A stretch of DNA of 64,000 bases from Solirubrobacterales bacterium. GTDB taxonomy: Bacteria; Actinomycetota; Thermoleophilia; Solirubrobacterales; Solirubrobacteraceae. Below are positions 1 through 64,000 of the stretch, piece by piece. How positions within the stretch are numbered: the first letter of the stretch is position 1; every line of letters begins with the position of its first letter. The notes under the pieces were generated by a model. It ran no database searches and had not been told where the DNA came from. It saw nothing but the letters and a program-made list of their open reading frames with translations. Made by a program: the position numbers and the translations under genes. Location: NCBI GenBank assembly GCA_019240305.1, contig JAFAYP010000573.1, forward strand, positions 34,239 through 98,238. Direction: 5' to 3'.

Positions 1-516
1 GCCGTGAGACTGCTCGTGTAGCGACCTGTGACCGTACGAGGCGAGCGCATCCCGGCCGAGTTGTTCGAGGTAGGTGGCGGCTACGAACATGCTTTCTGCC
101 CTCAGCAGGAAATCAGTCCGGGGTTGGCGTGCGCCGCGAACGAGCCGGATCGATTTAGCGAGCCAGGTGTGGGAGGGGCGTCGAGAGAACGCGAATGCCT
201 CAGACCTCTCGCCTTCGGCCGGGAACGCGTAATTGGAAGAGCCGCCCTCCGGACTCATGCCCGCAGCAAGCGCAATCGCCGTGAGCACACTCGATTTCCC
301 GGTTCCGTTTTCTCCGATCAAGTACGTCACCTTCGGATGCAGCTCAACACCGTCGACCAGCGCCGCCACCGCCGGCAGGTCCCACGGATGCCCGGGCGGC
401 TCCGCCACCGGATCGGCAACCAGCATGACGCGTTTGATGAACGCCTCGGCCACTCCCTGAAGGTAACCGGCCGCTCGAGCAATCGGCGACTCCGACAGGA
501 GCAAAACGCGGTTCAC
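1..516 (-). CDS. AAA/ABC-type ATPase, partial (truncated by window start)
   Basis: Minus-strand translation reads ...VELHPKVTYLIGENGTGKSSVLTAIALAAGMSPEGGSSNYAF...DFLLRAESMFVAATYLEQLGRDALASYGHRSLHEQSHG: Walker A (GENGTGKS) and YGHRSLHEQSHG motif of predicted AAA ATPases. Start uncertain (GTG near 516). Confidence 0.75.
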   Translation of the reverse strand, partial: MNRVLLLSESPIARAAGYLQGVAEAFIKRVMLVADPVAEPPGHPWDLPAVAALVDGVELHPKVTYLIGENGTGKSSVLTAIALAAGMSPEGGSSNYAFPAEGERSEAFAFSRRPSHTWLAKSIRLVRGARQPRTDFLLRAESMFVAATYLEQLGRDALASYGHRSLHEQSHG

Positions 517-757
517 GCTCGCGTTGATCAAGGGACAGCGGCCGGGGCGGGCGCTCGCATTGCGACGAATCCGCTCATCCGGCGGCCCGCGAGCTGACGA
601 TCGTGTTGCCGCCGCAAACGCCGTCGTCCGGGCGAGCGGCCGTGGCGGCGCCGGAATCAACCCCGTCTGTTCGCATGTTCGAGCGCGCGCCGGTGCCCGT
701 GACCGACGGGCATCGAAGGAGATCAGGAGGTCAAGACCCGGGCACGCGCCGGCGCAC

Positions 758-818
758 GGAGATCGTGTCGCGCGTCCGTGCGCGGACCGGAGATCGTGTC
801 GCGCGTCCGTGCGCGGAC
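758..818. repeat. 31-bp tandem direct repeat (2 copies)
   Basis: ggagatcgtgtcgcgcgtccgtgcgcggac repeated at 758 and 789. Confidence 0.85.
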
Positions 819-1066
819 AGCACACCGCGCGCGACCACAGCTGCCTCTGACGAACGGCATGAGTCACGCGCGTGAAGATCTCGCTTTCGATCTCGCGTCC
901 ATGCTCGACGCGCTCCGGGTCCCCTTTCCAACTGAGATGATCTCCGGGTGTCTCAGCACACTCGAGAAGCTCTGAGCCGAGGACGTTTTGGGACGTTTCG
1001 TGGTGACCCTGACGTGCGGGACGTTTTGGGACGTTTCCCGCGGACGGGCGGCCGCGGACGGCGGTG

Positions 1067-1348
1067 CTACGAGGCCTTGGTCGCCGCGACCGGGTGTTTG
1101 CGCGCTTCGTCGTAGAGCGGCTCGGGCGCCATGTCGAGGTCGCCGGGCCACGCGATCGTGCCGAACTGTTCTTCGACGTGGACCTGGGCGAAGACGGTCG
1201 GATCCTGGAGGGCCTGAAAGACGCCGCACCAGTCGTTCTCGGCGAAGCTGACGTCGCCGACGACGCCGTCGTCGAAAGTGAGCCGGAGAACGTAGTCGTC
1301 GATCACCTCGACGGAGGTCACCGCGGGGAGTGCGGGAACATTGGCCAT
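1067..1348 (-). CDS. DUF2442 domain protein
   Basis: MANVPALPAVTSVEVIDDYVLRLTFDDGVVGDVSF... typical DUF2442 pattern. Confidence 0.8.
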   Translation of the reverse strand: MANVPALPAVTSVEVIDDYVLRLTFDDGVVGDVSFAENDWCGVFQALQDPTVFAQVHVEEQFGTIAWPGDLDMAPEPLYDEARKHPVAATKAS

Positions 1349-1358
1349 GAAGGGCAGG

Positions 1359-1622
1359 TTACGAAAGCGGAGCGATCGGCAGAAGCGGCTCCTGGCATCG
1401 TGCCCGCTCCCAATTCGCGACGAGCTCGTCGCGATGGAGCGCGGCCCATTCGCGGACGAGCGCGAGGTCGTGCCTCGTGAGCCCGCCGGCCAAGAGCTGA
1501 CCGTCGACCGAGATCGATGCGCGCCTGCCGGCGTGCTCCGCGTGGAAATGAGCGATGGGGTGGTCGCGCTCGTTCCAGAACATCGCGATCGTGATTCCGT
1601 GGAACGCGCTGATGCGGGGCAT
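1359..1622 (-). CDS. DUF4160 domain protein
   Basis: MPRISAFHGITIAMFWNERDHPIAHFHAEHAGRRASISVDGQLLAG...: DUF4160 pattern; immediately upstream of DUF2442. Confidence 0.8.
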   Translation of the reverse strand: MPRISAFHGITIAMFWNERDHPIAHFHAEHAGRRASISVDGQLLAGGLTRHDLALVREWAALHRDELVANWERARCQEPLLPIAPLS

Positions 1623-1639
1623 CAGGGCGCCGCGTCGGC

Positions 1640-2214
1640 GGGCACATCCGGACCCGCCGTGGCTCGGAGGCCTGAGCCACCAGAGCGGCATCGTCGGGCC
1701 GCGGCACGTAGTGCAGGTAACGCATCGTCGTCTGGACGTCGGCGTGCCCCATCCACTCCGGAAGGCGGTGGATGTCGGTCGTGGCGATCATGCGCGTGCC
1801 AAAGGTGTGGCGCAGGTCGTGGAAGCGCAGCGGACGGAGGCCGGCGCGTCGCAGCGCGACGCCGTAACGGCGGCGCAGCGCGGACCCGTCGAGGTTTTCG
1901 CCCTCCGAGCCTGGGAACACCAGGTCGTCGTCGCCGACGAACCGATCGCGGCGGCCGAGCCCGGCGAGCACTTCGGCGACGTCGGGGGCCATCGGGACGG
2001 ATCGGACCTTGCCGGACTTGGGTGACGTGAGCGTGCCGGCGGAGTAGCTCGCGCGGACACGGACCCCAGAACCCGCGAAGTCGACGTCGTGCCAGCGCAG
2101 CGCGAGCAGCTCGCGGCGCAGGCCGGTGAATGCCGCGGTCACGAAGATCGCGCCGTCCTGCTCCGATCCGGCAGCACGCGCGAGGGCCATGACCTCCTCC
2201 GGCTCCGGGGACAT
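1640..2214 (-). pseudogene. tyrosine recombinase/integrase, C-terminal catalytic remnant
   Basis: FTGLRRELLALRW, LRFHDLRHTFGTRM, LPEWMGHADVQTTMRYLHY catalytic motifs; N-terminal core-binding domain missing, in-frame TGA just upstream of the ATG at 2214. Confidence 0.8.
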
Positions 2215-2257
2215 ATTCGGGACATTTCACCGACCTGGCACACGCCCGGGACCGACG

Positions 2258-2281
2258 AAAGCCCCGTGACGACGGGGCTTT
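2258..2281 (-). terminator. rho-independent terminator-like hairpin (host side of attL)
   Basis: AAAGCCCCGT-GACG-ACGGGGCTTT: perfect 10-bp stem, 4-nt loop, 4 bp outside the tRNA 3'-end copy. Confidence 0.75.
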
Positions 2282-2285
2282 GTAG

Positions 2286-2329
2286 CGCGCCCGGAGAGAT
2301 TCGAACTCCCGACCTTCGGTTCCGTAGGC
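2286..2329. repeat. attL core (44-bp duplication of the tRNA-Arg 3' half)
   Basis: agcgcgcccggagagattcgaactcccgaccttcggttccgtag identical to 60759-60802; tRNA 5' half absent here. Confidence 0.93.
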
Positions 2330-2443
2330 CGATTCAGCGCCCGTGGCGTTCGCGTCGGATCGGCTCGGATCGTGTCGGTTTGCAGCAGGTTCCTAGGGCC
2401 GTGGGCGCGGATCGCCTGTAGTGGCGGGATGGTGCTCCCGGCT

Positions 2444-2467
2444 CGTTTGGGTCGCTATTGGGTCGCG
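2444..2467. promoter_or_regulatory. putative integrase arm-type site (left)
   Basis: cgtttgggtcgctattgggtcgcg matches 60708-60731 with one mismatch; internal 11-bp-period repeat TTGGGTCGC. Confidence 0.6.
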
Positions 2468-2602
2468 CTTCGGGGGACTTTGCGGCCCTGGAAGTTGCAC
2501 GGACTGCGCACCCGTTCCTTCCCTGTTGACAGCGGATGACGACGGACCGTAATCTGGCGCTGGGGGCTAACTTGCAACATCGGACATATCGGGTGGGGAC
2601 AA

Positions 2603-2794
2603 GTGGCGATGCGCGAAGGAACGAAGTCCGCCGAGAGCAGCGGGGCGGTCGTGGCCATAGAGGCCGCGTCGACTGAGGAAGTACTCGCAGAGCTGCGGAG
2701 CGACCTGGGGCGCGCTATTGCGCGCCTTCCCGCTTCCTGCGAGTGGCGCTGGGTTGCGCTGCGGATGGAACGGGCGCTAGCTCGGCACGTCTGA
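2603..2794 (+). CDS. small hypothetical ORF, convergent with repressor
   Basis: 63-aa ORF; overlaps repressor 3' end. Confidence 0.3.
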   Translation: MAMREGTKSAESSGAVVAIEAASTEEVLAELRSDLGRAIARLPASCEWRWVALRMERALARHV

Positions 2795-3149
2795 TGTGAT
2801 CCACGATCGTCTGGATCGCCAGCGGGTCGTCTCTCTTGCCGTCGTGGGCGCCCTTGGCCTCCTCGACGCCCTCGGCTTCCTCGGCCGTGAGCGGTGCGTC
2901 GCCGAGGGCCTGCCACTGCTCTACGGCCTTCGCGACTAGCGCGCGCGGGTCTATGCCGTCGAAGCTGGCGTAGCCGGCGGCGTACGCCTCGAAGTTCTCT
3001 GACGGGAAGGTGATCCCCTTCTCGAATCGTGTGATGCTCGCGTCAGCGACGCCTACGCGGCTGGCAACCCGGGAGGGCTTGAGCCCCTTCCGTTGACTGA
3101 TCTCGACGCAGGCGGCCCGGAAGAATGGTCGGAAGCTTGTGCGATCCAT
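2715..3149 (-). CDS. XRE/HTH phage repressor (CI-like)
   Basis: MDRTSFRPFFRAACVEISQRKGLKPSRVASRVGVADASITRFEKGITFPS: HTH_XRE; divergent from a Cro-like gene. Confidence 0.8.
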   Translation of the reverse strand: MDRTSFRPFFRAACVEISQRKGLKPSRVASRVGVADASITRFEKGITFPSENFEAYAAGYASFDGIDPRALVAKAVEQWQALGDAPLTAEEAEGVEEAKGAHDGKRDDPLAIQTIVDHIRRAELAPVPSAAQPSATRRKREGAQ

Positions 3150-3159
3150 AGCTGGGCCG

Positions 3160-3188
3160 AGCCTAGACACGTCGTGTCCCGTTGTCAA
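3160..3188 (-). promoter_or_regulatory. repressor promoter
   Basis: Minus strand TTGACA (3188-3183) N17 TAGGCT (3165-3160), 10 nt before ATG 3149; palindrome in the spacer. Confidence 0.65.
3166..3178. promoter_or_regulatory. operator candidate 1
   Basis: GACA-CGTCG-TGTC inverted repeat. Confidence 0.65.
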
Positions 3189-3205
3189 GACTTGCGCAAC
3201 CTTCA

Positions 3206-3222
3206 CCTAGACAAGCCGCGCA
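3206..3222. promoter_or_regulatory. operator candidate 2 (degenerate)
   Basis: CCTAGACAAGCCGCGCA, shares CCTAGACA half with operator 1. Confidence 0.35.
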
Positions 3223-3246
3223 AACGCAGCGTGCCCGCATAGTATC

Positions 3247-3274
3247 TTGACATGGCGTGTCGGCATGGTATGTT
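3247..3274 (+). promoter_or_regulatory. promoter of Cro-like gene with overlapping operator 3
   Basis: TTGACA (3247-3252) N16 TATGTT (3269-3274), ATG at 3282; GACA-TGGCG-TGTC palindrome at 3249-3261 overlaps the -35. Confidence 0.65.
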
Positions 3275-3281
3275 GGTTGCC

Positions 3282-3515
3282 ATGTCGAACCCCAACCGAA
3301 TCCAGGAGCTCCGGGAAGCCGCCGGAATCAGCCGGGTCGAGCTTGCGGCTCGGCTTGGCGTCACGGATCGCACGGTTGCCCGCTGGGAGCGCGGCGACGT
3401 TCAGATCCCCGACGAGCAGAAGCTGGCCCTCGCCGACGTCTTCGAGACGACGGTGACGCACGTGATGGGCTGGGACGAGTCCAACGGCAATGGCGTCGAG
3501 GCGGCTGCGCCATGA
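3282..3515 (+). CDS. Cro/XRE-like transcriptional regulator
   Basis: MSNPNRIQELREAAGISRVELAARLGVTDRTVARWERGDVQIPDEQKLALADVF: HTH_XRE. Confidence 0.85.
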   Translation: MSNPNRIQELREAAGISRVELAARLGVTDRTVARWERGDVQIPDEQKLALADVFETTVTHVMGWDESNGNGVEAAAP

Positions 3516-3691
3516 GCCGTGCGACGACGCCCCCTGAACAAGACGTCTGCCCGTGGTGCTCCCGCACCGTTTGGCTTGACAACGGCGTGCTCACGATGCA
3601 CGCGGTGCAGGTCGGGCTTGCGGAGTACTGCCCGTGCAGCGGGCTCACGCCTGAGCAGGCGCAGGAGAAGGCCGACGAGGTGAAGTCATGA
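3512..3691 (+). CDS. small zinc-ribbon-like protein
   Basis: MSRATTPPEQDVCPWCSRTVWLDNG...; CPWC; ATGA overlap with upstream gene. Confidence 0.5.
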   Translation: MSRATTPPEQDVCPWCSRTVWLDNGVLTMHAVQVGLAEYCPCSGLTPEQAQEKADEVKS

Positions 3692-3849
3692 GGGCCGCGA
3701 TCCGTCGCACCTATGAGCTGCTGCGCGACCGTGAGATCGCGATCGCCGAGGCCCGCTGGGCCGAGGCCGAGAAGGCCCGACGCCAGCGCGAGTTCCGCGC
3801 TGAATGCGACGCGCGATACGGACGCAGCAGCAGCGAGGAGCGACGCTGA
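3688..3849 (+). CDS. small hypothetical phage protein
   Basis: MRAAIRRTYELLRDREIAIAEARWAEAEKARRQREFRAECDARYGRSSSEERR; overlaps neighbours by 1-4 nt. Confidence 0.5.
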   Translation: MRAAIRRTYELLRDREIAIAEARWAEAEKARRQREFRAECDARYGRSSSEERR

Positions 3850-5060
3850 TGCTTGCCGCGACGCCGTACATGGGATGGAGCACGTACTACGGGGGCGGCC
3901 AGCTCAGCGAGCCCGCGATCCTCGCGACCGCCAGCCGTATGCGCGACGACGGCCTCCAGAAGGCCGGCTACAAGCTCGTGTGGCTCGACTGGGGCTGGGC
4001 GGGGGCGCGGCGCAGCAAGGGCCGCATCATCGTCAACCGCTACCAGTGGCCGCACGGCATGAAGTACTTGACCGACCGGCTGCACGCCGAAGGGTTCAAG
4101 GCCGGGATCTACACCGACACCGGACGATCGGGCTGCAACGGCAACGGGATCGGCTCGCTGGGGCACTACCGCGCCGACATGCGCCAGTTCGCCGCCTGGG
4201 GATTCGATGCCGTCAAGGTCGATGACTGCGGCGGCGTGCAGCAGGGCGTCCGGGTCACCTTCGGCCAGCACGCCACCCCCACCGGCGCCACCTGCGCTCA
4301 CCTGGACCGCGGCGACACGCGGGCGCTGCCCGGTCACGCGCACCACACCGGGCCGATCCTGACCCCGTCGACACAGTACCGCCAGGTCGCGCAGGCGATC
4401 CGCGCCTCGGGACGGCCGATGATCCTGTCGGTCGCGAACCTGTGGGATCCCGGGGAGGTCGCCCACAACTACCCGACCTACGCCAACAGCGCCTACAGCA
4501 ACTACACGTGGGCGTCGCGTTTCGCGGCCTCGTGGCGGACCGACACCGACATCGGGTTCGCCGGGTGCATCCGCTGGCCGTGGGTGCTACGCAACTTCCG
4601 GGCCGACACCACGCACCCCGCGGCGGCACGCCCCGGCCACTGGAACGATCCTGACGATCTCGCCGCCGGGGTGGGCCTGAACTTCACCGAGGCGCGCGCG
4701 CAAACGCTCATGTGGTCGATGCTCGCCGCGCCACTGATGCTCGGCGGCAATCCGCTCACGATGAGCGCCCGCGCGCTGCGGATGCTGGAGAACCCGCGAG
4801 TCATCGCGGTAGACCAGGATCCCCGCGGCATCCAGGCCCGTCAGATCAGCCCGTACGTGTGGTCAAAGCCGCTCGTGAATGGTCGCGCGGTCGCGTTCTT
4901 CAACACCACCACCCGGCCACTGGCGCTCTCCACGAGCGCCCACGGGACCGCGTGCAACGTGTGGACGGGCCGGTGTCGCCAGGCACGCCAGACCTTGAGC
5001 GCCCGCGTGGCGCCGAATACCGCGATCGCGTGGACGATCGGAGAGGAGCGGAGTCGATGA
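3849..5060 (+). CDS. glycoside hydrolase family 27, alpha-galactosidase-like
   Basis: PYMGWSTYYG..., LVWLDWGWAG, GFKAGIYTDTGRSGC, WGFDAVKVDDCGG, GHWNDPDDLAAGVGLNFTEARAQTLMWSMLAAPLMLGGNP: GH27 signature motifs. Confidence 0.9.
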   Translation: MLAATPYMGWSTYYGGGQLSEPAILATASRMRDDGLQKAGYKLVWLDWGWAGARRSKGRIIVNRYQWPHGMKYLTDRLHAEGFKAGIYTDTGRSGCNGNGIGSLGHYRADMRQFAAWGFDAVKVDDCGGVQQGVRVTFGQHATPTGATCAHLDRGDTRALPGHAHHTGPILTPSTQYRQVAQAIRASGRPMILSVANLWDPGEVAHNYPTYANSAYSNYTWASRFAASWRTDTDIGFAGCIRWPWVLRNFRADTTHPAAARPGHWNDPDDLAAGVGLNFTEARAQTLMWSMLAAPLMLGGNPLTMSARALRMLENPRVIAVDQDPRGIQARQISPYVWSKPLVNGRAVAFFNTTTRPLALSTSAHGTACNVWTGRCRQARQTLSARVAPNTAIAWTIGEERSR

Positions 5061-5206
5061 CAGCCATGTTGACGAGGGTGCTTGTCGGGCTTGTGATTTG
5101 CGTCGCGGCGCTGCTTGGGTTCGCGCCGGCCGCTAACGCCGGGACACGCCATCCAGCGCCCCACGTGCGTGTCATCCGACATCAGACGGCGAGCGTCGAC
5201 TCATGA
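5057..5206 (+). CDS. 49-aa predicted secreted peptide
   Basis: MTAMLTRVLVGLVICVAALLGFAPAANA|GTRHPAPHVRVIRHQTASVDS: Sec signal peptide with AxA site; overlapping start/stop. Confidence 0.55.
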   Translation: MTAMLTRVLVGLVICVAALLGFAPAANAGTRHPAPHVRVIRHQTASVDS

Positions 5207-5355
5207 GCGACATGAGTCGACTCCTGTGGGCGGCTGCCGCGGTCATCGATGTGCAGCGCAAGACGGTGAACGACTGGTTCCGCGCGTGGGAGTGGGCATG
5301 CCGTGGCCTGTCGGCACGGTGCCTTGAACTTGAGGAAGTGAGGCGGAGGTCATGA
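5203..5355 (+). CDS. small hypothetical protein
   Basis: MSDMSRLLWAAAAVIDVQRKTVNDWFRAWEWACRGLSARCLELEEVRRRS; ATGA overlap. Confidence 0.45.
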   Translation: MSDMSRLLWAAAAVIDVQRKTVNDWFRAWEWACRGLSARCLELEEVRRRS

Positions 5356-5567
5356 GCATCCGCGTCGAACTCAGGGAGGAGGAAGCCAAGGCGCTCACTC
5401 GTAATGCGCAGCTGCTTGCTTCCGCGTGCGAGCTCGTCGCCGCTGGCGACGAGAACCTTCAGCGCGTCCGCGACGAGGGGGCTGCTGTGCCTCCGCTCGT
5501 TAGTGCCGTCATGAAGCTTGAGGCGGCTTTGTTGGTCGACGGCGCGAACCGCGGGGAGGGCTGGTGA
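5352..5567 (+). CDS. hypothetical phage protein
   Basis: 71-aa ORF, ATGA overlap. Confidence 0.5.
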   Translation: MSIRVELREEEAKALTRNAQLLASACELVAAGDENLQRVRDEGAAVPPLVSAVMKLEAALLVDGANRGEGW

Positions 5568-5632
5568 GCGCGTACCGCGCTCCCGCTCCCGAGCACGGGC
5601 TTACGAGTCACACAAAGCAGAAAGGACACCCG

Positions 5633-5866
5633 ATGTCAGATACCGACACCGCCAGGGCCGCCCAAGGCAAGGTCGTCATCAGCCTGCCCAAAGAGGTCGG
5701 CCTGGACATCGACACGCTCGGCGACACCCTCGCCGAAGCCATTGAGCAGCAGACCGGCGTCCGGTTCGAGCTCAGTCGCGCTCAGGTGGTCCAGTCGATC
5801 GTCAAGCAGGCGATCGACCGCATGGACGCTGCCTATGACGCCGTGAACACTGAGGGTGAGCAGTGA
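5633..5866 (+). CDS. hypothetical protein (possible small DNA-binding)
   Basis: MSDTDTARAAQGKVVISLPKEVGLDIDTLGDTL...; preceded by gaaagga RBS. Confidence 0.6.
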   Translation: MSDTDTARAAQGKVVISLPKEVGLDIDTLGDTLAEAIEQQTGVRFELSRAQVVQSIVKQAIDRMDAAYDAVNTEGEQ

Positions 5867-6585
5867 GCGGCCTGAGCGGGCAATACGCGACGGGCGTCTC
5901 CTGGGAACCCAGCGTCTCGGCCCCCAGCCGCCGCTGGCGCTCCCGGGAACTCGGCGAGCTGGCCGCAGCCCTCGCAGCGTTCCAAGGGGAAGTCACCACC
6001 ATCCCAAAGGGCGCCTCCAACCCGTTCTTCAAGAGCCGCTACGCGACGCTCCCCGCCGTGGTCGAGGCCGCCTCGCCGCTGCTTGCCAAGCATGGGCTGA
6101 GCGTCAGCCAGTTCATCAGCCGCGAGCAGGACGGGGACGCGCTCGTTACGTGGCTGCTGCACAAGTCGGGGCAGTACATGGCCGACACGATGCAGCTGCG
6201 CCCGGTCAAGCAGGACCCGCAGGCGCAGGGATCCTCTGTCACCTACGGCCGGCGCTACGCCTACATGAGTGTCCTCGGGCTCGTGGCCGACGAGGACGAC
6301 GACGGCAACGCCGCGTCCCGCAGTAAGGGGAACGGTCTTGCCGCCCCCGCAGAGGCCCCCAGCGAGCCGCAGGACGCGTCAGAAGGGGGCACCACGCTCG
6401 TGTCCGAGGGCACGCTGGTGGAACTCCGCAAGGCGTACAAGGCGGCCGGCGTTGATCGCAAGGGGTACGAGGCCGTGGTCGCCGAGGTGGGCGCCAAGGG
6501 GAAGACAACGGCCGAGCTGACGGAGGATCAGGCCACGTGGGTGGTTATCAAGTTGAGCGAACTCGCCAAGCAGAAGGGGGCGTAG
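5863..6585 (+). CDS. ERF-family single-strand annealing recombinase
   Basis: NPFFKSRYATLPAVVEAASPLLAKHGLSVSQF...GSSVTYGRRYAYMSVLGLVADEDDDGN: ERF signature. Confidence 0.9.
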   Translation: MSGLSGQYATGVSWEPSVSAPSRRWRSRELGELAAALAAFQGEVTTIPKGASNPFFKSRYATLPAVVEAASPLLAKHGLSVSQFISREQDGDALVTWLLHKSGQYMADTMQLRPVKQDPQAQGSSVTYGRRYAYMSVLGLVADEDDDGNAASRSKGNGLAAPAEAPSEPQDASEGGTTLVSEGTLVELRKAYKAAGVDRKGYEAVVAEVGAKGKTTAELTEDQATWVVIKLSELAKQKGA

Positions 6586-7305
6586 ATGGCCGCCATCTAC
6601 TACAAGGCGTGTCGCCCAACCGAGCCGGCGACGGACTTCCATACCGGGACCATCAAGTATGAGGTCGGCATGCGCGCCCGTCCCCACAAGCACGAAGGCG
6701 TGGCGAGCATCTGTGGGCCGGGGGTCCTCCACGCGGCTGACGTGCCCGCCATGACCCTGATCAGCGGAGCCTGGCCGTGTCGCCTGTTTGAGGTCACCGG
6801 CAGGCCTATTGCTGGCTTCGACTCCTGCCATGAGCATAAGGGTGGCTTCGAGCAGTTGACGGTGGTGCGCGAACTCGACGCGCATCTCGCCCTCGGCCCG
6901 AATGGGCGCTACGTGGCCGGGATCATCGAGCGGTCCAAGCGATTGACTCGCGACGAGGCCAAGGCGCTTCGGGACGCAGCGCGGGACGCAGCGCGGGACG
7001 CAGCGTGGGGCGCAGCGCGGGACGCAGCGTGGGGCGCAGCGCGGGACGCAGCGCGGGACGCAGCGTGGGGCGCAGCGCGGGACGCAGCGTGGGGCGCAGC
7101 GTGGGACGCAGCGTGGGGCGCAGCGCGGGACGCAGCGTGGGGCGCAGCGTGGGGCGCAATTGCCCTGCTCATGCGTGACCTCATCACCCCCGAGCAGTTC
7201 GACCTGCTCTACGGCCCTTGGGCCGCGGTCGTCGGCTCGGCCGAGGACATGCTCGCCTACTACGAACAGCACCGCAGGGATACGGGTGGCGAAGATGGCC
7301 GGTAA
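6586..7305 (+). CDS. hypothetical phage protein with tetrapeptide (RDAA/WGAA) repeat
   Basis: 239-aa ORF; middle third is a tandem 12-bp repeat. Confidence 0.75.
   Translation: MAAIYYKACRPTEPATDFHTGTIKYEVGMRARPHKHEGVASICGPGVLHAADVPAMTLISGAWPCRLFEVTGRPIAGFDSCHEHKGGFEQLTVVRELDAHLALGPNGRYVAGIIERSKRLTRDEAKALRDAARDAARDAAWGAARDAAWGAARDAARDAAWGAARDAAWGAAWDAAWGAARDAAWGAAWGAIALLMRDLITPEQFDLLYGPWAAVVGSAEDMLAYYEQHRRDTGGEDGR
6970..7158. repeat. 12-bp tandem repeat array, about 16 units
   Basis: Alternating cgggacgcagcg / tggggcgcagcg / tgggacgcagcg units. Confidence 0.95.
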
Positions 7306-7486
7306 GCGCCGCCGCCAGTTCGACGCGGTTGTCCCGCTCCACACTCCGAAAAGGATCCTCGCCCACGTCGCCGACGAGTACGACGACATGGACAACCGGC
7401 GCGTTGCCACAGAGCTGAAACGCCACCTGCGCGGCCAGGCTCGTGCGTTCATGGACGCGGCACGGTACGACGCGGGTGGCAAGTGA
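7295..7486 (+). CDS. hypothetical protein
   Basis: MAGKRRRQFDAVVPLHTPKRILAHVADEYDDMDNRRVATELKRHL... Confidence 0.5.
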   Translation: MAGKRRRQFDAVVPLHTPKRILAHVADEYDDMDNRRVATELKRHLRGQARAFMDAARYDAGGK

Positions 7487-7680
7487 GTCTGGCGAGGACG
7501 TGGGCGCGGCGGCGCCTCAACCCCACGATCCGGCAGTCCAGGCGCAACGGCCTCCCCGTCGCGGAACGCAACGCGCGCCAGGGTGGCGGCAAGTTCACGA
7601 GGCCGGCCCCGAAGGTGCGCCGGGTGCGCAGCCGGGCCGCGGCCAGCATCGCGAAGGCGTCACGAAAGGCGAACCGATGA
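7483..7680 (+). CDS. small basic hypothetical protein
   Basis: 65-aa Arg-rich ORF in overlapping array. Confidence 0.45.
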   Translation: MSLARTWARRRLNPTIRQSRRNGLPVAERNARQGGGKFTRPAPKVRRVRSRAAASIAKASRKANR

Positions 7681-8438
7681 CCGACACCAAGCCTACGGCT
7701 GAGGCCCGCTATCCGGGCATCCATGTGGAGTACTTCGAAGCACCCCGACGCCGGTATGCGGTCAACGGCAGCCCGGCCGTCAGCGTAACAACAGCACTCG
7801 GCATCCTGAACAAGCCCGCGCTACCGCACTGGAGCGCCCGCGTGACCGCTGAGGGCGCGTGGAAGATGGCGCACCGCAAGGGCTACAAGATGCCCGACAC
7901 GTCACGCCAGTTCATCGACGACCTGAAACACCACGGGTATGACCACCGCTCGCAGACGAATGCCGCCGCGGGCCGGGGCGTTGACGTTCACGCCGTGTGG
8001 GAGAACTGGAACTCCCGCAAGGAGATCCCGAACGCCAGCGACTATCCCGAGGATCGTCGGGGCTACATCCGCGCCATGTCGAAGTTCATCATGGAGCACC
8101 AGCCGGCCTGCTCGGAGTCAGAGATCGTCGTCGGGTCCGCGGAGCACGGGTTCGCGGGGCGACTGGACACGGTTGTGGTGATGGGCACGCAGAACGGGCC
8201 CGCGATGATCGACGTGAAGACGTCGAAGGCGGTGTACCCGGAGAGCCACTATCCGCAGCTCGCGGGCTATGAGTTGGCACGCCGCGAGTGCGGCCTGCCG
8301 CCCACGGAGCGCCAGGGGATTCTCCGCGTCGGCACTGACGGCGAGTACGAGGTTCGCTGGTCTGACGCCGAGCCCGAGGATTTCTTGTGCCTGCTTCGCG
8401 CGTGGCGCTCGCAGCAGCGATGGGCCCGGAAGCGATGA
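7677..8438 (+). CDS. PD-(D/E)XK (RecB/YqaJ-like) phage exonuclease
   Basis: GRGVDVHAVWE..., EHGFAGRLDTVVVM...PAMIDVKTSKAVYPESHYPQLAGYELA: nuclease core G-D-IDVKT. Confidence 0.85.
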   Translation: MTDTKPTAEARYPGIHVEYFEAPRRRYAVNGSPAVSVTTALGILNKPALPHWSARVTAEGAWKMAHRKGYKMPDTSRQFIDDLKHHGYDHRSQTNAAAGRGVDVHAVWENWNSRKEIPNASDYPEDRRGYIRAMSKFIMEHQPACSESEIVVGSAEHGFAGRLDTVVVMGTQNGPAMIDVKTSKAVYPESHYPQLAGYELARRECGLPPTERQGILRVGTDGEYEVRWSDAEPEDFLCLLRAWRSQQRWARKR

Positions 8439-8977
8439 CGAATCCCGGGCAAAGCAGCCCGATCGTCCCCCAGGGCCCTCCGAAGCTCTGCCGTGGATGC
8501 GGCACCGTCAAGCCTCGCGCCGCGTTCTACGCCCGCCGCACACAGTGGGGCGTCTACGCGCAGTCGCGCTGCAAGGAGTGCGCTCGGACGCGACCCGAGA
8601 ACGCGTCCTATGGCCGTCGGTATCGAACCCGCGTGTTCGCGGACCCCGAGGCCGCTGCGGTGTATCGCGACAAGCAGCGCGAGCGGGCTAGGCGCCAGCG
8701 CGGCACCCCTCCAGCCCGGTATCGAACCGGAGGCCCTAGCGCCACTGCCGGTGGCCTGCTGCCAGCCGGACCGTTCGCGCAATGGCTCGCCACGCTCGGC
8801 GACGGCCCCACGGCCATCGGCTTGGCGTGCGGCCTTGACCCCCGGCAGGTCGACAAGTACCTGAACGGCTCGCGTGACGTGCTCTTGGACGTGGTTGACC
8901 GCGCGCTGCTGAAGGCACACACGGCGACGACGCTGAACGACCTGTATCCGATCGAAGATGAAGGGAACGACGCATGA
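8435..8977 (+). CDS. zinc-finger plus HTH-like protein
   Basis: LCRGCGTVKPRAAFYARR...SRCKECARTR (2x CxxC) and C-terminal HTH-like GPTAIGLACGLDPRQVDKYL. Confidence 0.6.
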   Translation: MTNPGQSSPIVPQGPPKLCRGCGTVKPRAAFYARRTQWGVYAQSRCKECARTRPENASYGRRYRTRVFADPEAAAVYRDKQRERARRQRGTPPARYRTGGPSATAGGLLPAGPFAQWLATLGDGPTAIGLACGLDPRQVDKYLNGSRDVLLDVVDRALLKAHTATTLNDLYPIEDEGNDA

Positions 8978-9330
8978 GTGACCTGATCCAAGCGACCGTG
9001 GTCGGTCGCCTCACCCGCGACGCAGAGTTGCGGCAGGCCGGCAGCGGGCAGGTGTGCGGCTTCCGCGTGGCCGCCACGCCCTACAAGTCAGAGGCCATGT
9101 TCCTCGACGTGTCCGTGTGGGGCCGTCGTGGCGAGGCCCTGCAGCCGCATCTGACCAAAGGCCAGCAGGTCGTCGTGGTGGGCGACCTGACGAGGCGCGA
9201 GTTCGAGCACAACGGCGAGCGTCGCGTGTCGCTCGAGCTGAACGCGACAGCGGTTGCTCTCGTGGGCTCGCGCGGCCAGCAGGCACCCGCGAGCGACGAC
9301 AGCGACGATGACAAGGGCCTTCCGTTCTGA
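8974..9330 (+). CDS. ssb: single-stranded DNA-binding protein
   Basis: OB fold ATVVGRLTRDAELRQ...LDVSVWGRRGEAL..LTKGQQVVVVGDLTRREFE; acidic tail DDSDDDKGLPF. Confidence 0.9.
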   Translation: MSDLIQATVVGRLTRDAELRQAGSGQVCGFRVAATPYKSEAMFLDVSVWGRRGEALQPHLTKGQQVVVVGDLTRREFEHNGERRVSLELNATAVALVGSRGQQAPASDDSDDDKGLPF

Positions 9331-9351
9331 TGGCACTCCCGGTGCTGTCCC

Positions 9352-11310
9352 ATGACTGAGATCCGGCTTCGCCGGGGCACGGCTGCCGCGTGGACTGCCG
9401 CCGCGCCGGTCTTGGATGTGGGCGAATTCGGACTTGAAACCGATACAGGCAGGATCAAGGGCGGCGACGGATCGACCGCGTGGCCAGCACTTCCCTACCA
9501 GATCACGCCGACGACCACGCCAGGGGGCGCCCTGGGCGTGGTATCGGGTTCTACTCGAACCAGCACGTATGGCGCGCCCGTACTGCGCGACTATATCTCC
9601 CTGCTCGATTGGGGCGCTGATCGCACCGGCCTGACCGACTGCACCGCGTATCTTCGCGACGCTGTTGCCGAGGCCCAAGCGATGCAGATCACCAACTACG
9701 GCAACCCACGCGGGGCGACCGTTCACGTCCCGTCGGGCGACTATCTCGTCACCGGGAAGATCAGCGTCCCCAACGGCGTGAGCATCATCGGGGATGGTTG
9801 CCTCTCGACGACATTCGTCATCACTCAGGCGTCCTTCAATGACAACTGCGTCTTTGAGCCCACCGCTATCGACGGGTCGCAGGAGTTCATGGGGCTCGCA
9901 GGCTTCGCGGTATATGGACACAATGCGTACACCACGCCGGATGCCAATCAGGCCAATGCCGGCGCCGCGACGGCGGTAAATACGTCGCCGAGCAACACCT
10001 ATCTAGCGTTCAGCTTGGTCGCGAACTCGATCAGCGGCTACACGTCACTCTCGAACGCTGGCTGGCCGTCCAACGGCACCTTCACGGTGGGAGCACAGCG
10101 CGTCAAGTACCAGTCCCTCAACGGCTGGACCTTCCAGGGATGCATGCTCGTCTCCAAGAACGGCCCTACGATCAACGTTGGGGATGCGATCGCTCCGGTT
10201 GCCACGAACAACGTGTCCGCCGTCCACCTGTTCGGGGTCGCCGCCCCATCGTTTCTTAGGCAGCTGTGGCTGGACGGATTTCCCGGCGAAACGGTTATCA
10301 GCGCGTATCTAAACGGCTGCCAGCTCCAGGACCTGGTCGTCAACCACTCCAACCGCGACTGCTGGCTGCATCAGTCCACGCGGACCGGGAACACCTTCCA
10401 TAACTTGCTGGTCCAGTATTCCAACATGGCCAACACGGGCACGCAGTACGCCGGCCTGCACGTCATGGGGATCTCCACCGCGGCCCAGTTCGCCAATCTG
10501 CTGTCTATCGACACGCTCTATTCCGAGCAATCCAGCTCCAATCAGCTCGGGCTCTGGCTCGACGACGCAGGATCGGTCAACGCGCAGAACGTCAACATGC
10601 AAGGCGGCAGCAGCAACTACACCACGCAAACCTGCGTGCAGATCGACAGCGACCAATCGGCCCCCTTGACCCAGGACGGGAGTCACACTGCGAACATCGG
10701 CCTGCGCAACATCCACGTTGGCCAGATCGGGCGCGTACTCCTCAAGGACAACGTGCGCGGCCGGTCTACTGCCGCGACGACGACGCAGGTAGGGCAGGCA
10801 CTCACGCGCTATGACACCGAGGACAACTCTCCGGGGATCACTCGACCGTGGGCAGCCGGCGAGGTGTACTGGGCAGGGCAGCTTTGCGTGTACAACGGCG
10901 CGATCTACCAGCGCGCCACGGCTGGCGTTGCTGCCTCCACGTGGTCGACCGATGCCAGTGCTTGGACAGTAGTGACAAGTGGGAACCGCGTCAATTCGAT
11001 CACGTCCTCTGCAACTCCGGCGATCAACGTCGGCACCACCGCCGTGTTCGAGATCACCGCTCTGGCAGTGAACATCACGAGCATGACAACCAACCTCACT
11101 GGCACGGCGGTCGATGGTCAGCAGCTCCGGATTCGGATCACGGATAACGGGACCGCGCAAACCATCACCTGGGGCGCGGCGTTTGCCAATTCCGGCGTCG
11201 CTACTCTGCTCGCTACGACCGTTGCCAATAAGACTCACAATATCGGCCTACAGTATGACGGCGTAAGGGCACTGTGGTACTGCCTCGCCGTCGATGCCAC
11301 TGGATACTAG
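9352..11310 (+). CDS. tail spike/fibre with right-handed beta-helix-like domain
   Basis: N-term IRLRRGTAAAWTAAAPVLDVGEFGLETDTGRIKGGDGSTAW; VHVPSGDYLVTGKISVPNGVSIIGDG pectate-lyase-like. Confidence 0.8.
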   Translation: MTEIRLRRGTAAAWTAAAPVLDVGEFGLETDTGRIKGGDGSTAWPALPYQITPTTTPGGALGVVSGSTRTSTYGAPVLRDYISLLDWGADRTGLTDCTAYLRDAVAEAQAMQITNYGNPRGATVHVPSGDYLVTGKISVPNGVSIIGDGCLSTTFVITQASFNDNCVFEPTAIDGSQEFMGLAGFAVYGHNAYTTPDANQANAGAATAVNTSPSNTYLAFSLVANSISGYTSLSNAGWPSNGTFTVGAQRVKYQSLNGWTFQGCMLVSKNGPTINVGDAIAPVATNNVSAVHLFGVAAPSFLRQLWLDGFPGETVISAYLNGCQLQDLVVNHSNRDCWLHQSTRTGNTFHNLLVQYSNMANTGTQYAGLHVMGISTAAQFANLLSIDTLYSEQSSSNQLGLWLDDAGSVNAQNVNMQGGSSNYTTQTCVQIDSDQSAPLTQDGSHTANIGLRNIHVGQIGRVLLKDNVRGRSTAATTTQVGQALTRYDTEDNSPGITRPWAAGEVYWAGQLCVYNGAIYQRATAGVAASTWSTDASAWTVVTSGNRVNSITSSATPAINVGTTAVFEITALAVNITSMTTNLTGTAVDGQQLRIRITDNGTAQTITWGAAFANSGVATLLATTVANKTHNIGLQYDGVRALWYCLAVDATGY

Positions 11311-11313
11311 GCA

Positions 11314-11961
11314 ATGGCGATCTCACTCGTCGCACACACGCATGCGTCGGCAAGTACGGGGTCGGCGACCACCGTGGGGATCAACACCACGGGCGCATCG
11401 CTGCTTATCGCGATCGTGTCGTGGTACACGGGCGGCGGCAGCGTATCGGTCAGCGACTCGCTCGGGAACGCGTGGACGCTGGGCAGCAGCTATGCCAGCA
11501 GCTCGGATGCGGGCTTGGCGACCTACTACTGTTCGTCGCCTACGGTCGGGTCGGGGCACACGTTCACGGTCGCGTCCGCTGATTCGCCGTCTATCTGCGT
11601 CGCAGCATTCTCGGGCACGCGGGCTGGTGGGACGCCGGACATGCAGGTCGGCTCGACCACGTCCTACCAGACGGGCTCAGGCACGCCGGGGGCCAACGGG
11701 GATCTCGTCATCACCGGCATCCAGAGCACCGATACGTCGGTACCGACTGCGCCGACGAGCTTCACCCTGCTCGATGCGTTCGCGTACGTCAGCGGCGCTG
11801 ACTACGCAATGGGGATGGCGTACTACGTGCAGGCAACCGCAGCGGCGCTCAACCCGTCCTGGGGGGCAGCGAACACCTCGCCGGTGTCACTCATGTTGTC
11901 ATTCCCAAAGGCGACGGCGGCTATCAACACCGGCCAGTTCTTTCCGTTCTTTTCGGGATGA
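11314..11961 (+). CDS. structural-type beta-rich phage protein
   Basis: 215-aa Ser/Thr/Gly-rich ORF following the spike. Confidence 0.55.
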   Translation: MAISLVAHTHASASTGSATTVGINTTGASLLIAIVSWYTGGGSVSVSDSLGNAWTLGSSYASSSDAGLATYYCSSPTVGSGHTFTVASADSPSICVAAFSGTRAGGTPDMQVGSTTSYQTGSGTPGANGDLVITGIQSTDTSVPTAPTSFTLLDAFAYVSGADYAMGMAYYVQATAAALNPSWGAANTSPVSLMLSFPKATAAINTGQFFPFFSG

Positions 11962-12041
11962 CATGCCGAGACGAAGGGTGCTGCTGGGGCTGCCTCATGC
12001 AGCGCTGTTACACGTAGGACGACGACAAGGGAGATGCCCTG

Positions 12042-12875
12042 ATGGCACATCATCTCGGTAAGCGGCCAGCGCGGCCGTACACGTCCGACCACACGCCAAT
12101 GGCGGAGCTGCTGCGCGCGGTCCCGTCCGGCTCGATCCCGCCGATCCCGGCGAACTTCGGCCACGGCTACGACTTCGGCGCCACTGGCTGGGGGATGATG
12201 GGCAACGGCCTATGCGACGACGGGTCGATCACCGACACGAGCCTCTACGCCTACGGTGGTGGTGGCGACTGCGTGTGGGCGAAGTTCTCCCACGGCTTCA
12301 TGGAATCAGCGCGCAACGCCGGGCGTCCCATCCCCAAGTTCACCTGCGCCAGCACGCTGAACAACTACTGCGCGTACCTCGGGATCGGCTCCTACGAGAA
12401 CCTGAACGCGAGCAACGATCAGGGCTCCGACATGCAGGAGGCGCTGAAGCGCGCTCAGACGCAGGGCTACACGGACGCGGGCGGAAACGTCTACAAGATC
12501 GGCAAGACGGTTTCGGGCACGCCTGGCAACCTGCAGGAGCTGTGGGCAATCGCCTACCTGTTCGAGCTCGCTGACATCGGCGTGAACCTGCAGCAGGCGC
12601 AGGAGAACGCGTTCCCGGGGCCGTGGACCTATGTCGCTGGCTCGCCGACGATCGGCGGCCACTGCGTGCCGGTGATGGGGAATAACGGCCTCATCACCTG
12701 GGCGGATCGTGTCGGCTTCACGCAGTCCTTCTTTGAGCAGCTGTGCGACGAGTTCTACGGGTACATCGACCCGCTGCGCTACAACCGCGTGACCGGCGAG
12801 ACGCTGGAGGACTACACGGACGCGGACTTGGAGAAGTACGTGGTGCTCGTGGCCCAGCAGAAGGCAGCGCGATGA
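12042..12875 (+). CDS. putative papain-like cysteine peptidase family protein
   Basis: YGGGGDCVWAKFSHGF (Cys), SPTIGGHCVPVMG (His), ITWADRVGFTQSFFEQLCDEFYGYI: GDCVWA...GGH phage family. Confidence 0.6.
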   Translation: MAHHLGKRPARPYTSDHTPMAELLRAVPSGSIPPIPANFGHGYDFGATGWGMMGNGLCDDGSITDTSLYAYGGGGDCVWAKFSHGFMESARNAGRPIPKFTCASTLNNYCAYLGIGSYENLNASNDQGSDMQEALKRAQTQGYTDAGGNVYKIGKTVSGTPGNLQELWAIAYLFELADIGVNLQQAQENAFPGPWTYVAGSPTIGGHCVPVMGNNGLITWADRVGFTQSFFEQLCDEFYGYIDPLRYNRVTGETLEDYTDADLEKYVVLVAQQKAAR

Positions 12876-13048
12876 CCGACGGACCTGATCTCGTCGCGAC
12901 CATTGACCAGTGGGCGGCGCTCGCCCGCCAGATCCCCGTGGTGCTCGGCGCCTACTACAAGGCACTTCTACAGGAAGGGTTCAGCCGGGAGGAGGCGTTC
13001 GCGTTGACGCTCGCCTATCAGACGGTCGCCCTTAGCCCGAAAGCGTAG
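12872..13048 (+). CDS. small hypothetical protein
   Basis: MTDGPDLVATIDQWAALARQIPVVLGAYYKALLQEGFSREEAFALTLAYQ; ATGA overlap. Confidence 0.55.
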   Translation: MTDGPDLVATIDQWAALARQIPVVLGAYYKALLQEGFSREEAFALTLAYQTVALSPKA

Positions 13049-13050
13049 CG

Positions 13051-13458
13051 GTGGCCCGAGGGGCTGTGGGCTGGACATGCAAGCGCGTGAGCAAGGGGGC
13101 GCGCTGTGGGAGCTTCAACCCCCCGCGAGCCAGGAAGTGTCAGGCGTGTGGCAAGCTGCGGCCGGCGCGAAGGCAACCCGCCCACATGGCCGCGCTGAAG
13201 GCGGATTATGCCATCTACGTGAGGCTGAACGGCGGCGACTTCTGCGGCGCGTGTGGGCGCAGTCCATCGGCCACGCGGAAGCTGGACCGCGACCACGCGC
13301 ACACGACGCCACCGGTCGCCAGGGGGCTGCTGTGCGCTCGCTGCAACAGGGCACTCCCGTCCTGGGTAACGCCAGCGTGGCTACGAGCAGCTGCTGACTA
13401 TCTGGAACGTGCAGAACGGAGGCACACGAATGGGGATTCTTATCAGCTCGCAGGTTGA
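13051..13458 (+). CDS. recombination endonuclease VII-like (HNH)
   Basis: CGACGRSPSATRKLDRDHAHTTPPVARGLLCARCNRALP. Confidence 0.85.
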   Translation: MARGAVGWTCKRVSKGARCGSFNPPRARKCQACGKLRPARRQPAHMAALKADYAIYVRLNGGDFCGACGRSPSATRKLDRDHAHTTPPVARGLLCARCNRALPSWVTPAWLRAAADYLERAERRHTNGDSYQLAG

Positions 13459-13714
13459 AGTGGCCTGCGGAACGCCCGGATGTCGGGACCGACGTGGCTA
13501 CGGGCTGTTCGCCAGCTTCTGCAACCCGTGCGCCGATCGGCTCGCGAAGCTGCGTGACGAGATCGAGCAGGAGGTCGCCGCGGCGAACCCCAAGACTCGT
13601 AGCAGGGGAGGGTCGCCGATGTGCTGCTCGCCGTACTGTTACGGCCCACGTCGGCCGCCGGCCTTGTTCTGCGAGGACTGCCAGGATGCTGGATACGTCG
13701 AAGAGGCAGCGTGA
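13430..13714 (+). CDS. cysteine-rich zinc-binding small protein
   Basis: MGILISSQVEVACGTPGC...FCNPCAD...CCSPYC...FCEDC. Confidence 0.5.
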   Translation: MGILISSQVEVACGTPGCRDRRGYGLFASFCNPCADRLAKLRDEIEQEVAAANPKTRSRGGSPMCCSPYCYGPRRPPALFCEDCQDAGYVEEAA

Positions 13715-13717
13715 CCG

Positions 13718-14521
13718 TTGCTCGGTCGAGCCGTGACCTTCGACTTCAGCGGACCACCCCCAGCAGCCGACTACCTAGTCGACGGCCTCCTCGAGCGCGG
13801 AACGATCACCGTGCTCTCGGCCGACTCCGGAGCCGGGAAGTCACTGATCGCCGCCAGCATGGCCGTAGCGATGATGCAAAGCCGTCCGTGGCTAGGACGC
13901 AGGACCACCGGCAAGCGCGTCATGTTCATCGACGAGGAGAACTTCTACCGGGTGATCTTCGGACGCCTGCTAGCGCTCGGCATGACCAACGAGGACCGGC
14001 AGAATCTCCTCTACTTTCTGCGTCTCGGCGTTGCGCTGGGATCGGGCGATTGGATGGAACGCGTCCGCGAGGAGATGGACGACTTTCACCCCGACCTGCT
14101 GGTGGTCGACACGGCAGCTGCGGCGACAAACGTCGAGCTCAATGACAACAGTGCCGTGGCGCGCCTGTACGCCACGTCGCTGCGTCCCCTAGTGGATGAT
14201 GCTGGGATGCTGCTCTTGCACCACGAGCGTAAGCCGCAGGGCAGCTATCAGCGACATGCCGGCCACGCGATGATGGGAGCTCGACAGTGGGCAGGCCAGG
14301 CGGACTCGCACCTGGCGCTCGAGCGGCTAGGTGACGTTGCCGTGGAGGCACTATCGGACGGCAGGATGCTGCGGCGCTACCCGTTGAAGATGGAGATGCC
14401 GAAGAACCGGGATGGGCGGAGCGTGAACGAGAAGATCGCGATCGTGTCTGAGCACAATCCGGGTTCGACGCAGCCGACGTGGCTGCGGGTGGACAGGGTT
14501 GGACGCGGTGACCTTACATGA
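13718..14521 (+). CDS. RepA-like AAA ATPase (replicative helicase-like)
   Basis: ITVLSADSGAGKSLIAASMAVAMM (Walker A), DLLVVDTAAAATNVELNDNSAV (Walker B), LLLHHERKPQG. Confidence 0.8.
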   Translation: MLGRAVTFDFSGPPPAADYLVDGLLERGTITVLSADSGAGKSLIAASMAVAMMQSRPWLGRRTTGKRVMFIDEENFYRVIFGRLLALGMTNEDRQNLLYFLRLGVALGSGDWMERVREEMDDFHPDLLVVDTAAAATNVELNDNSAVARLYATSLRPLVDDAGMLLLHHERKPQGSYQRHAGHAMMGARQWAGQADSHLALERLGDVAVEALSDGRMLRRYPLKMEMPKNRDGRSVNEKIAIVSEHNPGSTQPTWLRVDRVGRGDLT

Positions 14522-14537
14522 AATTATGCACACGCCT

Positions 14538-14567
14538 TGACTTTTGATGACTGAAATCGCTACAATC
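14538..14567 (+). promoter_or_regulatory. sigma70-like promoter
   Basis: TTGACT (14538-14543) N18 TACAAT (14562-14567). Confidence 0.6.
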
Positions 14568-14732
14568 TATCCGCTAGGTTCTCTACGGGCCTTCAGATTC
14601 CAGCCGGCCTTGCGCTTCGCCGCAGGAAGCTTGAGCCGTCAGGCGCTCATAAGACCAGCGGCCCTGACAGCTTGCGCCGCAGCGTCGCTACGCAGATCAC
14701 GCCCTACCTATGTCCAGGGACGTGGTTGCTGA

Positions 14733-15446
14733 ATGCCAGTTCCGGTGCCCGATCTCGCCGTGGCCGAAATTGCCTGCAAGCGAGCCCTAGCCAAGCTCGT
14801 CACGCTCAGCGACAAGAGCGCTGTCCAGATCCGAGCCGAAGGCATGCTCGAACACGAGACCACAACCGACCGGCTGCGCACCAGGGACCGACAGCCCATG
14901 CCCGTCAAAGGTGGTCGGGGTGCTGGCAGCCAGCTGCCCAGCGGCGTCGACACGAAGGCGACCACGCGTGGCGACCACGCGCCGTCCAAGCAGTCCTCGC
15001 TGTACTTCCATTACCGGTGGCGCATGCACAAGGCGCTCGTGTCCGAAGATGCCGGCCTGGCACTGTCGCTGGCTGGCGCCGCGACCCAAGACTACGAGGA
15101 GCACGTCGGCAAGCGCCGGCCGCTTCGCTGGGCGTCGCACGACGACGCCGTGAACTACCTGCTGACACACTACGTCGGCGTACCCTCTGCCACCGCGGCC
15201 GTGGACATGCGCACACCATCCGAGTCGTTTCGGAACGCTCAGCGCTGGGTTCAAGCCCAGCGCACGAGAAACGGCCATGATCCCGAGCTGGGCGAGCGGA
15301 GAGCAATGGACAGCCGGACACGGAGGATTGTGGAGATGGCAGCTGCGGGAATCAAGCAGCGCCTGATAGCCGACGAGGTCGGACTGTCGCAGGCGCAGGT
15401 CAGCCGCATCCTGTCGGGCGCGAGCATACATACCCAAGCGCCTTGA
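14733..15446 (+). CDS. HTH-containing hypothetical regulator
   Basis: C-terminal RRIVEMAAAGIKQRLIADEVGLSQAQVSRIL resembles an HTH. Confidence 0.6.
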   Translation: MPVPVPDLAVAEIACKRALAKLVTLSDKSAVQIRAEGMLEHETTTDRLRTRDRQPMPVKGGRGAGSQLPSGVDTKATTRGDHAPSKQSSLYFHYRWRMHKALVSEDAGLALSLAGAATQDYEEHVGKRRPLRWASHDDAVNYLLTHYVGVPSATAAVDMRTPSESFRNAQRWVQAQRTRNGHDPELGERRAMDSRTRRIVEMAAAGIKQRLIADEVGLSQAQVSRILSGASIHTQAP

Positions 15447-15471
15447 ATTCAATGTGCATAAGCGGTAAGGT
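15443..15471 (+). promoter_or_regulatory. sigma70-like promoter upstream of late region
   Basis: TTGAAT N17 TAAGGT. Confidence 0.4.
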
Positions 15472-15625
15472 GTGTTTCGGTGGATGATTGCGCACTGCGC
15501 CATCGCTCGCCGAGAGGGCGACGACCCAATACCGCAGCGGACCATTCGGTCAGGCACAGGGCGTCAGCAGCGATCAGAGGCGGGGGATCGCTCACAACCA
15601 CAGGTCACAGCACGGGAGGGCAACC

Positions 15626-15994
15626 GTGGAGACTGATCCAAGGCTTGAAGCAGACGCCTACGTCAGGCACGACGAGCGCATGTACCGAGTGGTGGGACCC
15701 GAGATTGACGACCGCGGGTGCATCACTGGGCGCTACGAGCTCGAAAGCGCCAAGGGCGAATGGTCTGCCTACGGGCACGGGCGTGGAACCTGGGTCTACC
15801 CCAGGTGCTACCTGACGGCCATTCGGGTCACCTGGGAGTGCCAGCTCGTGAGAGCATCCAACGGGATCTCACACCTAGACGAGGCGATGCGAGCACACCT
15901 CCACGACAACGGGCTGCACATGCCGGCCACCATCCAAGCCGGGATGCAAGCACCCCTAGCGATAGAGCGCACCCTGCGGCGTCAAGTTCGCTAG
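15626..15994 (+). CDS. hypothetical protein
   Basis: GTG start after gggagg RBS; METDPRLEADAYVRHDERMYRVVGPEI... Confidence 0.5.
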   Translation: METDPRLEADAYVRHDERMYRVVGPEIDDRGCITGRYELESAKGEWSAYGHGRGTWVYPRCYLTAIRVTWECQLVRASNGISHLDEAMRAHLHDNGLHMPATIQAGMQAPLAIERTLRRQVR

Positions 15995-15999
15995 GGGTA

Positions 16000-16260
16000 G
16001 GAGGGCTCGGGCATGGTGCCAGGAGGGCGACGGCGGGGCTCACACAACCCCCGGGGGGGGTAAGAAATCCCTTTCGGGTAAGGCGAGGACCCCAGTCGAA
16101 CTTTCGCGCACGTTGGCCCATATGGCGATTTGCGCAATCGCTGGGTTGCGTTGCGTGGCGATCGGCCGACGGGCAACCAGAAGGTTGCAAATAGTTCAGC
16201 GAAGGCCGCGCGAGCATCCGCAACCGATGCGTTGCGCAGGCGTGACGAGGGAGGGCCGCG
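16000..16260. other. candidate cos/packaging region (non-coding, structured)
   Basis: Non-coding gap directly upstream of HNH-TerS-TerL; ccccc-gggggggg block and CGCAA...TTGCG inverted repeats. Confidence 0.35.
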
Positions 16261-16752
16261 ATGCGCAAGACTCACGTCTACGTTCGCCGAACGCACGTCT
16301 ACGTCTGCGTTGATTGCGGCGGGACCTTTGAGCATGTTCGTGTCACGAAGGCACGGAAGCGGTGCCCCGGGTGCGCGCCGGGTGGCATGCGTCCTGCGAC
16401 ACGGCCGTGCGTTGCCTGCAGCAACCCCGCTGCATCGTCTAGGCACTGGTACTGCAATGTGTGCAGCGCCAAGGCACGCCTTCGTCGTCGTGGCCGTCCT
16501 CGCCAACCGCACGTGCTCAGCACGGCCGAGCGGGGATACGGGCGGGAGCACGCGAAGCTTCGCAGGCAGTGGCTGGCGACCGTGAGGGCGGGGGGCGTCC
16601 GGTGCTGGAGGTGCGGCTCTCCCATCCTTCCGATGGAGCCGTGGGACCTGGGGCACAACGACTTCGACAGGACCGCCCACGCCGGGCCTGAGCACCGCTC
16701 CTGCAACAGGGGAGCGCCTTGGAGGAGGCAGCATGCCCGACCAGCGCGCTGA
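16261..16752 (+). CDS. HNH endonuclease adjacent to terminase
   Basis: GYGREHAKLRRQW...CWRCGSPILPMEPWDLGHND...GPEHRSCNR. Confidence 0.8.
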   Translation: MRKTHVYVRRTHVYVCVDCGGTFEHVRVTKARKRCPGCAPGGMRPATRPCVACSNPAASSRHWYCNVCSAKARLRRRGRPRQPHVLSTAERGYGREHAKLRRQWLATVRAGGVRCWRCGSPILPMEPWDLGHNDFDRTAHAGPEHRSCNRGAPWRRQHARPAR

Positions 16753-17104
16753 GGCCCTTGCGATGCGTGACGCGGGCCGAGACATTGACGATATCGCTGC
16801 CCACTTTGAGGTAAACAAGGCGACGGTCTATCGCTGGATCAACGCCGCGAAGGATGGGCCGGGTCCCACAGAGCGCTCCGCGCGCGCCCTGATCGCCACT
16901 TGGGGCGAGCTCGACGAAACCCGCTCCTTGGTTGCCGAGACGATGCTGACCTACGCCGTCACGGCCGACAAGGGCCGCAGGGCGACCGTGGGCGTGATGG
17001 CCTCGGCCGGCGTGGCCGCCGCGAAGGAGCTGGACGCGATGACGCAGCGCCTCGGGCAGAGTTCGGGCTTTGAAGAGCTGACCCGCGCGCTGCTGGAAGC
17101 GTGA
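16733..17104 (+). CDS. terminase small subunit
   Basis: MPDQRAEALAMRDAGRDIDDIAAHFEVNKATVYRWINAA HTH; precedes TerL. Confidence 0.75.
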   Translation: MPDQRAEALAMRDAGRDIDDIAAHFEVNKATVYRWINAAKDGPGPTERSARALIATWGELDETRSLVAETMLTYAVTADKGRRATVGVMASAGVAAAKELDAMTQRLGQSSGFEELTRALLEA

Positions 17105-18519
17105 CCGGAGCGCCACGATGGGCGACGTCGAGGACCCCATCGCGCCGGACGCTCGGAGGGGCCGCCCACAGGATCAGCAAGCTGCTCGGGCAGCCTTTCA
17201 TGCCCTGGCAGCGCGAGGTTGCCGACGTGGCGCTTGAGCTAGACGACAGCGGGCGTCTCGTGTACCGCGACGTGGGGCTGATAACGCCCCGGCAGTCGGG
17301 CAAGAGCACACTGATCCTCTCGCTGATCTTGACGCGCTGCATCGTGGCCGCGAACCAGCATGTCGTCTACTGCGCGCAGAGCGCGCTTGATGCCCGCAAG
17401 CAGTGGGTCAATAACTGGTCCCCTGTGGTCGAGGGATCGGCGATCGGCTCATCGGTGCGTGTCCGCCTAGCGCCGGGCGACGAGGGCTGGTGGTTCCCGA
17501 ACGGCTCTCACCAGAGCATCGCGGCGAGCACGGTGAAGGCTGGTCACGGGCAGGTGGTCGACACCGCGATCGTGGACGAGGCGTTCGCCTACCAGGACGA
17601 TCGCATTGAGCAGGCGCTACGGCCCGCGACGATGACCCGGAACCGCCCTGGCATGCTCGGGGCGCAGTTCTGGATCGTCTCTACCGTGGGGGTGCCGTCG
17701 TTCAGCACCTACCTGCTGGCGAAGACTGAGCGAGGCCGTGCCGCTGTCGACGAGGGCTTGACGGAGGGCACCTGCTACTTCGAGTATTCGGCGCCGCAGG
17801 ATGCCGACCCGGGGGACCCTGCGACGTGGCGGGCGTGCATGCCGGCGCTGGGGTACACGGTGGACGAGGACACGATCCGGGCGGCGTTTGAGTCGATGAC
17901 CCGGAGCGAGTTCCGTCGCGCGTTCCTCAACCAGTGGGTGACGGCACTCGGCGACCCGATCGTGCCGATCGACCACTGGAACCTGCTCGCCCGGCCGGAG
18001 GCTCCTAGGCCGCCCTGGGTGGTCCTGGGGCTGGACATTGACCGTCAGGACGCCCATGCCGCGCTTGTGGCCGTCGGCGAGATTGACGATGGGCCGCAGG
18101 GTGGCCCGAAGGGGCTACAGGGCGGCGTGCTTGAGGCCGGCGATCGGACGGACTGGCTTCTGCCGGCCCTTGCGGACCAGGTGGCCCGGTTTGATCGTCC
18201 CCATGTCGTCGTGGACGAGCGCGCATGTCGACACATGCTGCCCGAGATTGAGCGCATCGCCGGCTTTGACCGGGTGATCGCGCTGAAGACGAGCGAAGTG
18301 CCTCCTGCGTGCGCGTTCTGGCTGCGACTGATTCAGCAGCAGCGTGCTTGGCATCGCGGCGAGCCCGAGCTGACCGCTGCACTGGTTGGCGCTGGGCAGC
18401 GGCGCCTCGGTGACGGGTGGGCTTGGAGTCGGGCGCAGTCCGGAGTGGATATCAGCCCCTTGGTGGCGTTCACCTTGGCGTGCTCGTTCTGGCTGGGAGC
18501 GTGGGGTGACGAGACGTAG
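17101..18519 (+). CDS. terminase large subunit
   Basis: PRQSGKSTLILSLILTRCI (Walker A), DTAIVDEAFAYQD (Walker B), VVLGLDIDRQDAHAALVAVG nuclease domain. Confidence 0.92.
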   Translation: MTGAPRWATSRTPSRRTLGGAAHRISKLLGQPFMPWQREVADVALELDDSGRLVYRDVGLITPRQSGKSTLILSLILTRCIVAANQHVVYCAQSALDARKQWVNNWSPVVEGSAIGSSVRVRLAPGDEGWWFPNGSHQSIAASTVKAGHGQVVDTAIVDEAFAYQDDRIEQALRPATMTRNRPGMLGAQFWIVSTVGVPSFSTYLLAKTERGRAAVDEGLTEGTCYFEYSAPQDADPGDPATWRACMPALGYTVDEDTIRAAFESMTRSEFRRAFLNQWVTALGDPIVPIDHWNLLARPEAPRPPWVVLGLDIDRQDAHAALVAVGEIDDGPQGGPKGLQGGVLEAGDRTDWLLPALADQVARFDRPHVVVDERACRHMLPEIERIAGFDRVIALKTSEVPPACAFWLRLIQQQRAWHRGEPELTAALVGAGQRRLGDGWAWSRAQSGVDISPLVAFTLACSFWLGAWGDET

Positions 18520-18548
18520 GACTTGCAACCACGAGCACGGGAGGAACC

Positions 18549-18899
18549 GTGATCCGAGAGCATCTTGACCAGCTCATCTCCGAGCTGGGCGAGCACATGG
18601 AGAAGACCGAGCGGCTGCGTGGCGAGCTGAGGAAGCACGTCGCAAGAGCTGAGCAGCAGCTATTGGAGCGCGTGGGCCGCGAGGCCGAGCTGCGCAATCA
18701 GATCGAGGACCACGAGGCGAACCTGCGCGCCGACGGCCACGTGGTGGCTCCTCACGCGCCGCATGTTGACGCTGGCCAGCCAGCCGCCGCCATTGAGGCG
18801 GCCACGGCCGTGAAGGGTTCGACGGCGTTCAAGCCCGATTCGAGCAGGATGGGTCCCGAGAAGGGTCCGAGCCCGGGCCCGAAGCCGTCCCGGCCGTAG
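18549..18899 (+). CDS. coiled-coil hypothetical protein
   Basis: MIREHLDQLISELGEHMEKTERLRGELRKHVARAEQQLLERVGREAELRNQIEDHE. Confidence 0.6.
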   Translation: MIREHLDQLISELGEHMEKTERLRGELRKHVARAEQQLLERVGREAELRNQIEDHEANLRADGHVVAPHAPHVDAGQPAAAIEAATAVKGSTAFKPDSSRMGPEKGPSPGPKPSRP

Positions 18900-18908
18900 C
18901 CGCCCGAC

Positions 18909-19289
18909 GTGGATCTCTCCAGCGGGTTTGACATCCCGAACCCGTACGGGCTGCTGGCGTCGGACTTCGGCTTCGACGTCGCCGGATACCGGGCGGCCCT
19001 GGGGTTCCTGGGCGACCTGGCGAGCGGCACTGAGCATGACCGCGCGCTGGCGGCCAACGGGGGCTCGCTGGCCCTGCTGACGGGGTGGAAGGGTTCGCCC
19101 AAGTTCCGTCGCGTGTACGCGAAGTGCCTTGAGGCGGCCCGAACGAACACGGAGAGGCCGATCGTGCGGCAGATCCCTGTCGTTCCGGTGCTGCCGCCCT
19201 CGGGCCAGCAGCGGTTCATTCCCGTTGAGGAGGTGCCGCGGAACGCTGGGCCCTTCACGAGTACCCCAGCGCCCACTGTGGGGCTGTGA
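18909..19289 (+). CDS. hypothetical phage protein
   Basis: GTG start; MDLSSGFDIPNPYGLLASDFGFDVAGYRAALGFL. Confidence 0.6.
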   Translation: MDLSSGFDIPNPYGLLASDFGFDVAGYRAALGFLGDLASGTEHDRALAANGGSLALLTGWKGSPKFRRVYAKCLEAARTNTERPIVRQIPVVPVLPPSGQQRFIPVEEVPRNAGPFTSTPAPTVGL

Positions 19290-19492
19290 TGAATCTGCCG
19301 CCCTCGTTCCGCCATCAGGCTCGGTCGGCCGCTCCGGCGTCGCCGACGTCGATCCTTGACGATATCGAGCGGGCGCACGAGGCCGAGTACGCCGACCTGC
19401 TCAGGTATGCGGCTATTCGCGCTCGCGCGTTTGCTCCGCGGCCCGAGGAGCGGCCGGGATGGTGGGCAGCGTTCAAACGGTGGCGCCGGTGA
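19286..19492 (+). CDS. hypothetical phage protein
   Basis: 68-aa ORF with overlapping start. Confidence 0.45.
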   Translation: MMNLPPSFRHQARSAAPASPTSILDDIERAHEAEYADLLRYAAIRARAFAPRPEERPGWWAAFKRWRR

Positions 19493-19665
19493 GCACCGAG
19501 GCCGAGCGCGAGCTTGTCAAGGCCGGGGATGCGCTGGCGGGCATGCTCGGGGTGGCTGTCGCGGCGATGGACTCGCGCGAGCTGTTCTCGCCGATCGAAT
19601 CGGATCTGGTGCGCTCTGAGATTCTGCGGTGGCATCACGTGAAGGCGACCACGTCGGACGAGTGA
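19489..19665 (+). CDS. hypothetical phage protein
   Basis: GTG start VSTEAERELVKAGDALAGMLGVAVAAMDSRELF. Confidence 0.45.
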   Translation: MSTEAERELVKAGDALAGMLGVAVAAMDSRELFSPIESDLVRSEILRWHHVKATTSDE

Positions 19666-19937
19666 GAGCTCGCCCACGCCGCGGCGTGCAGCGCAAGACC
19701 GGGGACCGGGGCTACGGTGGCGAGCACCAGCGTCTCCGCAAGCGGTGGATCCCGATCGTGGCCGCGGGCGGTGTCATGTGCGCCCGCTGCAAACGGCCGA
19801 TCTGGCCCGGCGAGCCTTGGGACCTCGATCACACGCAGGATCGGACGGGCTACCTCGGCCCCAGCCATGCGCGTTGTAACCGCGCCACTGCTGGCCGGCG
19901 CCCTCGTCGTGTCCGCCGAATCTCAAGAGGGTGGTGA
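19662..19937 (+). CDS. HNH endonuclease (paralogue of the 16261 gene)
   Basis: DRGYGGEHQRLRKRWIPIVAAGGVMCARCKRPIWPGEPWDLDHTQDRTGYLGPSHARCNR. Confidence 0.85.
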   Translation: MRARPRRGVQRKTGDRGYGGEHQRLRKRWIPIVAAGGVMCARCKRPIWPGEPWDLDHTQDRTGYLGPSHARCNRATAGRRPRRVRRISRGW

Positions 19938-19940
19938 GCC

Positions 19941-20156
19941 GTGAAGGTAGGAGACATCCTCGAGTGGCTTGCCGGCGCTGCCTTCACGGCGGCTGCCTTT
20001 CTCGCCACCGGCCGCCCTTGGCCCGCTCTCGTGGTTGCGGGGGCTTGTCTCATGTACGAGGCGCAGTGCTGGGCGGGGCATGATTTCGCGCCCGTGCGCC
20101 CCGGCTGGCTGCGGTGGCCTTCTCGGCTGCGCCGTCGCGGGCGGGAGGAGTCTTGA
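19941..20156 (+). CDS. small membrane protein
   Basis: GTG start; EWLAGAAFTAAAFLATGRPWPALVVAGACLMYEA hydrophobic. Confidence 0.5.
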   Translation: MKVGDILEWLAGAAFTAAAFLATGRPWPALVVAGACLMYEAQCWAGHDFAPVRPGWLRWPSRLRRRGREES

Positions 20157-21523
20157 CGCTCGCGCGACTTCGGGAGGCCCGGGCTGGCGCTGCCGTTGAG
20201 CAGCGCAACCTCGCGGGCATGAACTATGGCAACGGCTACGCGTACGCGGACCCTCACGCCATCCCGCCGCACGGCTGGAACAATATGGCGCGGGCTGGTG
20301 TGCTTGTCACCCCGCACACGCTTCTGCAGGTTGACGTGGTTTACACGGCGCTGCGGATCATCTCGAACAACATCATCAAGATGGGCAACCTCCGGGCGTA
20401 CGCGGAGGGCTATTCGCAGGACAACGTGGTCTATCGCCAGTTCCTGCGCCAACAGCCGGCGATCCTGACGAACACGTTCGGTGGGGGGAACCTCGGTGGC
20501 ATCGGCGGGTCGATGATGCAGTGCACCGGCATCGACCGGACGATCTGGTCGATGGCGCTGTTCGGCGAGGCGTTCTGGTACATCCTCGATCGCGATCGCC
20601 TTGAGCGTCCACGGACGATAGAGGTGCTGCACCCCGCGTTCATGGAAGTGAAGATTGACGATGGCCAAGTGCAGTACCTCTACGGCAGCAGCAATAACCG
20701 TCAGGTACTGGACTTGTGGAACGTGGTTCACGTTCCGATGAAGTCGCTGCCGGGCGCGCGCCGAGCGCTCAACCCGACCGACTACGCGGGGGTTGCCGGC
20801 GCGCTAGCGATGGCCGCCTACGAGTTCGGCTCGACCTGGTTCAGCCAGGGCGCGTCCCCGTCGTTCATCCTGTCGACCGACCAGAAGCTCGGCAAGGACG
20901 AGATCGACCGGATCGCCCAGAAGTTCCTTATCGAGCATAGTGGCCTGTCGCAAGCGCACCTTCCACTCGTGCTGGACTCGGGCGTGAAGGCCACGAAGGC
21001 CTTGAACACGCCCGACGAGGCGCAGTACCTGCAAACGCTTGAGTATGCCCGCCAGGTGATCGGCGCGTGGTTCGGTATCCCGCAGTCGCGGATGCCGAAC
21101 GCGCTCCAGCGCCAGTCGCCAATGCCTCCGCATGCCCGGCAGGAGGAGGCGATCGGCTTCCAGCTGGACACCCTGTCGGGGTACATCGTGCCGCTTGAGG
21201 AAGTGTATTCGGCGTTGCTGCCGGCTGGACAGTTCGCCTGCTTCGATGAGCAGCAGTTGTCGAAGCCGGACGCGCAGTTCCAGGCGATCAAGATCCAGGC
21301 GCTGCGGATGACGCAGGCGGCGTCGATCAACGATGTCCGTACCCGGGAGCTCGGGTGGGCGCCCGTGGATGGCGGTGACGATGTGATCGCGCCGTTCGCT
21401 TCGAACGTGGCGCCTGGCCAGACGGGTTCGCAGGCTCCGCAGTCCTCGTCCGGCTCGCCTGTGGATGAGGCTGACGACGATCCGCCTGCGGCGCAGGCGA
21501 GAGGCGCTGGATTGGGAACTTGA
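20153..21523 (+). CDS. portal protein (HK97-like)
   Basis: VVYTALRIISNNIIKM..., SPSFILSTDQKLGKDEIDRIAQKF..., EYARQVIGAWFGIPQSRM: phage portal signature. Confidence 0.88.
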   Translation: MTLARLREARAGAAVEQRNLAGMNYGNGYAYADPHAIPPHGWNNMARAGVLVTPHTLLQVDVVYTALRIISNNIIKMGNLRAYAEGYSQDNVVYRQFLRQQPAILTNTFGGGNLGGIGGSMMQCTGIDRTIWSMALFGEAFWYILDRDRLERPRTIEVLHPAFMEVKIDDGQVQYLYGSSNNRQVLDLWNVVHVPMKSLPGARRALNPTDYAGVAGALAMAAYEFGSTWFSQGASPSFILSTDQKLGKDEIDRIAQKFLIEHSGLSQAHLPLVLDSGVKATKALNTPDEAQYLQTLEYARQVIGAWFGIPQSRMPNALQRQSPMPPHARQEEAIGFQLDTLSGYIVPLEEVYSALLPAGQFACFDEQQLSKPDAQFQAIKIQALRMTQAASINDVRTRELGWAPVDGGDDVIAPFASNVAPGQTGSQAPQSSSGSPVDEADDDPPAAQARGAGLGT

Positions 21524-21565
21524 GCGCGACGACGAGAAGTCGTTGCTGCTCGCCTTGACGTAGAG

Positions 21566-23158
21566 TTGACCGAGGAGGTCACGATCCGTACCCAGACACA
21601 GGACGTGGCCGAGAACGTCGAGCCGCGCAAGGACTACACGCAGGCCGAGCGGGACAAGGCCGCCAAGGAGGGCGCGGCCCTCAGCGACGGCAGCTTCCCG
21701 ATCTACAGCCAGGCGGACGCCGAGAACGCTTGGAGGCTGCGTAACAACGGCGACCACGCCGAGGCATCCGTGGTCGCGCATATCAAGAAGCGCGTCAAGG
21801 CGCTCGGGCTGAAGATGCCCAGTGACGACGACTCGCGAGCGCAGGCGAAGGACTGCTCGACGTGCGATGGCACCGGGAAGATCATGGACGGCAACCGCAA
21901 GTGCCCGGATTGCAACGGCACTGGTTCGCTTGCGAACGACGGCTCGGCTCCCGAGCAGCGGACGCCGCTGAGGGCTCGGAAGCCTGGGCGCAAGGAGCGC
22001 CACCGGGCCGTCCCGCTCATACCCGAGGTCCGGCATTACAACGCCACTGACCTTGAGGTTCGCAGCGTCCGGGACTCCGACGAGATCATCATCACCGGCT
22101 CCGCCATCGTGTACGACTCCCCGTACGTCGTCCGGGACATCTTCGGCGAGTTCGAGGAGCGCATGATGCCCGGATGCGTCGCCGACCTGCTCAATCGCGG
22201 GGTGGACTGCCGGCTGCTGCTCAACCACGAGGGGCTGGCGATGGCGCGCACCACCGCGCGGACGCTCACCCTTGCCGACACGCCCCGGTCGCTGAACATT
22301 GAGGCTCGACTGGACGCCCGGCAGCATCTCGCGAACGACTTCGCGATCGCCGTCGAGCGGGGCGACATGAACCAGATGTCCGTCGGCATGGTCGTCAGCC
22401 TTGACGAGTGGGGCGACAACGGGACGCTTGAAACCCGGGACGTGTACAAGCTGGACAACCTGCTGGACGTGAGCGGGGTGACTTACCCGTGCTCGCCAAG
22501 CACGAATCTCGCGGTTGCGCAGCGCATGGCGATGGAGATGCCCGTCGAGTCGCGAGCGCGCGTCCGGCGCCTGTACGCGGACGTTCGTGCGGGCAAGGTG
22601 CTCTCGGACACGAATCAGGGCAAGATCGTGGAGGCCGCGAAGGCGATCCATACCGTCCTTTCGGCATCGGGCTTCGATCCTTCGAGCCTGATCGAGGCCG
22701 ACGACAGTGCCGAGCCGGACGCGGCTGGCACGTTGAACGAGGATGCCTCGGTCGGGGGTGACGTCGAAAATGGCGAGGGTTCGTCCACGGACGCGGCTGA
22801 CGGCTCGGGTGACCTGAGCGGCAGCCTTCGTCAAGAGGATCCGGGCGAGAAGATCCGCGACGACGAGCCGGTGGCGGCTGAGCGTCGCGACGATCCCACT
22901 CCCGAGGATCATGGCATCGCTTGGGGGCTGAAGGACCTCAAGGCCCAGATCGCCCAAGTGAAGGCGAGACAGCTCGCCGATCCGGACAACGCGACCGACC
23001 CGGACGACAAGGCCGTGATGGAAGCCATCAGCGCCGCCGAGGCGGCGATCGACAAGGCCATCGTCGCGCAGTCGAAGGATGGTCACGCCGACAGTCGGTC
23101 CAAGACTTTGACCGCGCTTCGCATCCGTGCGGAGGCGCACAAGCTGCGGGTCCTGTAG
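21566..23158 (+). CDS. capsid maturation (HK97-type) protease with N-terminal extension and CxxCxGxG zinc motif
   Basis: EIIITGSAIVYDSPYVVRDIFGEFEERMMPG..., LLLNHEGLAMART...; N-term CSTCDGTGK...CPDCNGTG. Confidence 0.85.
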   Translation: MTEEVTIRTQTQDVAENVEPRKDYTQAERDKAAKEGAALSDGSFPIYSQADAENAWRLRNNGDHAEASVVAHIKKRVKALGLKMPSDDDSRAQAKDCSTCDGTGKIMDGNRKCPDCNGTGSLANDGSAPEQRTPLRARKPGRKERHRAVPLIPEVRHYNATDLEVRSVRDSDEIIITGSAIVYDSPYVVRDIFGEFEERMMPGCVADLLNRGVDCRLLLNHEGLAMARTTARTLTLADTPRSLNIEARLDARQHLANDFAIAVERGDMNQMSVGMVVSLDEWGDNGTLETRDVYKLDNLLDVSGVTYPCSPSTNLAVAQRMAMEMPVESRARVRRLYADVRAGKVLSDTNQGKIVEAAKAIHTVLSASGFDPSSLIEADDSAEPDAAGTLNEDASVGGDVENGEGSSTDAADGSGDLSGSLRQEDPGEKIRDDEPVAAERRDDPTPEDHGIAWGLKDLKAQIAQVKARQLADPDNATDPDDKAVMEAISAAEAAIDKAIVAQSKDGHADSRSKTLTALRIRAEAHKLRVL

Positions 23159-23337
23159 GGCCCGACAAATCCCCGCGAAGCGGGGTGCCTCGCAGTACTT
23201 ACGTACGAAGAGGCGAAGCCTCGCAGTACCGCATTCACGAGGTCCGGGAGTTCGCTCAGGCCAAGGCGAACAGTACCGCTCGCGGATGGTCCGGGAGGCG
23301 TGGTGTTCACATACACCACAATGAAAGGAGTGGGTTC

Positions 23338-24882
23338 TTGAACCCGCTGAAGGCGCTCCTGGCGAAGCGCGATAGCGCCGGCCAGGAACTCGAGGGCATC
23401 CTCCGCGACCCGGAAACGGGCGAGGAGCGCGAGTCCCTCAGCGACGAGCAGGAGTCCCGGAGCACCGAGCTCCTAGGCGAGATCAAGGAGCTGGACTCCG
23501 AGATCGAGAGGGTCAGCGCCGAGGTCCGCAATCAGAAGATGATTGTCGAGGCTCGGAAGCTGGTGACGGGTGGCGTGGCTGCGGACGTGAGCGTCGAGGA
23601 CGAGCCGATGGTCTATGGGCCGGGCTCGCCGAACTCGTTCTACGCGGACTTCATCACCCTGGATCGGCGCACTGCGATCGATCCGCGGTATCGCGGTGCG
23701 CAGGAGCGCATGCTGAAGTGGTCCGATCAGGTGGAGCGTGAGATCGCCTCGGCGACCGCGTTCGGCAAGGACGCGGAGCGGCAGCTTCGCGAGATCTACC
23801 GGGACTCGTCTGTTGAGTTCACGCACAACGTGATGGCGGAGGTTCGCCAGCGCGGGAAGCTGGCTCGGGAGCTGAAGGACGGCGTCGAGTCGCGTGCGGT
23901 AACGACTGGCGGTGGCGCTACCGCGTCGGCGGCGGGTGGTGGTGCGGCGTCGTTCGTGACGCCGATCTTCGCTACCCCGTACATCCCGTACCGTGAGTAC
24001 GGCCGGGCGTTCGCGGACCAGTGCTTCAAGGCTCCGCTGCCTGACTACGGCATGGCAATCTACAAGCCGCAGGTGACCGGGCCGGCTGGCGTGGCTCAGT
24101 TCACTGAGGCCGGGGTTGTTACCGAGGTTGATCCGAGCGCCGGGTACGCGGTGGCGACGCTGGCGATCTTCGCTGGCGAGGTCACGCTGTCCCAGGTGGT
24201 GCTCGATCGCATGGCGCCGGACTACCGGTTCGATGTCATGTGCGAGGATCAGCTCAAGCGCGACTACGATCCCAAGTTCGACAAGTACGTTCTCGCGCAG
24301 GCGTTGGCGAATGCCACGTCGCAGGCGTGGACGGGCAACGGTGGCGTGTTCACGCTGACCCCGCCGTCGGGCAGCCTGCCCGGCTCGGGTGGCTTCTATG
24401 GCCAGGTCAGCAAGGCGAAGGCCGCGATGCGCAAGTTGATCGGCACCGTTCTGAACCCGACGCACCTGTTCCTCGATCCGGCGCGCTACGAGTTCATCGC
24501 TGCGTGGTCGGATGCGCAGGGCCGGCCGGTTGTCGTGCCGGACTACGCGGGACCGTTCAACGCGCTGGCGAACAGCGGGAACGGTGACGCTGGCATTGAG
24601 GGCTACACGGGCACCCGGTTCAACGGGCTTCCGGTGTTCACCGATGCCAACCTGCCGACCACGGGCGGCACGTTGAACTACGATCAGGCGCTCATCGGGT
24701 GCCTGGCCGAGGTTGAGGTCTACGAGGGTAACGCGATCAACCGCGTTCTTCCGCAGACGCTTGCTACGAATCTCGAGACGATTCTGCAGCGCTACTCGTA
24801 CGCGACCGTTCTGGTCAACTACAACGGCGCGGTCACCTCGATCAATGGTTCGGGCATGTCGGCGATCAACTACGTCGACTAG
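23338..24882 (+). CDS. major capsid protein (HK97 fold)
   Basis: TTG start after aaaggag; N-term scaffold-like coiled coil then FVTPIFATPYIPYREYGRAFADQCFK...; position after protease. Confidence 0.82.
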   Translation: MNPLKALLAKRDSAGQELEGILRDPETGEERESLSDEQESRSTELLGEIKELDSEIERVSAEVRNQKMIVEARKLVTGGVAADVSVEDEPMVYGPGSPNSFYADFITLDRRTAIDPRYRGAQERMLKWSDQVEREIASATAFGKDAERQLREIYRDSSVEFTHNVMAEVRQRGKLARELKDGVESRAVTTGGGATASAAGGGAASFVTPIFATPYIPYREYGRAFADQCFKAPLPDYGMAIYKPQVTGPAGVAQFTEAGVVTEVDPSAGYAVATLAIFAGEVTLSQVVLDRMAPDYRFDVMCEDQLKRDYDPKFDKYVLAQALANATSQAWTGNGGVFTLTPPSGSLPGSGGFYGQVSKAKAAMRKLIGTVLNPTHLFLDPARYEFIAAWSDAQGRPVVVPDYAGPFNALANSGNGDAGIEGYTGTRFNGLPVFTDANLPTTGGTLNYDQALIGCLAEVEVYEGNAINRVLPQTLATNLETILQRYSYATVLVNYNGAVTSINGSGMSAINYVD

Positions 24883-24993
24883 CAGTAGGTAGGCTTATCC
24901 CCGGCTTGGCGGTCGAGGGGATAGTGCGCGCGCCGCTGGGGCGGCGAGGTCGGCTACGGCCTTGGGCTTGGGTTCGATTCCCGCCCGTGCGCT

Positions 24994-25434
24994 TTGCGTG
25001 ATCCATTGGTGTGCCGGTTCGTTCCTGCGCGCTGGCATGATGAGTACGCGTACGGCGAAGAGCTCTCCCGAGTGTGGGGCGAGGACTGCGTGATCGTGAA
25101 CGTTGAGCACGACATGGAGTATTCCGATCGGCTCGCGCGCGAACTCGTGGCCTGCGACCATCCGCTCTGCACTCACGCTTACCGCATGCATCTGCCGCGG
25201 GAGTGCTGGGCGCACGGCGCGGTGGCGAACGCGGCCACGTTGACGGTGGCGTGGGGTAGCGAGGGCGAGGAGTGGGCCGAGTTCTCGGGCGTGGGCTTCT
25301 GCAAGATCGTGCCTTCGGCACGCGTCGCCCCGCTTGAACGCTGTCCGTGGTGGGAGGTTGAGGGGACCGTGAACGCGACAGTCCGCGGGCCTTGGCATGT
25401 GCATTGGCCCGCGGTGGAGCACTATCACCGATGA
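24994..25434 (+). CDS. glycosyltransferase-like protein A
   Basis: DCVIVNVEHDMEYSDRLARELVACDHPLCTHAYRM...GVGFCKI...; shares EHDM and downstream pattern with the gene at 30562. Start uncertain. Confidence 0.5.
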   Translation: MRDPLVCRFVPARWHDEYAYGEELSRVWGEDCVIVNVEHDMEYSDRLARELVACDHPLCTHAYRMHLPRECWAHGAVANAATLTVAWGSEGEEWAEFSGVGFCKIVPSARVAPLERCPWWEVEGTVNATVRGPWHVHWPAVEHYHR

Positions 25435-25616
25435 GCGACATTTACGATCGGATGGACCCGAAGGTGGGCGCCGTCCAGCGGGAGTTCAATCGCAAGCGCC
25501 TAGCGCAGCTCAAGGCCGAGGGCCTGGAGCGCCAGCGTCGCCTGCGGCTCGTCGCGGCACTGCATTGTCACCCGGGGCCCGGTGAGTCGGGGTGGTCGGA
25601 TCGGCGCCGCACGTGA
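25431..25616 (+). CDS. small hypothetical protein
   Basis: MSDIYDRMDPKVGAVQREFNRKRLAQLKAEGLERQRRLRLV; ATGA overlap. Confidence 0.5.
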   Translation: MSDIYDRMDPKVGAVQREFNRKRLAQLKAEGLERQRRLRLVAALHCHPGPGESGWSDRRRT

Positions 25617-26311
25617 TCTCGCTGCTCGTTCCGACGCGTGGGCGCCCTCACAATATCCGTAGGTTCGCGGAGAGCGTCGAGGCGACCGCATCTGCCCTAG
25701 TGGAGGTCGTGTGGTGCGTGGACGATGACGACGTCGAGTCCTTTGACGCAGTGATCCAGTGCAACGAGTGCGCCGAGATGACGAGCCATTGGCTGCTCGT
25801 GGCCCCGCGCGTAATCCCGTGCAAGCGCTGGAACGATGCGTGGCGTGCCGCCAATGGGAGCATCTTCGGCATGTTCGGCGACGACTGCGTGTTCCGGGCG
25901 TCGGGCTGGGACGAGATGGTCGAGCATGCGTTCGCTCGGTACCCGGACGGTATCGCGCTCGTGTACGGCCCCGACGGCTTTCGCAACCAGGCGCACGCGA
26001 GCCACCCCTTCCTCTCCCGCCAGTGGACGGATGCCCTGGGCGGCGCGACCGTCGAGTTCTTTAGTCAGGACTGGAACGACACGTGGATGAACTACCTCGG
26101 CGACGCGGTGGGGCGGCGCCACTACATCCCGGAACTCAGGATCCAGCACCTGCACCCCGACGATCCGAGCTTGGGGGTGCCGGAGGACGATACCTACCGG
26201 CAGAACCGAGAGCGGTGCGTCCGCGACCGAAATGCGGAGCGCTACGCGAGCACTGAGATGCAGCAACTGCGCGAGCAGGACGTGGCAAGGCTGCGGGCGG
26301 TCATGCGGTGA
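25592..26311 (+). CDS. GT-A/GT2-like glycosyltransferase
   Basis: ISLLVPTRGRPHNIRRFAESV..., FGMFGDDCVFRASGWDEMV..., YIPELRIQHLHP. Confidence 0.65.
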   Translation: MVGSAPHVISLLVPTRGRPHNIRRFAESVEATASALVEVVWCVDDDDVESFDAVIQCNECAEMTSHWLLVAPRVIPCKRWNDAWRAANGSIFGMFGDDCVFRASGWDEMVEHAFARYPDGIALVYGPDGFRNQAHASHPFLSRQWTDALGGATVEFFSQDWNDTWMNYLGDAVGRRHYIPELRIQHLHPDDPSLGVPEDDTYRQNRERCVRDRNAERYASTEMQQLREQDVARLRAVMR

Positions 26312-27261
26312 TTCTCGTCTGCGGCGCGGGCGGCTTCATCGGGGGCCACCTGGTGGAGCGGCTGCTGGCCGACGGCAAGGAGGTCCGCGCGGTTGACATC
26401 AAGCCGTGGGCTGCGTGGTGGCAGACGTATGCCGATGCTCAAAGCGTGTCGCTCTGTGACCTTCGGGATCCGATGGCATTCGTCGGCTCTGTGCGCGGGA
26501 TCGATGCGGTCTACAACCTTGCGTGCGATATGGGCGGCATGGGCTACATCGCGGCCCATAGGGCCGATTGCATGCTGTCCGTGTCGATCAACACGAACCT
26601 GCTGCAGCGGGCTTGGCGCTGGGGCGTCGACCGCTACTTCTACAGCAGTAGCGCGTGCGTCTATCCCGCCTATCGTCAGGCCCAGCCGGGCGCGGAGGGG
26701 CTGAAGGAGGCAGATGCTTACCCGGCCGATTGCGAGGACGGGTACGGCTGGGAGAAGCTGTTCTCCGAGCGACTGTGCCGTCACTTCGCGGAGGACTATG
26801 GGCTGGCGACGCGCGTCGCGCGCCTGCACAACTGTTACGGCCCGATGGGAACCTGGGCCGGCGGACGCGAGAAGGCCCCGGCCGCGATCTGCCGCAAGAT
26901 CGCCCAAGCGCAGCGCTCCGGCCATCACGAGATCGAGATCTGGGGCGACGGCGAGCAGACGCGCTCCTTCATGCACGTTGACGACTGCGTGGAGGGCATC
27001 CTGCGCATCATGCGCTCGTCCATGTCCGAGCCGATCAACCTCGGCAGCTCGGAACTCGTTTCGATCAATCAACTCGTGGATGCCGTCGAGGCGATCGCCG
27101 GGATCAAGGTTCGCCGTCGCTACGTGGATGGCCCCGAGGGCGTCCGTGGGCGGGCTAGTGACAACACGCTGATCCGATCGACCCTAGGCTGGGAGCCCTC
27201 GATCACGCTGGCAGAGGGGCTTCAGGGGACTTACCGCTGGATCTATGATCAGCTCGATTGA
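26308..27261 (+). CDS. NAD-dependent epimerase, GDP-mannose 3,5-epimerase-like
   Basis: GAGGFIGGHLVERLLADG; LACDMGGMGYI; SSSACVYP; DGYGWEKLFSERLC; NCYGPMGTWAGGREKAPAAICRK; EIWGDGEQTRSFMHVDDCVEGI. Confidence 0.9.
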   Translation: MILVCGAGGFIGGHLVERLLADGKEVRAVDIKPWAAWWQTYADAQSVSLCDLRDPMAFVGSVRGIDAVYNLACDMGGMGYIAAHRADCMLSVSINTNLLQRAWRWGVDRYFYSSSACVYPAYRQAQPGAEGLKEADAYPADCEDGYGWEKLFSERLCRHFAEDYGLATRVARLHNCYGPMGTWAGGREKAPAAICRKIAQAQRSGHHEIEIWGDGEQTRSFMHVDDCVEGILRIMRSSMSEPINLGSSELVSINQLVDAVEAIAGIKVRRRYVDGPEGVRGRASDNTLIRSTLGWEPSITLAEGLQGTYRWIYDQLD

Positions 27262-27919
27262 CCCGCCCGTGTTCATCACGGTGCGGGATCGTGTCGTGGA
27301 CCTGTGCCGACTGGTCGCGTGGCTTGAGCGCGCCGGGCACCAGCGGATCGTCCTGCTGGACAACGCGAGCACGTACGAGCCCGTCGTGGAGTACCTGCGC
27401 TCGACGCCGCACGATGTCGTCTGCTTGGGGAAGAACTTGGGCTCGCGGGCGCTCTGGCACGCCGGGCTGGCCCCACGCGACGAGTGGTTCGTGCTGACGG
27501 ACCCCGACGTGGTTCCCTTGGACGACTGCCCGCACGATGCGGTTCGGTACCTGCACGATCTCCTGCTGCGCTACGGCGGCCCGAAGGCGGCGCTCGGCCT
27601 GTACTTGGGCGACGTACCCGGGGATCTCGGGTGCCTTCCGTGGGAGCGGCAGCTGCTGGATCCGTGGCCTGGCGACAGCTGGCGCGGCAGGCTTGCCCCG
27701 GGGGTGTTCGACTCGCTGTCGGACACGACGTTCGCCCTGTACCCGCCCGGAGGCGCGTTCGGATATCACGCGCTGCGCACGGGGTGGCCGTACCAGGCGC
27801 GGCACATGCCGTGGTACGAGCCAGCTACGGACGAGGAGCGCGCCGAGCGCGCCTACTACCTGGCACACGCCAAGGGCGGCTGCGAGGGCTCAAGCTACAA
27901 AGACGGGCTGCAGGCCTAG
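27245..27919 (+). CDS. GT2-like glycosyltransferase
   Basis: VFITVRDRVVDLCRLVAWLERAGHQRIVLLDNASTYEPVVEYL...WFVLTDPDVVP. Confidence 0.65.
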   Translation: MISSIDPPVFITVRDRVVDLCRLVAWLERAGHQRIVLLDNASTYEPVVEYLRSTPHDVVCLGKNLGSRALWHAGLAPRDEWFVLTDPDVVPLDDCPHDAVRYLHDLLLRYGGPKAALGLYLGDVPGDLGCLPWERQLLDPWPGDSWRGRLAPGVFDSLSDTTFALYPPGGAFGYHALRTGWPYQARHMPWYEPATDEERAERAYYLAHAKGGCEGSSYKDGLQA

Positions 27920-27928
27920 GGGGTGCCG

Positions 27929-28123
27929 ATGCGACTTCAGTACTTGTGGCGCTGCGCCAAGTGTGGCGAAACGCTGTGGAGTATCGGGCGCCCTGCGCCC
28001 TGTCGCCACAGGTCGGCCGTGTATCAGACCACGACCTCGCGGCCGGCCAGCAGGGCCGTGCGGCGTCGAGGCGCGGAGCTTGTCGAAACGACGGCTGCGC
28101 CCGAGATGGAGGTCCGCCGATGA
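27929..28123 (+). CDS. zinc-ribbon small protein
   Basis: MRLQYLWRCAKCGETLWSIGRPAPCRHRSAVYQ. Confidence 0.5.
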   Translation: MRLQYLWRCAKCGETLWSIGRPAPCRHRSAVYQTTTSRPASRAVRRRGAELVETTAAPEMEVRR

Positions 28124-28458
28124 GCTTCAGTCAGACGATTATCACGCACCAGTGGGCCAACGCGGATCTGACGCCCGCTAGCGGCTCTATCACCTGCGCG
28201 CTCACCAAGAGGATCACGAACGGTGGTGTCAGCATCGTGCCGGCATCCGAGGTCAGCGTGAACCTCAACGGCAGTGGCGCGATCAGTCAGGCGCTGACCT
28301 CGAATGCCGACCCGGGGACGACGCCCACGGACTCGCAGTGGCGCATCGACGTGCGCGTGGCCGGCGCCACCGAGGAGTCGTATCTCATCACGGTGCCCCC
28401 AGGGCCGGGGACGGTCGACCTCGGGACGCTGCTGCCGGGCGCGGAGCAGATCCAATGA
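28120..28458 (+). CDS. virion-structural-type small protein
   Basis: MSFSQTIITHQWANADLTPASGSITCALTKRITNGG...; ATGA overlaps. Confidence 0.55.
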   Translation: MSFSQTIITHQWANADLTPASGSITCALTKRITNGGVSIVPASEVSVNLNGSGAISQALTSNADPGTTPTDSQWRIDVRVAGATEESYLITVPPGPGTVDLGTLLPGAEQIQ

Positions 28459-28835
28459 GCGCGCGACACCATCGCCACGACACGAGCCCGTTCGGGTCGG
28501 ACCGGTTCGGCTGCGCGGCTGAGCGGTTCGCCCGGCTCTTCGGCACGCCGCGGTTCATTGTGGCGCAGACGGGCGTCGTCATCGCGTGGATCGCGGTCAA
28601 CGGGGCGGCGGTCGCGCTGCGATTCGACCCGTATCCGTTCATCCTGCTCAACCTGCTGTTCAGCACGCAGGCGGCCTACGCGGCGCCGCTGATCCTGCTG
28701 GCGCAGACGCGTCAAGCGGATCGCGAGAGGCTGACGGCGGAAGCGGACGCGCGCCACCGGGAAGAGATCGCCGAGCGGCACTCGGAGATGCTGCGAGAGC
28801 TCCGTGCCCTCGTGGCCGAGGAGGGGCACCAGTGA
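28455..28835 (+). CDS. DUF1003-like membrane protein
   Basis: FGTPRFIVAQTGVVIAWIAVNGAAVALRFDPYPFILLNLLFSTQAAYAAPLILLAQTRQADRER. Confidence 0.8.
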   Translation: MSARHHRHDTSPFGSDRFGCAAERFARLFGTPRFIVAQTGVVIAWIAVNGAAVALRFDPYPFILLNLLFSTQAAYAAPLILLAQTRQADRERLTAEADARHREEIAERHSEMLRELRALVAEEGHQ

Positions 28836-29485
28836 GCTTCAACAGCAACGCCCTGTCGACGCAGTGGGGATCGTTCCTGGATTTGCAGAACGATCTCAAG
28901 CCCTTTTTGAATGTGCCGAGCTCTGACACGAGCCGCGATGTCGTCCTGCAGGACCTGATCGACGGCATCTCAGAGTGGGTCCAGCTCGAGGCCGGCCGGC
29001 CGCTCGCGAAGACGCGGTTCGAGTTCAAGTTCGACGGCAACTCGGGCTGGAAGGGCTCGTATCTCATGCTGCCGTACGTCCCGGTGCTCGAGGTTATCTC
29101 CGTCACCGAGTATTGGGGCTACTCCGGCCCGCACGTTCTGACGGAGCAGACGCCGACGAGCCAGGTCGACGGCTGGCAGTGCGAGTATCGCACCGGCCGC
29201 TTGACGCGCGTGTTCCAAGGCTTGATCCCCAAGCCGTGGTTCCCCGGCTCGGGGAACGTCATCGTGGAGTGGGATGCGGGATTCAACCCGGTCCCCAAGA
29301 GCGTCCAGCTCGCCACGAAGGAGGCCATCAAGTGGTATTGGGACAACACGCAGCAGCACTCGCGCAGCCGCCCGTCGGGCCAGGACGAGTGGAATAGGCC
29401 CGACCCGTCGCAGTTCTGGGGTTCTGTGATGCCGGCGATGATGCGCCCGCTGCTTGAGCAGTACGCGCAGGTAGGCATGGGGTGA
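28832..29485 (+). CDS. head-tail connector/adaptor protein
   Basis: gp6-like: VQLEAGRPLAKTRFEFKFDGNSG...VPVLEVISVTEYWG...VQLATKEAIKWYW. Confidence 0.65.
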   Translation: MSFNSNALSTQWGSFLDLQNDLKPFLNVPSSDTSRDVVLQDLIDGISEWVQLEAGRPLAKTRFEFKFDGNSGWKGSYLMLPYVPVLEVISVTEYWGYSGPHVLTEQTPTSQVDGWQCEYRTGRLTRVFQGLIPKPWFPGSGNVIVEWDAGFNPVPKSVQLATKEAIKWYWDNTQQHSRSRPSGQDEWNRPDPSQFWGSVMPAMMRPLLEQYAQVGMG

Positions 29486-30003
29486 GTCGCCTTGTCAGCA
29501 CGGTCCCGGGGGCGTTCGCGGCGTTCTACTCGCTGCTCGCCGCGGCGGGACAGGCGCAGAACCCTCCGATCTCCGTGTTCGCCCAAGCGCTCCAGCAGGA
29601 CGAGCCGAACTCGTACGTGCTGCTCGGCGGCTCCCCGGACGGGCAGCCGGGTATCCGGAACCACTCCTTCGAGCCTGCCTCTCTGGGGTCGCTGAACCAG
29701 TATGAGACGTTCGAGCTTTGGGGCTACGCCACGGCGTACCTCGGCAGCTTCGATCCGGCGTCGGCGCTGGCAGATACGTGGAGCCTGTATCAGGACGTCG
29801 TGATGGCGACGTTCGTCAACTACAGCGGTGGCAACGGGAGCCTCGGTGGCCCGGGCAGCGCGATCTTGGGCGCTTCGGCGCCGGCAACGCTGGAGCGGAT
29901 GCTTCCGGAGTGCGCTGACTACACGGGCGTGCCGACCGGGAGTGGCTTCGCTGGGGTCGTGGAGTTCTGCTACTCGTTCAAGTCCCGGATCACGGTTGCC
30001 TGA
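29482..30003 (+). CDS. head-tail joining/tail completion-like protein
   Basis: GTG start; position and size after connector. Confidence 0.45.
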   Translation: MSRLVSTVPGAFAAFYSLLAAAGQAQNPPISVFAQALQQDEPNSYVLLGGSPDGQPGIRNHSFEPASLGSLNQYETFELWGYATAYLGSFDPASALADTWSLYQDVVMATFVNYSGGNGSLGGPGSAILGASAPATLERMLPECADYTGVPTGSGFAGVVEFCYSFKSRITVA

Positions 30004-30565
30004 CGTCCGGGCGTTCTACCACGCGTGGCTGGACGGGGCGTGGGAGCGGCCGCACTTCGAGTTCGGGCAGGCTTGCGCCCAGAGCGGCTTCCCGGCCGAG
30101 GTCGTGGTGAACTGGTCCCGGGCGACGTCCGAAGCGCCGACGATCAACCTCGTTCGCGACTACGCGCTTGAGAACGATGGGGTGGTGCTCTACGCCCACA
30201 CGAAGGGCGCCGCGACCGTCGAGCCCTTTCGTGACCGTTGGCGTCGTTCCATGACAGCCCGCGTGGTGGCTCGCTGGCGCGAAAACCTAGCCCTCCTCGA
30301 GGACCACGACGCCGTGGGGTGCCACTGGCTGACCGAGGCCGAGTATCCCGGCATGTTCGGGACGATGACCGTGCCGGCGGATGGCTCGGGCTTCTTCGGG
30401 GGGAACTTCTGGATGGCGCGCTGCGACTACCTGCGAACCCTCCCGCCGTGCAAGGACGCGCCGCGGTGGCAGGCCGAGCAGTGGATCGGGATCAACCATC
30501 CTCGCGTGGTCGACCTGCTGCCGGGCTGGCCGCATGACAACAGGTGGCCCGAGCTGTGCGGGTGA
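29996..30565 (+). CDS. glycosyltransferase-like protein
   Basis: VVLYAHTKGAATVEPFRDRWRRSMTARVV...GSGFFGGNFWMARCDYLRTLPPCKDAPRWQAEQWIGINHP; TTG start overlapping upstream stop. Confidence 0.6.
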   Translation: MPDVRAFYHAWLDGAWERPHFEFGQACAQSGFPAEVVVNWSRATSEAPTINLVRDYALENDGVVLYAHTKGAATVEPFRDRWRRSMTARVVARWRENLALLEDHDAVGCHWLTEAEYPGMFGTMTVPADGSGFFGGNFWMARCDYLRTLPPCKDAPRWQAEQWIGINHPRVVDLLPGWPHDNRWPELCG

Positions 30566-31053
30566 TAATGCCCGTGGCCGGCGACGTCGATGATCGCGTG
30601 CGGGACGCCTTGGAGGCCACGGGCTGGCCGGTGTACGGCGTTGACGTTTCGATCTCGCCGCGAGCCTACTTCGATCTGCTGTTCGAGTACTGGGCGGATG
30701 GCGCAACCTTCACTGTGATCGAGCATGACATGGTGGTGCATGCGACCGCGCTCGAGGAGCTGGACGCCTGCCCGTACGAGTGGTGCGCCTTCCCGTACCG
30801 GTACGGCACGCATGAGCGCCACTACGGCCTTGGCTGCGCCAAGTTCGGCGAAGAGCTGATCGCCCGCAACCCGGATGCGATGCGCCGCGTGGGGACGATG
30901 CGGGACATGAACCACCCCGCTCGGCACTGGTGCAGGCTCGACGCGTGGTTGCAGGGCGTCGTGCTGCCCGGCAGTGGGGAGCACATGCACCGTCATGAGA
31001 GGTCGGTGCGTCATCTTGGCTGCGGCAATAGTCACGGCTGCATTCCCTCCTGA
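30562..31053 (+). CDS. glycosyltransferase-like protein (paralogue of A)
   Basis: TFTVIEHDMVVHATALEELDACPYEWCAFPYRY...HYGLGCAKFGEELIA; GTGA overlap. Confidence 0.55.
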   Translation: MIMPVAGDVDDRVRDALEATGWPVYGVDVSISPRAYFDLLFEYWADGATFTVIEHDMVVHATALEELDACPYEWCAFPYRYGTHERHYGLGCAKFGEELIARNPDAMRRVGTMRDMNHPARHWCRLDAWLQGVVLPGSGEHMHRHERSVRHLGCGNSHGCIPS

Positions 31054-31065
31054 AAGGAGCCCCAC

Positions 31066-31398
31066 GTGGGGACACGGTTGTACAACGGCGGCACGCAGCC
31101 GCTCGTCCCGGCTGGGCGCTGGGGCGATGGAGTCATAATGCCGGGCGAGTGGATCGAAGTGGATGATCCGGGCTCGTACGGGCCTCCCTGGCGGCGCGAC
31201 GATGAGGTCGAAGGGGAATCCTCGCCCAGGGCCCCGGAGGCCGCCCACGGCCCGGAGGTGGCCCGCGAGCCCCCCCCTGGCCTGGGTCCCGACGTGCGCG
31301 TGCTGGACAACGGAGATGTAGTGAGTCAGGCCGGCCAGGTGGTCGGGCATATCGACACTCAAGCGCCGGCAGCGTCGGCCGAAGGAGGTACCGCCTAA
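31066..31398 (+). CDS. hypothetical structural protein
   Basis: GTG start after ggagc; upstream of tail tube gene. Confidence 0.5.
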   Translation: MGTRLYNGGTQPLVPAGRWGDGVIMPGEWIEVDDPGSYGPPWRRDDEVEGESSPRAPEAAHGPEVAREPPPGLGPDVRVLDNGDVVSQAGQVVGHIDTQAPAASAEGGTA

Positions 31399-32415
31399 AT
31401 GGCCGGGATCGCAGGAGGGTTGGGCGGTGCAGTAGGCATCGCCGCCGAGTCTACGTACGGGACGTTCGTGTCCCCCACCAGGGCCCTTGAGGTTCGCTCC
31501 GCGAAGCTTCAGGAGGTTCCGCACATCGCGCAGGGCACCGGGCTTGCCTACGGGCGCACGGTCGACCTCGGCTCCCGTCGTGTCCCGATGTGGTACGACG
31601 CCAAGGGCGACGTCAATATGGAGTTCCTGAACTCCGGGATGGCGCTGCTGCTCAAGAACATCATGGGGTCGAACGCGTCGCTGACGCAGGTCGGCAGCAC
31701 GCCCGCCTACCAGATCGCGTGCAACTACGGGGTGCCGGACGGTCAGAACTACATGACCCTCCAGAACCTCGTGCCGGACACGGGCGGGAACATCCACTGC
31801 GAGACGTTCCACGGGTGCAAGATCACCAAGGCTACGTTCTCGATCGACCTGCAGAACCCGCTGATGCTGGACCTGTCGATCGACTCGCAGTACAAGGAGG
31901 AGGCAAGCGCCGCCTTCACCCCGTCCTACACGGCAAGCACTGCCATCTTCACCGCGTTCGGCATGCAGTTCAAGGCCGGGGCGCGTGGCTCTGAGGTGTT
32001 CGTGGACGGGGTGCGTAAGTTCTCGTTCAGCATCGAGCGCATCCTGAAGGTCGATCGCATCTATGTCGGCGGCAGCTACAAGGACGAGCCGACCACCAGC
32101 GGCGTGACGAAGATCACGGGTAGCATGGATGTCGACCTTCTGCCGACGAACAAGGCGGTGCTGTGGGATCTGATGCACACTCAGCTGCCGGTCCCGTCGA
32201 TCGTCGCGCAGTTCACCGGCCCGCAGATCGGAACGTCGGGCCAGTACAACATGCTGACCCTGAACCCGTGCGAGTGCTTCATCGACTCGGGCGGCACGCC
32301 GGAGCTCGCGGGGCCTGACATCGTGACCGCCACGCTGGCGTTCAGTGTTCTCACCGACCCGTCGAACGACAGCCCGCTGTCGGCGACGCTCGTCACCGCA
32401 GACTCGACGCTGTAG
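31399..32415 (+). CDS. major tail (tube) protein
   Basis: GGAVGIAAESTYGTFVSPTRALEVRSAKLQEVPH...; precedes chaperone and tape measure. Confidence 0.78.
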   Translation: MAGIAGGLGGAVGIAAESTYGTFVSPTRALEVRSAKLQEVPHIAQGTGLAYGRTVDLGSRRVPMWYDAKGDVNMEFLNSGMALLLKNIMGSNASLTQVGSTPAYQIACNYGVPDGQNYMTLQNLVPDTGGNIHCETFHGCKITKATFSIDLQNPLMLDLSIDSQYKEEASAAFTPSYTASTAIFTAFGMQFKAGARGSEVFVDGVRKFSFSIERILKVDRIYVGGSYKDEPTTSGVTKITGSMDVDLLPTNKAVLWDLMHTQLPVPSIVAQFTGPQIGTSGQYNMLTLNPCECFIDSGGTPELAGPDIVTATLAFSVLTDPSNDSPLSATLVTADSTL

Positions 32416-32778
32416 ATGGCAGCCAAGGACACGGATCTCTGGCGGATCACGTACGAGGGCGAGAAGTACACTCTCGCGCGCACGGACATCACCGTTGGGG
32501 TTCTGCGCCAGATGAAGAGCTGGTTCGGGCCCGCGTACGGCAAGTACCTGTCGTTTGTTCAGCTCCTGATCGAGGGTGACGCTGACGCGTGGGCGTGCGC
32601 GATCTGGATCGTGCTGCGTGCCTCGGGGCGGAACATCCGCACCCCGCAGAACCTCGACTTCGCGGTCAGCGAGGTTATGGCGGCGGACGATGATGACGAC
32701 GAGCTCGATCCCGAGCCCGTGCTCCCGGAGGCGGGGCCTACGCCGGACTCTTCCGGCAGCGACGCAACCCCCGCCTAG
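32416..32778 (+). CDS. tail assembly chaperone (gpG-like)
   Basis: Position between tail tube and tape measure; acidic C-terminus; overlaps -1-frame ORF. Confidence 0.7.
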   Translation: MAAKDTDLWRITYEGEKYTLARTDITVGVLRQMKSWFGPAYGKYLSFVQLLIEGDADAWACAIWIVLRASGRNIRTPQNLDFAVSEVMAADDDDDELDPEPVLPEAGPTPDSSGSDATPA

Positions 32779-32957
32779 ATCAGGACATCGACGAGCTTCG
32801 CAATACCTACCTGTTCGACCTCGCGGACATCTGCGGGCTGTCGGCCAGGGAGGTGGACGAGTGCTCGTTCATCGACTTTCTGATCTACCTGCAGGGGATC
32901 GACCATCGCCGGGAGATGCGGGTGCAGGCGCAGGAGGCCGGCATCTGGATCCCATAG
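32772..32957 (+). CDS. tail assembly chaperone frameshift extension (gpT-like, -1 frame)
   Basis: -1 frame continues RLDQDIDELRNTYLFDLADICGLSAREVDECSFIDFLIYLQGIDHRREMRVQAQEAGIWIP*; no good independent start. Confidence 0.6.
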   Translation, partial: RLDQDIDELRNTYLFDLADICGLSAREVDECSFIDFLIYLQGIDHRREMRVQAQEAGIWIP

Positions 32958-32972
32958 CCGACGGGAGGGCCG

Positions 32973-33428
32973 GTGGCATCTAACGTCAGCCCGACCGGCT
33001 CTCCCATTGTCGCGGACACGGCGGGGTTGTCGCGGCTCGCCCGGAACCTCCGGGCGGCGAGTCCGGAGGCGTGGAAGGCGTGCCGGCTGGCGATGCGCGC
33101 CGCGGCCGCTCCCGTGATGTCCGAGGCCCAAGCCCGCGCGGGATGGTCGACGCGCATTCCGGGCTCAATGCGTATCAGGCCGCGCGCTGGCACCGTAAAG
33201 ATCGTCGCGGGGGGCCCGGCGGCACCGGACGCCGCCCCGTACGAGCACCACGGGCTGCCAGGCAAGTTCCGGCACCCCCTGTTCGGCAATCGGGACTACT
33301 GGTACGACCAGACGGCACGGCCGTTCCTCGGGCCGGCCGCGGAGGCGGCGAAGGGCGAGGTCTCGGAGAAGCTGCTGGCAGCGGTGACAGAGGCCGTCAT
33401 GAGAGCGATCGAGGGGGGGCAGGCGTAA
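32973..33428 (+). CDS. HK97 gp10-like tail component
   Basis: LSRLARNLRAASPEAWKACRLAMRAAAAPVMSEAQARAG...FGNRDYWYDQTARPFLGPA. Confidence 0.7.
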   Translation: MASNVSPTGSPIVADTAGLSRLARNLRAASPEAWKACRLAMRAAAAPVMSEAQARAGWSTRIPGSMRIRPRAGTVKIVAGGPAAPDAAPYEHHGLPGKFRHPLFGNRDYWYDQTARPFLGPAAEAAKGEVSEKLLAAVTEAVMRAIEGGQA

Positions 33429-33433
33429 GAACC

Positions 33434-34018
33434 TTGCAACTGGTGGGTCAACGCTTTGGACGGCTGGTGGTATGTGCGCGAGAGGGCACAATTGGACACC
33501 ACTCTGCGTGGCTGTGTCGCTGCGACTGTGGAGCGACCAAGGTTGCTCCTGGGGTTGAGCTGAAGTCCGGTAAGGTGAAGTCGTGCGGCTGTTGGAAGCG
33601 GGATGTGGGTCGGTCGCGCGCGACCCACGGCCACTCTAGGGGTGGGCGCATGACGCCCACGTATCACGCGTGGGTGGGCATGATTCAGCGGTGCACGAAT
33701 CCGCGTAACGCGGATTACCCGTATTGGGGTGGTCGTGGCATCTCAGTATGCGACGAGTGGACCGCAGGGTTCGCGGCCTTCCTTGCGGACATGGGTGCCG
33801 CGCCTGCGGGTACCTCTCTGGATCGCATCGACGTAGACGGGAACTACGAGCCGGGCAATTGCCGATGGGCGACTCCTGTAGAGCAGTCAAACAGCCGGCG
33901 TCGCTCAATTCGAATCTCGCCTGGACTGTTGGCCGAAATAGACGCCGCGCGCGGGAACATGACGCGCAGCAAGTGGCTGGAGATGGCCGCTCGCGCTGCG
34001 CTGAGAGGTGGTGAGTAG
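33434..34018 (+). CDS. HNH/AP2-type homing-endonuclease-like protein
   Basis: VGQRFGRLVVCAREG...WLCRCDCGATKV...GNYEPGNCRWATPVEQSNSRR. Confidence 0.75.
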   Translation: MQLVGQRFGRLVVCAREGTIGHHSAWLCRCDCGATKVAPGVELKSGKVKSCGCWKRDVGRSRATHGHSRGGRMTPTYHAWVGMIQRCTNPRNADYPYWGGRGISVCDEWTAGFAAFLADMGAAPAGTSLDRIDVDGNYEPGNCRWATPVEQSNSRRRSIRISPGLLAEIDAARGNMTRSKWLEMAARAALRGGE

Positions 34019-37000
34019 ATGGCCGGGAAGAGCACCCTCGTAGAAGTTGCCTTCATCGGAAATACTCGCGACCTTGAAGCGAGTCTCGTTCGTTCCGGCG
34101 TGGTCGCCGAGGACGCGTCGAAGAAGATCCAGGGCTCGGCTGCGGACGCTGGCCGTGCCGCGGCGAAGCAGGCCGAGGAGATGGGCGCTTCTGCCGCCGA
34201 CCAGGAGTCGGCCGCTGGTCGTGCCGCCGCGGCGTTCGTGGAGATGGCGTCGCAGATCACCAAGGCCCAGCGCGCCGCGGGGGATGCTGCCGCTGGGGCG
34301 GCCCGGCAGATGGGCGAGAGCGTCGACCAGCAGAAGGCCGCTTACGTCAAGGCGGTTGCTGCCCAGCGGGAGTATGAGCAGTCCACGCGGGCGAGCACGG
34401 ATGCTCAGAAGGCGGCTGCGGACGCGTCGGCTGAGCTTGCCGAGAAGATCCAACTGTCTGCGCAGGCGGCGGCACGCTCGGCTGCCGAGCAGGCTGCCGC
34501 GGTGGGCGCCAGTGCCGATGACCAGGCGGCTGCGGCGGCTCGGGCTGCTGCGGCGTTCACGGAGCAGTCTGCGGCTATGTCGCGCGCCCAGAGGGCCGCT
34601 GGTGAGGCGGCCGCGGAGGCGGCGCAGCAGGTGGGCGCTAGCGTGGACGCGCAGAAGGCTGCCTACGATCGTGCCGTAAGCGTCCAGGGCGAGTATGAGG
34701 CGGCGATGCGCAAGGCCGCCGATGAGGCGAAGGCGGCGGCGGACGCTGAGGCTGCCGCGGTGAAGGCTTCCGCCGACGAGCAGGAGGCCGCCCAGAAGCG
34801 GGCTGCGGATGCCGCGAGGGCTTCGGCTGACGAGCAGGCGGCGTCTGCGGAGCGGGCGAAGGCCGCGGCCACGGGGTTGAGCGAGAAGTTCGCTGGGGCG
34901 TTTGGGATGAAGCCGTCGACGGCTGGGATGGCTGCGTTTGCTGCTGCCGCCTATGAGGGCGTGAAGGGCGCGACGAGCTTGCAGAAGTCAATGGAGATGC
35001 TGCACACGCAGGCGGGCGTGGCGCAGTCTTCGATCGGCACTCTGACCTCGGGCGTGCTGCACATGGCTGGCGCGGTGGGCCAGAGCCCGGAGCAGCTATC
35101 CGCGGGCTTGTATCACGTGGCCTCGCAGCTCAACGCGACCCTTCCGCCCGCGCAGCGCGTGTCCACCGAGCTCGGGATCCTCAGGACGGCCGCCGAGGGC
35201 GCGAAGGTCGGCAACGCGAACCTCGAGGACGTGACGAACGCGCTCGGGGCCGCGATCGTCTCAAACATTCAGGGCGTTCAGAACTACTCGAAGGCGATGG
35301 GTTCGATGAACGCCATCGTCGGCGCGGGCGACATGAAGATGCAGGATCTCGCGGAGGCGTTCGGCACTGGCGTGCTCGCCCAGGCGCATCTTGCTGGCGT
35401 GTCGATCCAGTCGCTCGGTGGTGCGCTGGCGACCTTGGGGGACAACTTCATTCGGGGTGCTCACGCGGGCACGCTGATGGCTTCGACGCTGCGGATCATG
35501 AAGGCGCCCTCGGAGGCGGGCGCGGAGGCGCTGGCGTCGATCGGCTTGAAGGCCGGCAGTCTTGCTCAGGCGCTGCGCTCGGGCGGGATCGTCGGGGCGA
35601 TCGAGGATCTGAAAACTCACCTTCAGGACTCGGGTGCGACCGCGAACGAGACGGGTCTGATCTTGACGCGCGCGTTCGGGGGCAGGCAGTCCGCGGGCGT
35701 GCAGATCCTCCTTGACGAGCTTGACCGTCTGAGGAGTAAGACGTTGCAGGTCGGCCAGGGTGCGAACACTTTCCAGGGCGACTGGCAGTCGGCGACGCAT
35801 AACTTGTCGACGCAGCTTGAGCAGTTGAAGGCGACGACGCAGGCGCTGGCGGACGCGTTCGGGTCCTATCTGATCCCGAAGCTTGAGGCGGTGGGTACGG
35901 CGATCCAGAGCGTGATCGCGTGGATGCAGAAGCACCAGGCGGTCGCGAAGACGCTGGCGGCGGTGATCGAGGGTGTGCTGGGCGTGGCGGTGGCAACGTT
36001 CGCGTACACGCGGGCGGTGGCGTTCGTCGGGGCTACTAAGGCGATGGCCGCTGGCATCGGTTCGCTGGCAGCGAGGGTGCTCTCGTCGGTGGGCATCATG
36101 GACGGCGGCTTTGCGAAGGTCGGCCCGGGCGCCGCGGCGATGGAAGCGGAGGTCACTGCCGCCGAGGATGGGATGGTCGCGGCAACTGACACTGCGGCGA
36201 CCGCGATGGATGTCGCGATCGGCTCCACGGGATTGGGGCTGATTCTGATCGGCCTCGGGGTTGCCGCCACCGAGCTTGCGACGCACTGGTCGTCGGTGTG
36301 GTCGGGAATTCAGAGTGCTGCCGGCACGGCGGTGGAGGGCATTGAGGAGATCATCAATGGCCTGATCTCCGACTTGAACCAGGCGATCGGTGCGATCGAC
36401 TCGGCGCTCAGTGGGCTTATCAGCACGTTCAACTCAACGATCGGGCAGATCACCGGCAGCATCGGTGGCGCGAGCATTCCGAACATTCCGTCTCTCTCGG
36501 TGAGCAACCCGTTCACCGGCGGGGCTGGCGGGGGCGGTGGGGGCGGTGGCATTCTTGATGGCGTGGGCGCCGCTGTCGGGGGGGTGGTCAGTGGTGCTAC
36601 TGGTGCTGCTAGGACTGCTTCGGGGTATACGCAGATGCCGACCCCGGGGGGCGGGAGCGTGTCGGTTCCGAACTCTTCGCTGGCGAAGTATCTCGGCGGG
36701 TCCGGCGGGGGCGGTGGCAGCGGCTCGACAGGCGGCAGTGGGGGGAGTAGCGCCCCTCATGGCTCATCGGGCAGTGTGTCAGGGTGGAGCTCGTCCGAGA
36801 ACTCCGTGGCCAATCAGATCATGGCCGCTGCAATGTCGCAGGGGCTGACGAAGGCGGGAGCGGCCGCGCTCGTCGGTAACGCGTTTCAGGAATCGTCGCT
36901 GAACCCGAACATGGACGTTGGCGCGGCCGGAGTGGGGCTGTGGTCCGCCGCCGAGCCCGGCGCGGGCTCGAGCGCTCGGTCGTGGGATGCGGCGCACGGT

Positions 37001-40000
37001 TCGAGCGTGCAGTCCCAGGTGCAGTGGGTGCTCGGGCAGCTGTCTCCGTCGCTGATGGCGCAGTTGAAGTCCGCGACCGACCCTCAGCAGGCCGCGGAGG
37101 AGTTCGAGCAGTCCTTCGAGCATGCCGGGATTCCGGACATGAGCAACCGGACAGGTGCTGCTCAGCAGGCGTTCTCGAGCCTTTCCGGTGGCGGTGGTGG
37201 TGTGCGCTCGACGGCTGCTGCCACGGCTACGATCCCCGCGGCGGTGGCGACCATGCTCTCGACCGCGCAGGCGCTCGTCGGGGCACCGTACAACCATGCC
37301 GGCGAGCACTACACCGGCTGGGAGCCGATCGAGCAGCTCAAGAAGATCGGCGTCGACTGCTCGGGCTTCGTGTCCGCGGTGCTGCACTCCGGCGGCCTCT
37401 TGTCCTCCCCGCAGAGCACACAGGGGCTGTGGGACGCTCCGGGGATGCAGCCCGGCAAGGGCCAGTACGTGACGATTTATGACCGTCACACCGGCCCCGA
37501 GGATCAAGAGCACGTCATCATGTCGATCCTCGGGCACTTCTTCGAATCGGGCGGCCAGTCCGGCAGCACCGTGGCTGGTGGGGGCGTGCATCCGATGTCG
37601 GCCGCGGACGTGCAGTCCGAACTCGCGGGCGGCGGGTTCCAGGCCTACCATCCGACGATTCCGAACGGCAGGATGGTGACCGTCGGTGGTGTCGCCTCCG
37701 CGGGCGAGCAAGGGTACGTCAGCTATGAGCAGGCCCTAGAGAAGGCGATGCAGGCCGCCCTGCAGGCGCTGACCAACCAGGGCAACTCCATGCTCAAGAC
37801 GTTCAACGATGCGATTCAGAACGGCACCGTCAAGACGCTCGAGAACACGCTCGGGGTCAGCACCGCCGGCAGCATCTCCACGCAGCTGAACACGGTGATC
37901 GGGCGCTACGGCGCCACGGCAACAGTCCCCCAGTTGACCTCCCAGACCGGCCCGGCGAACTGGAGTGCGTGGGAGGAGGGGCTGACCAAGACGCTCTCTG
38001 AGGTTCACGGCAAGACGCTGAGCAAGCTCGCGAAGGACATCGGCGACAAGCACGGCGCGGCGCTCTCCACGCTCGTTGAGCAGCTGACGCAGATCCACGG
38101 CGCGGCGTTCACTAAGCTGGAGAACAAGCTGCTGCCCGAGGTCAAGACCCGGGTGCACGGCAAGGAGGTCGAGGAGCGCCCAACGAAGGGCCCGCTCGCC
38201 TCCCTGTTCAAGTCCCTGCAGGGCGGCCCGTCGCACTACGACTCGATCGAGCAGGTGCTGGAGTCAAGCATCAGCGGCGTCCCGCAGTGGCAGGCGCAGC
38301 TCGGCGTGGACCTGAGCGAGATCCACGGGCGCGGCATGAGCACGCTCGACAAGGACCTCGGCGTCAAGCAAGGGGCGAGCGCCAGCGCGCTCGTGAAGGT
38401 CCTCGCGGGCGAGCACGGCAAGGGACTGGCCAAGCTCGTCAGCGAGCTCGACAAGACCCGCAACGGGAACCTGGCGCAGCTCGCCAAGGACGTGAAGGGC
38501 GGCCCGGCGCTCAACCCGCAGCAGGGCAAGTTCGACAGCCTCGTAGCCGAGCTTGAGGCCACGCACGTGAAGGCTCTGCAGCAACTGGCGGCCGGCATCA
38601 TCGCTGCCCACGAGCAGGCGATGAACGCGCTCGCCGAGGAGCTGTACGCGGCGCAGCTGACGAAGGACGCCGAGTCGCTGACCATGCAGGCGACCCAGCT
38701 GAAGGATCAGACTCAGCAGGCCCAGAACTATGGGCAGGCGATGCTGACGGTCGCCCAGGCGCAGACGCAGCTGATGGCCGACACCGATGCGGACACGCTG
38801 ACGATCGCCAAGGACCAGGCGCAGGCCGTCTCTAACGCCACGCAGGCCCAGACCCAGGCCGCGACGAATGCCGAGCAGGCGCTGTCTGACGCCACGCAGG
38901 CGCAGACGACGTACGTGAAGGACATGACGCAGGTGGTGCAGGATCAGGTGTCGGGCATGGCGACCGCGGTCAAGGATCAGACCACGCTGATGTCTGACGC
39001 GTCCACCGCGGCCGTGGATGCGATCAACAGTGCGGCGCAGGTGCAGGCGGACACGCTGCAGGAGCGCGGCAAGTTCGGCCTTGATCTCGTGGTCCAGCAA
39101 CTGCAGGTCCAGCTGGACGTGCTCAAGCAGGGGTTCGACCAGCAGGTCAACCTTGCTCAGCAGCAGCTCGACTCGCTGCAGACCCAGGCTGATGCTGCGG
39201 AGAACGCGGCGCAGGTGAATCTTGACCAGGTGACGGTCCAGCAGGATCAGTTGACCGCGCAGGCGCAGGGGAACCTCAACACGGTCACTCTGCAGTCGAG
39301 CGCGCAGGTAGCGGCCGCCCAGGCTCACTTGGATGCGGTCACGGTGGCACGGGATCAGGCGAACATGAAGGCTCAGGTTCATCAGGATCAGGTGACGGTC
39401 GCTCAGGATCAGCGGATCGCGACCGCGCAGGCTCACGTGGACGCGACTACCTTGTCGGAGGACATCAAGGTCCAGACGGCGCAGACGAAGGTTGACCTGT
39501 CGGCGAACGCTCCGAAGTCCGAGCAGGACATCTACAGCGCCCAGTTGGCGTACGCGCAGGCGGCGGCCACGGAGGCGATCAATAAGGCTCAGGCGGCGTT
39601 CACGAACGTGTCGGTTGGCGCGAACGCGGCGATCCAGGCGGCCACGAGCGCGTTCACGGCCACGCAGGATGCGTCGAACGCGGCGATTCAGGCAGCGAGC
39701 GCGGCGTACCAGTCGGCGCAGGATCAGGCCGCGGCGCAGGTGCAGCAGGCTAACGCGGCTTACACGAACGCTCAGAACACGTCCGCGGCGGCGATTCAGG
39801 CCGCGCAGACGCAGTTGACGGCGATCACGGGCCAATACGATTTTGACTTGGCGCAGGCGTCGCAGGGCCTGACGAGCATTCAGTCGACTGCGGCGCAGCA
39901 GGAGGCGGCGTTGCAGGGCAAGATCAGCGTGACGCAGGCTGCCGCGCAGACACAGTATGCGGGCGAGGGCCTCGTGGTGAATATCACGGGGGTGCCGACC

Positions 40001-40063
40001 ACGGACGCGGGCGCGATCGCCTCGGAGGTTGGCTGGGCGCTGCGCACGGTCGTGCCGTACTAG
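34019..40063 (+). CDS. tape measure protein with tail-lysozyme-like and NlpC/P60-like domains
   Basis: 2014 aa; TMP core; lysozyme-like QIMAAAMSQGLTKAGAAALVGNAFQESSLNP; NlpC/P60-like VDCSGFVSAVLH; Q/A-rich coiled-coil C-term. Confidence 0.9.
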   Translation: MAGKSTLVEVAFIGNTRDLEASLVRSGVVAEDASKKIQGSAADAGRAAAKQAEEMGASAADQESAAGRAAAAFVEMASQITKAQRAAGDAAAGAARQMGESVDQQKAAYVKAVAAQREYEQSTRASTDAQKAAADASAELAEKIQLSAQAAARSAAEQAAAVGASADDQAAAAARAAAAFTEQSAAMSRAQRAAGEAAAEAAQQVGASVDAQKAAYDRAVSVQGEYEAAMRKAADEAKAAADAEAAAVKASADEQEAAQKRAADAARASADEQAASAERAKAAATGLSEKFAGAFGMKPSTAGMAAFAAAAYEGVKGATSLQKSMEMLHTQAGVAQSSIGTLTSGVLHMAGAVGQSPEQLSAGLYHVASQLNATLPPAQRVSTELGILRTAAEGAKVGNANLEDVTNALGAAIVSNIQGVQNYSKAMGSMNAIVGAGDMKMQDLAEAFGTGVLAQAHLAGVSIQSLGGALATLGDNFIRGAHAGTLMASTLRIMKAPSEAGAEALASIGLKAGSLAQALRSGGIVGAIEDLKTHLQDSGATANETGLILTRAFGGRQSAGVQILLDELDRLRSKTLQVGQGANTFQGDWQSATHNLSTQLEQLKATTQALADAFGSYLIPKLEAVGTAIQSVIAWMQKHQAVAKTLAAVIEGVLGVAVATFAYTRAVAFVGATKAMAAGIGSLAARVLSSVGIMDGGFAKVGPGAAAMEAEVTAAEDGMVAATDTAATAMDVAIGSTGLGLILIGLGVAATELATHWSSVWSGIQSAAGTAVEGIEEIINGLISDLNQAIGAIDSALSGLISTFNSTIGQITGSIGGASIPNIPSLSVSNPFTGGAGGGGGGGGILDGVGAAVGGVVSGATGAARTASGYTQMPTPGGGSVSVPNSSLAKYLGGSGGGGGSGSTGGSGGSSAPHGSSGSVSGWSSSENSVANQIMAAAMSQGLTKAGAAALVGNAFQESSLNPNMDVGAAGVGLWSAAEPGAGSSARSWDAAHGSSVQSQVQWVLGQLSPSLMAQLKSATDPQQAAEEFEQSFEHAGIPDMSNRTGAAQQAFSSLSGGGGGVRSTAAATATIPAAVATMLSTAQALVGAPYNHAGEHYTGWEPIEQLKKIGVDCSGFVSAVLHSGGLLSSPQSTQGLWDAPGMQPGKGQYVTIYDRHTGPEDQEHVIMSILGHFFESGGQSGSTVAGGGVHPMSAADVQSELAGGGFQAYHPTIPNGRMVTVGGVASAGEQGYVSYEQALEKAMQAALQALTNQGNSMLKTFNDAIQNGTVKTLENTLGVSTAGSISTQLNTVIGRYGATATVPQLTSQTGPANWSAWEEGLTKTLSEVHGKTLSKLAKDIGDKHGAALSTLVEQLTQIHGAAFTKLENKLLPEVKTRVHGKEVEERPTKGPLASLFKSLQGGPSHYDSIEQVLESSISGVPQWQAQLGVDLSEIHGRGMSTLDKDLGVKQGASASALVKVLAGEHGKGLAKLVSELDKTRNGNLAQLAKDVKGGPALNPQQGKFDSLVAELEATHVKALQQLAAGIIAAHEQAMNALAEELYAAQLTKDAESLTMQATQLKDQTQQAQNYGQAMLTVAQAQTQLMADTDADTLTIAKDQAQAVSNATQAQTQAATNAEQALSDATQAQTTYVKDMTQVVQDQVSGMATAVKDQTTLMSDASTAAVDAINSAAQVQADTLQERGKFGLDLVVQQLQVQLDVLKQGFDQQVNLAQQQLDSLQTQADAAENAAQVNLDQVTVQQDQLTAQAQGNLNTVTLQSSAQVAAAQAHLDAVTVARDQANMKAQVHQDQVTVAQDQRIATAQAHVDATTLSEDIKVQTAQTKVDLSANAPKSEQDIYSAQLAYAQAAATEAINKAQAAFTNVSVGANAAIQAATSAFTATQDASNAAIQAASAAYQSAQDQAAAQVQQANAAYTNAQNTSAAAIQAAQTQLTAITGQYDFDLAQASQGLTSIQSTAAQQEAALQGKISVTQAAAQTQYAGEGLVVNITGVPTTDAGAIASEVGWALRTVVPY

Positions 40064-40077
40064 GCGAGGAGGGATAG

Positions 40078-40449
40078 GTGCAGGCGTACTCATCCACGCT
40101 TGAGCTGGACCGTGCCGTGATGAAGCAGAACGACACGTTCCCGCCGATGGTGGTCCTGCTTGAGGACTCGAACGGGCCGATCGACCTGACGGGCGCACAG
40201 TCGGTCACGCTGGTTCTGAAGGGCAATCAGACGAGCACGCTGGTCACGGGCCCGTGCACGACCGAGAACATGCATGCTGGCGCGGCGCAGTACGCGTGGG
40301 GGGCCTCGGACACCGATACGCCCGACACCTATCAGGTTGAGGTCGAGATCCTGTGGGGAACGGGGAGTCGGCAGACCGTCCCGAACGCCTACGCGTCTAA
40401 TCCGGTTCTGGCGATCGTCCAGCAGTTGAACCCGGGCGCCGACCAGTAG
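40078..40449 (+). CDS. baseplate/upper tail-fibre (BppU-like) protein
   Basis: VMKQNDTFPPMVVLLEDSNGPIDLTGAQSVTLVLKG...YQVEVEILWGTGSRQTVPN. Confidence 0.6.
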   Translation: MQAYSSTLELDRAVMKQNDTFPPMVVLLEDSNGPIDLTGAQSVTLVLKGNQTSTLVTGPCTTENMHAGAAQYAWGASDTDTPDTYQVEVEILWGTGSRQTVPNAYASNPVLAIVQQLNPGADQ

Positions 40450-40461
40450 GCGGGGGGAGCA

Positions 40462-41007
40462 TTGTCCTTTAGCCAGGTCGTCGTCAGCGGCGTCGTCACC
40501 CTCTCGAATAGCGAGCCGGCCAGTGGCGCGTCAGTGGTGTTCACGCTGAACACTCCGATGTCCGACCGGGCGCAGATTGTGGTGCCGCAGCAACTGGCCG
40601 CGCGCTGTGCTTCGAATGGCGCGTTCTCTATCACCCTGAACGCTAACGACGATCCGACTACGACGCCGGCTGGCACGTACTACAACGTTGAGGGCGTGTA
40701 CGAAACCGAGACGCTGTTTAGCTTCGCGGTGTCGGTCCCGTCGGCGGACGCGGGGTCTGGCGTCAACTTGTTCTCGTTGGCGCAACTGGTGAACCCGGAG
40801 GCGCTGATTTCCATACCCCTGATCTTCGGGTTCCCGGCCGCGCAGAGCGTGTGGACGGCCACGCACGACCTTGAGCGGCTGCCCGCTGCCGTGTCCGTGT
40901 ACGACACGACCGGCGAGCTGCGGCCGCTGGCGCAAGTGGAGAACAGCATCACGCAGACCGTAGTCACGTTCGCGGCTCCCCTGGCCGGAACTCTTCTGAT
41001 CAGCTAA
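40462..41007 (+). CDS. tail/baseplate structural protein
   Basis: TTG start after ggggggag; beta-rich ORF within tail module. Confidence 0.55.
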   Translation: MSFSQVVVSGVVTLSNSEPASGASVVFTLNTPMSDRAQIVVPQQLAARCASNGAFSITLNANDDPTTTPAGTYYNVEGVYETETLFSFAVSVPSADAGSGVNLFSLAQLVNPEALISIPLIFGFPAAQSVWTATHDLERLPAAVSVYDTTGELRPLAQVENSITQTVVTFAAPLAGTLLIS

Positions 41008-41027
41008 AACGCGAAAGGCCCCCGATC

Positions 41028-41852
41028 ATGCCCAAGGTTGACTACAATCTCGATTTCTCGGCTGGCGGCCGGGCGATCAACCTGCCCGCCCCGAGTAATC
41101 CCGGGGATGCCGTCACGAAAGCGTATGCGGACGCGATCAGCGCGGGCCTGCAGGTCAAGGGTGCGGTGGTCGCGCAGGCCACTGCGAACCTGTCGCTGAG
41201 CGCACCGGGCGCCACGATCGGTGGCGTGACCATGAGCTCGGGCGAGCGGGTGCTGCTCACCGGGCAGACGACCGGCTCCCAGAACGGCATCTGGGTGTGG
41301 AATGGCGCGTCGAGCGCGCTGACCCGGCCGGCCGACTTCGCGTCGGGATCGACGCAGCCCGGCGGTGTGTCGGTGTGGGTGGAGTCCGTCAGTCAGCTGT
41401 GGACGCTGATCCTGACCAGCGGCGCTACGGTCACTGTCGATACGACCACTGAGGCGTGGTCACAGTCGAACGCCACCAACACCTATACGGCGGGCAACGG
41501 CCTGACGTTGACCTCTGGACAGTTCGCCCTGGGTACCCCGGTGACGGTCGCCAACGGCGGTACGGGTGCTGGCACTGCCCCTGCTGCTCGCACGTCGCTG
41601 GGCGTGGCCGGGAAGTATGTCACCGACATCGGCGACGGTTCCACAACGTCCTTCTCGGTCAACCACGGTCTTGGCACTTCTGATGTCGCGGGCGTGTCGG
41701 TTGTCGATCGGGGTACCGGCGCGATGGAGATCGCGGACTGGGCGGTCGTGGACACTAACCACGTAAGCATCACGTTCGGAACCGCTCCGAGCGCCGTTTC
41801 GGGCACGTACCTGTCCGGCGGCGTCGGCAAGCACGTCGTCGTCAGCGCCTAA
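41028..41852 (+). CDS. tail fibre protein
   Basis: PSNPGDAVTKAYADAISAGLQVKGAVVAQATANLSL...GIWVWNGASSALTRPADF: common phage fibre motif. Confidence 0.75.
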   Translation: MPKVDYNLDFSAGGRAINLPAPSNPGDAVTKAYADAISAGLQVKGAVVAQATANLSLSAPGATIGGVTMSSGERVLLTGQTTGSQNGIWVWNGASSALTRPADFASGSTQPGGVSVWVESVSQLWTLILTSGATVTVDTTTEAWSQSNATNTYTAGNGLTLTSGQFALGTPVTVANGGTGAGTAPAARTSLGVAGKYVTDIGDGSTTSFSVNHGLGTSDVAGVSVVDRGTGAMEIADWAVVDTNHVSITFGTAPSAVSGTYLSGGVGKHVVVSA

Positions 41853-41853
41853 G

Positions 41854-44484
41854 ATGTCGCCGAAGGTCGACTCGGTTCTCATTGCGAGCGCGGGTGTCCG
41901 CGTTCCCGGCGTGGCGTCTCAAGCGCTCCTCGGAACCGACTCGTCGGGCAACCTCATCGCAGGGTCGGCAGCGGCAGCGAATGACATCGCCGTCAACGCG
42001 ATTCCGTCAGGACCGTCGGTTCCCACCGGCGGCTGGTCGGTCGTGTTCGCAGACGGGTTCAGCACGGCCGAGGTGTTCGGTGCCTCCAGCGGGATGTGGG
42101 GCGCTAACCGCGACTATGATTCCGGTACCGCCAACACCAACCGGCCAAGCTTTGACCCGACCTACGGCGTGACGGTCTTCAATGGCTCGCAGGTCAGCCA
42201 GCAGGCCGACGGGGCGCATTTCACGGCGACCTATAACTCGACCGGCTACGGAACCAACGGCAACGGGACGACGATCAACTACCAGTCCGGATGCCTGAGC
42301 TCGCAGCCCACGAACCCCGTAGGTGGCGCTACCGGCTTTCCGATCCAGGGCTTCGGGTTCAAGCAGACGACCGGGGTCATCTTCGCCGTCGAGGCGGTTA
42401 TCAAGTTCCCAGCGTTCTTTGAGGGCATGGACTTCGGCTGGTGGGCGACCGACCCCCAGGGCCAGAACGAACAGGACTTCGGCGAGTTCTGCAACTACCT
42501 GCTGAACGATCCGGGCCAGTGGTGCACCATCGCCGCTTGGATCAACCACAACACGAGCACCGAGAACCAAGCTCAGGCCTACAACCAGACGTGGCAGACC
42601 GACGGCAACTTCCATCGCTACTGCCAAGTTATCGACGGTACTGCCAACACGGTCAAGACCTACGTCGACGGCGTTCACCTCTCTGCGCTTGACTACTCGT
42701 GGCTCTCGGCGTGGCCGAATGTCTACCTGAACCTCCTGCTCAGTCTGGACCTGCGCGCCGCGTACACGTCTCAGGGCCCGACGTTCACCGGCTCAGAGAC
42801 GGTGGTTGTGCGCTCGATCGCCTGTTATCAGGACACTCCGCATGCCGGTACGGGCATTTTGGGCGGTGGCTTGGCTCCGGGCACGATCCTAGTCGGGCCG
42901 CCGGGGACCGCCGTGCCATTGATTGACGGCGGAACGCCTGCGAGCAATGGTAATGGTGCGATCGTGGGGGGACTCGCCGGCGTGACCGTCTCGGGCGCAC
43001 CCGCTAGCGGCCAGGTGCTGACCGCGACCAGCGCTACTGCTGCCGACTGGCAGGCGAACAGTGGAGGGCCGCCCTCAGGGACCGCTGGCGGGGATCTCTC
43101 GGGAACCTACCCGAATCCCTCTGTCGCGAAGATCACCGGCATCGCCGTCAGCGGCACCCCTTCCGCGAACCAAGTTCTGACTGCCAGTAGCGCAACGGCA
43201 GCCAGTTGGCAGGCCTCTGCCGGGGGTGCTCCGTCTGGTACCGCCGGTGGTGACCTCAGCGGTACCTATCCGAACCCGTCGGTCGCGAAAATCGCCGGGG
43301 TTACTATCAGCGGAACCCCTGCCGCGAACAAGATCCTGGTAGCCACGAGCGCCACGGCGGCCTCCTGGCAGGCCCAGTCTGGCGGCGGATCAACCATCGA
43401 CGGGGTGACCGTATCGGGGACGCCTTCCAGTGGGCAGGCGATTGTCGCGACAAGCGCCACGACCGCGACCTGGCAGTCAACCTCCTCCTCGAGCAGCGCC
43501 GTTCCTCCGGGCTGGCACAACGTCATGGCCTACGGGGCCACGGGCAACGGTTCGACAGACGACACGAGCGCGATCCAGTCAGCAGTCACTGCTTGCGTCA
43601 ATGGCGGCGGGGGCGTGATCTACTTCCCGGCGACATCGAACTACTACAACGTCGGCAACATCACCTTCCCCGAATACGCGAACGCGAACATCACGTTCAA
43701 GGGTGCCGGGAGTCGCAACAGCATCCTTTACCTCAAGGGGGGCGCGTCGGGGTTTGTGATCGCGCCGGCCTATAGCAACGTGACGTTCGTGGAAGGCACG
43801 ATCGAGGACCTGGGATTCGAGGGTGCGCTGGATACCAGCACCGCAGGCCGCGGGGCGATTGACCTGACCGCGTGCCAGGGCTGGAATATCAACCGGTGCC
43901 TGATCGGGTGGTTCAACGCCTACGGGATCAGGATCATGTGCGGTGCCGATGGGGGCGCGGGCGGCTACGACTCGATCTATCACACGATCACGAATTGCCG
44001 CTTCGAGAATCAGTATCTCGCTACGCCCGGCATTACGTTCATGACGAATCCCGCGAGCGGGGACAACTACGCGTCCTATGGTCAAGGATACACGACCATC
44101 AGCGGGAATACGTTCATCAGCGCGAACAACGGGACGAACAGTTCGACGGGCATCAGCGGCATGGCTTCTGTGGTGCACATCGTCGGCAACTTCTTCCAGG
44201 CCTGCCAGAACCCGATCAACTTGGGTGGCCAGATGAACAAGTTCATCAGCAACGAGTGCGAGGTTACGGCAGGCAGTATGCAGATGATCGTTCCTGCCAA
44301 TGGCCCTGGTGCGGGCTCAACCACGGGGTTCGCCAGCTTCGGCAGCGTGTTCGCATTCAACTCCTATGCGACATACGGGAACGCGGGCCAGTTCACGTTC
44401 AGCGATGGCGGAAACTCGTACCGCATCGCGGACGGCGGCGGGGCCTACCAGTCCGGCTCGCTCTACACGTATCCGACTCTCTAG
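41854..44484 (+). CDS. tail spike with GH16-like domain, linker repeats and beta-helix domain
   Basis: NEQDFGEF (ExDxxE GH16 catalytic motif); PPSGTAGGDLSGTYPNPSVAKI repeats; NVMAYGATGNGSTDDTSAIQSAV pectate-lyase/glycosidase-like. Confidence 0.75.
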   Translation: MSPKVDSVLIASAGVRVPGVASQALLGTDSSGNLIAGSAAAANDIAVNAIPSGPSVPTGGWSVVFADGFSTAEVFGASSGMWGANRDYDSGTANTNRPSFDPTYGVTVFNGSQVSQQADGAHFTATYNSTGYGTNGNGTTINYQSGCLSSQPTNPVGGATGFPIQGFGFKQTTGVIFAVEAVIKFPAFFEGMDFGWWATDPQGQNEQDFGEFCNYLLNDPGQWCTIAAWINHNTSTENQAQAYNQTWQTDGNFHRYCQVIDGTANTVKTYVDGVHLSALDYSWLSAWPNVYLNLLLSLDLRAAYTSQGPTFTGSETVVVRSIACYQDTPHAGTGILGGGLAPGTILVGPPGTAVPLIDGGTPASNGNGAIVGGLAGVTVSGAPASGQVLTATSATAADWQANSGGPPSGTAGGDLSGTYPNPSVAKITGIAVSGTPSANQVLTASSATAASWQASAGGAPSGTAGGDLSGTYPNPSVAKIAGVTISGTPAANKILVATSATAASWQAQSGGGSTIDGVTVSGTPSSGQAIVATSATTATWQSTSSSSSAVPPGWHNVMAYGATGNGSTDDTSAIQSAVTACVNGGGGVIYFPATSNYYNVGNITFPEYANANITFKGAGSRNSILYLKGGASGFVIAPAYSNVTFVEGTIEDLGFEGALDTSTAGRGAIDLTACQGWNINRCLIGWFNAYGIRIMCGADGGAGGYDSIYHTITNCRFENQYLATPGITFMTNPASGDNYASYGQGYTTISGNTFISANNGTNSSTGISGMASVVHIVGNFFQACQNPINLGGQMNKFISNECEVTAGSMQMIVPANGPGAGSTTGFASFGSVFAFNSYATYGNAGQFTFSDGGNSYRIADGGGAYQSGSLYTYPTL
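42973..43470 (+). repeat. imperfect coding tandem repeats in tail spike
   Basis: Repeats of (G)V(T)VSGTP(S)xxQ(V)L(T)A(T)SATAA(S)WQA...GGxPSGTAGGDLSGTYPNPSVAKI. Confidence 0.85.
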
Positions 44485-44517
44485 CTCGGGCCTGGGCCAC
44501 TAGGAAAGGGGGCGCCG

Positions 44518-45444
44518 GTGCCGTTCCCATCGCTGGGCGCGACGGTCCCCACGCTTGCGCCCTTCCAGTTCTCGTTCCTGGGGTACACGTTCGGCGGCCT
44601 TGCCGACCCGATGCAGATCCAGAAGATCGAAGGGCTCGATGTCGGCAGCGTCCGCTCCGGTGACGCTGGGAGAGCCCGCGACGCTGGCCGGTTCGTCGGC
44701 CTTGACCTGCTCGACGGGCGTGACATCACGATCACGGCCGATGTCCTGCTCACGCTCGCGAACTGGCAGCGCTTGGCCGCCGTCATCCTTCCCGGCGGGA
44801 TCGTTGAGTCTCCGCTGTGGTTCGGGCTCCCCGGCTGGGGGACGATGGCGTGCATGGCGCGCGTCCGGAAGCACAGCGCGCCGATCGACATTCAGTCGGC
44901 GCTCAGCACGCTCACGAACATCACGATCCAGTTCTCGGCAAGCGACCCGCGTCTCTACCTAGCGCCGACTCTCGGGCCCTCGGTGGGCTTGCCGAATCCG
45001 ACGGCTGGCTTCTCGTTCCCGCTGCGCTTCAACCTTGGCTTCGGAGGCGGCGCCTCTTCCGTAGGCGTACTCCAGGCGGTCAACACTGGGAATATCGAAT
45101 CCCGCCCGCTGCTGCTGGTCACGGGCCCGTGCACGACGCCGACGATTCAGAACCAGTCGGCGCCTGGAGCTCCCTATGTCTCGTTCGCCGTGACGATGGC
45201 CGCTGGGGACACGATGCTGATCGACACCGACATGCACACGGCGACCTACTACGTGGCAGGAACGACCATCGGCGCTCCTCGAGCCGCATTCCTGCAGCCA
45301 GGGTCCTCGTGGTGGACGCTGCTGCCCGCGGGTGTCGCGAACAGTGTTCCAGGGGGCGTCAACACGATCGCTTTCTCAAGCCAGGACCAGACACAGGTTG
45401 CCGGGACTCTCCAGGTGCAGTACGCCTCCGCTTGGATCCTGTAG
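44518..45444 (+). CDS. distal tail/minor tail protein
   Basis: GTG start; MQIQKIEGLDVGSVRSGDAGRARDAGRFVGLDLLDGRDITI Dit-like pattern. Confidence 0.65.
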   Translation: MPFPSLGATVPTLAPFQFSFLGYTFGGLADPMQIQKIEGLDVGSVRSGDAGRARDAGRFVGLDLLDGRDITITADVLLTLANWQRLAAVILPGGIVESPLWFGLPGWGTMACMARVRKHSAPIDIQSALSTLTNITIQFSASDPRLYLAPTLGPSVGLPNPTAGFSFPLRFNLGFGGGASSVGVLQAVNTGNIESRPLLLVTGPCTTPTIQNQSAPGAPYVSFAVTMAAGDTMLIDTDMHTATYYVAGTTIGAPRAAFLQPGSSWWTLLPAGVANSVPGGVNTIAFSSQDQTQVAGTLQVQYASAWIL

Positions 45445-45447
45445 CGC

Positions 45448-46722
45448 ATGTCGGGCTTCACTCTTTACAGCTTCGACCTGTTGACGGCGGCCTATCTCGG
45501 GTCCACGCCAGTCCGGTCGCTGACCTTCGGATCGCAGGTCAATAGTCCCCAGCAGGCGTCGTTCACGATCGACCTGATGGACTCTCGCGTCCAGGCTACC
45601 GATCCAATCCAGAACACGCAGCCGAACCGCACGCTCGTGGTGGTCGACTACCTCGGCGCCCTGGTGTGGGGCGGCATCGTGATGACGCGCCGGCCGTCGC
45701 GCTCGGCATCGGGCAACCAGACGACGAACACGATGACCGTGCAGGCCACGGAACCGTGGGCGTGGTTTCAGCAGCGCGTCCAGGCGACCGACTACAGCGC
45801 GCCACCGTACTCCGGGATCAACCCGGGCGGAATGGGGCTCTGGACTGCTGCGGTATGGGACGCGGGCCTGATCGGCTGTCAGATCGTCGTGGACGCTCTC
45901 GGGTACTCGCAGGGCTCGGTGAACCCGTACGCGAACATTCTCGCGGGGCTGAACGTGCTCTACAACGGGGCGATCCCCTCGGGGTCGAATCCGCAGGCGG
46001 GGAGCGTGGACTGGATCAACGTGACGTTTCCGTTCACGTCCTGCCAGACCGTCGACACGATCTTCAGCCAGCTCGGCCAGCTCGGACTGGACGTCGGCTT
46101 TGACTACGGCGTGGACCTCGCCTACTCCCAGGGTCCCGGGTCCCCGCCAGTGGGCACCGTGAACATCGACTACCCCTACCGCGGCCGTACGGCGGCGCAG
46201 AGCAACCTGTACATCGACGCGAGTCTTGCGCGGAGCTACGAGTTCCCTGAGGATGGGACGCAGACCGCTAATCAGGTCTACGAGATCGGTGGCTCGGGCG
46301 CGATCGTGGTTGACACGAACCCTGCGCCGCTGGATCAGGGCTATCCGCTGTGGGAGCGCACGATGTCGCGCGCAAACGCGCAGTCGGCGAACCTGATGCA
46401 GATGCTCGGCCAGGTTGCGGTATCTGATTCGGCGATGTACTCGTACGCGCTGGTGTCCCCGTCGATCACGCTCGGACTGTTCGATCCGAACATCGGCCTG
46501 ACGAGCGGCGGCTTTCCGTTCACGGTGGGCGATGGCGCGCAGCTGTTCATGCCAGCGCTAGCGGCGGACGGGACGACGTTCGATCCTCGGTTTCCCGCGG
46601 GATTGGATCAGGCGTGGCGCATTACAGGCTGGACGGCCACGGTGAATGACGATGGAGATAGCACCCTTGAGCTCGGCTTGGCGCAGCCGCCGTACGTGGT
46701 CGCTATCGCCCCTGCGGTGTAG
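45448..46722 (+). CDS. ReqiPepy6 Gp37-like/minor tail protein
   Basis: FTLYSFDLLTAAYLGSTPVRSLTFGSQVNSPQQASFTIDL...; follows Dit-like gene. Confidence 0.65.
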   Translation: MSGFTLYSFDLLTAAYLGSTPVRSLTFGSQVNSPQQASFTIDLMDSRVQATDPIQNTQPNRTLVVVDYLGALVWGGIVMTRRPSRSASGNQTTNTMTVQATEPWAWFQQRVQATDYSAPPYSGINPGGMGLWTAAVWDAGLIGCQIVVDALGYSQGSVNPYANILAGLNVLYNGAIPSGSNPQAGSVDWINVTFPFTSCQTVDTIFSQLGQLGLDVGFDYGVDLAYSQGPGSPPVGTVNIDYPYRGRTAAQSNLYIDASLARSYEFPEDGTQTANQVYEIGGSGAIVVDTNPAPLDQGYPLWERTMSRANAQSANLMQMLGQVAVSDSAMYSYALVSPSITLGLFDPNIGLTSGGFPFTVGDGAQLFMPALAADGTTFDPRFPAGLDQAWRITGWTATVNDDGDSTLELGLAQPPYVVAIAPAV

Positions 46723-46730
46723 GAGGCGCG

Positions 46731-47006
46731 GTGCCGAACTATCCACAGCCTGCTGACCAGTGGCTGGGCAACCTGTTTACGCAGATCCGGCAGATGCTGG
46801 GCGCGCTGTCCTCGGGGGGGACGAGCTATGTGGTGGATCCGACGATCGCGAACCCGTCGGCGAGCACCCCGAACTGTCGGCTCATTCTCGGCAACGTGAC
46901 GGTGGACAACTTCGGGAACCCGACTGGCCTGCCAGCGTCGAGCAGTCGCAGTAAGTGGGGGCTCGCGGTCTACAACCCAGCAACGAATACTTGGAGCCAG
47001 GCTTGA
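46731..47006 (+). CDS. hypothetical tail protein
   Basis: MPNYPQPADQWLGNLFTQIRQMLGALSSGG... Confidence 0.55.
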   Translation: MPNYPQPADQWLGNLFTQIRQMLGALSSGGTSYVVDPTIANPSASTPNCRLILGNVTVDNFGNPTGLPASSSRSKWGLAVYNPATNTWSQA

Positions 47007-47347
47007 GTGCGTTCACGCTGATTTTCAGTGGCCCCGCGTCGAGTGCCGGGCAGGCGCAGAATGCGATGGTCCGCGCTGGATTTCCGGCGCTCGATGGTGC
47101 GGCCGGGACGGATGCGCATGGCATGCCGGACATGATTGACGGCTCGGAGCCGCCGACGCCGCAGGCGTTCTTGGCTGTGATGGGCGATGACTTGGACGGG
47201 GCGCAGGCGACAGCCACGGCGTACGGCTGGCTGCTGCGGGCGTGTCGTCCGGCTGATGCTGGCGACGTGGCTGACGACGGGAGTGACGTGGACGCGCGGC
47301 TGGCTACGATCGAGAGGCGCCTCGCCGCCCTTGAGGGGGCACGATGA
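47003..47347 (+). CDS. hypothetical tail protein
   Basis: TTG start; LSAFTLIFSGPASSAGQAQNAMVRAGFPAL...IERRLAALEGAR. Confidence 0.5.
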   Translation: MSAFTLIFSGPASSAGQAQNAMVRAGFPALDGAAGTDAHGMPDMIDGSEPPTPQAFLAVMGDDLDGAQATATAYGWLLRACRPADAGDVADDGSDVDARLATIERRLAALEGAR

Positions 47348-48336
47348 CGGTCGAGACGCCAGCCTTCGCGGCACAGAGCGGCAGCTATGGCGCGGAGCAG
47401 ACCCGTCGCGCTATCGCTTCCCTGCTTGCCCGGGGCAGCAGCGTTGGCAGCATCACGGGTGGCCTTGTCAACTCTGCCGACATGCAGATCACTGCCGGCG
47501 GGGGCATGAGCGTCAACGTCGGGACTGGCGAGGCGTGGGTGCCGGGCACTTCGGGCTCGACGCAGGGCGGCTACTACTGCCGCGTGTCGTCCTCAACGAA
47601 CCTGCTTCTCGCGGCGTCCAACCCGTCGAATCCGCGGATCGACTCCGTGACGGCAACGGTGACGGACGCGGCCTACGGGCAGTCCAGCACGGCCTTCGCG
47701 GTGCAGATGAACACGGGTACACCTACGTCGGGGGCGAGCCTGACGAACCTGTCGGGCGCGCCGGCTACGCCCACGTCGTCGCTGGTGATCGGGTACGTAC
47801 TGGTGCCGGCCAATGCGTCGAGCATCGTGACCGGCGACATTCTGCAGTCTGCGCCACGGATACTGCCAAGCACGGCGCTGGCGAGCAAGGGCGTCCTGGC
47901 CAGCCTGCCAAGCCCTGGGGTGTTCGGGCGCACGTTCTATGCGACGGATGTCTCGCGCTTCTACTTTGATACCGGAACCGCCTGGGAAATGGCGCTCGCT
48001 GCTGGTCCTTGGACGATGCTGACCTTGGGAACGGCCGTCGTGGCCGCCACCCCGCCTAGGGTTCGGCTGGAGGGGGACATAGTGAAGTTCAGCGGCACTG
48101 TCTATAACAGCGGCGGGGTGGGGACGGGCGCTACCGTCGTGGGCGGCATTCCGTCGGCCCTCGCGCCGCCTCAATCCATTCTTCTTGACGCGGTCGTGGC
48201 TAGCGGCGGCGCTGCGGGAACGATCCAGCTGGAGATCGTCAGCGGCGGCACGTCGATCATCGTCGACGGGACGGGTCCTGCGTGGCCGAGCGGCGACTAC
48301 TTGTCCCTTGAGGGCAAGAGCTATCCGCTGACCTAG
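47344..48336 (+). CDS. tail fibre/baseplate protein
   Basis: MTVETPAFAAQSGSYGAEQTRRAIASLLARGSSVGSITGGLVNSADMQITAGGGMSVNVGTGEAWVPG: common fibre N-term. Confidence 0.7.
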   Translation: MTVETPAFAAQSGSYGAEQTRRAIASLLARGSSVGSITGGLVNSADMQITAGGGMSVNVGTGEAWVPGTSGSTQGGYYCRVSSSTNLLLAASNPSNPRIDSVTATVTDAAYGQSSTAFAVQMNTGTPTSGASLTNLSGAPATPTSSLVIGYVLVPANASSIVTGDILQSAPRILPSTALASKGVLASLPSPGVFGRTFYATDVSRFYFDTGTAWEMALAAGPWTMLTLGTAVVAATPPRVRLEGDIVKFSGTVYNSGGVGTGATVVGGIPSALAPPQSILLDAVVASGGAAGTIQLEIVSGGTSIIVDGTGPAWPSGDYLSLEGKSYPLT

Positions 48337-48380
48337 GGAGTTTGAACTGGCCTCCTAGGGGGGGCCGCACGGAAGGAGCC

Positions 48381-48905
48381 ATGACCTTGGCCGCCCGGCC
48401 TATCAGCATCATTCTTGGCGTGGTTGCCTGCTGCTCTGTGGTCGCAGCCTTGGCTACGGCGGCCACTACGGCCACCAAGCCGGCGCCGCGCTGCGCTAGC
48501 GCGCACCAGAACGTCGCCGCCGTCAGCCTCTCGCGGACACGACGCGCCCTTGTCTGTCTCGTCAACCTGCAACGCGCCGCTAATCATCTGCCACCGCTTA
48601 TCGAAAGCCGGCAGCTCGACTGGGCGGCGCAACAGTGGACCACCTACATGGCTGTCCACCACGACTTTGGGCATAGCGCGGACTGGTCGCAGCGCATCTG
48701 GAACGATGGCTATCACTGGTCTTTCGCTGGCGAGAACATCGCCAGCGGATTCCACAATGCTGCCGCTGCGGTCAACGCTTGGATGCAGAGTCCCGGGCAC
48801 CGCGCGAACATCTTGGACCCGAACTACCGAAACATCGGGTCGGGCGTAAGTGCGGCGGCGGGTGGTACGTGGACCCAGGATTTCGGGGCGCGGCTCAGTC
48901 CCTAA
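48381..48905 (+). CDS. secreted CAP-domain protein
   Basis: Signal peptide; CLVNLQRAANHLPPLIESRQLDWAAQQW...AGENIASGFHNAAAAVNAWMQSPGHRANILDPNYRNIGSGV: CAP superfamily. Confidence 0.88.
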   Translation: MTLAARPISIILGVVACCSVVAALATAATTATKPAPRCASAHQNVAAVSLSRTRRALVCLVNLQRAANHLPPLIESRQLDWAAQQWTTYMAVHHDFGHSADWSQRIWNDGYHWSFAGENIASGFHNAAAAVNAWMQSPGHRANILDPNYRNIGSGVSAAAGGTWTQDFGARLSP

Positions 48906-49147
48906 AGGCCCTTCTTGAAGGTGATCGTGACCTGCGGCTGCGAGCCGAACGACTTCGTGGCCGACTGCCCCTGGACCGTCCATCCCTGTTCGACATAGCG
49001 TCGGATCGTGCTGTTGGCGAATGCGGCCTTGGTGGTTTCGACGCGGATGCTGCCCCGGGGCGCGGCACGGAGCTTGCGCCTCTCGGACCTCAGGGCGATG
49101 GTGCCGACGAGCATGACGAACGCGACGGCAAGAATGAACGTGGTCAT
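48902..49147 (-). CDS. small membrane-anchored protein
   Basis: MTTFILAVAFVMLVGTIALRSERRKLRAAPRG...; N-term TM helix; minus strand against the late operon. Confidence 0.65.
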   Translation of the reverse strand: MTTFILAVAFVMLVGTIALRSERRKLRAAPRGSIRVETTKAAFANSTIRRYVEQGWTVQGQSATKSFGSQPQVTITFKKGL

Positions 49148-49290
49148 GGCTGCCTTTCTGCTGCCTGGTGGGGGCCTTCTAGGCGCTGCTCAACCGCTCG
49201 CCTGATCCAGACGGTTCGGGGCACGTCGCCGCGGGCCTGATCGATTGCTTCAAGCAGTTCCTCGGGGAGCGGAAGATTGATGCTCTTCAT
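49144..49290 (-). CDS. 48-aa ribbon-helix-helix DNA-binding protein
   Basis: MKSINLPLPEELLEAIDQARGDVPRTVWIRRAVEQRLEGPHQAAERQP; ATGA overlap with the membrane gene. Not in the supplied ORF list (short). Confidence 0.75.
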   Translation of the reverse strand: MKSINLPLPEELLEAIDQARGDVPRTVWIRRAVEQRLEGPHQAAERQP

Positions 49291-49301
49291 GGGGGGGCAT
49301 G

Positions 49302-49330
49302 AATGTACATCGGCGTACATGTGGTGTCAA
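49302..49330 (-). promoter_or_regulatory. promoter with overlapping palindromic operator for RHH/TM operon
   Basis: Minus strand TTGACA (49330-49325) N17 TACATT (49307-49302); ATGTAC-ATCGGC-GTACAT inverted repeat at 49303-49320. Confidence 0.75.
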
Positions 49331-49346
49331 GGGGCTGGGCAAAAAC

Positions 49347-49685
49347 GTGGAGAACGAATTGACTGACGATCAGAATGAGGGCTTCGATAGCGGTAGTCGC
49401 GACCGCGCCACCGTGGCGCTCGTCTCAGAGCAGGTCAAGGGCGTTGAGCGTCTAGTCGACGCCGGCTTCGCCAATATGCAGCGCCAGCTTGACCAGGTTT
49501 CGAGCCTCCCCGTCGCCGTGGCCGAGCTCAAGGCCCAGAACGTGGACCAGGAGAAGCGCATCAAGCGCATCGAGGACGACGATAAGGGCAATAGCGAGTG
49601 GCGCCGGACGCATCTACCCGCGCTTGCAGTCTCCGTAGGCCTGCTCGGCGCGGCCATCGTGACGCTGATGGCGCAGCTTCACTGA
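49347..49685 (+). CDS. C-terminal-TM protein, possible holin/XhlA-like
   Basis: GTG start; coiled-coil then LPALAVSVGLLGAAIVTLMAQLH. Confidence 0.5.
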   Translation: MENELTDDQNEGFDSGSRDRATVALVSEQVKGVERLVDAGFANMQRQLDQVSSLPVAVAELKAQNVDQEKRIKRIEDDDKGNSEWRRTHLPALAVSVGLLGAAIVTLMAQLH

Positions 49686-49693
49686 AGGGAACC

Positions 49694-50026
49694 ATGATTC
49701 AACGCTTTCGGCGCGTCGCGCGCCGGTACTCGTTCAGTGTTCTAGCGCTCTTGGTGGCGGGGAGCCTTGTGCTCTGCGCATATGCCATCCGAGATATCAG
49801 CTTCAACCGGACGCAGACGATCAGGCGGGACTGCGAGGACCAGAACGCTCGCAACCGGAATACGGTCGGCGAACTCGATCTCCTCTCCGCTCGCAACATG
49901 CGACGGGCCACGGCCGTGGAACGACGGCAAGTCGTTGCGAGCAGGTCTTTCGCGATCCTGCTGATCGACAAGCTGGCACCCGTGCAGGACTGCCAGTCGC
50001 TGGTCAAGCTGGACACCACTCACTAG
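49694..50026 (+). CDS. single-TM protein, lysis-cassette-like
   Basis: RYSFSVLALLVAGSLVLCAYAIRDISF N-term TM, then helical domain. Confidence 0.45.
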   Translation: MIQRFRRVARRYSFSVLALLVAGSLVLCAYAIRDISFNRTQTIRRDCEDQNARNRNTVGELDLLSARNMRRATAVERRQVVASRSFAILLIDKLAPVQDCQSLVKLDTTH

Positions 50027-50046
50027 GCGAAGGACGGGACCAACAT

Positions 50047-50430
50047 ATGCTTATCCGCCAGCGCCTCGCGGCGATGACGAGCCCCCGGTGCAGCACGATG
50101 GTGCTGGCGCTCACGGCATGCGTTGCCGTGCTCGCAACGCTGACCACGCTCCAGTCCTATAACGGTCGCGTGGACCTTGTGCGCAGCCAGCGGGAGGCGT
50201 GCGCGCGGGGGCAGGCAAACACGCGCGCGAGCGCCGAGGCGTGGTACGCGCTGTATGTCAGGACCGGCGATCCGGTGGCGCTTGCGGCTGCCCGCACCCT
50301 GAACTCGCACACGGATCGTGCGCATTCTGTGACGTGGCCGCTCGGTAGCGGTCGGCTGCCGTTGGGTGCCGGAACTCTTGCGTGCTCGCGGGCGTACCCC
50401 GAGCCGACGCTGTACCCCTTCGGCCGATAG
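50047..50430 (+). CDS. single-TM protein, lysis-cassette-like
   Basis: MVLALTACVAVLATLTTLQSY TM. Confidence 0.4.
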   Translation: MLIRQRLAAMTSPRCSTMVLALTACVAVLATLTTLQSYNGRVDLVRSQREACARGQANTRASAEAWYALYVRTGDPVALAAARTLNSHTDRAHSVTWPLGSGRLPLGAGTLACSRAYPEPTLYPFGR

Positions 50431-50458
50431 CCGAAGCCCCCTACCCATAGAAGGAGCT

Positions 50459-50908
50459 ATGTCCATTAGTCATCTGCGCATCGCGCAGGCCGGCGTCGTG
50501 GCACTGCTGACCACGATCATCGGTCAGGTTGTCGCCTTCGTGCCCGCGTTCGCGCCCGACAAGCAGATCCTTGTCAGCGCCGCCTCGACGGTGATTGCTG
50601 CCGTCTTCCTGGTCGCCAACGCGATCCACGCTCTCATCGCGACGAAGGTGTCCGGCAAGGACCTTGAGGGTGACGTGGTGTCCCTCGCCAAGGCTGAGGT
50701 CGACAAGCTGGATGTCAACGCTCTCGTCCACGATGCGGTCGCGGGCGAGAACATCGAGCAGCTGGTCAAGGACGAGCTGAACAGGATCCTGGTCGTGGCT
50801 GGCCTTGCAACCAAGGTGGGGGCCGTGCCTCCTGCCCCTACTCCTGCCGTGGCGGTGCCTCCGGCGCCCGCGCCGGTCCATCCCTTCGTGACCCCTCCGT
50901 CGGCGTAG
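50459..50908 (+). CDS. holin-like membrane protein
   Basis: Two hydrophobic helices (AQAGVVALLTTIIGQVVAFVPAF; AASTVIAAVFLVANAIHALIA), Pro-rich C-term; precedes lysin-like gene. Confidence 0.6.
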   Translation: MSISHLRIAQAGVVALLTTIIGQVVAFVPAFAPDKQILVSAASTVIAAVFLVANAIHALIATKVSGKDLEGDVVSLAKAEVDKLDVNALVHDAVAGENIEQLVKDELNRILVVAGLATKVGAVPPAPTPAVAVPPAPAPVHPFVTPPSA

Positions 50909-51688
50909 ATGGGCCACATCACTCAGTACGACTCGATCGAGCCGGACACGATCCCGGCCGATGCGGAAGCGGTCGCGGGGTACGTCGGGGGCTTCTGGCC
51001 CGACTACTCCGAACTCTGCGCTCTGTTTCCGAACGCGCGCCACAAGAGCGTGTGCGTCAACGCGTTCGAGGACGGGGACATCCTCGACATTGAGAACGGG
51101 GACGCGGTTCCCGTCGAGTATCCGGGGTGGCATCGTCGCCAGAAGGCGCGCGGACTCGCGCTCCCGGGAGCCTATGCGGACGAGTCGGAGATGCCTAGCG
51201 TGATCGCCGCGGCGAGCGATGCCGGTATCGCGGAATCCGAGTACGTGCGCTGGGTTGCATGGCTTGGCATCGCCGTGATCCCGGAGGGCATGCATGCTCG
51301 GCAGTACACGTTCTCCGCCTTGGGTCGCAATCTCGACGCCAGCGTGTGCGAGGAGGGGTTCTGGGCGCCGAGCCCGTCGCCCCCGGCCAGGAACGCGGTC
51401 CACTACAGCTGGTTCGCCACCGGCCCGTTCAAGATCGGCAAGTACAAGTTCGATGAGCGCGCGGTGGTCAAGATGTATGACAAGTACCGTGCGATGCAGA
51501 CGTCGAGGCTGCATCCATATCGGGCGCTCTTGGCGGTCTTGCGCCGTCGCTTGGGGAAGCTCGCGGGGCGCGTCTACGCCGTCGCGCATGAGCAGCCCGT
51601 GAAGGGCAGGCCGTCTTGGGGCGTGGATAGGCGGGGCTGGCGATACCAGCAGCTGATTCATCGCAGCCAGGGCCAGCGGTTCGCGTAG
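50909..51688 (+). CDS. putative endolysin with DUF1906/GH25-like TIM-barrel
   Basis: MGHITQYDSIEPDTIPADAEAVAGYVGGFWPDYSELCALFPNARHKSVCVNAFEDGDILDIENGDAVPVEYPGW. Confidence 0.6.
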   Translation: MGHITQYDSIEPDTIPADAEAVAGYVGGFWPDYSELCALFPNARHKSVCVNAFEDGDILDIENGDAVPVEYPGWHRRQKARGLALPGAYADESEMPSVIAAASDAGIAESEYVRWVAWLGIAVIPEGMHARQYTFSALGRNLDASVCEEGFWAPSPSPPARNAVHYSWFATGPFKIGKYKFDERAVVKMYDKYRAMQTSRLHPYRALLAVLRRRLGKLAGRVYAVAHEQPVKGRPSWGVDRRGWRYQQLIHRSQGQRFA

Positions 51689-51738
51689 CGAGGCCGGTTC
51701 GTCTAGGCGCCCCAGCGGGGCAATCGAAAGGGAGACGC

Positions 51739-52650
51739 ATGGCCGAGCTGCCTCGTAACGGCACGTTGCTCGAACTCGCAGAGAAGTATCAGACCAACCA
51801 GGCGCTCGCCGACCATCTTGGCGTGCCCCGGACCACCCTCCGGGATCATATCTACCGGCTGGGCATGCAGGAGGCCGTGAACGCGGTTCGCCGGCTGCCA
51901 GAGGTTGCGCAGCCCGACGAGATCCCAGTGGTCCGACGGGACTACTCCCACCAGGAGAAGCATTACCTCTACCCGCTGGGGGATCTTCACGTTGGGGCGA
52001 AGATGCACAACGAGAAGATGTGGAGCCAGTGGCTCGCCTACCTTGAGGATCGCGAGGAGACGAGCCTTCTGCTGACGGGCGACCTGTTGAACTCGGCGAT
52101 CGTCGGCAGCAAGTCGGACGTGTACGAGGAGCTGATGACCGTCGGCGACGCGAAGCGCCTCGTTCGCAAGCAGCTCTCCGTGCTTGCGAAGGAACGTCGC
52201 ATCGACGGCGCGGTCCCCGGCAACCATGAGGACCGAATCACTCGGGCCACCGGGGACTGCCCCATCCGGGACATCTGCGACGAGTTGAGCGTCCCGTACA
52301 TTCGGGCGGCGGCGCTGTTGATCTACACGGTCGGGGATCAGCAGTACGAGGTGTTTCTGCGTCACGGCACGGGCAGCGGCCAGGCGTTGACCGCGCTGAC
52401 GAGGACGCAGCAGGTCATCCGAGCGGACGTGTACATCCACGGGCACATTCACAATCAGGCCGCTCGCGTGGGGGACATGTTCGAGGCGAACGCGGGCCGG
52501 GTGAGCCGGCGGAAGTTCATCGCCTTGACGTCGGGGAGCTTCCTCGCGTATGAGAACTATGCGGCGGTGCGGGGCTACGCGCCGGGACATATGGGTTCGC
52601 CTCGCATCTTCCTGTCGGGGCGGCGGCACGACTTCCACGTCAGCCTGTGA
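51739..52650 (+). CDS. HTH-calcineurin-like metallophosphoesterase fusion
   Basis: N-term HTH (NQALADHLGVPRTTLRDHIYRLG); LGDLHVGAKMH...LLTGDLLNSA...GNHEDR...VYIHGHIHNQ. Confidence 0.82.
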   Translation: MAELPRNGTLLELAEKYQTNQALADHLGVPRTTLRDHIYRLGMQEAVNAVRRLPEVAQPDEIPVVRRDYSHQEKHYLYPLGDLHVGAKMHNEKMWSQWLAYLEDREETSLLLTGDLLNSAIVGSKSDVYEELMTVGDAKRLVRKQLSVLAKERRIDGAVPGNHEDRITRATGDCPIRDICDELSVPYIRAAALLIYTVGDQQYEVFLRHGTGSGQALTALTRTQQVIRADVYIHGHIHNQAARVGDMFEANAGRVSRRKFIALTSGSFLAYENYAAVRGYAPGHMGSPRIFLSGRRHDFHVSL

Positions 52651-54932
52651 GCGTAGGCGTTCCGGACGCAACGTCCGAGGGTCGCGATAAGCGTCGGCGC
52701 GTGCCATACGCCGAGTTCATCCGGCTCAAGCAGCTTGCCGACCCGCCGACGGGCTTCGACGCTCTCAGCGTGGGCGACTTCCTGTTCGATTGGCAGCAGG
52801 AGGTCGTGCGCTGGGCGCTTCAGCGCGGCCGGGCTGCGATCTTTGCCGATTGCGGCCTAGGCAAGACGCCGATCCAGCTGGAGTGGGCGCATCGCGTCTG
52901 CGAGCACTACGGCTCCGCAGCCAAGGTTCTGATTCTCGCGCCCTTGGCCGTCTCGGCGCAGACGTCGCGCGAGGGCGAGAAGTTCGGCCTCGGGGTCACG
53001 GTCTGTCGCGAGTCGGTCGACGTGCGCGACGGGATCAATGTCACGAACTACGAGCGTCTTGAGCGATTCAACCCGCGGGACTTCGACGGGATCGTGCTCG
53101 ACGAGTCGAGCATCCTGAAGTCCTACGATGGGAAGGTCCGCGGCCAGATCCAGGAGTTTGCGCGCCGAATCCCGTTCCGTCTCGCCTGCACGGCCACGCC
53201 CGCGCCGAACGATCACGCCGAGCTCGCGAACCACGCCGAGTTCCTGGGCGTGATGTCCGGCCGCGAGATGCTGGCCCTGTTCTTCAAGCAGGACGGCAAC
53301 ACAACGCACAAGTGGCGACTGAAGGGCCACGCCGAGTCGGAGTTCTGGAGGTGGCTGGCAACGTGGGCTGTGGCGCTGCGCTCGCCAGCCGACCTTGGAT
53401 ACGACGATGCGCAGTTCCGGCTCCCGAAGCTGAACATGCACAGCATCGTCGTCCCGTCCCCCCACGCTGGTGTCGGCTTGTTCAACGCGGAGGCGCAGAC
53501 GCTTCAAGAGCGCCAGCAGGCTCGCAAGCTGTCGATCCGCGAGCGAGTCGATGCCATCGCGGCCTACGTGAACACTGACGACGAACAGTGGCTCGTGTGG
53601 TGCAACCTCAATGCCGAGTCCGACGCTCTCGTCCGAGCGATCCCCGGCGCCGTCGAGGTCAAGGGTGCGGATAGCGCCGAGCACAAAGAGATGGCGATGC
53701 TGGACTTCTCCAGCGGGGACATCCGCGTGCTGGTTACGAAGCCGACGATCGCCGGGTTTGGGATGAACTGGCAGCAGTGCAAGAACGTCGCCTTCGTGGG
53801 GCTGTCGGACAGCTATGAGCAGTTCTACCAAGCGGTCCGTCGCTCGTGGCGGTTCGGGCAGCGCCGGCCGGTTGATTGCTACGTGGTGACCGCCGAGGCT
53901 GAGGGTGCTGTCGTTCGGAACATTGAGCGCAAGGAGCGCCAGGCGGCGCAGATGATGGAGAGCATCGTGGAGCACACTCAGGGCCTGAGTCTCGGGCGGT
54001 CGGATCGTCATGTTGTCGCCCACGAAACCGAGTCGCGCGAGGGCGCGGGGTGGACGCTGCATCTCGGCGATTGCGTTGACCGGCTCGCCGACGTGCAGGA
54101 CGCCAGCGTGGGGCTGTCGATCTTCAGCCCGCCCTTCCCGGGCATGTACGCCTACACGAACACTCCGCACGACATGGGCAACGTGGCGTCCCAGGAGGAG
54201 ATGGTCGAGCAGTTCGCCTACCTCGTGCCTGAGCTCCTGCGCGTGATGATGCCGGGACGCACCGTGGGAATACACCTGACGCAGGGCGTGGCGTTCAAGG
54301 GCACGGACGGCCACGTCGGGATCAAGGACTTCCGCGGCGCGGTGATCCGCACAATGGAACGAGGCGGCTTCATCTACTACGGCGAGGTCTGCATCGACAA
54401 GGATCCGCAGCTCAAGGCGATCCGGACGAAGGACAGCGGACTGCTGTTCAAGTCCTTGGCGACCGACGCCGCGAAGATGCACATGGCATTGGCCGACTAC
54501 GTGCTCCAGTTCCGCAAGCCGGGCGACAACCCCGAGCCGATCCGTGCCGGCGTATCCGAGAAGTACCGCAATCCCGACGGCTGGATCACGGCCGATGAAT
54601 GGATCGAGTGGGCCTCCCCAGTCTGGCAGCGCCGCCGCCCGGAGTTCCCGAACGGGATCCAGGAGACGAACGTGCTCAACGTTCGCGTGGCGAGCGAGGA
54701 GAAGGACGAGCGCCACCTCTGCCCACTGCAGCTTGACGTGATCGAGCGGTGCGTCAAGCTGTGGAGCAACCCCGGAGACCTTGTGCTCAGCCCGTTCGCC
54801 GGCATCGGCTCGGAGGGGCATGTGGCGCTGAAGCTGCGGCGGCGATTCGTCGGGGTTGAGCTGAAGCGCAGCTACTACGAGACAGCGTGCCGCAACTTGG
54901 AGGCGTCCGAGCAGCAGCTTGAACTCGTGTGA
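52647..54932 (+). CDS. SNF2-type helicase fused to beta-class DNA amino-methyltransferase
   Basis: ADCGLGKTPIQLEWA, VLDESSILKS, CTATPAPNDHAEL, GFGMNWQ, VRRSWRFGQRRPVDCYV; then SPPFPGMYAYTN and C-terminal LVLSPFAGIGSEGHVALKLRRRFVGVELKRSYYETA. Confidence 0.88.
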   Translation: MSVGVPDATSEGRDKRRRVPYAEFIRLKQLADPPTGFDALSVGDFLFDWQQEVVRWALQRGRAAIFADCGLGKTPIQLEWAHRVCEHYGSAAKVLILAPLAVSAQTSREGEKFGLGVTVCRESVDVRDGINVTNYERLERFNPRDFDGIVLDESSILKSYDGKVRGQIQEFARRIPFRLACTATPAPNDHAELANHAEFLGVMSGREMLALFFKQDGNTTHKWRLKGHAESEFWRWLATWAVALRSPADLGYDDAQFRLPKLNMHSIVVPSPHAGVGLFNAEAQTLQERQQARKLSIRERVDAIAAYVNTDDEQWLVWCNLNAESDALVRAIPGAVEVKGADSAEHKEMAMLDFSSGDIRVLVTKPTIAGFGMNWQQCKNVAFVGLSDSYEQFYQAVRRSWRFGQRRPVDCYVVTAEAEGAVVRNIERKERQAAQMMESIVEHTQGLSLGRSDRHVVAHETESREGAGWTLHLGDCVDRLADVQDASVGLSIFSPPFPGMYAYTNTPHDMGNVASQEEMVEQFAYLVPELLRVMMPGRTVGIHLTQGVAFKGTDGHVGIKDFRGAVIRTMERGGFIYYGEVCIDKDPQLKAIRTKDSGLLFKSLATDAAKMHMALADYVLQFRKPGDNPEPIRAGVSEKYRNPDGWITADEWIEWASPVWQRRRPEFPNGIQETNVLNVRVASEEKDERHLCPLQLDVIERCVKLWSNPGDLVLSPFAGIGSEGHVALKLRRRFVGVELKRSYYETACRNLEASEQQLELV

Positions 54933-55744
54933 TCCCCGCCGAGCTGCGCGACCGCCGGCAGTGGGTTGCGTGGCGCAGTGAGGTGCGCGTCGGCCGCCCT
55001 ACCAAGGTGCCGGTCGACCCGCACACCGGGGGACGCGCCTCGAGCGTCGACCCCGCGACCTGGGCGACCTACCGTGAGGCGCTGGCGTGCGTGGAGGCGG
55101 ACGGGATCGGCTTCGTGTTCAGCGCCGACGACCCGTACGTGGGCGTCGACATGGACAATTGCGTGAGCCGAAGCGGGCAGATTCACCCGGGCGCCTACCG
55201 GGTCGTGAAGCTGCTCTCCGGGTACGTCGAGTTCAGCCCGTCCGGGCACGGGATGCACGTGATCGTCCGCGGCTCCCTGGGGCGTGGTCGACATACCCTC
55301 GCAACGCCGTGGCGGGATGAGCTCGCGATCTACGATCGCGGCCGCTTCTTCACCATGACTGATGAGGGTCGCGGCGAGCCGAGGGAGGCGCAGGACGCAT
55401 TGAGCGAGCTGATCGCCTTCTACTTCCCCGAGCCCGACGATAAGCCCCCTGTCGCGCACCGTCAGCCCCTCTGCGACGATGACGCGGGGGTGGTGGACCG
55501 AATCATGGGGGACGCCCGGACGGCAGCCCTGTGGGCCGGAGACACGTCCCTGCATGGTGGCGATCACTCGGCCGCGGACATGGCGCTGTGCGCGCACCTT
55601 GCGTACTTCACCGGGAACGACGCGGCGAGGATCGATGCCCTGTTCAGACGCAGTGCCCTGTTCCGGGACAAGTGGGATGAGCCGAGGGGGGATGGGACCT
55701 ATGGGTCGATCACCATCGAACGGGCGCTGCGTGGCCGCTCGTAA
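54929..55744 (+). CDS. primase-polymerase (NrS-1-like PrimPol domain)
   Basis: GIGFVFSADDPYVGVDMDNCVSRSG...VEFSPSGHGMHVIVRG...ELAIYDRGRFFTMT. Confidence 0.75.
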   Translation: MIPAELRDRRQWVAWRSEVRVGRPTKVPVDPHTGGRASSVDPATWATYREALACVEADGIGFVFSADDPYVGVDMDNCVSRSGQIHPGAYRVVKLLSGYVEFSPSGHGMHVIVRGSLGRGRHTLATPWRDELAIYDRGRFFTMTDEGRGEPREAQDALSELIAFYFPEPDDKPPVAHRQPLCDDDAGVVDRIMGDARTAALWAGDTSLHGGDHSAADMALCAHLAYFTGNDAARIDALFRRSALFRDKWDEPRGDGTYGSITIERALRGRS

Positions 55745-56168
55745 CGTCGGCCGCGTCTACCTGTGCGGGCGCATGACGAATACCCCGGGCTTCTCGTTCC
55801 ACGTGTTTGACGCCGTCGCGGGGGAGCTTCGGGAGCGCGGGATCGAGGTGGTGACTCCCTCTGAGCTCGACTCGCCCAGCTCGCGCCAGGCAGCGCGGGC
55901 GTCGGAGGGCGGCGACGCTGACGCGTACTATGCGGCCACCGGGGAGAGCCGGGGCGTCCTGATGGGCCGCGATGTTCGGATCGTGATCGACGACGTGGAC
56001 TGCGTGGTCGTGATCCCCGGCTGGCGCAAGTCCCGCGGCGCGCGCCTTGAAACGTTCGCGGCATGGCTGCACGACAGGCCGGTCTTGTACTACCCGACCT
56101 TGCGTCGGGTGCCGTTCGCGGCACTGCTGTCGGCTTGGGTGGGAAGGAGTGGCCGGTGGGAATCGTGA
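55731..56168 (+). CDS. DUF4406/nucleoside deoxyribosyltransferase-like
   Basis: RVYLCGRMTNTPGFSFHVFDAVAGELRERGIEVVTPSEL...MGRDVRIVIDDVDCVVVIPGWRKSRGARLE. Confidence 0.8.
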   Translation: MAARNVGRVYLCGRMTNTPGFSFHVFDAVAGELRERGIEVVTPSELDSPSSRQAARASEGGDADAYYAATGESRGVLMGRDVRIVIDDVDCVVVIPGWRKSRGARLETFAAWLHDRPVLYYPTLRRVPFAALLSAWVGRSGRWES

Positions 56169-56596
56169 CCTCTGGGCAGACGAATGGGCTGGGGCGCTGT
56201 GAGGCGTGCCCGTCGGCCGCCGGCACCCCGCACGCTCCTGACTGCCCTAGGGATGGAGGGTTCGTGATTAGGGACTCGGGTGTCCGCGAGGACTACCCGT
56301 CGGGGATGCGCCGCGACACGCAGGAGGGTAAGACGAACTATCTGCTGGCGCTCGACGGCCCCATGTTCAGGCGCTACGCGGAGCACATGTCGAAGGGGGC
56401 TGTCAAATACGGCCCGCGGAACTGGCAGCTCGCTGATTCGGAGGAAGAGCTCGAGCGCTTCAGGCAGAGTGCTTTCCGGCACATGATCCAGTGGCTTGAT
56501 GGGGATCGGACCGAGGATCACGCGATGGCGGTTGTCTTCAACCTGAATGCCGCGTCCTACGTCGAGGACCGCCTTGCTCGGAAGGGTGGCGCTTGA
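56156..56596 (+). CDS. DUF5664-like protein (dATP/dGTP diphosphohydrolase N-terminal domain family)
   Basis: MFRRYAEHMSKGAVKYGPRNWQLADSEEELERFRQSAFRHMIQWLDGDRTEDHAMAVVFNLNAA. Confidence 0.8.
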   Translation: MGIVTSGQTNGLGRCEACPSAAGTPHAPDCPRDGGFVIRDSGVREDYPSGMRRDTQEGKTNYLLALDGPMFRRYAEHMSKGAVKYGPRNWQLADSEEELERFRQSAFRHMIQWLDGDRTEDHAMAVVFNLNAASYVEDRLARKGGA

Positions 56597-57474
56597 CGCT
56601 GACGGTCGGCTCGCTGTTCGCTGGCATCGGAGGCTTCGATCTCGGGCTTGAGCGCGCAGGCATGCGTACCGCCTGGTTCTGCTCGCAGAACCAGTTCTGC
56701 CAGCGCGTGCTCGCCAAGCACTGGCCGGGGGTGCCCTGCTACCCCGACGTTCAAGAAGTGACTGCTGGGGCCGTCGAGCCGGTCGATGTTCTCTGTGGCG
56801 GTTTTCCCTGTCAGGACATCAGTTTGGCTGGGAAGGGAGCTGGACTTGCGGGAGCGCGCTCGGGTCTTTGGTCAGAGTTCGCCCGTCTCATTGGGGAGCT
56901 TGAGCCGCGATGGGTCATCGTGGAGAACGTCTCAGCTCTCCTTGGACGGGGACTCTCAGTTGTTCTCGCAGACCTTTCCGCGCTCGGGTATGACGCGGAG
57001 TGGGACTGCATACCAGCTTGCGCCGTTGGCGCCCCTCACCGCCGCGACCGGGTCTGGGTCGTTGCCTACCCCAACGGCGAAGGCGAGCATGCTCGCGCCG
57101 TCGATGCAGAAGTGGGCGTCGCACCGGAACCTGTGGCCGACCCCGACAGCACGGGACCACAAGGACACGGGCGATTTGAGCAACGTCCCAGAGAACGGCC
57201 TGCTGCCGCGGATAGTGCAACGGGTGGAGCGGGAGAGACTTCCGACGCCCACCGGTTCCGTCGGAACCGGTGGGCCGGGCATAAGCCCGAAGCGCACGGG
57301 TGGGGAGAACCTGCGGACGCGGGTTGGTGGACAGTTGAACCCGACGTGGGTCGAGTGGCTAATGGGGTTCCCGCTCGGGTGGACAGACTTAGGAGCCTCG
57401 GCAACGCCCTCGTCCCGCAGATCGCGGAGTGGATCGGCAGACGCATCCTCGCTTGGGAAGCCGGCAACGCGTGA
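56593..57474 (+). CDS. DNA cytosine-5 methyltransferase
   Basis: GSLFAGIGGFDLGLERAG (I), VLCGGFPCQDIS (IV), VIVENV (VI), GAPHRRDRVWVVA (VIII), RLRSLGNALVPQIAEWIG (X). Confidence 0.93.
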   Translation: MTLTVGSLFAGIGGFDLGLERAGMRTAWFCSQNQFCQRVLAKHWPGVPCYPDVQEVTAGAVEPVDVLCGGFPCQDISLAGKGAGLAGARSGLWSEFARLIGELEPRWVIVENVSALLGRGLSVVLADLSALGYDAEWDCIPACAVGAPHRRDRVWVVAYPNGEGEHARAVDAEVGVAPEPVADPDSTGPQGHGRFEQRPRERPAAADSATGGAGETSDAHRFRRNRWAGHKPEAHGWGEPADAGWWTVEPDVGRVANGVPARVDRLRSLGNALVPQIAEWIGRRILAWEAGNA

Positions 57475-57493
57475 CCGAACCCCCGAGCGTTGA
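56786..57493 (+). CDS. overlapping ORF inside the cytosine methyltransferase gene (different frame)
   Basis: 235 codons; FPRSGMTRSGTAYQLAPL...LPTPTA...LWPTPTARDHKDTG...GGQLNPTWVEWLMGFPLGWTDL resembles recurrent phage/methylase-associated protein families. Confidence 0.45.
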   Translation: MFSVAVFPVRTSVWLGRELDLRERARVFGQSSPVSLGSLSRDGSSWRTSQLSLDGDSQLFSQTFPRSGMTRSGTAYQLAPLAPLTAATGSGSLPTPTAKASMLAPSMQKWASHRNLWPTPTARDHKDTGDLSNVPENGLLPRIVQRVERERLPTPTGSVGTGGPGISPKRTGGENLRTRVGGQLNPTWVEWLMGFPLGWTDLGASATPSSRRSRSGSADASSLGKPATRDRTPER

Positions 57494-57626
57494 CGACTAC
57501 TTCCAAGCCGCCCACCAGCTCGCCCGGCTCGTTCGTGCCGCCTTCGACAAGCCGGGCAGCGTGAAGCGACCCGAGCTGCTGCGAGCGCTCGAACGCTTCG
57601 AGCAGATCGATAAGGAGGCCAGGTGA
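57471..57626 (+). CDS. small hypothetical protein
   Basis: GTG start; EPPSVDDYFQAAHQLARLVRAAFDKPGSVKRPELLRALERFEQIDKEAR. Confidence 0.5.
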   Translation: MTEPPSVDDYFQAAHQLARLVRAAFDKPGSVKRPELLRALERFEQIDKEAR

Positions 57627-58069
57627 ACCTCAGGGAGCGCGCGCACTTCGCGTGGCTGGACCGACAGATCGCAGACGAGGACGCGCTGCGTCGCGGGACC
57701 GAGGGCGCGCTGCGGGACCTCGTCTGCGATGCCTGCGAGATCGAGTGCACGAGCATGTCCCCGTACTTGGCACCCCCCGAGGCGCGCTTCGATGTCGACG
57801 GCTTGGAGTTCAAGGTTGTGGTGGACGAGAAGACGCGGCGCGCGGGGGACGGCCGAACCTGGACCGACACGGTGATTACGGTCATGGTGAGGCTCACGAG
57901 CGCCTATGTCGCCGTGAGGGATCTTGCTGACTTGGGGCGACTGATTGCCGCTGAGGCTCCTGCCCCGACGGTCGCCGGGGAGCCCAAGGCGCCCGCTCCT
58001 GCGAACGGCGACCCGACCCATCCGACGCGTCGCGTGTCGGTCAATTACGGCCTCGGAGGGAACCCATGA
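57623..58069 (+). CDS. hypothetical phage protein
   Basis: 148-aa ORF with overlapping start/stop. Confidence 0.6.
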   Translation: MNLRERAHFAWLDRQIADEDALRRGTEGALRDLVCDACEIECTSMSPYLAPPEARFDVDGLEFKVVVDEKTRRAGDGRTWTDTVITVMVRLTSAYVAVRDLADLGRLIAAEAPAPTVAGEPKAPAPANGDPTHPTRRVSVNYGLGGNP

Positions 58070-58245
58070 TTGCCGATGCTTCCGCCGTCGCGTTCTTGGT
58101 GGCGCTGGTGATGATCGCGGGCGGCCTTGCTGCAGCGCCCGCGCAGAGGGACGGCACGCGGTCGGTCAAGGGCCCGGGGATCAGCGTGGCGATTCTCGCT
58201 CTCGTGGTCGCTGGCGTGGTGCTGAGCGTCCACGCGCTGCTGTGA
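58066..58245 (+). CDS. small membrane protein
   Basis: MIADASAVAFLVALVMIAGGLAAAPAQRDGTRSVKGPGISVAILALVVAGVVLSVHALL; two TM helices. Confidence 0.55.
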   Translation: MIADASAVAFLVALVMIAGGLAAAPAQRDGTRSVKGPGISVAILALVVAGVVLSVHALL

Positions 58246-58772
58246 GTGGGGGCCTGCGGGTCGTTCAGGTCACCAAGGACGAGGCAAACGCCTGGGTTGG
58301 GCAGTACCATCGACACAGCGCGCCCGTTGTGCAGCACGTCTTTTCGCTCGGCGCCCTAGCGGGCGAGGAGTTCGTCGGCGTAGCCATCGTTGAGCGGCCC
58401 AAGGCACGCGGCAACCAAGACGGCTGGACGCTGGAAGTCACCCGCGTTTGCACGCTCGGGCACCGGAACGCCTGCTCGTTTCTCTACGGCACGTGTTGGC
58501 GATCCATGAAGGCGATGGGCTGGCTTCGTGGCGTGACCTACACGAAGGACAACGAGACAGGCGCGAGTGTCCGCGCTGCGGGCTGGGTCGCGTGCGGCAG
58601 CACAAGGGCACGCACATGGGACACGCCAAGCCGTCCGCGCAAGGCCCCGAAGTACGGGGTTGCCGGTCGGATACGTTGGGAGATCCGTGCTGCCGCCTGG
58701 CACGAGGGCCTAGATCCACGGCCGAGAATTGCCGTCGGAGCGACGAACCTTGGGCAAGGGGCGCTCCTGTGA
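58242..58772 (+). CDS. XF1762-like (GNAT-fold) protein
   Basis: ANAWVGQYHRHSAPVVQHVFSLG...GVAIVERPKARGNQDGWTLEVTRVCTLGHRNACSFLYGTCWRSMKAMGW...TYTKDNETGASVRAAGW. Confidence 0.8.
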   Translation: MSGGLRVVQVTKDEANAWVGQYHRHSAPVVQHVFSLGALAGEEFVGVAIVERPKARGNQDGWTLEVTRVCTLGHRNACSFLYGTCWRSMKAMGWLRGVTYTKDNETGASVRAAGWVACGSTRARTWDTPSRPRKAPKYGVAGRIRWEIRAAAWHEGLDPRPRIAVGATNLGQGALL

Positions 58773-58987
58773 CACGACTGCTCGCCGTCCGCGAGGTCGC
58801 CGAGGCCCTAGCTGTGTCTCGGTCCACGGTGCTGCGCTGGACCCGTGAGGGTGTGCTGCCGGGCTTCCGGCTGCCCTCGGGAGCGCTGCGCTACCGGGAG
58901 GACGATCTAGCGGCGTGGATCGAGAGGCGGGCGACGCCGAGCGAGGAGATTGCTAACCGTCTTCACGCGACGCCACCCGAGCGGTAG
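58769..58987 (+). CDS. excisionase/MerR-like HTH protein
   Basis: RLLAVREVAEALAVSRSTVLRWTREGVLPGFRLPSGALRYREDDLAAWIERR. Confidence 0.88.
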   Translation: MTRLLAVREVAEALAVSRSTVLRWTREGVLPGFRLPSGALRYREDDLAAWIERRATPSEEIANRLHATPPER

Positions 58988-59010
58988 AGTAGGGCACGCT
59001 AACCGTCTTC
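58952..59010. repeat. 13-bp direct repeat GCTAACCGTCTTC (2 copies)
   Basis: 58952-58964 and 58998-59010, 46-bp spacing, at the 3' end of xis-like gene. Confidence 0.85.
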
Positions 59011-59028
59011 TACCGTGAGGAGAACTAC

Positions 59029-59226
59029 GTGTCGTCCGACGATCTCTCGGATGCCCTAGGGCACATCGAATCTGCGCTGTCTGTTGTATCGCGCTATGCA
59101 AACGAGCTAGCTTTCGTCCCCGGGAAACGATCCGAGGTCGTGTCCATAGAAGAGCATCTGCGAAGGGCGGCAGTCCTCCTCTCGGCGGAACGAAACCAGC
59201 TTCGGGGCGACGAGCGACGCCAATAG
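59029..59226 (+). CDS. small hypothetical protein
   Basis: GTG start after gaggag; 65 aa between xis and int. Confidence 0.5.
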   Translation: MSSDDLSDALGHIESALSVVSRYANELAFVPGKRSEVVSIEEHLRRAAVLLSAERNQLRGDERRQ

Positions 59227-59227
59227 G

Positions 59228-60289
59228 ATGCCGGCTACGCAGCGCGGTCAGGTCGACCGCATCGCCGCCGGGAAGTGGCGCCTTCGCTGGTACGACCTCG
59301 ACGGCAAGCGCCACGCCAAGCAGCCGTTCTCGTCCAAGTCCGCCGCGTGGAAGCACTTCCGCGAGCACGTCGAGCCGCTGCTAACCGGAGGAACGCCCCC
59401 GCGGCCCGAGCTGACGTTGAGCGAGTTCATCGCGCTCTACCTCGACCGCCACGCTGCGGACGTTCGCCCAAGGACGATCGCTACGCTGCGGGAACGACTC
59501 GGCCACGCGGAGCGACGGTTCGGCGCGCTCCCTCTCCACGAGCTGGAGGGCATGACGGACGAGATCGTGGCGTGGCGTACCCGACAGCCAGCACGGATCG
59601 CTCACGGGCGCATGAGCGCCCTGCGGCAGTGTCTCGCCGCCGCGGTCCGCTGGGGCTACATGACGCGCAACCCGGCCGTTCTCGCGGGGCGTAACCGTCG
59701 CCCCGCTCCGCGCACCATCCGCGCGTTCTCGATGGGCGAGCTTGAGGCGATCAGCGTCGAGCTTTCCCCGCAGTACCGGTCGGTCCCGTTGTTCGCTGCT
59801 GCTACTGGCCTCCGTCCGGAGGAGTGGCAGGCGCTCGAACGCCGGGACATTGATCGCGCCGCTGGCGTTCTGGGCGTCCGGCGCACCATCTCATCAGGCA
59901 AGGTTGTCGAGCTCGGGAAGACTTCCCGTTCTCGGCGACAGGTGCCGCTGTCCCCTCGGGCCTTGGCTGCGCTTGACGCGCTGCCTGCTCGGCTGGGCAC
60001 GCCCCTGCTGTGGCCGTCCCCTACGGGCGGCCTCCTTTGCTTGGATAACTGGCGGTCGCGTGAGTGGTCGCCTGCGGTCGAGGCGGCCGGGGTTCGTCGG
60101 CCGGCGCGGATCTACGATCTGCGCTCCACGTTCGCGTCGAATGCCCTGGCTGCTGGCGTGAGCGCGTTTGAGCTGGCGCGGATCATGGGAACGAGCGTGG
60201 CGATGATCGAGCTGCACTACGGCTCCCTGTTGGATGGGGCGGCGGCGGGGATCGCGGCGCGGCTGGGCGCCTTTGAGGCGACGAGCTAG
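59228..60289 (+). CDS. int: tyrosine-family phage integrase
   Basis: FAAATGLRPEEWQALERRDI, GKTSRSRRQVPL, RIYDLRSTFASNALAAG, MGTSVAMIELHYGSL. Confidence 0.92.
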   Translation: MPATQRGQVDRIAAGKWRLRWYDLDGKRHAKQPFSSKSAAWKHFREHVEPLLTGGTPPRPELTLSEFIALYLDRHAADVRPRTIATLRERLGHAERRFGALPLHELEGMTDEIVAWRTRQPARIAHGRMSALRQCLAAAVRWGYMTRNPAVLAGRNRRPAPRTIRAFSMGELEAISVELSPQYRSVPLFAAATGLRPEEWQALERRDIDRAAGVLGVRRTISSGKVVELGKTSRSRRQVPLSPRALAALDALPARLGTPLLWPSPTGGLLCLDNWRSREWSPAVEAAGVRRPARIYDLRSTFASNALAAGVSAFELARIMGTSVAMIELHYGSLLDGAAAGIAARLGAFEATS

Positions 60290-60657
60290 CGGCAGTTCAG
60301 CAGGTCTGCCTGGACCTTCACGGGGACCCCGCTGAAACCGCCGTTGCGGCACGAGGCCTCGTTGCCTTGCGCGAGGCTGCGCCAGCGACCACGAGTGAAG
60401 TGCAGATAGGCCGCGTCGCCAGCTTGCTCTTGTGAACACGCGCCCGTGTCGCGCGTGGTGACGACGAGGGCCCACAGACCAAGGCCACGCAGGTTCGTCG
60501 TCCAGACGCCGTTGCACTGAGGCGACAGGCCCGGTCCGAGTGCCTTGAGTATGGATGCCTTCGTGGTGCCGCTTGCGGGCTGCCGCGCAAGGGCCGGCGA
60601 TGCGACGCCAAGCAGGATCGCGAGCGCTGCGAGGGGAGTAGCAATCCAGCGTGTCAT
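60286..60657 (-). CDS. predicted secreted 123-aa protein (candidate moron)
   Basis: MTRWIATPLAALAILLGVASPALARQPASGTTKASILKALG...: Sec signal; convergent with int, stop codons overlap at CTAG. Confidence 0.7.
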   Translation of the reverse strand: MTRWIATPLAALAILLGVASPALARQPASGTTKASILKALGPGLSPQCNGVWTTNLRGLGLWALVVTTRDTGACSQEQAGDAAYLHFTRGRWRSLAQGNEASCRNGGFSGVPVKVQADLLNCR

Positions 60658-60707
60658 CGGGCCGGAAACGCTACTGACTCGGCTGGGATCGCGCAAGCGC
60701 AGGAGAG

Positions 60708-60731
60708 CGTTTGGGTCGCTAGTGGGTCGCG
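60708..60731. promoter_or_regulatory. putative integrase arm-type site (right)
   Basis: cgtttgggtcgctagtgggtcgcg; one mismatch to 2444-2467. Confidence 0.6.
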
Positions 60732-60758
60732 GCCGAGGCGCCGAGCCCCCATATCTCC

Positions 60759-60834
<76 letters not shown>

Positions 60835-60909
60835 GTGGCGGCCGATTCTACCCCGCGGGTTTCGTGCTCGGAGCGGAGGGTAGACCACGGCCGAGGCGAG
60901 GGAGGTGCG

Positions 60910-62367
60910 ATGGACGTCGGGACGGTGACGGGCTCTAACGTGGGCGCCCCGAACGGGCGCGCGAGCGTCGCCGCGCGGCTGGACCGGATCCCGCCGTGCC
61001 GGATGCACGTGCGCATCAGCATCGCCGCGGGCCTGGCGAACTTCTTCGACCTCTACGACGTGTTCCTCGGCGGGGTGCTCGCCGCGGTGCTCGCCACCAA
61101 GTGGCACCTGACGACGGACGGCAAGGCGCTCGTCATCGGCTCGGGCTTCGGCGGGATGTTCGTCGGAGCGGTCTTCCTCAGCCGCCTCGCCGATCGGTTC
61201 GGTCGCCGCAAGATGTTCATCGTCAACCTCGTCTGCTACTCGATCTTCTCGCTGGCGGCCGCGTTCTCGCCGAACCTCACCTGGCTGGCGATCCTGCGGT
61301 TCCTCGGCGGATTCGGGCTCGGCGCCGAGCTGTCGCTGTCGGACGCCTATCTGACCGAGTTGCTGCCACGCGCGATCCGCGGTCGCTACATCTCCGCCGC
61401 GTACACGCTCGGCTTCATCGGTGTGCCGTTGGCGGCGTTCGTGGGCGCCGAGTTCGTGGCCAAGCACACGCTGCTGATCGACGGCTGGCGATGGCTGCTC
61501 GTGCTCGGCTCGCTCGGCGCGGTGCTCGTGCTGGCGATCCGCCGCCGGCTGCCCGAGTCGCCGCGCTGGTACGAGATGCAGGGTCAGCACGCGCAGGCCG
61601 ACCGGGTGACCACCGAGCTCGAAGCGGAGGCCGAGGCCCAGCTCGGGCTCGAGCGGCTGCCCACGCCCGAGCCGATCGCCTCGCCGCCGCCGACGACCTC
61701 AAACCTGCGCGCGATCTTCGAGCCGCCCTACGCCCGGCGCAGCGCGATGCTGTGGTTCTTCCAGTTCTTCCAGACCGTGGGCTACTACGGCTTCGGCACG
61801 CTCGCGCCGCTGGTGCTCGCCGCCAAGGGCTTTCACATCGTCTCGACGCTCGGCTTCACGGCGATCATCTACATGGGCTACCCGCTGGGCTCCGCCGGCT
61901 CGGTGCCGATCATCGAGCGTTTCGAGCGCAAGCACCTGATCACCGCCTCGGCTCTCATCATGGCCGGGCTCGGGGTGGTGTTCGGCTTCGCTCGGGTCCC
62001 CTGGCTGATCGTCACCGCGGGCTTCCTGCTGACGGCGACCAGCAATGTGTTCTCCAACGCGTTTCACATCTACCAGGCGGAGATCTTCCCCACCCGGATC
62101 CGAGCCACCGCCGTCGGGACCGCGTACTCGCTCAGCCGCCTCAGCGGGGCCATCCTGCCGTTCATCAGCGTCTCGGTGCTCGACCACCTCGGCGCCTCGA
62201 CGGTGTTCATCGGCTCGGCGGTCATCATGGCGCTGATCGCGACCGACATCGCCGTCCTCGGGCCGCGCAGCACCGGGCTCAACCTCGAGGACGCCTCCGA
62301 CGACCACGAGGCGCCGGCGTCGGCCCGGACCTCCGCCTTGTCCGCGGGAGTCGGCGAGCCCGCCTGA
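60910..62367 (+). CDS. MFS transporter (sugar/organic-acid symporter type)
   Basis: GMFVGAVFLSRLADRFGRRKMFIVNL..., FGLGAELSLSDAYLTELLPRAIRGRY, 12-TM-like. Confidence 0.9.
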   Translation: MDVGTVTGSNVGAPNGRASVAARLDRIPPCRMHVRISIAAGLANFFDLYDVFLGGVLAAVLATKWHLTTDGKALVIGSGFGGMFVGAVFLSRLADRFGRRKMFIVNLVCYSIFSLAAAFSPNLTWLAILRFLGGFGLGAELSLSDAYLTELLPRAIRGRYISAAYTLGFIGVPLAAFVGAEFVAKHTLLIDGWRWLLVLGSLGAVLVLAIRRRLPESPRWYEMQGQHAQADRVTTELEAEAEAQLGLERLPTPEPIASPPPTTSNLRAIFEPPYARRSAMLWFFQFFQTVGYYGFGTLAPLVLAAKGFHIVSTLGFTAIIYMGYPLGSAGSVPIIERFERKHLITASALIMAGLGVVFGFARVPWLIVTAGFLLTATSNVFSNAFHIYQAEIFPTRIRATAVGTAYSLSRLSGAILPFISVSVLDHLGASTVFIGSAVIMALIATDIAVLGPRSTGLNLEDASDDHEAPASARTSALSAGVGEPA

Positions 62368-64000
62368 TCAGGCCAGCGCCGCGGCGACCGGGCCGGTGCA
62401 GGCGACCCCGCGCACGCCGCGCAGCGCGCTGGCGAGGATGATCTCACGCGCGCCGTCGAGCTCGGCGAGCGCGATCGGCCGGATACCGACCGGAACGCCG
62501 GCCGCCCGAGCGGCCGCGAGCGCCCGCGTTCGGGTGACGCTCGGCAGGATCCGTCCGTCGAGCGGCGGCGCCACCAGCGTCCCGGTGCGGTCGACGATCA
62601 GCACGGCGGCATTGTCGGCCTCGAGCACAAGCCCGTCGAGGTCGACGAGCAGCGCATGCGCGGGCGCGACCGCCGCACTGAGGGCGTCGAGCCAGCGGCG
62701 GTCCAGCCACTTGTGCGCGCCGAGGCCGCCGGGGACGGTCACCGCAGCCAGCGACTCGGGAGCCGGCGAGGCGATGGGCGGCCCGGCCTGCACCTCGACG
62801 CGGCCGTGCGCGCCGGCGAGCAGGCGCAGCCGGCCCGCGCCCGCCGCGGCGGCGATCGTGCGGTCGCGCAGCCCCAGCGGCAGCCGGCGCCCGTACAGCG
62901 CGCGCATCGAGTCGCGCAGGCGCTCGAGGTGCTCGTCGAGAAGGACCGGCTGGTCGGCGTCGACCCGGATCGTCTCGAGCAGGCCGCCGGCGCCGTCGGG
63001 ACGAGGCGACGGGCGAGGAGACAGCCGCCGCGGGATCGGAACCGCCCCGGCCGTGCCGGTCCCGGCCGTGCCGGTCTCGGCCATGCCGTCCCCGGCCGTG
63101 CCGCCCGCACCCGCCACCGACGCGCCGATCGCCTCGAGCAGCGGGCGGGCCTTGACGAGCGCCTCGGCAGCCTCCTCGGCGGGGTCGGAATCGGCGACGA
63201 TCCCGCCGCCGACGTCGAGCCAGATCTCCTCCCCGCGGACCTCGAAGGTCCGGATGACGACGCTGAGCTCGAGGCCGGCGACCGGGGAAGCGAACCCGAT
63301 CGCGCCGGTGAACACCTCGCGCGGCGAGCTCTCGAGCTCGTCGATGACGCCGACGGCGGCGATCTTCGGCGCCCCGGTCACCGACCCGGGCGGAAACGCG
63401 GCCGCGAGCAGGTCGGCGTCGCTGGCTCCGGCGCGCATCCGGGCGCGGACCTCGGAGACGAGGTGCCACACCCCGGGGTGGGCCTCGACGCCGGCGAGCT
63501 GGCCGACGCGCACGGTGCCGGTGCGCGCGACGCGGCCGAGGTCGTTGCGCACGAGGTCGACGATCATCACGTTCTCGGCGTGGTCCTTTTCGCTGCGCGC
63601 GAGCTCCGCATGGGTCGCCCGCGCGCGATCGGGGTCGGCGTCGCGGCGCCGCGTGCCCTTGATCGGGCGGCTGGTGACGAGATCGCCCCGGCGCACGAGG
63701 AACGTTTCGGGGGACAGGCTCGCCACGGCGCCCCAGCTGCCCTCGAGGAAGGCGGCGCGCTCGGGGGCGAGCGCCGCAACTCCGCGGGCGAACAGGTCGA
63801 CCGGCGAGCCGCTCAGTCGCGAGGACAGCCGGAGCGCGACGTTGGCCTGGTAGAGGTCGCCGGCGACGATGCGACGGCGGGCCGCGGCGACGGCGCGCGC
63901 GTGACCATCGGGGGACGGGGTGGCGCGCCAGGGCGCGGTCGCCACCGGCCGCGGCCCGGCCCCGCCGCCACCGGCCCCGCCGCCGCCGGCCCCGCCGCCG
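62368..64000 (-). CDS. PabB-like chorismate-binding enzyme fused to PabC-like aminotransferase class IV, partial
   Basis: SRPIKGTRRRDADPDRARATHAELARSEKDHAENVMIVDLVRNDLGRV...FPPGSVTGAPK; C-term LLETIRVDADQPVLLDEHLERLRDSM...LEADNAAVLIVDRTGTLVAPPLDGRILPSVTR. Truncated by window end. Confidence 0.88.
   Translation of the reverse strand, partial: GGGAGGGGAGGGGAGPRPVATAPWRATPSPDGHARAVAAARRRIVAGDLYQANVALRLSSRLSGSPVDLFARGVAALAPERAAFLEGSWGAVASLSPETFLVRRGDLVTSRPIKGTRRRDADPDRARATHAELARSEKDHAENVMIVDLVRNDLGRVARTGTVRVGQLAGVEAHPGVWHLVSEVRARMRAGASDADLLAAAFPPGSVTGAPKIAAVGVIDELESSPREVFTGAIGFASPVAGLELSVVIRTFEVRGEEIWLDVGGGIVADSDPAEEAAEALVKARPLLEAIGASVAGAGGTAGDGMAETGTAGTGTAGAVPIPRRLSPRPSPRPDGAGGLLETIRVDADQPVLLDEHLERLRDSMRALYGRRLPLGLRDRTIAAAAGAGRLRLLAGAHGRVEVQAGPPIASPAPESLAAVTVPGGLGAHKWLDRRWLDALSAAVAPAHALLVDLDGLVLEADNAAVLIVDRTGTLVAPPLDGRILPSVTRTRALAAARAAGVPVGIRPIALAELDGAREIILASALRGVRGVACTGPVAAALA

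Follow-up and report, generated by a model that had tools for sequence, protein, structure and literature searches.

The locus raises the question of what two very short genes are doing on the minus strand of a prophage, opposite to its plus-strand late genes (virion and lysis), and how their expression would be governed. The window analysed here, a stretch of 64 kb that forms the last part of a 98-kb contig, belongs to a draft genome of 3.68 Mb in 633 contigs that is 73% complete. It harbours a complete, integrated prophage of ~58.5 kb, bounded by exact 44-bp direct repeats in tRNA-Arg and encoding an immunity region, a portal, a prohead protease, a tail-lysozyme protein and an integrase (59228-60289). 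The elements that delimit this prophage and its immunity region are:

2284-2327: attL, 44-bp direct repeat
60759-60802: attR, 44-bp direct repeat, within an intact tRNA-Arg(acg) at 60760-60834
2715-3515: immunity region, with an HTH repressor gene on the minus strand (start 3149) and a cro-like gene on the plus strand (start 3283)
3166 and 3249: immunity operators, GACACGTCGTGTC at 3166 and GACATGGCGTGTC at 3249

The integrase ORF inside attR, on the plus strand, is the prophage's own. Another integrase ORF (1318-2214, minus strand, 298 aa) lies just outside attL, apparently without its N-terminus, and is possibly left over from another element that used the same tRNA-Arg. Elsewhere in the window, a plus-strand ORF of 761 aa (52647-54932) combines SNF2/helicase-C with N6/N4 DNA methylase domains and is followed by a gene (54929-55744) with an NrS-1 polymerase HBD domain, and a highly repetitive Ala/Arg-rich tract at 6909-7187, with repeats such as RDAAWGAARDAA, lies in the plus-strand frame 6586-7305.

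The two short genes and their surroundings comprise the following features:

48342-48905, plus strand: left neighbour, a secreted CAP/YkwD-domain protein (Pfam CAP, E 1.4e-18)
48902-49147, minus strand: 81-aa membrane-anchored protein with an N-terminal TM segment, coupled by ATGA
49144-49290, minus strand: 48-aa RHH protein, a predicted autorepressor (Pfam RHH_1; homologs)
49302-49307, minus strand: -10 hexamer TACATT, separated from the -35 by a 17-nt spacer
49303-49310, minus strand: operator box 2, ATGTACAT (GTAC at 49305-49308), overlapping the -10
49315-49320, minus strand: operator box 1, ATGTAC (GTAC at 49315-49318), within the spacer between -35 and -10
49325-49330, minus strand: -35 hexamer TTGACA
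49347-49685, plus strand: right neighbour, divergent, with a coiled coil and a C-terminal TM segment, weakly LysB-like

The operon fills a gap of 441 nt, the only large one among the plus-strand late genes; from 44 to 55 kb, all other neighbouring plus-strand genes overlap or are separated by no more than ~50 nt. The pair is placed as a moron would be, as extra genes amid tightly packed plus-strand phage genes and with a promoter of its own. To its left lie tail and secreted-protein genes, and the stop codons of the 81-aa ORF and the CAP/YkwD gene overlap by 4 nt, tail to tail. To its right, small genes for TM or coiled-coil proteins follow one another, probably as the lysis cassette; 49347-49685 (NCBIfam LysB, E 1.6e-3, under cutoff) is the first of these putative lysis genes. 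A simple scan, which could miss one, found no terminator-like site on the minus strand between 44 and 54 kb. Separately, a gene with 73% identity to the CAP/YkwD gene over 113 nt lies on a different contig of this genome (L002), which suggests that the CAP/YkwD gene is host-derived.

The first gene of the operon was found where the preliminary description had placed a 48-aa RHH ORF, on the minus strand from 49290 to 49144. Its product matches the Pfam RHH_1 profile with an E value of 7e-4 and 19.8 bits, 0.7 bits short of the gathering score of 20.5. AF2 modelling predicted helices at residues 10-20 and 25-37 (pLDDT ~92), the strand being unformed in the monomer, and an ARGDVP turn is conserved across the close homologs. 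The profile match, the G-containing turn and the paired helices thus place the protein in the RHH (CopG/Arc-type) family. The codon score of the ORF is unremarkable, and Foldseek returned nothing useful for the models of either the RHH or the 81-aa protein.

The promoter proposed for the operon, TTGACA-N17-TACATT, lies on the minus strand exactly at 49330-49302. It is the only 9/12 match between 44 and 54 kb, with 1.3 expected per 10 kb, and is one of three 10/12 matches in the whole window, another of which drives the cro-like immunity gene. The RHH start codon lies 11 nt downstream of the -10, and the C7 tract before it contains no Shine-Dalgarno sequence; the RHH mRNA thus probably has no leader or almost none. 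The cro-like gene shows the same arrangement (TATGTT, 8 nt, then ATG), its mRNA being probably leaderless or nearly leaderless as well, so that the start-to--10 distance is 8-11 nt in both genes; the -35 of the cro-like promoter is overlapped by the GACATGGCGTGTC operator. A stoperator-like TGTCAAG at 49325 was dropped as a candidate, since the motif contains the -35 complement and has five copies in the window, three of which are close to the immunity region.

RHH dimers recognize one short, roughly symmetric box each, and adjacent dimers lie about one turn of DNA apart, as in MetJ, Arc and CopG. The operator had been described as a perfect palindrome, ATGTAC-ATCGGC-GTACAT, which is indeed present at 49303-49320, but it is better read as direct ATGTAC boxes. 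On the gene strand the sequence runs ATGTAC-GCCG-ATGTAC-AT, that is, identical 6-mers at 10 bp between the -35 and the -10, and the apparent long dyad arises because box 2, whose sequence occurs only once in the window, is self-complementary. The palindrome alone means little, since the window contains 30 perfect 6-N6-6 inverted repeats; for the consensus with up to two mismatches, 0.31 occurrences are expected. The tandem direct repeat, not the palindrome, is the feature common to this operon and the homologs. GTACN6GTAC itself occurs seven times in the 3.68-Mb genome. In a control set of 1306 ATG starts (ORFs of at least 45 codons, 129 kb), TTGAYA was in place before six and a 10-bp-period repeat before 11, while the RHH gene was the only start of the 1306 with both (~0.05 expected). 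The position of the boxes and their 10-bp direct-repeat structure are not due to chance and, at the level of sequence, they provide what an RHH autorepressor is expected to use, namely repeated short boxes overlapping the gene's own promoter.

To place this layout in a wider context, RHH homologs were searched in the host family (146 genomes) and a wider class sample, in which close homologs proved few. Those 50-57% identical over the domain occur in G379 (54-57%) and in G797 and G798 (50-53%). More distant homologs (34-38% identical) occur in G020, where the gene belongs to another mobile element in the host genus, and as its ortholog in G012; in both, the RHH gene overlaps an integrase gene. 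In G379, GTACCGC occurs twice at 10 bp, giving GTAC-N6-GTAC 34 nt before the ATG; with eight GTACN6GTAC in that 5.1-Mb genome, ~2e-4 would be expected per 150 bp. This gene resides in another prophage, the 17-kb locus containing what we take to be terminase-, methyltransferase- and RusA-like ORFs. In G020, the spacer after TTGATA contains two TGCTAG boxes at 10 bp, and in G012 TTGACA is accompanied by the boxes TGCTAG and TGATAG, likewise at 10 bp within the spacer; TTGATA and TTGACA lie 36-37 nt before the ATG. In G797 and G798 the RHH gene is stop/start-coupled to a small TM protein within two related integrative elements, in the vicinity of ORFs that are presumably FtsK-like ATPase, serine recombinase-like and capsid-like; no 10-bp repeat was found before these two RHH genes. 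The same two loci (L043 and L044) have a strongly conserved GCGCGCGCCGCGCCATCGTGTTACGGG stretch before the RHH gene.

The repeat run at offset 10, a value fixed from the window before testing, was assessed by dinucleotide shuffling, which gave P values of 0.02 for the window, 0.01 for G379, 0.03 for G020, 0.16 for G012 and about 1 for both G797 and G798. The homologs are few, and the evidence for a repeat pooled over all of them is only moderate; together with the single joint occurrence among the 1306 control starts, the shuffling results indicate that the operator layout is real for part of the RHH group. The DNA-contacting strands differ among these proteins (KSINLPL, ASTSFRL, PAFSISL, PYVNIYL), as do the box sequences, and the RHH genes are coupled to unrelated genes, including an integrase and other TM proteins. 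Three further candidates for close relatives (L031, L033 and L034) were rejected because they look like BrnA-type antitoxins, a distant family, and lambda YlcI/YnfO-type matches to the G379 homolog (E ~7-8) were kept as a lead only.

The second gene likewise lies where expected, its ATG at 49147 overlapping the TGA of the RHH gene to give the ATGA coupling of the small membrane ORF at 48902-49147, and it has a Shine-Dalgarno sequence (AAAGG). The codon score of this 81-aa ORF falls in the 95th percentile of random frames. The protein contains a strong TM segment at residues 3-19 (mean hydropathy 2.6) with no charges before it and six K/R within the 15 residues after it, which by the positive-inside rule predicts an N-out/C-in orientation. 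Single-sequence AF2 gave a helix followed by beta-alpha-beta-beta (pLDDT 64), a cytoplasmic fold that is suggestive only. No relatives were detected in Pfam, PHROGs, NCBIfam or PADLOC, in 50,697 phage records and 72,556 plasmids, or in 399 class genomes and the GTDB contigs, so any function proposed for the protein is a guess. Candidate matches were discarded: one was a chance match of 20 residues inside a protein that we take to be YSC84-like (L013), and the class-level matches L005-L012 lie inside longer unrelated frames.

Several explanations for such a pair have to be weighed. A type II toxin-antitoxin module, in which an RHH antitoxin binds a membrane-protein toxin and autoregulates, would fit the RHH-first, overlapping two-gene operon, a weak match to Pfam CopG_antitoxin (E 0.014, far under cutoff) and the best PDB sequence match, the prophage antitoxin CopA_SO (E 0.46, not significant), which has the same operator register. 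We nevertheless consider it unlikely. Beyond the RHH domain the protein has only ~10 residues, and the C-terminal domain through which CopA_SO neutralises has no counterpart in it; the partner is a TM protein belonging to no toxin family in Pfam, NCBIfam, PADLOC or PHROGs; and the varied, unrelated partners of the homologs suit a portable autoregulator rather than a co-evolved antitoxin. The antitoxin/toxin-like possibility raised earlier is thus disfavoured, the RHH protein having no neutralising tail and its partner no toxin fold or family. Placement of the operator between divergent genes could also recall the P22 immI region, the RHH protein mainly repressing another gene and the membrane protein acting in SieA-like exclusion. 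This is quite improbable here: no antirepressor or arc-like gene lies opposite, the divergent genes being coiled-coil/TM putative lysis genes, BLASTP detects no similarity of the RHH protein to Arc or Mnt, and neither inspection nor a scan revealed a plus-strand promoter near the operator.

Control of the minus promoter might instead come from the main CI/Cro-like repressors, acting through GACACCACATGTA as a degenerate copy of GACAYGNCRTGTC. The site (49328-49316, minus strand) matches GACAYGNCRTGTC at 11/13 positions and overlaps the -35, as does the operator at the cro promoter; however, the window contains about ten unrelated sites with as good a match, four of the matched bases are those of TTGACA, and both clear operators are perfect whereas GACACCACATGTA fails on both half-sites, which makes such control very unlikely. 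Least credible is a decayed or fortuitous ORF pair, functionless in an intergenic insertion. The very short ORFs, the lack of relatives of the 81-aa protein in the collections searched and the weak codon score of the RHH gene would be compatible with decay, but a recognisable RHH domain with conserved homologs, precise coupling, a Shine-Dalgarno sequence, a near-consensus promoter, an operator layout shared with homologs and a favourable codon score for the 81-aa ORF argue against it. The operon is well formed and probably functional.

The reading that we regard as probable, as judged from sequence features, is an autorepressed, lysogeny-expressed cargo operon of the moron type, set against the prophage late genes. 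This is the core of what had been proposed in the preliminary description; it is strengthened by the operator layout before homologs, the gap among the late genes and the completeness of the prophage, and it is amended in that the perfect palindrome no longer serves as the operator. The sequence itself shows the promoter, boxes and TM segment, how the two genes are ordered and coupled, where the prophage ends and that the operator layout recurs at homologs; what follows on DNA binding, repression, expression in the lysogen and the role of the membrane protein is our inference. A host RNA polymerase of the sigma-70 type would start at the minus promoter and produce a nearly leaderless mRNA encoding the RHH protein and, via stop/start coupling, the 81-aa protein. 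The RHH protein would dimerise, and two dimers, each on one ATGTAC box and a helical turn from its neighbour, would together cover the spacer and the -10 hexamer, thereby keeping operon output low and steady. The lysogen would thus receive a small, controlled dose of membrane protein from a constitutive promoter, and after induction the operon would be crossed in antisense by late plus-strand transcription. Protection or modification of the lysogen envelope is the most likely role of the membrane protein, exclusion of other phages being the leading guess.

In function, the P22 immI region is the nearest parallel. There, mnt, orf59a and sieA lie opposite late genes 16 and 9; the RHH gene mnt and the membrane exclusion gene sieA have promoters of their own and are for the most part not expressed from the late transcript. 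The arrangement here is likewise one of an RHH gene and a membrane gene, with their own promoter, against late genes. P22 differs in having separate mnt and sieA promoters and in the control of arc/ant by mnt; with no sequence similarity and no ant or arc here, the operon is not a member of the immI system. CopA_SO, from prophage CP4So of Shewanella oneidensis, is an RHH autorepressor that binds GTANTAC-N3-GTANTAC with a KD of ~16 nM; it is also an antitoxin, which has ParE_SO as its partner and binds the toxin through a C-terminal domain (PMC8706911). Both are prophage RHH proteins with short self-complementary boxes at a 10-bp register, here GTAC-N6-GTAC; unlike CopA_SO, the RHH protein of this operon has no such tail and is paired with a TM protein, not ParE. 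The defence pairs gp30/gp31 of the actinophage prophages Butters and Sbash, each a 4-TM protein with a cytoplasmic effector, resemble the operon in being small and lysogeny-expressed (a property predicted here), in including a membrane component and in occupying a central region that is variable, and differ from it in lacking an RHH autorepressor (PMC7542560). Among mobile elements of the host family, the G012 and G020 loci share the homologous RHH domain, the stop/start coupling and the layout of TTGAYA with a 10-bp repeat; G797 and G798 share the RHH domain and the coupling, but their operators look different. The downstream genes differ in all four.

An autorepressed cargo operon among prophage late genes is of a known kind, the exception being the 81-aa protein, which has no relative in the collections searched. 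That this protein represents a new class of membrane-anchored proteins for phage exclusion or lysis modulation, of which it would be the first seen, spread through a portable cassette of RHH autorepressor and any small coupled gene exchanged by mobile elements of the uncultured host family, is a speculative and rather unlikely extension. The sequence alone predicts a lysogeny-expressed gene that ordinary length cut-offs miss, together with a precise operator. If this prediction is true, small RHH genes preceded by TTGAYA and 10-bp repeats could mark cargo operons in the prophages of uncultured hosts.
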